Below, in pieces: positions 1-21,200 of a stretch of 21,200 nucleotides of DNA. Under the pieces are notes generated by a model, which was not told the DNA's origin, did not search any database, and worked only from the letters and a program-made list of their open reading frames with translations. A program made the translations under genes and the position numbers. Within the stretch, counting starts at the first letter, position 1; each line of letters opens with the position of its first letter. This stretch comes from a virus: positions 1 through 21,200 of IMG/VR virus record IMGVR_UViG_3300044675_008082. One strand, 5' to 3'.

Positions 1-2152
1 GATTCCAATTATAAAGTGGTAAATTAATAGCACCTAAACGTGTCCAATTAAGGTGTGTATGGTCTAAAGAAATAAAAACCCTTTCACCTATTAATTTAGG
101 TATAACCTCCACACCTTTATAACTAATATTTTTATAAATTTGTGGATTATCACTAAATAAAATTGGGGCCTCTAAAACGTTTAAAGGTGCGTAATTATCA
201 AAACCCGCTCTACCTTCTTTTTTTTCGTTTATTAAATCTATTTCTTTTAAAAATTTTATATAAGCAGTTATAAAATCTTCTACAAATCTAACTTCTACCC
301 AATTACTAAAATTAGCATCTTCTCCAGGAAATACTTCTTTTGTACCTTGTGTTTTACCACCACCTTTTTTAGGTGTATGGTTTTTTTTATAAACTGTAGG
401 CCAAGCATAAACAGCAGGTTCTACTCCTTTTGTGTTTGCAGATATACGAGTGATTGGTGCACTTGACGTATTATCTGTGTTTGTTGTACTTATATATTGT
501 TTATAACTTTCTGTGTTATCTAAATGATATTGTTCAGCCTTTATTGCTATATTTAAAAGAATTTGCATAAAAGCATCTGTATTACAAAGTAAAACAGTAA
601 AAACGTTTCTTATTGACGGTTTAAACCCAATTCTTTCTTCTATAATATTATTTAAAGATTCTACAACAACTTGTTTTTTAGATGTAATAACATCATTTAA
701 TTTTTGGTAGTCTTCTTTAATTCCATTAATCAAATAACCAAAATCTATAAAATATTCGGTACCACCCGCATTTTTATAACCATAATCAAATAAAACTATA
801 TTTTGAAAATCAGATCCTATTTGGTTGTATATTTTGTCGGTTACCCCAGATGGTTGTCCATTAAAAACATCCGCTTTAGCATCTGTAAGTACGTCAACTA
901 TATCAGAACCAGTTGTTGAGTCTGTTATTTTTTGTGTTTTTATAATTGAGGTATTAGAGGCTAAAGACCCATTTGTTTTATCAAAATACTGTGCAATTAA
1001 ATCCCTAAGTTTGGTGTCACAATTATCCGTAACGGTAGAACCTTTGGCACAAGGTTTGGTTTTAAAAACTAATTTAAATAAATTATTAGTTTGTCCATTT
1101 GCTGTTGAATTTATTTGTTCTGAACTTATATCTTTTAAATCTCTAAAAACTTTTTGAACGGCATCATCGTAGTTATTATAATAATTTTTTAACCCATTAA
1201 GATTTTGTAATTCTGTCCATTCTGGACTTCCTTTAACATCAGGTAAATCTAAAGTTTGTAGATTTTTAACTGCTTTGACTAAATCAAATATTGTTGTACA
1301 CCTTTCTGGTACAACTTTATTTTTACACCATGGATTATTTGTTTCAGTACTATCAACTATAGGATTATCGGGGTTAGTATAAAATTTCCAAGTATTTTCG
1401 TATTTATCTTCTAATATACTATTTGGTGTGTAAATATTTTGGTCTAAATATTGTGATGCTGTAACATAACTAACTATTGTATCAGATAAAAAAGCGAAAG
1501 ACCAACCAACAAACTCTGCGCGACATTCCATGTTACCCGTGTCAGAATTAAACTTAGCATTAAACTTAAGTAAATTTAAATAGTATTTTACAGGTCTACC
1601 GTAATAACCTTTAAGTGTTAATTCAAAAATAGGGTAAGGTAGTGTAAAAAATAAACCATAAGGTGAACAAGAACCTTGTTCAAATAATGTTGCACCACGA
1701 ACATCTACAAAATCAATTACAACTTTAGGTACGGTTTGACTTTTAATTTCAATATCAACATTGGTTATACCAAATGTTTCAAAATCGTTGCCTATTCCAC
1801 CTAATTTTGCTTGGTCGGGGTTACCTCCGATTTGGGTCCAATCGGTTGTTAAAAAAGGTTTGTTAGAAAATAATTGGTCTGCCCCAAATTTTTGTTGTGG
1901 CACAGTCATTTCAATAGAACCACGAACATCGTTATTTAAATTATATTTACCCCCAGTAGTATTTTGGTCTTCTGTTAAAACACTTTTTGATTTTTGTTTA
2001 GCCTTTAAACTAACATAAATAAATAAATCTTCTTGTGGTACTATTTGACCTATTGGGTTAGGATCAATAATTTTAATATTAGCATTTAAACCAGTATTAT
2101 TTAAAATTATAGGTGTGTAATCACTTTGTTGAAATGGGTTTCCGTTGGACAT
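1..2152 (-). CDS. Large baseplate/tail structural protein, N-terminal 717 residues (runs off left edge)
   Basis: An open frame starts at the ATG at 2152 and continues without a stop to the window edge, so only the N-terminal 717 residues are visible. It follows the LysM-like gene by 2 bases and ends the tail operon seen here. Residues about 145-230 hold a region rich in Gly and aromatic residues (VDVRGATLFEQG, then LPYPIFELTLKGYYG, then an aspartate- and phenylalanine-rich stretch) that resembles large virion proteins of T4-type phages from environmental samples; this is recall, not a search. No signal peptide, membrane segment or enzymatic motif is seen. Its place after the tape measure gene and the other baseplate genes suggests a baseplate wedge or hub component. 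The exact T4 counterpart (gp6, gp7 or other) cannot be decided. That it is a real gene is near certain; the role is moderately supported. Confidence 0.8.
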   Translation of the reverse strand, partial: MSNGNPFQQSDYTPIILNNTGLNANIKIIDPNPIGQIVPQEDLFIYVSLKAKQKSKSVLTEDQNTTGGKYNLNNDVRGSIEMTVPQQKFGADQLFSNKPFLTTDWTQIGGNPDQAKLGGIGNDFETFGITNVDIEIKSQTVPKVVIDFVDVRGATLFEQGSCSPYGLFFTLPYPIFELTLKGYYGRPVKYYLNLLKFNAKFNSDTGNMECRAEFVGWSFAFLSDTIVSYVTASQYLDQNIYTPNSILEDKYENTWKFYTNPDNPIVDSTETNNPWCKNKVVPERCTTIFDLVKAVKNLQTLDLPDVKGSPEWTELQNLNGLKNYYNNYDDAVQKVFRDLKDISSEQINSTANGQTNNLFKLVFKTKPCAKGSTVTDNCDTKLRDLIAQYFDKTNGSLASNTSIIKTQKITDSTTGSDIVDVLTDAKADVFNGQPSGVTDKIYNQIGSDFQNIVLFDYGYKNAGGTEYFIDFGYLINGIKEDYQKLNDVITSKKQVVVESLNNIIEERIGFKPSIRNVFTVLLCNTDAFMQILLNIAIKAEQYHLDNTESYKQYISTTNTDNTSSAPITRISANTKGVEPAVYAWPTVYKKNHTPKKGGGKTQGTKEVFPGEDANFSNWVEVRFVEDFITAYIKFLKEIDLINEKKEGRAGFDNYAPLNVLEAPILFSDNPQIYKNISYKGVEVIPKLIGERVFISLDHTHLNWTRLGAINLPLYNWN

Positions 2153-2154
2153 AA

Positions 2155-2481
2155 TTAACTTTTAATTCCGTATAAAGCGTCAAACCTATCTATTTCTTGT
2201 TGATAAGTTTGTAAAGCATTAATTAATGGATATGGTACTCTTAATATAGACCCAACTGGTATGTTAAATTCTAACCCACCGTATATTGGGTTTGCTTGTA
2301 AGATTAACCACCCATAATAAGGTACACCATAATACTGTTGTGACAAAATGTCAAGTCTACTATTAGTGGTATATTCGGCCGAAATATCGTTTGAGGATAC
2401 GGGTATCTTTATAAATGGTAAAGGTTTAATTTCATTATTAACCTTAAATTTTTCATATCTATCGTAGTATAATTTACTCAT
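2155..2481 (-). CDS. Small baseplate protein with LysM-like fold (gp53 / tail protein X type)
   Basis: A 108-residue protein. The central part, residues about 40-85, has the LysM-like pattern of small baseplate proteins: a segment LDILSQQYYGVPYYGWLILQ, followed by an asparagine-proline turn, a glycine-rich stretch and the 'P-x-G-x-x-L-x-V-P' ending (PVGSILRVPYP). This pattern is shared by phage tail protein X and the LysM part of T4 gp53, which join baseplate parts rather than acting as enzymes. The gene lies 2 bases from both neighbours, so translation is probably coupled with the large baseplate genes on either side. It is shorter than T4 gp53 (about 196 residues) and closer in size to tail protein X. 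The fold assignment is by pattern and has not been tested by a profile search. Confidence 0.72.
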   Translation of the reverse strand: MSKLYYDRYEKFKVNNEIKPLPFIKIPVSSNDISAEYTTNSRLDILSQQYYGVPYYGWLILQANPIYGGLEFNIPVGSILRVPYPLINALQTYQQEIDRFDALYGIKS

Positions 2482-2483
2482 TT

Positions 2484-5400
2484 TTACATGTTTGCTACAA
2501 TTTTATCAAGTAATTTAAATAACCCTTGGTCCGTTGTTTTAGTACCATTTATTTCTATTGTAAGTGGTAATGGTTGTCCGTTTTTATCGTATTGACCAAA
2601 ATTATAATAAGTACCTTTTTTTATTATTACCGCCTTTTTAACATTATCAAGAGGGTTTGAAAAATTAAATGTCTTAATAAAATTAACCACACCACCATCT
2701 AAAAATTGTACAAATAATCTTGATCCTAAATTGTATTGTGTTGTACTTAACCCCCCTTCTTGACCTGCAGGTACTTTATAATCTTTAATCCAAAAACCAA
2801 ATCCCATTACTCCTTTTGGTAAATTTTCTTTATTATAAACCGTCTTACTAGCTGAAACTGGAGATATTTTTTGTGTTGATATATAGTAGGACCCATTTTG
2901 TTGGAATACGGCGGAATTTTGTTTACATTCAAATAAAACTTTATCTAATGTATTACCAACCACTGGTGTTGCCGGTTTATTAGTTACAGCTGATTTTTTA
3001 ACATCTGTTTTTTGATTTTCGGTGGTTGCTGAAACAACTGCTGTTGATGCTTGTGCGTTTGTAGACGGTACATCTACAGGTTTAGGTTGTGGTGTAACTG
3101 TATCAATTTTCTTATCGGTCATAACACTACTTTGTTTTATCACATCATATAAAGCATTTTCTTGACCTGGTGTAATATAACCACCATATACCACTTTTTT
3201 CTGTAACGCTCCTTCTCTTTGTGCTAAATAATTATCAACAGCTCTAGCCGTATTGTAAATTCCAGTGTTAGCAAAAAAGTTAAATGAAACCGCATTTTGT
3301 AATTGTTTAATAGGTCCACCTAATGAGCTTCCACCAATAAATTTAAAACCCATATCTACTTTAACAATCATAGGTTGTACACCAATACCTTCAGGGTTTA
3401 AATCCCACTGTACTGGTTCAAAACTAAAATTAACACTGTCTATGACAATTTTTGTGTGATAAAAATCACCTATCTTTAATACACAAATAGGTGGTCTACC
3501 AAAAATCATATTTTGTGGACTATCAATATCTATTAATTGTGGTCCTTGTCTTGTACATTGTTGTAAGAAAGTTAATCTAGAATTAAAACCTTCTGGGGTT
3601 ATAGCGTGAAAAGCGGGGTGAAAATTATCTAATTTTTCACCTAAAGTATTATAAATAAAACTATCTGATTTTTTAAGTGCCTGAAAATAATCACACTCCC
3701 CAATATAAGATTTAGCAACACTATCAGCTATACTTTGTGCAGCGTCTTTTTTAGCCTGTTCTTCTTTAGTTTTTTCTTGAGCAACAATTTGATTTTCGTT
3801 ATTAATTTGTTCAGATATTCTAGTAGAATTTAAAGGGTTTTTTATTAATCTAACTTCCACATATCTAGCTTGTTTAGATGCATAACTATCAGGACTATTT
3901 TGATTTGATGTACAAGGGTCTTGTCCTGTTGTATCTTCTTTAGCCCACTCTTCGTTAGTTGAGTTTGGGTCTGATGCACTATCGCCTAAACTATAAAACT
4001 CCCACCTTAAACCTTTTTGACCTGAATTAATAAAATCGTCAAAACCACCCCTTAATTGTGTTTCAGTAGGGTAAGTTTTATCACTACCACCAAATTTAAC
4101 AGGGTCACCATTCTCAATAGATTCTAAGTACTGTATCATCCAATTATAAACAGACAGTATTCTATCATGACTTAATTTAAGATTATAATCCTTATTAGCA
4201 GCCCCAGAACAATAACCGTATAACTGTATCGTATAATTTTTTCCATCTTCTTGTCCTTCATATTTTTGATTAAATGTGGGTTGGTTGGGTGATTGAGCGT
4301 TTATTAACAATCCACTTTTACCAACTAAAAATTGACATGTTTCGGCTAATTTATTTTCTACAAGTTTATTTAATCCAGGTCTAGAATTTCCATTACAAAC
4401 TAAATCATTTTCTTCATAAGTAAAACTTAATGCTCTACCTTGACCTGTAGTGTTTATATATTGAACCTCTTTACAAGGTAATTTATCTTTAGAACATTTA
4501 CTGTCATTGAATGCATTATCAAAATAAATTTTAAAAGATGTGTAAGGTGGGTCGTTAGGCTCTTTAGGTTTAACCACTTCTGGTGTTATAACACCAGTGT
4601 TAGGTATTTCGATAGTACTATCTTTTATTACAGGTGGTATAAAATCTCTATACGCATCTTTATTCCCACAACCCGCGAAAAATGAATGATACACATCATC
4701 AAATATATTTTCAGCGTAATCTTTTCTTAATTGATTTAGTACCGAAGGGTGATCAACTACAATTGAAAAACTTAAACTACCCGACCTTTCAGTATTGTTG
4801 TAAGTATAAATTGGCTCTCCTCTTCCTACCATAGTTGTTGAATCCCAATTAACACTGGTACTTTCACTAAAATCCATATTGTAAGGGGGGAACCACATAA
4901 TTCTACCACCATTAGGTCCTTTTTCACAAAGTGGTAAGTAAGCTGATTGTGGAGCATCTACCCAAGCTAAATTTTCTATTGAAAACATGTAAGGTATTAC
5001 TTTGGGTTTAAATACAGCTAAGTTTTTTAAATCTTTAGCGGCAGAAAGTTTTATATAATTTTCTTGTATGTTTAATTCTCTAACACCGTCTTTTTCCCAA
5101 GCAATTTTTGGCATACCTACCTCGTTCAATGTCATTAAATCACTATAATTACTAGGTACGTCAGAACCAAGTACATCAGCAGGTTTAGTTGTTAACCACC
5201 AATTTTTTTCACCCCTAATTAAGTTTTCAAAAGAAGTGTACTTTCTTTTAGATGACCAAGAACGACAATAAAACTCACCTGTAGAATTTTTTGCCGTATT
5301 ACCTCTTGATGGTAGTTTTGGTGGATCGACTGCAGGAAGCACTACTGGAATACCCCCAATGTTAATACTACTCGCTTTAAGTCCAGTTGAATGTCCGTGT

Positions 5401-7586
5401 TTATCAATTTTTTGATTATATTCTTTATTACCACCAAATGCTTTTGGTGAATCAAAATAACCAATATAACTACCAACATCATTTAAACCTTCTGATTTAT
5501 TTACTATTTCTTGTGTGTATTTAAGTAATCCTCTTTTAAATGGGTTAACGGTTTGATTACCGTCAGCAGCAACTCTTTTTTGCCAAGAATAAGACTCACT
5601 TGTAAGACCTTCATTTGTGTTTTCCCCATAGGTACCGTGATAGTATGTATCGTACCCTAAATTTACTAATTCAGCGGGAATAGTACTAGGTTGAAATTCT
5701 AAAAGATCTGATTGTGATTTTGAATTTAAAGCTCCAGCTGTTTCTGTTTTACCAAAAAAACCTTCAACAGCCGGACTTGTTGTATAACCTTCTTGTGGGA
5801 CAGGTCCACCTTTTTTCTTTTCTGATGGGAAAAAATAATTTCCTTGATTATATTTTACGTAATCATTTTCTAAAGTAGGTCCGTATTTGTTAACATTAAC
5901 CGTATCAATGATTAAATTTCTGGTATGTTTACCTGTTTGGTCTAATAAATTACTACTAATATCAACTTCTTTGTAATTTACCCTATTTTCTGTAATCGCT
6001 CTACCTACTTGAATTGATTTCTCGTACTCTAATAAATTAAAATCACCTGGATTTAATATGGAATTAGGGTTATTAAATCCTGTTAATTTAGCTAAAAATT
6101 CTGCTGCCTTACCGATAGCTGTTTTACGTGAAGTAATAGAATAATTTTTAATAATTAAATCTTGTCCTGTTAATAAACCAATTGGACTTGTATTAATCAA
6201 TCCCACTGTATTATCAGTAAAGTTTAATTTAATTCTATTTAAAACTTCTACACCTCTTCTTTTTCTAGCTATTGTATCTAATTCCGAAATGTTTGTACCA
6301 TCGGGTTTGTAATTTATACCTGAACCTATAGTACTAAAAGGAATTACACCAACACCTAAAGTTCTACTAAATAGTTGGTCTCTAAAATCTCCTTGAATAC
6401 CTGGGTTATAAGATACAAAACCTGTACGATTATTTAATAACTCATCACCTGTAGTTCCGTAAGAAATTATTTGTGTTGGTCCGTATTTGTTATTCGCCTT
6501 TGTTAATAAGTCCCTATCTCTAATTTCTCTAGTTGTTATAACTTGTCCACCAGGTTTAACCCAAGAGTTAATATTACCAGCAAAACTTAATCTTAAAGTT
6601 TGTGGGACCCCATATGGTGTATTATAATCTCCTGACCATTGTTGGTAAACTGCCGCAAATTCAACTGGATACCAACTTAACAAGTCTTCTTCTGTAGGGT
6701 TTAAAGCTAGATTATCTGGTCTAGGTTGTGTAAAATTGTTTATCGTACTAGATATCTCTGATGCCTCCTGTACAGAAGGTAAATCAAGATTAGCAACATT
6801 TGAGTTGAACAAAGAAGTAGCGTCTTGACCTAAACCCGCTTGTTGTGGTGTAGTTTGCCCTAAAACATTGGCAACTTGTGGATTTATATCTTGTAAATTA
6901 CTACCAACATTTATTTGTCTTGGGTTTGTTAAATTATTGTATAAAGAAGGTGTTTCAGAAACCTCTTGGACTGAAGGTAAATCTATATTTGAAGTGTTTG
7001 GATTGAATAAAGAAGTCACATCTAAACCTAATCCCGCCTCTTCAGGTTTATCTTGACCTAAAACGTTAGCAACCTGTGGGTTTATGTTTTGTAAATTACT
7101 ACCAACATTTATTTGTCTTGGGTTTGTTAGGTTATTATATATAGAAGGTGTTTCAGAAACCTCTTGGACTGAAGGTAAATCTATATTTGAAATATTTGGG
7201 TTAAAAGTTACGTCTAATCCTAAACCAGCCTCTTCAGGTTTATCTTGACCTAAAACGTTAGCTATCTGCGGATTTATATCTTGTAAGTTACTACCAACAT
7301 TTATTTGTCTAGGATTGGTTAAATTATTATAAACTGAAGGCGTATTCGCAACTGTAGTTAAATTAGGTACATCTATAACGTTAAAAGTACTTTGACTAAC
7401 ATCATACTCTGTCCCTCTATCAGCCCAAGGATTACTTAAAACACTACTAATAACCGGATTTGGTGTTCCTAAATTATGTGTAAAAAGATAAGTTCTAAAA
7501 TCGGTATCGGTTATTGGTCCTAAAATACCACTATCAAACTTATCTATATTGTAATCAAAAGGATTTATTTGTGGACTGTTAGGCAT
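2484..7586 (-). CDS. Giant multidomain baseplate protein with N-terminal tandem repeats and an OmpA-like domain
   Basis: A 1700-residue protein starting at the ATG at 7586. Visible parts in order: residues 69-298, about three and a half copies of a roughly 66-residue repeat (core YNNLTNPRQINVGSNLQ); residues about 895-950, a baseplate-like segment (MWFPPYNMDFSES, then GRGEPIYTYNNTERSGSLSF and VDHPS) resembling the N-terminal domain of tube-initiator/LysM proteins of contractile tails; residues about 1015-1250, an OmpA-like domain (FKIYFDNAF; IQLYGYCSGAANKDYNLKLS; ARYVEVRLI); residues about 1360-1440, a second baseplate-type segment (VQPMIVKVDMGFKFIGG); residues about 1490-1540, a Thr/Val/Lys-rich linker. 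No signal peptide is present. The gene sits between the tape measure and small baseplate genes. I infer a structural hub or wedge protein that may contact peptidoglycan. Domain calls are from motif recognition only. Confidence 0.8.
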   Translation of the reverse strand: MPNSPQINPFDYNIDKFDSGILGPITDTDFRTYLFTHNLGTPNPVISSVLSNPWADRGTEYDVSQSTFNVIDVPNLTTVANTPSVYNNLTNPRQINVGSNLQDINPQIANVLGQDKPEEAGLGLDVTFNPNISNIDLPSVQEVSETPSIYNNLTNPRQINVGSNLQNINPQVANVLGQDKPEEAGLGLDVTSLFNPNTSNIDLPSVQEVSETPSLYNNLTNPRQINVGSNLQDINPQVANVLGQTTPQQAGLGQDATSLFNSNVANLDLPSVQEASEISSTINNFTQPRPDNLALNPTEEDLLSWYPVEFAAVYQQWSGDYNTPYGVPQTLRLSFAGNINSWVKPGGQVITTREIRDRDLLTKANNKYGPTQIISYGTTGDELLNNRTGFVSYNPGIQGDFRDQLFSRTLGVGVIPFSTIGSGINYKPDGTNISELDTIARKRRGVEVLNRIKLNFTDNTVGLINTSPIGLLTGQDLIIKNYSITSRKTAIGKAAEFLAKLTGFNNPNSILNPGDFNLLEYEKSIQVGRAITENRVNYKEVDISSNLLDQTGKHTRNLIIDTVNVNKYGPTLENDYVKYNQGNYFFPSEKKKGGPVPQEGYTTSPAVEGFFGKTETAGALNSKSQSDLLEFQPSTIPAELVNLGYDTYYHGTYGENTNEGLTSESYSWQKRVAADGNQTVNPFKRGLLKYTQEIVNKSEGLNDVGSYIGYFDSPKAFGGNKEYNQKIDKHGHSTGLKASSINIGGIPVVLPAVDPPKLPSRGNTAKNSTGEFYCRSWSSKRKYTSFENLIRGEKNWWLTTKPADVLGSDVPSNYSDLMTLNEVGMPKIAWEKDGVRELNIQENYIKLSAAKDLKNLAVFKPKVIPYMFSIENLAWVDAPQSAYLPLCEKGPNGGRIMWFPPYNMDFSESTSVNWDSTTMVGRGEPIYTYNNTERSGSLSFSIVVDHPSVLNQLRKDYAENIFDDVYHSFFAGCGNKDAYRDFIPPVIKDSTIEIPNTGVITPEVVKPKEPNDPPYTSFKIYFDNAFNDSKCSKDKLPCKEVQYINTTGQGRALSFTYEENDLVCNGNSRPGLNKLVENKLAETCQFLVGKSGLLINAQSPNQPTFNQKYEGQEDGKNYTIQLYGYCSGAANKDYNLKLSHDRILSVYNWMIQYLESIENGDPVKFGGSDKTYPTETQLRGGFDDFINSGQKGLRWEFYSLGDSASDPNSTNEEWAKEDTTGQDPCTSNQNSPDSYASKQARYVEVRLIKNPLNSTRISEQINNENQIVAQEKTKEEQAKKDAAQSIADSVAKSYIGECDYFQALKKSDSFIYNTLGEKLDNFHPAFHAITPEGFNSRLTFLQQCTRQGPQLIDIDSPQNMIFGRPPICVLKIGDFYHTKIVIDSVNFSFEPVQWDLNPEGIGVQPMIVKVDMGFKFIGGSSLGGPIKQLQNAVSFNFFANTGIYNTARAVDNYLAQREGALQKKVVYGGYITPGQENALYDVIKQSSVMTDKKIDTVTPQPKPVDVPSTNAQASTAVVSATTENQKTDVKKSAVTNKPATPVVGNTLDKVLFECKQNSAVFQQNGSYYISTQKISPVSASKTVYNKENLPKGVMGFGFWIKDYKVPAGQEGGLSTTQYNLGSRLFVQFLDGGVVNFIKTFNFSNPLDNVKKAVIIKKGTYYNFGQYDKNGQPLPLTIEINGTKTTDQGLFKLLDKIVANM
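6693..7382 (-). repeat. In-frame tandem repeats, about 198 bases per unit
   Basis: Within the 1700-residue baseplate gene, units begin near 7382, 7205, 7007 and 6809. The middle two are 66 codons each; the first is about 59 codons and the last is shortened and diverged. The units are very similar in DNA as well as protein: a stretch reading ctaccaacatttatttgtct recurs near 6901, 7099 and 7301. This suggests recent duplication. Each unit has the order LPSVQEVSETPS, YNNLTNPRQINVGSN, NVLGQDKPEEAGLGLDVT, rich in Asn, Pro and Gly, as in extended linkers or fibrous segments. Confidence 0.92.
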
Positions 7587-7707
7587 GATTTAAATTTCTT
7601 TTTCTATAAATATTTACTTATAAACTTTTTATTTACAATATTAGCGCGAGATCTTAATAAAGCTTAAAATAATATAGCTTATATAATAATAAAGCTAGCA
7701 AATAAAA
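7587..7707 (-). promoter_or_regulatory. Intergenic leader of the baseplate operon with TATAAATAT-type element
   Basis: This 121-base gap between the tape measure stop and the 1700-residue gene is the only real spacer within the left tail operon. On the minus strand it reads ATATTTATA at 7613-7605, 18 bases before the ATG, matching the element found ahead of several other minus-strand genes. The distal part holds AT-rich sequence with repeated AAGCT/AGCTT words that could form only weak hairpins, so I do not call a terminator. No Shine-Dalgarno sequence precedes the ATG. Confidence 0.4.
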
Positions 7708-10506
7708 TTATCTTGATTTTCCACCGTTTCTATCAGCTGAATTTGAGTATTCGATTAATTCTTTTAATTTTGAAACAAATATAGGGTCTTTTATCCAGTC
7801 GGTACCTGTTTTTCCTCCAGCCTCTCCTTTTAAAACAATTGAACCATCTACCGTTAAATTTTCTTCAAATTTAATTGTTGGTGATGCTCCTATTAAAGAA
7901 AACCACATGGATAAATCTTTTAAAGCATCTAATTTATTTTGGTCTACAGAATTGATTGCGTTTACAGCCTTTTCTATACCTTCTCCACCACCACTTGCAG
8001 CCAACGCTGTTGCAGTTTCTGTTAACATTGAAGTAACTCCACCCAATATTAATAATCCAGGTAATGCAAAAATAGCTGCCGCTCCCATAGCAATTAATGA
8101 CAATGTTAAGACCCCTATACCTGCTGCCATAGCTAAGAATCCTAAACCAGCCATAAATAATCCGGCACCATTTGCTCCTATAACCGCGAACATATTAGTG
8201 AAGGAGTCTACTATTAGTGCAACGCCCATAGCCACAACATAGATAGCAGCGGCGAAACCTAACATAGCCACACCTAATAGACCTATAACCAATACACCCA
8301 TTAGTGCAGGACCGGCAACAGCTCCAAGAGCTGATAATCCAGTAGCTAAAAAACCAAGACCAATACCAGCTTCTGTACCAAATAAAGCAATTAAAGGTAA
8401 TCCAATTACACCCAAAGTCATTGCTGCAAAACCAATACTCGCTAATATTAATATTCCGGCTCCTTTATCAACATTAGGTAAAGTACCCATCATTGATAGA
8501 CCCATGGCTAAAGAAGTCATATTACCAACCAATGAAGTCAAATTAACTTTACCTAAAAATAATAAAGAAGGTATTGCAGCTAACATTGCTGTAAAACCAA
8601 TCGCTGCCGGTACTAATAACATAGTACCTTTATCAACATTAGGTAAAGTACCCATAGAAGATAACCCAGTTGCCATACTAGTTAAACCGCCACCTGAACC
8701 TCCAGCTGCTTTATCCACAGTACCACCTATTTTTGAAGTTAAAGAACCAAATAAACTTTTAAGTCCACCTCCAGCACTAATCAAAATACCTTTACCAGCG
8801 GCTAAACCAAAGGCTAAACCAGCTATTGCTTGTGAAAGAACCCAATAACCAACAAAACCAATTGCAGCACTTATTAATAATTCTTTCCAATTACCTTGTA
8901 AAAAATTCCAAACATTCATGAAAACACTTTTAATTTGTTCCATGATTTGTGGGAAATTATTACCTATATAGGTCGCCCATTTTTTAATTGTTTCAGCAAA
9001 ACTAGTACCCCAATCACTTAATTTGGTAAAAATATCATTATCTGTAAAATATTTTTCTATTGACATGAATAATGGATAAACCGCAACTTGTAATTGATTT
9101 AAAAAGTTTGTCCACCTTTCTGAAATACCTGTTGCTTGTTCAGCAGCTTCTTTCGCACTTTTCTTTTCATTTAAAGCTTTTAATAATTCATTTTTACTAA
9201 GTTGTGACAATTCTTTCATTACAGGTTTTGCGTCTTTACCCATATCAATTTGAATTTGTGCCTTACCATCTACCATTTGACTCATCGCAGCGATAGCGTC
9301 TTGTTCTTCAGGTAAAAGACCCTTACCACCTAACATTCCTTTAAACATGTTGATTTTAGCACCTGTTTTTGCCTGTTCAACTAAGTTTTCCATAGATTGT
9401 CCGGTCGCTTCAGCAACAACACGTAATCTATCCATTTCCATAGCATTAACTTGAAACTCTCCTGTTTGACTATTAAAAGTAGCTGATTCAGCGGCTGCTT
9501 TTGCCATATCTTCGGCAAATTTTTCAGGATTGTTACGAGCCTTATACATTAACTGAAACGGGTCTCCTAAACTAGCCATTGCACCACCCATTACTTGTAA
9601 TTGAGCAGCCATTTCAATAGCACCTTCAGGTGAGAAAGCCTTTTCAGATGCATTCGCAATACCATTCATGTCTATTTTATACTTCTCACTTAACTGAGCC
9701 ATTTTTTGTAGACCTTTGATTCCGTTTTTAAAATTTAATTTATTTAACAGACCGATATTTTCTTGAAATTTTTTAATTACTTTACCTGCGTTAAGACCCA
9801 TTGCGGTAGTATCTGAATACATAGAGTATATCATATTAGCCGAATCTTCAGCCCCAAGACCAAATTGTTCCATTTGAGCCGTTAAACCTGCCATACCCGC
9901 CATACCAAGACCAGTTGCTTTACCAATCATGGCCATATTTTCTAATGACGATTGTGTTAAAATAACAGAACGACCTAACTCATCGGAATATGCTTGTTGT
10001 GCCTCAAGAGCATCACTTACACTAACACCGTATCTAGCCATTTGTACGCCAGCTTGTTGGATGTTACTTTGCATCATAAACATGTTATTAGAACTTAAAC
10101 CTATTTGTGCAGCAACGTCTTTTGTTTTTTGACTAAATTCTAAATAACCTGTTAAAGCCTGACCTAAGTAACTTACAAGACCACTAAGACCCATTCTAAC
10201 AACACCACCAAGGGAGGCCATTTCTTTATTAATAGCCTTTATTTCATCTCTTTGTTTTTTAAGATCTTCTATTTGTTGACGTATAATTGCAGCCCTTTCA
10301 GCATCAACCTTTCCTTCCTCTTCTTTTAATTCTTTAATTCTAGCGGAAACTTTTTGCATTTCACGATAATTTAAAAGAATGGTTTTGGTATACTCACCAG
10401 CACTTCTTAAACTTTTACCAGCATCTCTTTGAGCATCACGAATTTGTTCTTGTAACTGTAAAAACGCTTTTTCGTCTTCTATATTCCTTTTAATATTGTC
10501 CGCCAT
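7708..10506 (-). CDS. Tail tape measure protein
   Basis: A 932-residue protein with the tape measure plan. Residues 1-95 are strongly charged and helical, probably a coiled coil. Residues about 100-480 are helical with many Met, Gln and Ala. Residues about 540-835 are a long run of hydrophobic Gly/Ala-rich segments, the usual membrane-active part, and contain an internal repeat (GLSSMGTLPNVDKG at about 615-628 and GLSMMGTLPNVDKG at about 669-682). The C-terminus (about 840-932) is soluble. Tape measure proteins set tail length and are ejected through the tube during infection; by the usual 0.15 nm per residue this one would fit a tail of about 140 nm. The gene starts 6 bases after the preceding gene and is followed by baseplate genes, the usual tail order. 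No lysozyme or peptidase motif was recognised. Confidence 0.9.
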   Translation of the reverse strand: MADNIKRNIEDEKAFLQLQEQIRDAQRDAGKSLRSAGEYTKTILLNYREMQKVSARIKELKEEEGKVDAERAAIIRQQIEDLKKQRDEIKAINKEMASLGGVVRMGLSGLVSYLGQALTGYLEFSQKTKDVAAQIGLSSNNMFMMQSNIQQAGVQMARYGVSVSDALEAQQAYSDELGRSVILTQSSLENMAMIGKATGLGMAGMAGLTAQMEQFGLGAEDSANMIYSMYSDTTAMGLNAGKVIKKFQENIGLLNKLNFKNGIKGLQKMAQLSEKYKIDMNGIANASEKAFSPEGAIEMAAQLQVMGGAMASLGDPFQLMYKARNNPEKFAEDMAKAAAESATFNSQTGEFQVNAMEMDRLRVVAEATGQSMENLVEQAKTGAKINMFKGMLGGKGLLPEEQDAIAAMSQMVDGKAQIQIDMGKDAKPVMKELSQLSKNELLKALNEKKSAKEAAEQATGISERWTNFLNQLQVAVYPLFMSIEKYFTDNDIFTKLSDWGTSFAETIKKWATYIGNNFPQIMEQIKSVFMNVWNFLQGNWKELLISAAIGFVGYWVLSQAIAGLAFGLAAGKGILISAGGGLKSLFGSLTSKIGGTVDKAAGGSGGGLTSMATGLSSMGTLPNVDKGTMLLVPAAIGFTAMLAAIPSLLFLGKVNLTSLVGNMTSLAMGLSMMGTLPNVDKGAGILILASIGFAAMTLGVIGLPLIALFGTEAGIGLGFLATGLSALGAVAGPALMGVLVIGLLGVAMLGFAAAIYVVAMGVALIVDSFTNMFAVIGANGAGLFMAGLGFLAMAAGIGVLTLSLIAMGAAAIFALPGLLILGGVTSMLTETATALAASGGGEGIEKAVNAINSVDQNKLDALKDLSMWFSLIGASPTIKFEENLTVDGSIVLKGEAGGKTGTDWIKDPIFVSKLKELIEYSNSADRNGGKSR
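8462..8655 (-). repeat. Internal direct repeat in the tape measure gene
   Basis: A 29-base stretch is identical at 8462-8490 and 8627-8655 (it contains caacattaggtaaagtaccc). It encodes the repeated MGTLPNVDKG segment of the hydrophobic region. The spacing of 165 bases equals 55 codons, so duplication or loss of one unit would keep the frame and alter tail length slightly. Confidence 0.85.
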
Positions 10507-10512
10507 TAATTA

Positions 10513-11868
10513 TTAAAGTTTTTTAATTCGTATTTTAGCTATTGTTGATTCAGTGAATTTATCATTTCCCGTCATTTTTGGAGCTATTTCAACACTAAGA
10601 TTTTTCATTAAATTTGTTTCTTTATTTAATAATTTACAAACAATCGCTTTTTTACCACCAAGTGTTGGGAATCCTATTATAATGGTGTCTTTATCTCTAG
10701 CACTTCTTCTAATTGTGGTCTCACCTTCAAAATTACTTTTACCTAAAAGACCCTGTATTTGTTTAAAAATTCTTTCTTGTTCAGGAGATAAATTGCTATC
10801 ATCAAGAACCAAACTTAATCCACCAACATTTACTGTAGGTGGGATTTGACCTACTTTCGCTTTTGGTAAATTATTAAAATTACCGTTCCATTTTGTTTGA
10901 CCCTTTTGTGATTGATTTACTTTATTCACATAATTATTTTTTTCTTCACCAGCTCTAGCTTTTGCCTTAGGACCCAAAACAATTTTTTGTACATAAATTT
11001 GACCAATGTAATCTTTCTCAACCGTCATTTTAGTTGGGTCTTTTGAGTTATCTTCCTCACCCTCATCTTCATCTTCATCGTCTTCTTTAATTAAAATAAC
11101 GTTTTTAGCTATTTGATTAATATAAGACTCTAACGTATTTTTACGTTTTTCTTTTGAGAATAATTCTGGAGCCGCAAGTCTTCTATTATTATATGTAAAT
11201 TTGAAAAATCCGGCTAAATCATTAAATAATTGTTCTTTATTATTTTTACCCCCTTCTGTTCCCTCACCTTCTGTTCCCTTACCTTCTGTTTCTCCACTTT
11301 TGTTTTCTTTATCCTCTTCACTTTCTACTTTACCTTTTTCTTTTTCTTTATTTGCTTCATCAACAAGTTCTTTAGCGTTATCAAATTGTATTGAATAGTA
11401 CTTACCTTCTTTTTTACCACCTTCAGAAACTAAAGCCATAACTTTATTACTTTTACCAATAATCGGTTCTTTTGTACCTGGTAGTTGTGTAATTAATTCT
11501 TCTTCTTTTGTAAAAATCATTTTAAACAATACACCATTATCAGTCTTAATCTCCAAAGTCAAAGGTTTTTTTTCAACTACACGAGCCAAAGTTTCAAATG
11601 GGTGTGGTAATGGTAAAGTAAGTCCTTGAGGATTATCTGGGATTTGTAGTAAAAAATCAAACTTAAAAGGTTCTATAGCTAATTGGTCTATTGTGTTAAT
11701 AGAATCCAACTCAGGTATATCAGTTATTTGTAATCTAGCTAACCTGTCCTTTGCTTTAGCAATACCACCTTCAGCTTTAGCAATATCTTGAGCTGCTTTA
11801 TCACCAGAGATAGGAGCTTCTTTTAGGAGTTTTTTAAAGTTATTGTTGTTTAATAAAATTACTGACAT
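10513..11868 (-). CDS. Unknown virion-region protein preceding the tape measure gene
   Basis: A 451-residue protein. I chose the ATG at 11868 (MSVILLNNNN) over a TTG one codon upstream. The N-terminus ends in FKKLLKEA, a lysine-rich helix resembling the leaders of other proteins here. Residues about 170-210 are a low-complexity Glu/Lys/Gly linker. Residues 211-237 contain LFNDLAGFFKFTYNNR, a module almost repeated in the 841-residue protein encoded at 16757-19282. Residues about 262-275 are a run of Asp and Glu. The C-terminal 150 residues look globular. There is no Shine-Dalgarno sequence; a TATAAATA-type element lies 8 bases upstream, after a strong terminator, so this gene probably starts the tape measure transcription unit. 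I do not recognise the family. Position suggests a tail or baseplate assembly role, but no function is claimed. Confidence 0.75.
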   Translation of the reverse strand: MSVILLNNNNFKKLLKEAPISGDKAAQDIAKAEGGIAKAKDRLARLQITDIPELDSINTIDQLAIEPFKFDFLLQIPDNPQGLTLPLPHPFETLARVVEKKPLTLEIKTDNGVLFKMIFTKEEELITQLPGTKEPIIGKSNKVMALVSEGGKKEGKYYSIQFDNAKELVDEANKEKEKGKVESEEDKENKSGETEGKGTEGEGTEGGKNNKEQLFNDLAGFFKFTYNNRRLAAPELFSKEKRKNTLESYINQIAKNVILIKEDDEDEDEGEEDNSKDPTKMTVEKDYIGQIYVQKIVLGPKAKARAGEEKNNYVNKVNQSQKGQTKWNGNFNNLPKAKVGQIPPTVNVGGLSLVLDDSNLSPEQERIFKQIQGLLGKSNFEGETTIRRSARDKDTIIIGFPTLGGKKAIVCKLLNKETNLMKNLSVEIAPKMTGNDKFTESTIAKIRIKKL

Positions 11869-11876
11869 CAAAAATG

Positions 11877-11891
11877 TTTATTTATAAATAT
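11877..11891 (-). promoter_or_regulatory. TATAAATA-type promoter-like element before the 451-residue gene
   Basis: The sequence includes the perfect 12-base palindrome TATTTATAAATA at 11879-11890, so TATAAATA is present on both strands. On the minus strand its downstream edge is 10 bases before the ATG at 11868. It lies directly after a minus-strand terminator, the expected place for a new promoter. TATAAATA is the consensus of T4 late promoters; whether this phage uses a similar sigma factor is inference. Confidence 0.45.
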
Positions 11892-11900
11892 CAAGTAAAT

Positions 11901-11925
11901 AAAAAATGGGGCTACTAGCCCCATT
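11901..11925 (-). terminator. Strong intrinsic terminator after the tail chaperone frames
   Basis: On the minus strand AATGGGGCT and AGCCCCATT form a 9-bp stem around a 3-base loop at 11925-11905, followed by six T (11906-11901, overlapping the foot of the stem). The plus strand has no matching T-run on the other side. It lies 3 bases after the stop of the second chaperone frame, which supports that frame being expressed as the end of that transcription unit. Confidence 0.85.
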
Positions 11926-11928
11926 AAA

Positions 11929-12117
11929 TTATCTTCTTTTTGATTTTGCTTTATCGTATTCTTTTTTCTGTTCTTCTAATTCTTTTTGCCATAAATCAAG
12001 ATAAATACGTCTTTCCCATACAGGCATATTTTGAACGGATTCATAAGAAAATCTCATATGTTTTACCATATAGTAGATTTCTCTTTTAATACTTAAATTA
12101 TAATCTGACGTTAGGCC
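11929..12117 (-). CDS. Second chaperone frame, possibly expressed by +1 frameshift
   Basis: A 62-codon open stretch runs from the T7 run at 12124-12118 to the TAA at 11929. It begins GLTSDYNLSIKREIYYMV and continues through NMPVWERRIY into a lysine/glutamate-rich tail. In this frame there is a TAG upstream and then no ATG, GTG or TTG until the ATG at 12069, which would give only 46 residues and drop the first part. The pattern FFGLTxxY...NMPxWxR resembles small tail-assembly proteins of T4-type phages (from memory). Either it is a C-terminal extension of the upstream gene made by +1 (or -2) frameshifting, giving about 312 residues, or it is a short separate protein starting at 12069. A terminator directly follows it. 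That the frame codes is likely; the mode of expression is not settled. Confidence 0.6.
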   Translation of the reverse strand, partial: GLTSDYNLSIKREIYYMVKHMRFSYESVQNMPVWERRIYLDLWQKELEEQKKEYDKAKSKRR

Positions 12118-12868
12118 AAAAAAAGTTGAGTCCGAGGGTAACTGGAGCTTGAAATGTACCTGTCGGTCCCTCCACTTCGGCCGACATATCTATACCTGGT
12201 TCAATTGAGTCAGAATATTCTCTGAATTTAAGGGAATCAAAAGCTGGCATTACATTAACAAATTGTTGGATGTAGTTAATATCTCTATTACCATCAACTT
12301 CTTTAATCTGAGCTTGTAGTCTATAAGTTAAAGCGTTTGAAATTTGAGATTTTGTTGCTTTCTCATATTTTTCAGACCTACTAACAATAGATTTTTCATC
12401 ACCAACGGTTAAAAGTCTAAATTTAATTTTCTTTTTACATTTTGGTAATAAGAAAGAAAATTCTCCTTTTTCATCTGGTTCGACACCTTCTGGTAGTTCT
12501 TTTGTTTTTAAAGTAGATAAATCTATTTCAGTTTCAAATTCAACACCACTTGTCGGGTCAGTTAATTTAACAGGATACATTTCACCGTAACCTGTAGCAC
12601 GTAACCAAATCATGATTGCGTTTCTATCACCAACTAATAATTCTTCAAAAGGTACTGGGGATTCTTTAACTTTTCTTTCCAATAAAACATCAAGAACTTT
12701 CCCACTTTTAATTAAATTGGGTGATGTTAAAATATTTTCATCCATTGCGGTCATATATTCCACTTTTACAGCACCTTGTTGTCCAGGGTATAAAAGACCT
12801 CTAGATGGCAAAGGAATAACATCGAATGGGGCTTGAAATTGAATTTCTTGTGTTTGTTGTTTTGACAT
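12098..12868 (-). CDS. Tail/baseplate assembly chaperone-like protein (T4 gp26/gp51 position)
   Basis: A 256-residue protein starting at the ATG at 12868. The N-terminal half carries the pattern seen in tail assembly proteins of T4-type phages: IPLPSRGLLYPG, then MTAMDENILTSPNL, then a region LLVGDRNAIMIWLRATGYG. No membrane segments are seen. Residues about 135-155 are lysine-rich (LPKCKKKIKFRLL). The zero frame ends FFWPNVRL, reading through seven T at 12124-12118. The gene lies ahead of the tape measure unit, the usual place for chaperones that hold the tape measure during tail assembly and that often use frameshifting. Upstream, 145 bases separate it from a divergent peptidase gene; that spacer has no Shine-Dalgarno sequence. 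The exact T4 equivalent is uncertain. Confidence 0.72.
   Translation of the reverse strand: MSKQQTQEIQFQAPFDVIPLPSRGLLYPGQQGAVKVEYMTAMDENILTSPNLIKSGKVLDVLLERKVKESPVPFEELLVGDRNAIMIWLRATGYGEMYPVKLTDPTSGVEFETEIDLSTLKTKELPEGVEPDEKGEFSFLLPKCKKKIKFRLLTVGDEKSIVSRSEKYEKATKSQISNALTYRLQAQIKEVDGNRDINYIQQFVNVMPAFDSLKFREYSDSIEPGIDMSAEVEGPTGTFQAPVTLGLNFFWPNVRL
12115..12127 (-). other. Candidate frameshift site (AAC TTT TTT TGG C)
   Basis: On the minus strand the zero-frame codons AAC TTT TTT TGG are followed by C. A +1 slip of the phenylalanine tRNA from TTT to the overlapping TTT keeps perfect pairing and next reads GGC, entering the second open frame. A -1 slip would meet a stop within three codons (TTG GCC TAA). 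No stimulatory hairpin was looked for beyond the nearby bases. Confidence 0.4.
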
Positions 12869-12978
12869 TATAAAAACTTTTTTTTAAATTTATTATTCTA
12901 ATTAACCTTAAAACTTATTTTTTAATAGTAAAGATTATAACCATAAATAGGTTTATTTTAATTTTTCCTTAATAAAAT

Positions 12979-13009
12979 TTTATTATTAAATAAAATCTTC
13001 TTATATTTG
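12979..13009 (+). promoter_or_regulatory. Bacteroidota-type promoter for the peptidase gene
   Basis: TATATTTG at 13002-13009 matches the Bacteroidota -7 element TAnnTTTG exactly. The -33 position, 19 bases upstream, reads TTTA (12979-12982), a partial match to TTTG. The ATG at 13014 is only 4 bases after the -7 element, so the transcript is predicted to begin at or next to the start codon. Confidence 0.7.
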
Positions 13010-13013
13010 TAAT

Positions 13014-13997
13014 ATGAAAATGACACAAGATAAATTAACTCGATTAACTGAAGTTCTTTCAGTACCGACTCACTCTCGTAACGAAAAACTTATGATTGAG
13101 TATTTACAAAAAGTTTTAACCCAAAAAGGTTATGAACACTATACCGATTCACACGGTAATATTTATGTTACAAAAGGTGTTAGTAAAAACTTCCCTTGTT
13201 TTGTTGCACATACAGATACGGTTCACCCTGTTAATATGAATATGATTGTTGTTCAAACAGAAGGTGAAGATGGTGTTATTCTTACAGGTATGGACAAAGT
13301 CACCAAAAAGGCATCGGGTATTGGTGGTGATGATAAATGTGGTGTTTATTTAGCTCTTGAAATGTTAGACACATTACCAAATGTTAAAGCAGCATTTTTT
13401 GTTTCAGAAGAAATTGGTTGTAAAGGTAGTATGTATGCCGACCCTAAGTTTTTTGAAAATATTGGTTATGTAATTCAGTATGATTCTCCAGGTGGAGCAT
13501 CAATGAGTTTAACATTAATGGGTCGTTATTTATTCAACCAAAAATCACAATTCGCGGATAAAGTAACAGGTTTAATTAAAGAACATGGTATTGTTGATTG
13601 GGCATACCATCCATACACCGATGTTTGGCAAATCATGGAAAAATTTAATATTGCTTGTTTAAACTTGGCGGCTGGGTATTATCGTTATCATACAGATAAT
13701 GAATATGTTATTGTTGACGATGTTCAAAACGGTTATGAACTTGGTTTAAAACTTGTTGAAGAATTGGGTGAAAACAAATACGAAAACCCAAAAGAAGATA
13801 AAAATTACAATAATTTAAGTACTTATTGGAGTGGTAGTTCTAAAACTAAAACAAAAGAAGTAAAAACACTTTTGATTGAAGATGATGAAGATGAGAACGA
13901 TATTTTTAATAGTGGTGAGTATGTTTATTCAGACCGTAAAAAAGATGATTATTACAGTAGAAGTTGGAATGAGTGGGATGAGGATTATGATTGGTAA
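13014..13997 (+). CDS. Compact zinc-dependent peptidase, M20/M28-like
   Basis: A 327-residue protein with the ordered metal-site motifs of two-zinc aminopeptidases: HTDTVH (His66, Asp68), GGDDKCG (Asp106/Asp107), SEEIG (Glu132 as base, Glu133 as ligand), YDSPGG (Asp157) and YRYHTDN (His226). The spacing from Asp157 to His226 is only 69 residues, so the lid/dimerisation domain of typical M20 enzymes such as PepT is missing, as in the M28 layout. After about residue 250 comes a charged tail rich in Asp, Glu, Tyr and Trp. There is no signal peptide, so it should act in the cytoplasm on peptides. It is on the opposite strand to the tail genes, with its own TAnnTTTG promoter and a terminator behind it. 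The start at 13014 fits the promoter; a second Met follows two codons later. Confidence 0.82.
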   Translation: MKMTQDKLTRLTEVLSVPTHSRNEKLMIEYLQKVLTQKGYEHYTDSHGNIYVTKGVSKNFPCFVAHTDTVHPVNMNMIVVQTEGEDGVILTGMDKVTKKASGIGGDDKCGVYLALEMLDTLPNVKAAFFVSEEIGCKGSMYADPKFFENIGYVIQYDSPGGASMSLTLMGRYLFNQKSQFADKVTGLIKEHGIVDWAYHPYTDVWQIMEKFNIACLNLAAGYYRYHTDNEYVIVDDVQNGYELGLKLVEELGENKYENPKEDKNYNNLSTYWSGSSKTKTKEVKTLLIEDDEDENDIFNSGEYVYSDRKKDDYYSRSWNEWDEDYDW

Positions 13998-14000
13998 AAT

Positions 14001-14027
14001 AAAGGGGGACTTAACGGTCCCTTTTTT
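14001..14027 (+). terminator. Bidirectional intrinsic terminator between convergent genes
   Basis: GGGAC and GTCCC pair around TTAACG, extended by G-T and A-T pairs, followed by six T on the plus strand. It lies 3 bases after the peptidase stop and ends 2 bases before the stop of the convergent minus-strand gene. On the minus strand the stem is followed by CCTTTATTTT, so weaker termination in that direction is also likely. Confidence 0.85.
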
Positions 14028-14028
14028 G

Positions 14029-14508
14029 TTAATTAGGTTCTTTTAACCTAACACCGTATTCAACACCACCCTTATCAAAATAAGAGATTTCAACATTTTC
14101 AAGATGAGCGGGATAATCAGAACCAAAGATAAAATCGGACATATCTTTTGGTGTACCGTAAGCCTCTTCATCATCAAAAGAACCTAAAGCCAAACCAGTA
14201 CTTTTAGCTAATGCTGACACATCTTTCCATCTACTATAATCACGATTGTCTAATAAAACCAAATAAAATTTACAAACATTAACAAAGGTTTCAAAAGACC
14301 TTGGGTTTTCCATATTAAAAACAAATTCTTCTCTAAGATAAGCATCACTGTAGTCCCAACTAGTTTTCATAACAAAAAGATTTGATTTTGCTGGTCTATT
14401 TATTGGGTTTAACGCAACCTCAAATGGTAAATCTACACCACTAAACTGATTAGATAAATCATCCAACCAATCAGATTCTCTTAGTATTTTTTTTATTAAC
14501 GGTTTCAT
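14029..14508 (-). CDS. Unknown small protein with MKPLIKKILRE leader
   Basis: A 159-residue protein, last gene of a cluster of small minus-strand genes. It starts MKPLIKKILRESDWLDD, nearly the same leader as the two upstream genes (MKNLIRKILKE). The rest looks like a soluble globular protein with mixed helix and strand, many aromatic residues and no recognisable enzyme motif or membrane segment. Its first 38 bases overlap the 3' end of the preceding gene in a different frame, so translation is probably coupled. It ends against the shared terminator opposite the peptidase gene. I do not recognise the family. The leader, ending in L-R-E followed by Ser, could be a targeting or cleavable peptide; this is inference. 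Confidence 0.75.
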   Translation of the reverse strand: MKPLIKKILRESDWLDDLSNQFSGVDLPFEVALNPINRPAKSNLFVMKTSWDYSDAYLREEFVFNMENPRSFETFVNVCKFYLVLLDNRDYSRWKDVSALAKSTGLALGSFDDEEAYGTPKDMSDFIFGSDYPAHLENVEISYFDKGGVEYGVRLKEPN

Positions 14509-14794
14509 TTAACTGACTTTCTAATTCTTCTATACGTGATTTTAATGTTTCTATTTCCTCTTGAGCTGACTCTCTACCTTCTTCTCTACCTTCTTCTCGA
14601 CCTTCTTCACGTGCTTCTTCTTTTTCCCTATCCGCCTCTTCATAATAAACATAATCATCACAACACCCATCACAATCACAAGAATCACGACCTGAATCAA
14701 CACCCCTTTCATAAAGACTGCTAGCTTCATCATAAATAAGCTCACCAATTTCTTGTAACTTATCAATATCTTTAATACCTGCCTCAACCAACAT
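14471..14794 (-). CDS. Unknown coiled-coil protein with Cys cluster and EEGR repeats (may be the 3' part of a split gene)
   Basis: A 107-residue frame from the ATG at 14794. It has an N-terminal helical part, a cysteine cluster DSCDCDGCCDDY at about residues 37-48 that could bind metal, three exact EEGR repeats at about 62-73 (encoded by 12-base repeats near 14575-14610) and a C-terminal coiled coil ending NKKNTKRI. Upstream, the same frame stays open for 12 more codons and then meets the TAA at 14831 that ends the 38-residue gene. No start other than the Met at 14794 exists in between, and no Shine-Dalgarno sequence precedes it. It may therefore be the remainder of a 158-residue gene broken by one stop codon, or a separate gene. 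The overlapping downstream gene supports that the 3' end is in use. Confidence 0.6.
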   Translation of the reverse strand: MLVEAGIKDIDKLQEIGELIYDEASSLYERGVDSGRDSCDCDGCCDDYVYYEEADREKEEAREEGREEGREEGRESAQEEIETLKSRIEELESQLNETVNKKNTKRI

Positions 14795-14830
14795 ATCATA
14801 TAGTTGTTCACCTTCAAAAGAATACTCATA

Positions 14831-14947
14831 TTAAGCAGCATTAAACTTTTTACGAATTTGTTTTTCAACATCTTTGGTGTCAAAACCACGAGCCCATTCA
14901 AACTCGTCTTGTTCTTCTTTTAATATTTTACGGATAAGGTTTTTCAT
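14831..14947 (-). CDS. 38-residue leader-type gene MKNLIRKILKE..., ending at an in-frame TAA
   Basis: A short open frame with ATG at 14947, one base after the stop of the upstream gene (14949-14951). It encodes MKNLIRKILKEEQDEFEWARG and then DTKDVEKQIRKKFNAA. The first 12 codons share 36 identical bases with the start of the gene at 15260, which supports real coding. The TAA at 14831-14833 is in the same frame as the 107-residue coding region downstream, with 12 open codons between the stop and that region's first Met. It may be a complete small protein or the 5' part of a gene interrupted by one stop. No function is known. Confidence 0.6.
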   Translation of the reverse strand: MKNLIRKILKEEQDEFEWARGFDTKDVEKQIRKKFNAA

Positions 14948-14952
14948 TTTAT
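14915..14952 (-). repeat. 38-base direct repeat, copy 1 (copy 2 at 15228-15265)
   Basis: Positions 14915-14952 and 15228-15265 are identical over 38 bases. Each copy covers the first 11 to 12 codons (MKNLIRKILKE) and the bases just before the ATG, including the stop codon region of the preceding gene. The identity extends upstream of the ATG, so it reflects a recent duplication or gene conversion of the whole gene start rather than protein constraint only. Confidence 0.93.
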
Positions 14953-15260
14953 ACTTTTACAATTTCATACTCATCACCAAAAATGTGATAAGGTCTATTT
15001 TTTTTTAAACTTGAAATTATTTTTTTTAAATCTCCTTTTTTATTTATTATTTTTGGGATTTCACCCTCGTCACTTTTTTCAAAAATATCGTTAACAAAAC
15101 CATTTAACAATAACTCATCATTATCATCTTGACCAACAAAAAATTTGGCACCAGTGGCTCCTGATTTTATAACGATTACATATCCTTTTAACTTTTTTTG
15201 AAAGTTAGGTTCTTCAAACCATTCGGATTCTTTTAATATTTTACGGATAAGGTTTTTCAT
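14949..15260 (-). CDS. Unknown small protein with MKNLIRKILKE leader
   Basis: A 103-residue protein starting at the ATG at 15260. It begins MKNLIRKILKESEWFEEPN, the leader shared with its two downstream neighbours. The body (KGYVIVIKSGATGAKFFVG and onwards) looks like a small soluble alpha/beta fold with a basic C-terminal half; no catalytic motif or membrane segment is seen. The start follows the endonuclease stop by 4 bases, and a promoter-like element overlaps the start directly, so it may be transcribed both with and without the endonuclease. The next gene starts one base after its stop. Family not recognised. Confidence 0.75.
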   Translation of the reverse strand: MKNLIRKILKESEWFEEPNFQKKLKGYVIVIKSGATGAKFFVGQDDNDELLLNGFVNDIFEKSDEGEIPKIINKKGDLKKIISSLKKNRPYHIFGDEYEIVKV

Positions 15261-15274
15261 TTTATTATAAATAT
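15260..15274 (-). promoter_or_regulatory. ATATTTATAATAAAA element at the 3' end of the endonuclease gene
   Basis: The 15-mer ATATTTATAATAAAA (minus strand) is identical to copies at 16722-16736 and 19306-19320. Here it spans the last codons and stop of the endonuclease gene and reaches the A of the next ATG. If it were a promoter for the next gene, transcription would start inside that gene, so a role in translation or as a recombination junction is equally possible. Confidence 0.35.
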
Positions 15275-16137
15275 TCAGATAATTTGGATTTTACAGAATC
15301 AATTGAATCATTTATATCTTTTTCCCAAAATCTTAAAAGCGGGATGTTATTTTTAACACACCAATCAGTTTTAATTTTATCCTTTTCTATATTTTTAAAT
15401 TGTGATTCATATACAGGTTTTGGGTGTTTACCATTAGGATTACAGTGCCAAAAATCACCATCAACTTCTATTAAAATATTATGTTTGGGTATATAGAAAT
15501 CGTAATAAGCCTTTATCTCCCTTACATAGTACTGTCTAACATATTCTACATTGGGAGGAATTAGGTTTAAAAATTTTTCTTCTAATTTTGATTTTACGGT
15601 AAAATCATTCTCACTCATCCAAACCATACGTTCATGTGATTTTTTTTCTCTGTTTTCATCTTTGGACCAATAGTTTAACATACCTTCATTTAATTTTTCT
15701 AAAACTTCTTTTGGTCGTTTTTTACCTTTTAAAGTTTTAGATATTTTTTCAGAACGTTCTTTGTTGGATGATATTTTTTCACCATAATTTAACCTTTTAT
15801 CTTGTTCTTTTGTTAAACCCTTATTCCATATTTTTAACTCACCGCTTTCATAAAGTTTTTTTTGGGTTTGATGTGATTTTTTATTAGCTTCAATATTATG
15901 ACCCCAATTGTTATTTATACGAGAGGCATGACCTAATATATATTTTACAAAACCTTTTTTGATTCCTAAAAAATTTGGTGTTTCTCCACAACCACAAGCA
16001 CATGTTGGTTTTTGACCTTTTAACTCATACTCTATGTATAAATCTTCAGGTTTTAATTTGTGTTTTTGAACATTATGGGAAGACAATCCCCATAAACTTT
16101 TAAATTCTAAATTACATTCTTTACAGATATATTGCAT
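15265..16137 (-). CDS. Free-standing homing endonuclease, Vsr-like (EDxHD) with zinc finger and NUMOD-type modules
   Basis: A 290-residue protein. Residues 5-26 form a C2H2 zinc finger (Cys5, Cys8, His21, His26). Residues 46-51 are CACGCG, a small cysteine motif common in phage endonucleases. Residues about 130-150 (ISKTLKGKKRPKEVLEKLNE) match NUMOD3-type DNA-binding modules. The C-terminal nuclease domain has SKLEEKF (Glu186/187), YDFYIP (Asp213), IEVDGDFWH (Glu224, Asp226, His231) and a lysine-rich helix ending LLRFWEKDI, the layout of Vsr-like/EDxHD nucleases. It lies directly after the intact tail tube gene and no intron is evident, so it is free-standing. Unlike every other gene here it has a strong ribosome-binding site, AAGGAGGA, 6 bases from the ATG and inside a hairpin. 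It is likely a mobile gene spreading by cutting sister phage genomes near the tube gene. Confidence 0.85.
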   Translation of the reverse strand: MQYICKECNLEFKSLWGLSSHNVQKHKLKPEDLYIEYELKGQKPTCACGCGETPNFLGIKKGFVKYILGHASRINNNWGHNIEANKKSHQTQKKLYESGELKIWNKGLTKEQDKRLNYGEKISSNKERSEKISKTLKGKKRPKEVLEKLNEGMLNYWSKDENREKKSHERMVWMSENDFTVKSKLEEKFLNLIPPNVEYVRQYYVREIKAYYDFYIPKHNILIEVDGDFWHCNPNGKHPKPVYESQFKNIEKDKIKTDWCVKNNIPLLRFWEKDINDSIDSVKSKLSEYL

Positions 16138-16143
16138 AAAAAA

Positions 16144-16178
16144 TCCTCCTTATATATAATAAATATACACAAGGAGGA
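16144..16178 (-). promoter_or_regulatory. Hairpin enclosing the endonuclease Shine-Dalgarno and a promoter-like loop
   Basis: On the minus strand TCCTCCTT (16178-16171) pairs perfectly with AAGGAGGA (16151-16144). The stem continues inward through seven more pairs, two of them G-T, to about 15 bp with a loop of about 5 bases. The AAGGAGG arm is the ribosome-binding site of the endonuclease gene. Six T (16143-16138) follow the stem and run up to the ATG, so the structure also has the form of an intrinsic terminator for the tail tube transcript. The inner part contains ATATTTAT, matching the promoter-like element found elsewhere in the window. Confidence 0.75.
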
Positions 16179-16204
16179 CAAAGTTCGTATTTGATAAAGG
16201 AATG

Positions 16205-16693
16205 CTAAAATACGTGGATCGCTCTATCGAAACGTAAAGTTCCGGTAATCTCAGCAATATCAGAAGATGAATAATCTAATGAACCAAAATCAACGTTTGT
16301 TAACATTGTACCTTGAAGAATCCATTTTTCAATTACAACACCTGTTGGGTCAAGTAATTCTAATTCAATATCTTTCTTATAACCTGCTGCGTAACCTTGA
16401 CGACCTGTTACAGATTCAGAGTGAAGACGTACCCACTCCATTAAAGCTTGTGCCGCTGAAGGACCAATTGGGTCACGGAATGTAACGTCAATAGTATCCC
16501 AAGTAAAACGACCAATTACCCATGTTGAAGTATTTAAGAATTGAATCTCAGTTTCTTCTTGAGAAATTTTTGGTCTTGATGAAGATTTCACAAACCATTC
16601 TTGAATTCCTAATGGTGAAGGGAATCTAAGGATAAATCTATTTTGTTTTTTCGGTTCGTAAGGAATCGGCATCCTCATTAATAAATCTGCCAT
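16205..16693 (-). CDS. Tail tube protein, T4 gp19-like
   Basis: A 162-residue protein, almost the same length as T4 gp19 (163 residues). It starts MADLLMRMPIPYEPKKQNRF and shows the tube-protein order: an N-terminal strand NRFILRFPSP, a central TWDTIDVTFRDPIG, a helix ALMEWVRLHSESV, then a strand-rich C-terminus ending GTLRFDRAIHVF. Such proteins stack as hexamers to form the inner tube of contractile tails. The codons are less AT-biased than those of its neighbours, as expected for an abundant virion protein. There is no Shine-Dalgarno sequence; the ATATTTATAATAAAA element lies 28 bases before the ATG. The stop is TAG, and the endonuclease hairpin follows 26 bases later. No sheath gene is visible in the window; it may lie further upstream. 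Confidence 0.87.
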   Translation of the reverse strand: MADLLMRMPIPYEPKKQNRFILRFPSPLGIQEWFVKSSSRPKISQEETEIQFLNTSTWVIGRFTWDTIDVTFRDPIGPSAAQALMEWVRLHSESVTGRQGYAAGYKKDIELELLDPTGVVIEKWILQGTMLTNVDFGSLDYSSSDIAEITGTLRFDRAIHVF

Positions 16694-16721
16694 AATATTT
16701 TTGTTTTTTTAAGTTGTTATC

Positions 16722-16736
16722 TTTTATTATAAATAT
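16722..16736 (-). promoter_or_regulatory. ATATTTATAATAAAA promoter-like element before the tail tube gene
   Basis: Minus-strand 15-mer identical to those at 15260-15274 and 19306-19320. It contains TATAAT and lies 28 bases upstream of the tube ATG, in the 63-base spacer after the 841-residue gene. The position suits a promoter for a highly expressed gene. Confidence 0.5.
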
Positions 16737-16756
16737 GCTATAATTTTATTTTTTAT

Positions 16757-19282
16757 TTAAATCTTATTCATTAAAGTTAAAATACGTTTAACCTCTTCTT
16801 TTAAAAATTTATTTTCAGGTTTTTGAATAGATTCTTGTTTAACTTCAGGTTTTTCAGTTGGTTTTTTTTCTTTTGAACTACCTGGTGCTTTTTTCTCTAC
16901 AGTTTTAGTATCAGACTTACCGCCTAATTTACCTTCTTTTTTAAGTTTATACATGTATTGGAATAATCCCATAACATCTACTATAAATTGAATAGTATTT
17001 TGTTTAAGTCCAGGTTTACGCTCAACATTATCTTCTTCTACAATATAAGATTCACCCATAGGTTTATTTATATTTCCACCACCTAAAGTTCCCATTTTAT
17101 TAACCATACCGCCGGCATCTTTAAAGGTTTTACCTCTAAAATTACCTTTGTATATAACTTCAATAAAAGAGTTTATAAACTTACCCATCTTCTCAACGCT
17201 TTCAGGTTTTTTTGGGTTAACATTAAAAGTATTGGTAAAATCAGTTTTCATTATTGGATTGGCTTTAAGTTTTTGAATATACTTATCAATTACATTATCA
17301 CCCGTATTATCCATTTTTTTAACTTTGTTTCTGATAATTTCGACACGAGTCATAAAGCCCTCAAAGAATTTAAGTTTATTTTGGTCGATCCCAGATTTTT
17401 GTTTTAAAATTTTTATTACTTCTGGGTCTTTTATAAATTTACCTTCAGAAATTAAATTGTTGTTTGACATTTCGTTTATTAATTTACCTTTGTTAATCAT
17501 TGATTCAGAAAGTTGGGTACATCTTACAGCGTAAGTGCCACCATCTTCTCTTTTAACTTTAATTTGACCTTTTTCTATAGTACTATCTTCTATACTATTT
17601 GCAATAACCTCAACAGTTTTACCAGTCTTTGTTTTTACTTTTTGACCTTTTGTAAATTTACTACAAGGGTTACTTGATTCTTCTTTATCACCAAAAACAT
17701 CAGGAGAAGCCATTTTTCTATTATTATACGTAAACTTAAAGAATCCGGCTAAATCATTAAAAAGGGTTTCTTTATTGACCTTTCCACCACCTTCTCCACC
17801 CCCAACAGGGTTTGGTTTTGGATCTGGTAATACTGGTGGTAAAGTAGATTCACCTGCTTCAATCGGTTGTAAAGATTGTAATAAATCATTAAGTGTTTTT
17901 GCTCTAGATTGTTTTTGACCTTTAACCCTCATCAATTTAACCAAGGCTCCAGCTGCTACTAAACCAATACCTATTGGTCCTAAAACAGCCCCAAAACCTT
18001 TAGCAATTGCGTAACCAGCACCTACTTTTACAGTAGTTTTCATTATTATTTTTGGTACCGCAGTAACAATAGTTTTAACTATTAAACCTTTTAGTGTACC
18101 ACCTTGAACGGTAACTAAAGCATCTCCCATTGACTTGCCTGTACCTGCCCATTTATCTTGAAATATTTCTCCTAGACTATCACCATGTCCGTGTGGGTTT
18201 TTAGCAATTTCAGTTAAAACTTCTTTTGCTGCATTTGGGTCTTTAAAAATACCACCGTCTTGAGCTAAAGCATTAATACCATCTTGTAAATTTCCACCAC
18301 CTAACTGTTTAACGCCGGCTAAAAAATCTTCAGGAGATGACTTAGGACTTAATCCTAAACCGTTCATTTCGTTCATTAATTGAGTCATACCTTGACCCGG
18401 TTTAATAGAACCAAAAATATCAGATTTAGTTTCAACAGTTTGTTTAATATATTCAATAGAAGGGTTTTGAGTTACTGTTTCAAATAAACTTCTAAACCAT
18501 TGTGTATTAACTAACCAAGAAAAGGCTCCTAATGATGCCCCTACACCGGCTAATGTCATAGGTAATTTATTGGATTTTAATCCTTCTTTACCCATTCTTT
18601 TAGTATCGTATTCTTTACCACCTTTTTTTGCCTGTAACTTAGCTCTAACATCAGCAGCTTCATCTTCGTTAATATCTTCTACTTCATCAGCTAACAATTC
18701 TTTATCTTCTTTACCATCTTTTTCTTCTTCAGAATCCATAACTGTATAAGCGGACGCTAAATCAACATCTAAGAATTTTTTTACATACTCTGCTAAATCA
18801 GCAATTATAGAATTAGCTGCATCTGTTGGTAAATAACCTTCTTCTTTAGGGTTCTTTTTTGTTGCCTCAATAATTGAGTCATAAACCGTAGCTATTTCTA
18901 TCACAGTTTTTAAAAACTTCTCACCCTCTTTGTTATTAGGAAATTCAGGGTTTTCTTGTTTAATTATATCATTAAGTTTTTTAATAACTTCATTACCCTT
19001 TTTATCTAAAATGGATTGAATTTTAGCACCAGCCTCTTGGTCTATCTTACCTTTACCGAAAATTTTACCTCCAGCTTTATAACGACCTAATTTAGCTAAA
19101 CCGTATTTTACCTTTTCCCAAAGACCTTCTTGTAGTACTTGATATTCTTGTTCAGATAGCCGGTTTTCAACCAACATTCTATTACCTTTTAATAATAAAT
19201 CAGTAGATTCCACCAATTCATTTAAGGTGTTTTGATAATCTTGATTTAAAGCTCTTTCTATATCCTGTTCCGTTAAAATCAT
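16757..19282 (-). CDS. Unknown large virion-region protein with hydrophobic core
   Basis: An 841-residue protein. I chose the ATG at 19282 (MILTEQDIERAL) because a longer frame would overlap the divergent protease promoter and start. Residues 1-235 are charged and helical, with an acidic stretch at about 183-210. Hydrophobic Gly/Ala-rich segments lie at about 242-258 and 412-450, possible membrane-active parts. A Pro/Gly linker (480-500) leads to a module at 504-530 (LFNDLAGFFKFTYNNR) shared with the 451-residue protein. Residues about 544-592 (KGQKVKTKTGKTVEVI...) look like a small SH3-like barrel. A Lys/Pro-rich stretch (785-822) precedes the C-terminal helix FLKEEVKRILTLMNKI. The layout suggests an internal or ejected virion protein, or a second tape-measure-like protein, but the family is not recognised. 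Confidence 0.7.
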   Translation of the reverse strand: MILTEQDIERALNQDYQNTLNELVESTDLLLKGNRMLVENRLSEQEYQVLQEGLWEKVKYGLAKLGRYKAGGKIFGKGKIDQEAGAKIQSILDKKGNEVIKKLNDIIKQENPEFPNNKEGEKFLKTVIEIATVYDSIIEATKKNPKEEGYLPTDAANSIIADLAEYVKKFLDVDLASAYTVMDSEEEKDGKEDKELLADEVEDINEDEAADVRAKLQAKKGGKEYDTKRMGKEGLKSNKLPMTLAGVGASLGAFSWLVNTQWFRSLFETVTQNPSIEYIKQTVETKSDIFGSIKPGQGMTQLMNEMNGLGLSPKSSPEDFLAGVKQLGGGNLQDGINALAQDGGIFKDPNAAKEVLTEIAKNPHGHGDSLGEIFQDKWAGTGKSMGDALVTVQGGTLKGLIVKTIVTAVPKIIMKTTVKVGAGYAIAKGFGAVLGPIGIGLVAAGALVKLMRVKGQKQSRAKTLNDLLQSLQPIEAGESTLPPVLPDPKPNPVGGGEGGGKVNKETLFNDLAGFFKFTYNNRKMASPDVFGDKEESSNPCSKFTKGQKVKTKTGKTVEVIANSIEDSTIEKGQIKVKREDGGTYAVRCTQLSESMINKGKLINEMSNNNLISEGKFIKDPEVIKILKQKSGIDQNKLKFFEGFMTRVEIIRNKVKKMDNTGDNVIDKYIQKLKANPIMKTDFTNTFNVNPKKPESVEKMGKFINSFIEVIYKGNFRGKTFKDAGGMVNKMGTLGGGNINKPMGESYIVEEDNVERKPGLKQNTIQFIVDVMGLFQYMYKLKKEGKLGGKSDTKTVEKKAPGSSKEKKPTEKPEVKQESIQKPENKFLKEEVKRILTLMNKI

Positions 19283-19305
19283 TGTATAATTTTTTTGACA
19301 ATTTA

Positions 19306-19333
19306 TTTTATTATAAATATCATTGTATAAATA
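19306..19333. promoter_or_regulatory. Divergent promoter region between the 841-residue gene and the ClpP-like gene
   Basis: The 65-base divergent spacer holds the minus-strand 15-mer ATATTTATAATAAAA (19320-19306), 23 bases before the ATG at 19282, and plus-strand TATAAATA at 19326-19333, 14 bases before the ATG at 19348. A second plus-strand TATAAATA at 19312-19319 overlaps the minus element. No TAnnTTTG is present, so the ClpP-like gene appears to share the late-type element rather than the promoter type of the other plus-strand genes. Confidence 0.45.
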
Positions 19334-19347
19334 AAACTCATACACAA

Positions 19348-20031
19348 ATGACAGAATTCGAAAAATTTGCAATCAAAGACCAAGGTATTGGGTCTAACAC
19401 TTTACACAGTTACCAAAATTTTATGTCTCAAATACCAAACGTACAAGGTAGTATGACACCTTATGTATTGGAAGAAAGAGAAATGAGAGCAACTCAGATT
19501 GACATCTTCTCACGTTTAATGATGGACCGTATCCTTTGGGTTGCTGGACCTGTTAACGATAGAATGTCAACCGTAGTACAAGCTCAATTACTTTTCTTAG
19601 ACCAACAAGATTCTAAAAAAACAATTACAATGCACATTGATTCTCCTGGTGGTTCCGTAAAGTCAGGTCTTAGTATGGTAGACGTAATGTCTTACATCAA
19701 AGCACCAATCGCAACGGTTAATACAGGTATGGCAGCATCAATGGGTTCCGTATTGTTAGGAGCTGGAACCAAAGGAATGAGAAGTTCGTTAAGATTTTCA
19801 AAAACAATGTTACACCAATCAAGTGGTGGTGCTTTGGGTAATATCCAAGATGCACGTATTACCATGAAAGAGTGGGAAAAAACTAATGAAATTCTTTTTG
19901 AACTTCTTGGTGGGTATTGTGGTAAAAACGCAAAACAAGTTGCTAAAGATGCTGAACGTGATTTGTGGTTATCAGCTGAAGAAGCTTTAAAATACGGTAT
20001 TATAGACGAGGTTATCCAATCTAAAAAATAA
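19348..20031 (+). CDS. ClpP-type serine protease (S14 family)
   Basis: A 227-residue protein starting at the ATG at 19348 (MTEFEKFAIKD); a longer in-frame start at 19282 would overlap the divergent gene and the promoter region. The complete catalytic triad is visible: Ser131 in GMAASMGSVLL, His156 in MLHQSSGG and Asp205 in ERDLWLSAEEALKYGIID. The oxyanion-loop motif MHIDSPGGSV is at 96-104. About 30 residues precede the usual ClpP N-terminus, and there is no signal peptide. Cellular ClpP forms a barrel fed by an AAA+ unfoldase; phage S14 relatives can instead serve as prohead proteases or act alone. The gene is surrounded by virion genes and has a TATAAATA element, which favours late expression and a role in virion maturation, but a host-takeover role is possible. 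Confidence 0.9.
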   Translation: MTEFEKFAIKDQGIGSNTLHSYQNFMSQIPNVQGSMTPYVLEEREMRATQIDIFSRLMMDRILWVAGPVNDRMSTVVQAQLLFLDQQDSKKTITMHIDSPGGSVKSGLSMVDVMSYIKAPIATVNTGMAASMGSVLLGAGTKGMRSSLRFSKTMLHQSSGGALGNIQDARITMKEWEKTNEILFELLGGYCGKNAKQVAKDAERDLWLSAEEALKYGIIDEVIQSKK

Positions 20032-20032
20032 T

Positions 20033-20063
20033 TTTGCCTAACAAATATTTATCTATATATTTG
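20033..20063 (+). promoter_or_regulatory. Consensus Bacteroidota promoter for the small membrane protein
   Basis: TTTG at 20033-20036 and TATATTTG at 20056-20063 are separated by 19 bases, an exact match to the Bacteroidota consensus TTTG-N19-TAnnTTTG. The -33 box begins 2 bases after the ClpP-like stop. The ATG at 20068 follows the -7 box by 4 bases, the same geometry as at the peptidase gene, so a leaderless or nearly leaderless mRNA is predicted. Confidence 0.8.
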
Positions 20064-20067
20064 TGTT

Positions 20068-20370
20068 ATGGAAAATATAGGAAAAAATAATCAAGAAATT
20101 GAAGATGTATTATTATCAGAATTAAAAGATTTTAATGTTAAAATTAATATCGCTAAAGTATTCATCGTTTTACTTATGATTATAATACCTAGTGTTTTAA
20201 TATTAAAAATACTTGGATTGATTAGTGGGTTGATAACTTTCTTATCTATTATTAGTCTTTTAGTTGGTTTAGTCTTTTCTTTAAGAATGTATAACCATAC
20301 TAAAATATTATACAAAACACATATTTGGCTTTTAGATGGTATTTTAAATGAAAAACCTCTTAATAGATAA
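20068..20370 (+). CDS. Small two-segment membrane protein
   Basis: A 100-residue protein. Residues 1-28 are charged and probably cytoplasmic. Two hydrophobic segments at about 30-48 (VFIVLLMIIIPSVLIL) and 51-71 (LISGLITFLSIISLLVGLVF) are separated by a very short turn, giving a hairpin in the inner membrane with both ends cytoplasmic. The C-terminus is short and basic. It has its own consensus host-type promoter and a strong terminator, so it is an independent unit, probably expressed early or throughout infection. Two-segment proteins of this size in phages include superinfection-exclusion proteins and holin-like proteins; no lysis gene is next to it, and I do not assign a function. Confidence 0.75.
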   Translation: MENIGKNNQEIEDVLLSELKDFNVKINIAKVFIVLLMIIIPSVLILKILGLISGLITFLSIISLLVGLVFSLRMYNHTKILYKTHIWLLDGILNEKPLNR

Positions 20371-20374
20371 AAAT

Positions 20375-20403
20375 AAAAAACCCTCATTTACTGAGGGTTT
20401 TTT
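20375..20403 (+). terminator. Bidirectional intrinsic terminator
   Basis: AAAAAACCCTCA pairs with TGAGGGTTTTTT around TTTAC, a 12-bp stem whose outer half supplies a T-run on both strands. It lies between the convergent stops of the small membrane protein (20370) and the 200-residue protein (20423). Confidence 0.92.
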
Positions 20404-20422
20404 ATTTAATATTTAGTTTAGA

Positions 20423-21025
20423 TTATCCACCTACTGGACCACCTGGGCCACCTAGTTTAGTACCTTTTTTAATAAAAACTTTTTCTTCTGAATTCCATTC
20501 AGGTGCGTTAGCCCCACCAAATTGAATAACTTCAGCTCCAGTATCCATCATAAGTTTGATTAAAGCCTTTTTCATTGTTTCAAAATCGGTATTGTATCTT
20601 TTGGCTAAAACATCTACATTTTTTTCACCACTTTTATTTTTAGCGTTATATCTTTTTTCAAAAATTTCCGTAGCCTTTTTTTCATTCATTTTAGTACCAA
20701 TTAGTTCACCAAAAAAACCTTCTTCGATTTCTTCTTCTTTCATAACACCAGCTTTGTTGGTATGTTTCATACCAGCTTTTGACATGTATTTTTTAGCGTC
20801 AGCTGCTTGAGAAAGTTTTTTCTTCATTGGAGTAACTGATGGCATTCCTTCGGATTGATCTACCATATTACCTGACATTTTATTTTTAACATGTTTTTTA
20901 GCTTCAGCACCTTGAGAAGGAATCATGTTTTTAACTGGAGCTTTCTTAGATTCAATTGAAGCCTCCATTACGAAGTTCTCAACGATTCTTTCTAATTGTT
21001 CTTTGGTTACTTTATATCTAGCCAT
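20423..21025 (-). CDS. Unknown 200-residue protein, lysine-rich
   Basis: A 200-residue protein starting at the ATG at 21025. The N-terminus MARYKVTKEQLERIVENFVM is an amphipathic helix followed by Glu-Ala, similar in style to leaders of other proteins here. Residues about 28-100 are lysine- and methionine-rich and probably disordered, with two loosely similar stretches (QGAEAKKHVKNKMSG and QAADAKKYMSKAGM). A globular part from about 100 to 180 contains a helix-rich region (MNEKKATEIFEKRYNAKN). The protein ends in a Gly/Pro tail (KLGGPGGPVGG). There are no membrane segments or enzyme motifs. It precedes the 841-residue gene on the same strand, with the plus-strand protease and membrane genes in between. 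Family not recognised. Confidence 0.72.
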   Translation of the reverse strand: MARYKVTKEQLERIVENFVMEASIESKKAPVKNMIPSQGAEAKKHVKNKMSGNMVDQSEGMPSVTPMKKKLSQAADAKKYMSKAGMKHTNKAGVMKEEEIEEGFFGELIGTKMNEKKATEIFEKRYNAKNKSGEKNVDVLAKRYNTDFETMKKALIKLMMDTGAEVIQFGGANAPEWNSEEKVFIKKGTKLGGPGGPVGG

Positions 21026-21032
21026 TTTTATT

Positions 21033-21200
21033 TTATTTTTTATATGTGTAATTTGATAGTTTATTGAATCTTGCCAACTCTTCGTTGATTAAAGATTTAT
21101 TAGACGAAATATTTTCTTCCATAATTTCTTTAATTTTAGAAACTAATTCATCTTCAGTATATTCTTCTGGGTTATTTTTTACCTTTAATTGTAAAAGTTG
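21033..21200 (-). CDS. C-terminal end of an unknown protein (runs off right edge)
   Basis: The last 55 residues of a protein whose start lies beyond the window. The frame is open from 21200 to the TAA at 21033 and ends FNKLSNYTYKK. The visible part is helical and charged (KIKEIMEENISSNKS). The stop lies 7 bases before the ATG at 21025, so the two genes are probably cotranscribed. The codon use resembles that of the neighbours. No function can be suggested. Confidence 0.6.
   Translation of the reverse strand, partial: QLLQLKVKNNPEEYTEDELVSKIKEIMEENISSNKSLINEELARFNKLSNYTYKK

Follow-up and report, generated by a model that had tools for sequence, protein, structure and literature searches.

Introduction

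In phage T4 and Aeromonas phage Aeh1, expression of the homing endonucleases I-TevI and mobE is controlled by a hairpin that hides the endonuclease's ribosome-binding site in long transcripts, with a promoter within the hairpin giving rise to short transcripts in which the site is free (PMC2988022, PMC3014915). Judged from sequence, the hairpin that we describe here follows the same control logic as those of T4 I-TevI, I-TevII, I-TevIII and segB and of Aeh1 mobE. It lies between a tail tube gene and an endonuclease gene in a 21,200-nucleotide stretch of viral DNA (positions 1 to 21,200 of IMG/VR record IMGVR_UViG_3300044675_008082), hereafter the window. Our reading of the literature returned nothing relevant on tail-tube endonucleases in Bacteroidetes phages, on Bacteroidota phage late promoters or on promoters inside terminators. 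We conclude that the hairpin very probably exerts genuine control of the kind known from phage T4, and consider it likely that it acts as a three-in-one insulator between the two genes, combining a terminator, a translation lock and a nested promoter.

A Vsr-like homing endonuclease gene follows the tail tube gene

The gene behind the hairpin (15265..16137, minus strand) encodes a free-standing protein of 290 aa with a C2H2-like N-terminus and a C-terminal nuclease resembling Vsr and I-Bth0305I. A single-sequence PDB search yielded only spurious matches to deacetylases and zinc-finger proteins, and both profile and fold were needed: the alignment profile matches I-Bth0305I (3r3p, E 0.0066) and 3hrl, and an AlphaFold2 model (pLDDT 85) matches Vsr (1cw0, E 4.5e-4) and I-Bth0305I (3r3p, TMt 0.76). 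Pfam detected a weak N-terminal C2H2-type zinc finger, and the PHROGs matched are endonuclease families. Residues E186, D213, E224, D226, H231 and D253, invariant in an alignment of 36 sequences, are the putative catalytic acidic and histidine residues. With the fold and these residues both in place, the protein is, as judged by sequence and model, a Vsr-like, EDxHD-type free-standing homing endonuclease, predicted to cut and home. It resembles I-Bth0305I and the EDxHD endonucleases in its C-terminal fold and in the region that is matched (3r3p, 1cw0), but differs from the solved proteins in its N-terminal C2H2-like zinc finger, its free-standing nature and its weak sequence similarity.

The upstream neighbour, a T4 gp19-like tail tube protein gene (16205..16693, minus strand), was identified by similarity searches. 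For comparison we fetched 80 loci for the tube and 80 for the endonuclease, all of them metagenomic contigs that are not independent of one another. The endonuclease directly follows the tail-tube gene in 73 of 74 homologue loci, with tube identities of 33-100%. One contig binned as Candidatus Wolfebacteria (locus L171), which is probably a phage contig, carries both a tail tube and an endonuclease homologue, with a leader that lacks a strong hairpin.

A stable hairpin separates the two genes

The hairpin occupies 16143..16179 on the minus strand, where folding pairs the 5' arm (16179-16164) with the 3' arm (16158-16143) around a loop (16163-16159); read 5' to 3', the layout between the tail-tube gene and the endonuclease ORF is GTCCTCCTTGTGTATA-TTTAT-TATATATAAGGAGGAT-TTTTT-ATG. 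Its stability is -22.3 kcal/mol in an 81-nt context (z -5.54), equalled by none of 200 shuffles, and a terminator scan placed the stem among the longest in the window. The preliminary description of this DNA had proposed a hairpin of roughly 15 bp with the ribosome-binding site in its 3' arm and six T up to the ATG. This arrangement is borne out by the fold, the stem length being corrected to 16 pairs (a count that includes a G-T closing pair): an SD-like AAGGAGGA lies in the 3' arm (16144..16151), and six T (16138..16143), which form a terminator-like signal with the stem, lead directly to the endonuclease ATG at 16137 (minus strand). The further claim that this is the only strong Shine-Dalgarno sequence in the window also holds, as AAGGAGG occurs a single time on the minus strand, at 16151; AGGAGG has one further minus-strand occurrence, at 6769, within a coding region. 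Nested in the 5' arm and loop is a promoter-like element, ATATTTAT (16159..16166, minus strand), recognised by its sense bias in relatives and, as had been noted, recurring upstream of other window genes.

The hairpin is conserved by compensating changes

Among 43 non-redundant endonuclease leaders, a hairpin abuts the ATG in 41 (z below -3); it is absent from two relatives, L132 and L133. The median z of the endonuclease leaders is -5.9, whereas 200 further genes from these phages have a median of -0.3. The preliminary description had asked whether the stem is kept by compensating changes in related phages, and such changes were found: across 35 distinct outer stems pairing amounts to 97.5%, as compared to 53.9% (maximum 61.8%) with the 3' arms re-dealt. 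Because folding was used to pick these stems, the value of 97.5% is in part a product of the selection, and the independent measure is how often a hairpin was detected, 41/43. Pairing was scored with each stem fixed at its base, the 5' arm being misplaced when the leaders are aligned with MAFFT. The variants seen in the leaders include TCCTCC/GGAGGA, TCCCTTTT/AAAAGGGA, CCTTTAC/GTAAAGG and CCCTC/GAGGG.

The T fraction at -7..-1 is 0.86 in the endonuclease family and 0.37 in other genes, the run being interrupted (TTACTTT) in part of the second clade. What the family conserves is the hairpin's shape together with the T-run, the nested element and the purine-rich character of the 3' arm, and not GGAGG itself; the nested promoter-like element and the hidden ribosome-binding site put forward in the preliminary description are seen across the family (counts below). 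Three tail-tube loci (L011, L032 and L050) have a similarly shaped hairpin with no endonuclease behind it, and may be decayed or empty sites.

An inverted copy of the tube gene end adjoins the hairpin

Between the tube stop and the hairpin, sequence comparison revealed a candidate operator (16190..16203, minus strand) that repeats, imperfectly and in inverted orientation, the tube gene's 3' end, which codes for FDRAI (ATTCCTTTATCAAA); in the second clade an MDYCI segment takes the place of FDRAI. The inverted copy is the common form (p<0.05 in 25 of 50 loci), and a direct duplication, significant in 6 of 50, is rare. The signal is weak in the window itself (p 0.075 at the near-identical locus L082) and clear in relatives, and it is also found at some loci without this endonuclease. 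Inverted copies at L099, L092, L120, L145 and L146 may represent an operator or an old homing footprint. We set aside the idea that the tube 3' end pairs with its inverted copy at the RNA level, as substitutions are uncompensated in the short-gap group. The operator of I-TevI resembles its homing site (PMC2988022), and the inverted tube-end copy is a candidate for a comparable relationship.

This neighbourhood raises the question of whether the hairpin itself is a DNA-level palindrome, an endonuclease binding or homing site whose folding as RNA is incidental. I-TevI does bind an operator lying across its late promoter (PMC2988022), and the inverted tube-end copy does adjoin the hairpin. A binding site, however, would keep its sequence, whereas here the stem varies freely in sequence, each time with compensation, and the flanks stay alike; the T-run, moreover, would be left unexplained. 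We consider this explanation very improbable.

A directional promoter-like element is nested in the hairpin

Upstream (≤60 nt) of 209 non-redundant genes of relatives, ATATTTAT occurs 57 times in sense and 11 times in antisense orientation. Its usual distance from the ATG is 22-26 nt, AAA follows at +12 to +14, and no clear -35 accompanies it in these upstream regions. Inside the endonuclease hairpins the exact octamer is present in sense in 26 of 41 cases and in antisense in one, with 0.9 expected from shuffles. The other 15 hairpins hold variants only, and three hairpins match no pattern that we used for the element. A nested element is present in 38 of 499 hairpins, nearly all of which precede endonucleases.

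The T4 late promoter TATAAATA is not the element, being antisense-biased (7 genes in sense, as compared to 44 with its reverse complement). It and the directional element ATATTTAT/TATTTATA are reverse complements of each other, possibly by chance. In one sub-clade of the endonuclease family, and in most of a second family described below, TTGAC/TTTACA is found ~17 nt upstream of TATATT, and host-type promoter recognition is possible in these cases. Weak matches to a gp55 profile were detected in 6 of 12 related records, the window itself being too short for this comparison. Two proteins that we examined matched sigma-70 region 2 weakly, short of the Pfam cut-off, and one of them also gave a weak sigma-factor PHROG match.

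By analogy with T4, we placed the nested transcription start ~6 nt behind the element, which puts the predicted 5' end of the window's nested transcript at 16152 (minus strand; leader UAAGGAGGAUUUUUU). This predicted transcript starts with UAAGGAGGAUUUUUUAUG, retains no hairpin pair and has no significant structure (z 0.18). By position only, the predicted transcripts of 38 out of 38 element-bearing endonuclease hairpins likewise retain no hairpin pair.

The 3' arm is SD-like in phages that otherwise make little use of SD

Bacteroidia ribosomes largely disregard SD sequences, and strong SD sequences are favoured by ribosomes lacking bS21 (PMC9976891). The host group of the window's phage is suggested by its tube-protein relatives, which belong to Flavobacterium and Rhodothermus phages, although the best match is a Microcystis phage. 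Core SD motifs are not enriched at the gene starts of these phages (11 of 209, as compared to 13 of 209 in a control stretch). The 3' arm is nevertheless SD-like in 29 of 41 endonuclease hairpins and the 5' arm in none of 41, as against 19% (3') and 33% (5') in ordinary terminators of the same phages.

Could the strong SD be one that is used only by bS21-lacking ribosomes, as for rpsU in Flavobacterium? The preference of such ribosomes (PMC9976891) and the lack of SD before other phage genes would fit, but SD strength varies and 12 of the 41 relatives have no SD-like 3' arm, a bS21 gene was found in 0 of 11 related records, rpsU requires an extended SD, and the parallel presupposes a host that is itself deduced from relatives. 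We give this possibility very little credence. As part of a likely three-in-one insulator, the leader provides a natural test of SD-like leader use in hosts that normally ignore SD.

The hairpin probably terminates the tail-tube transcript

Of 71 loci that lack this endonuclease, 65 have a terminator behind the tube gene, usually with ATATTTAT further downstream; at the endonuclease loci, terminator and promoter-like element are merged in one hairpin. The comparison of phages with and without the endonuclease, suggested in the preliminary description, thus shows a terminator at this place in endonuclease-free tube loci as well. For this reason, a main function of the hairpin is probably to end the tube transcript, and it appears from the sequence to be the sole terminator of the tail-tube gene. 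The T-run argues for termination too: in an A-rich, SD-poor system, translation alone would give no reason to expect T-richness in a leader. Like intrinsic (Rho-independent) terminators, the structure, placed where the tube gene ends, has a stable stem-loop followed directly by a T-run; unlike them, it carries a promoter-like element in its loop, with the translation start right behind or inside the hairpin.

Given that terminators stand behind the tube gene with or without an endonuclease, the hairpin might be a terminator only, its nearness to the ATG and to the promoter reflecting compact spacing; in another phage group, a terminator with no nested element abuts the ATG of a baseplate-like gene. 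Such spacing does not account for the orientation of the element within the stem-loop (26 sense versus 1 antisense), for the restriction of the SD-like 3' arm to the endonuclease family or for the placement of the start codon in the stem in the second endonuclease family, and we regard the terminator-only explanation as unlikely.

For the three-in-one insulator, we envisage the following sequence of events. The stem and U-tract would end the tube transcript. In read-through RNA, the ribosome-binding region would be buried in the 3' arm before the AUG, leaving the endonuclease untranslated. The promoter in the 5' arm and loop (ATATTTAT) would start a short transcript ~6 nt further on which, without the 5' arm, would have a free leader, and the endonuclease would thus be made from its own promoter only. 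Weighing against this scheme are the 12 of 41 relatives whose 3' arm is not SD-like, together with the general disregard of SD by Bacteroidia ribosomes, the interrupted T-run in part of the second clade, the 15 of 41 hairpins that hold element variants only, and the two relatives L132 and L133. As the upstream tube gene is itself late, insulation from a strongly expressed neighbour is more likely to be the purpose than a T4-style switch between early and late timing.

The locus is a variant of T4-type control

As in T4-type control, a stem buries the ribosome-binding region of the endonuclease, and the predicted start lies such that the transcript would lack the 5' arm. When refolded, T4 I-TevII has TATAAATA in the hairpin, GAGG in the 3' arm and no T-run, and its layout is otherwise that of the window, in line with the parallel to T4 drawn in the preliminary description. 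Unlike in T4 and Aeh1, a U-tract follows the stem, making it terminator-like as well; ATATTTAT stands in place of TATAAATA; the nuclease family and host group are different; the neighbour is a late structural gene in phages otherwise not using SD; and a version with the start codon in the stem exists in the second endonuclease family. Because the T4 late promoter is absent, we classify the locus as a variant of T4-type control rather than a strict member. The comparison suggests that the way in which T4 silences a homing endonuclease is found again in phages of another host group, where nuclease family and promoter differ and termination is added. Such recurrence points to a general rule governing the coexistence of selfish endonucleases with essential late genes.

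A second endonuclease family uses the same site

A second homing endonuclease family (~525 aa, phrog_3339; loci L179-L258 and positions 3264-4844 of L008) follows the tail-tube gene in 66 of the 76 loci where the upstream gene could be read, and stands in tandem behind the first endonuclease in 5 of 76 (L185 and L186 are examples). The tandem loci show that the hairpin travels with the gene, and not only with the site. Of the non-redundant second-family leaders, 34 of 43 have z below -3; the start codon lies in the 3' arm, with all three bases of the ATG paired in 33 leaders, and the T-rich tract coincides with FSFF codons. Within the hairpin, ATATTTAT has 30 occurrences in sense orientation, as against two in antisense. 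We tentatively suggest, as a possibility we would not favour outright, that the tube 3' end is a hot spot at which two endonuclease families separately acquired a terminator, promoter and start lock, along with an inverted, homing-site-like operator next to the promoter. If true, this would amount to a complete and self-limiting insulation cassette, thanks to which a selfish gene could stay downstream of a highly expressed structural gene at no cost.

Several small proteins, encoded in the window at 14029-14508 and 14949-15260 and after the tube gene in L005, begin alike, with a sequence resembling MKNLIRKILKE that may serve as a tag for targeting or for a scaffold.
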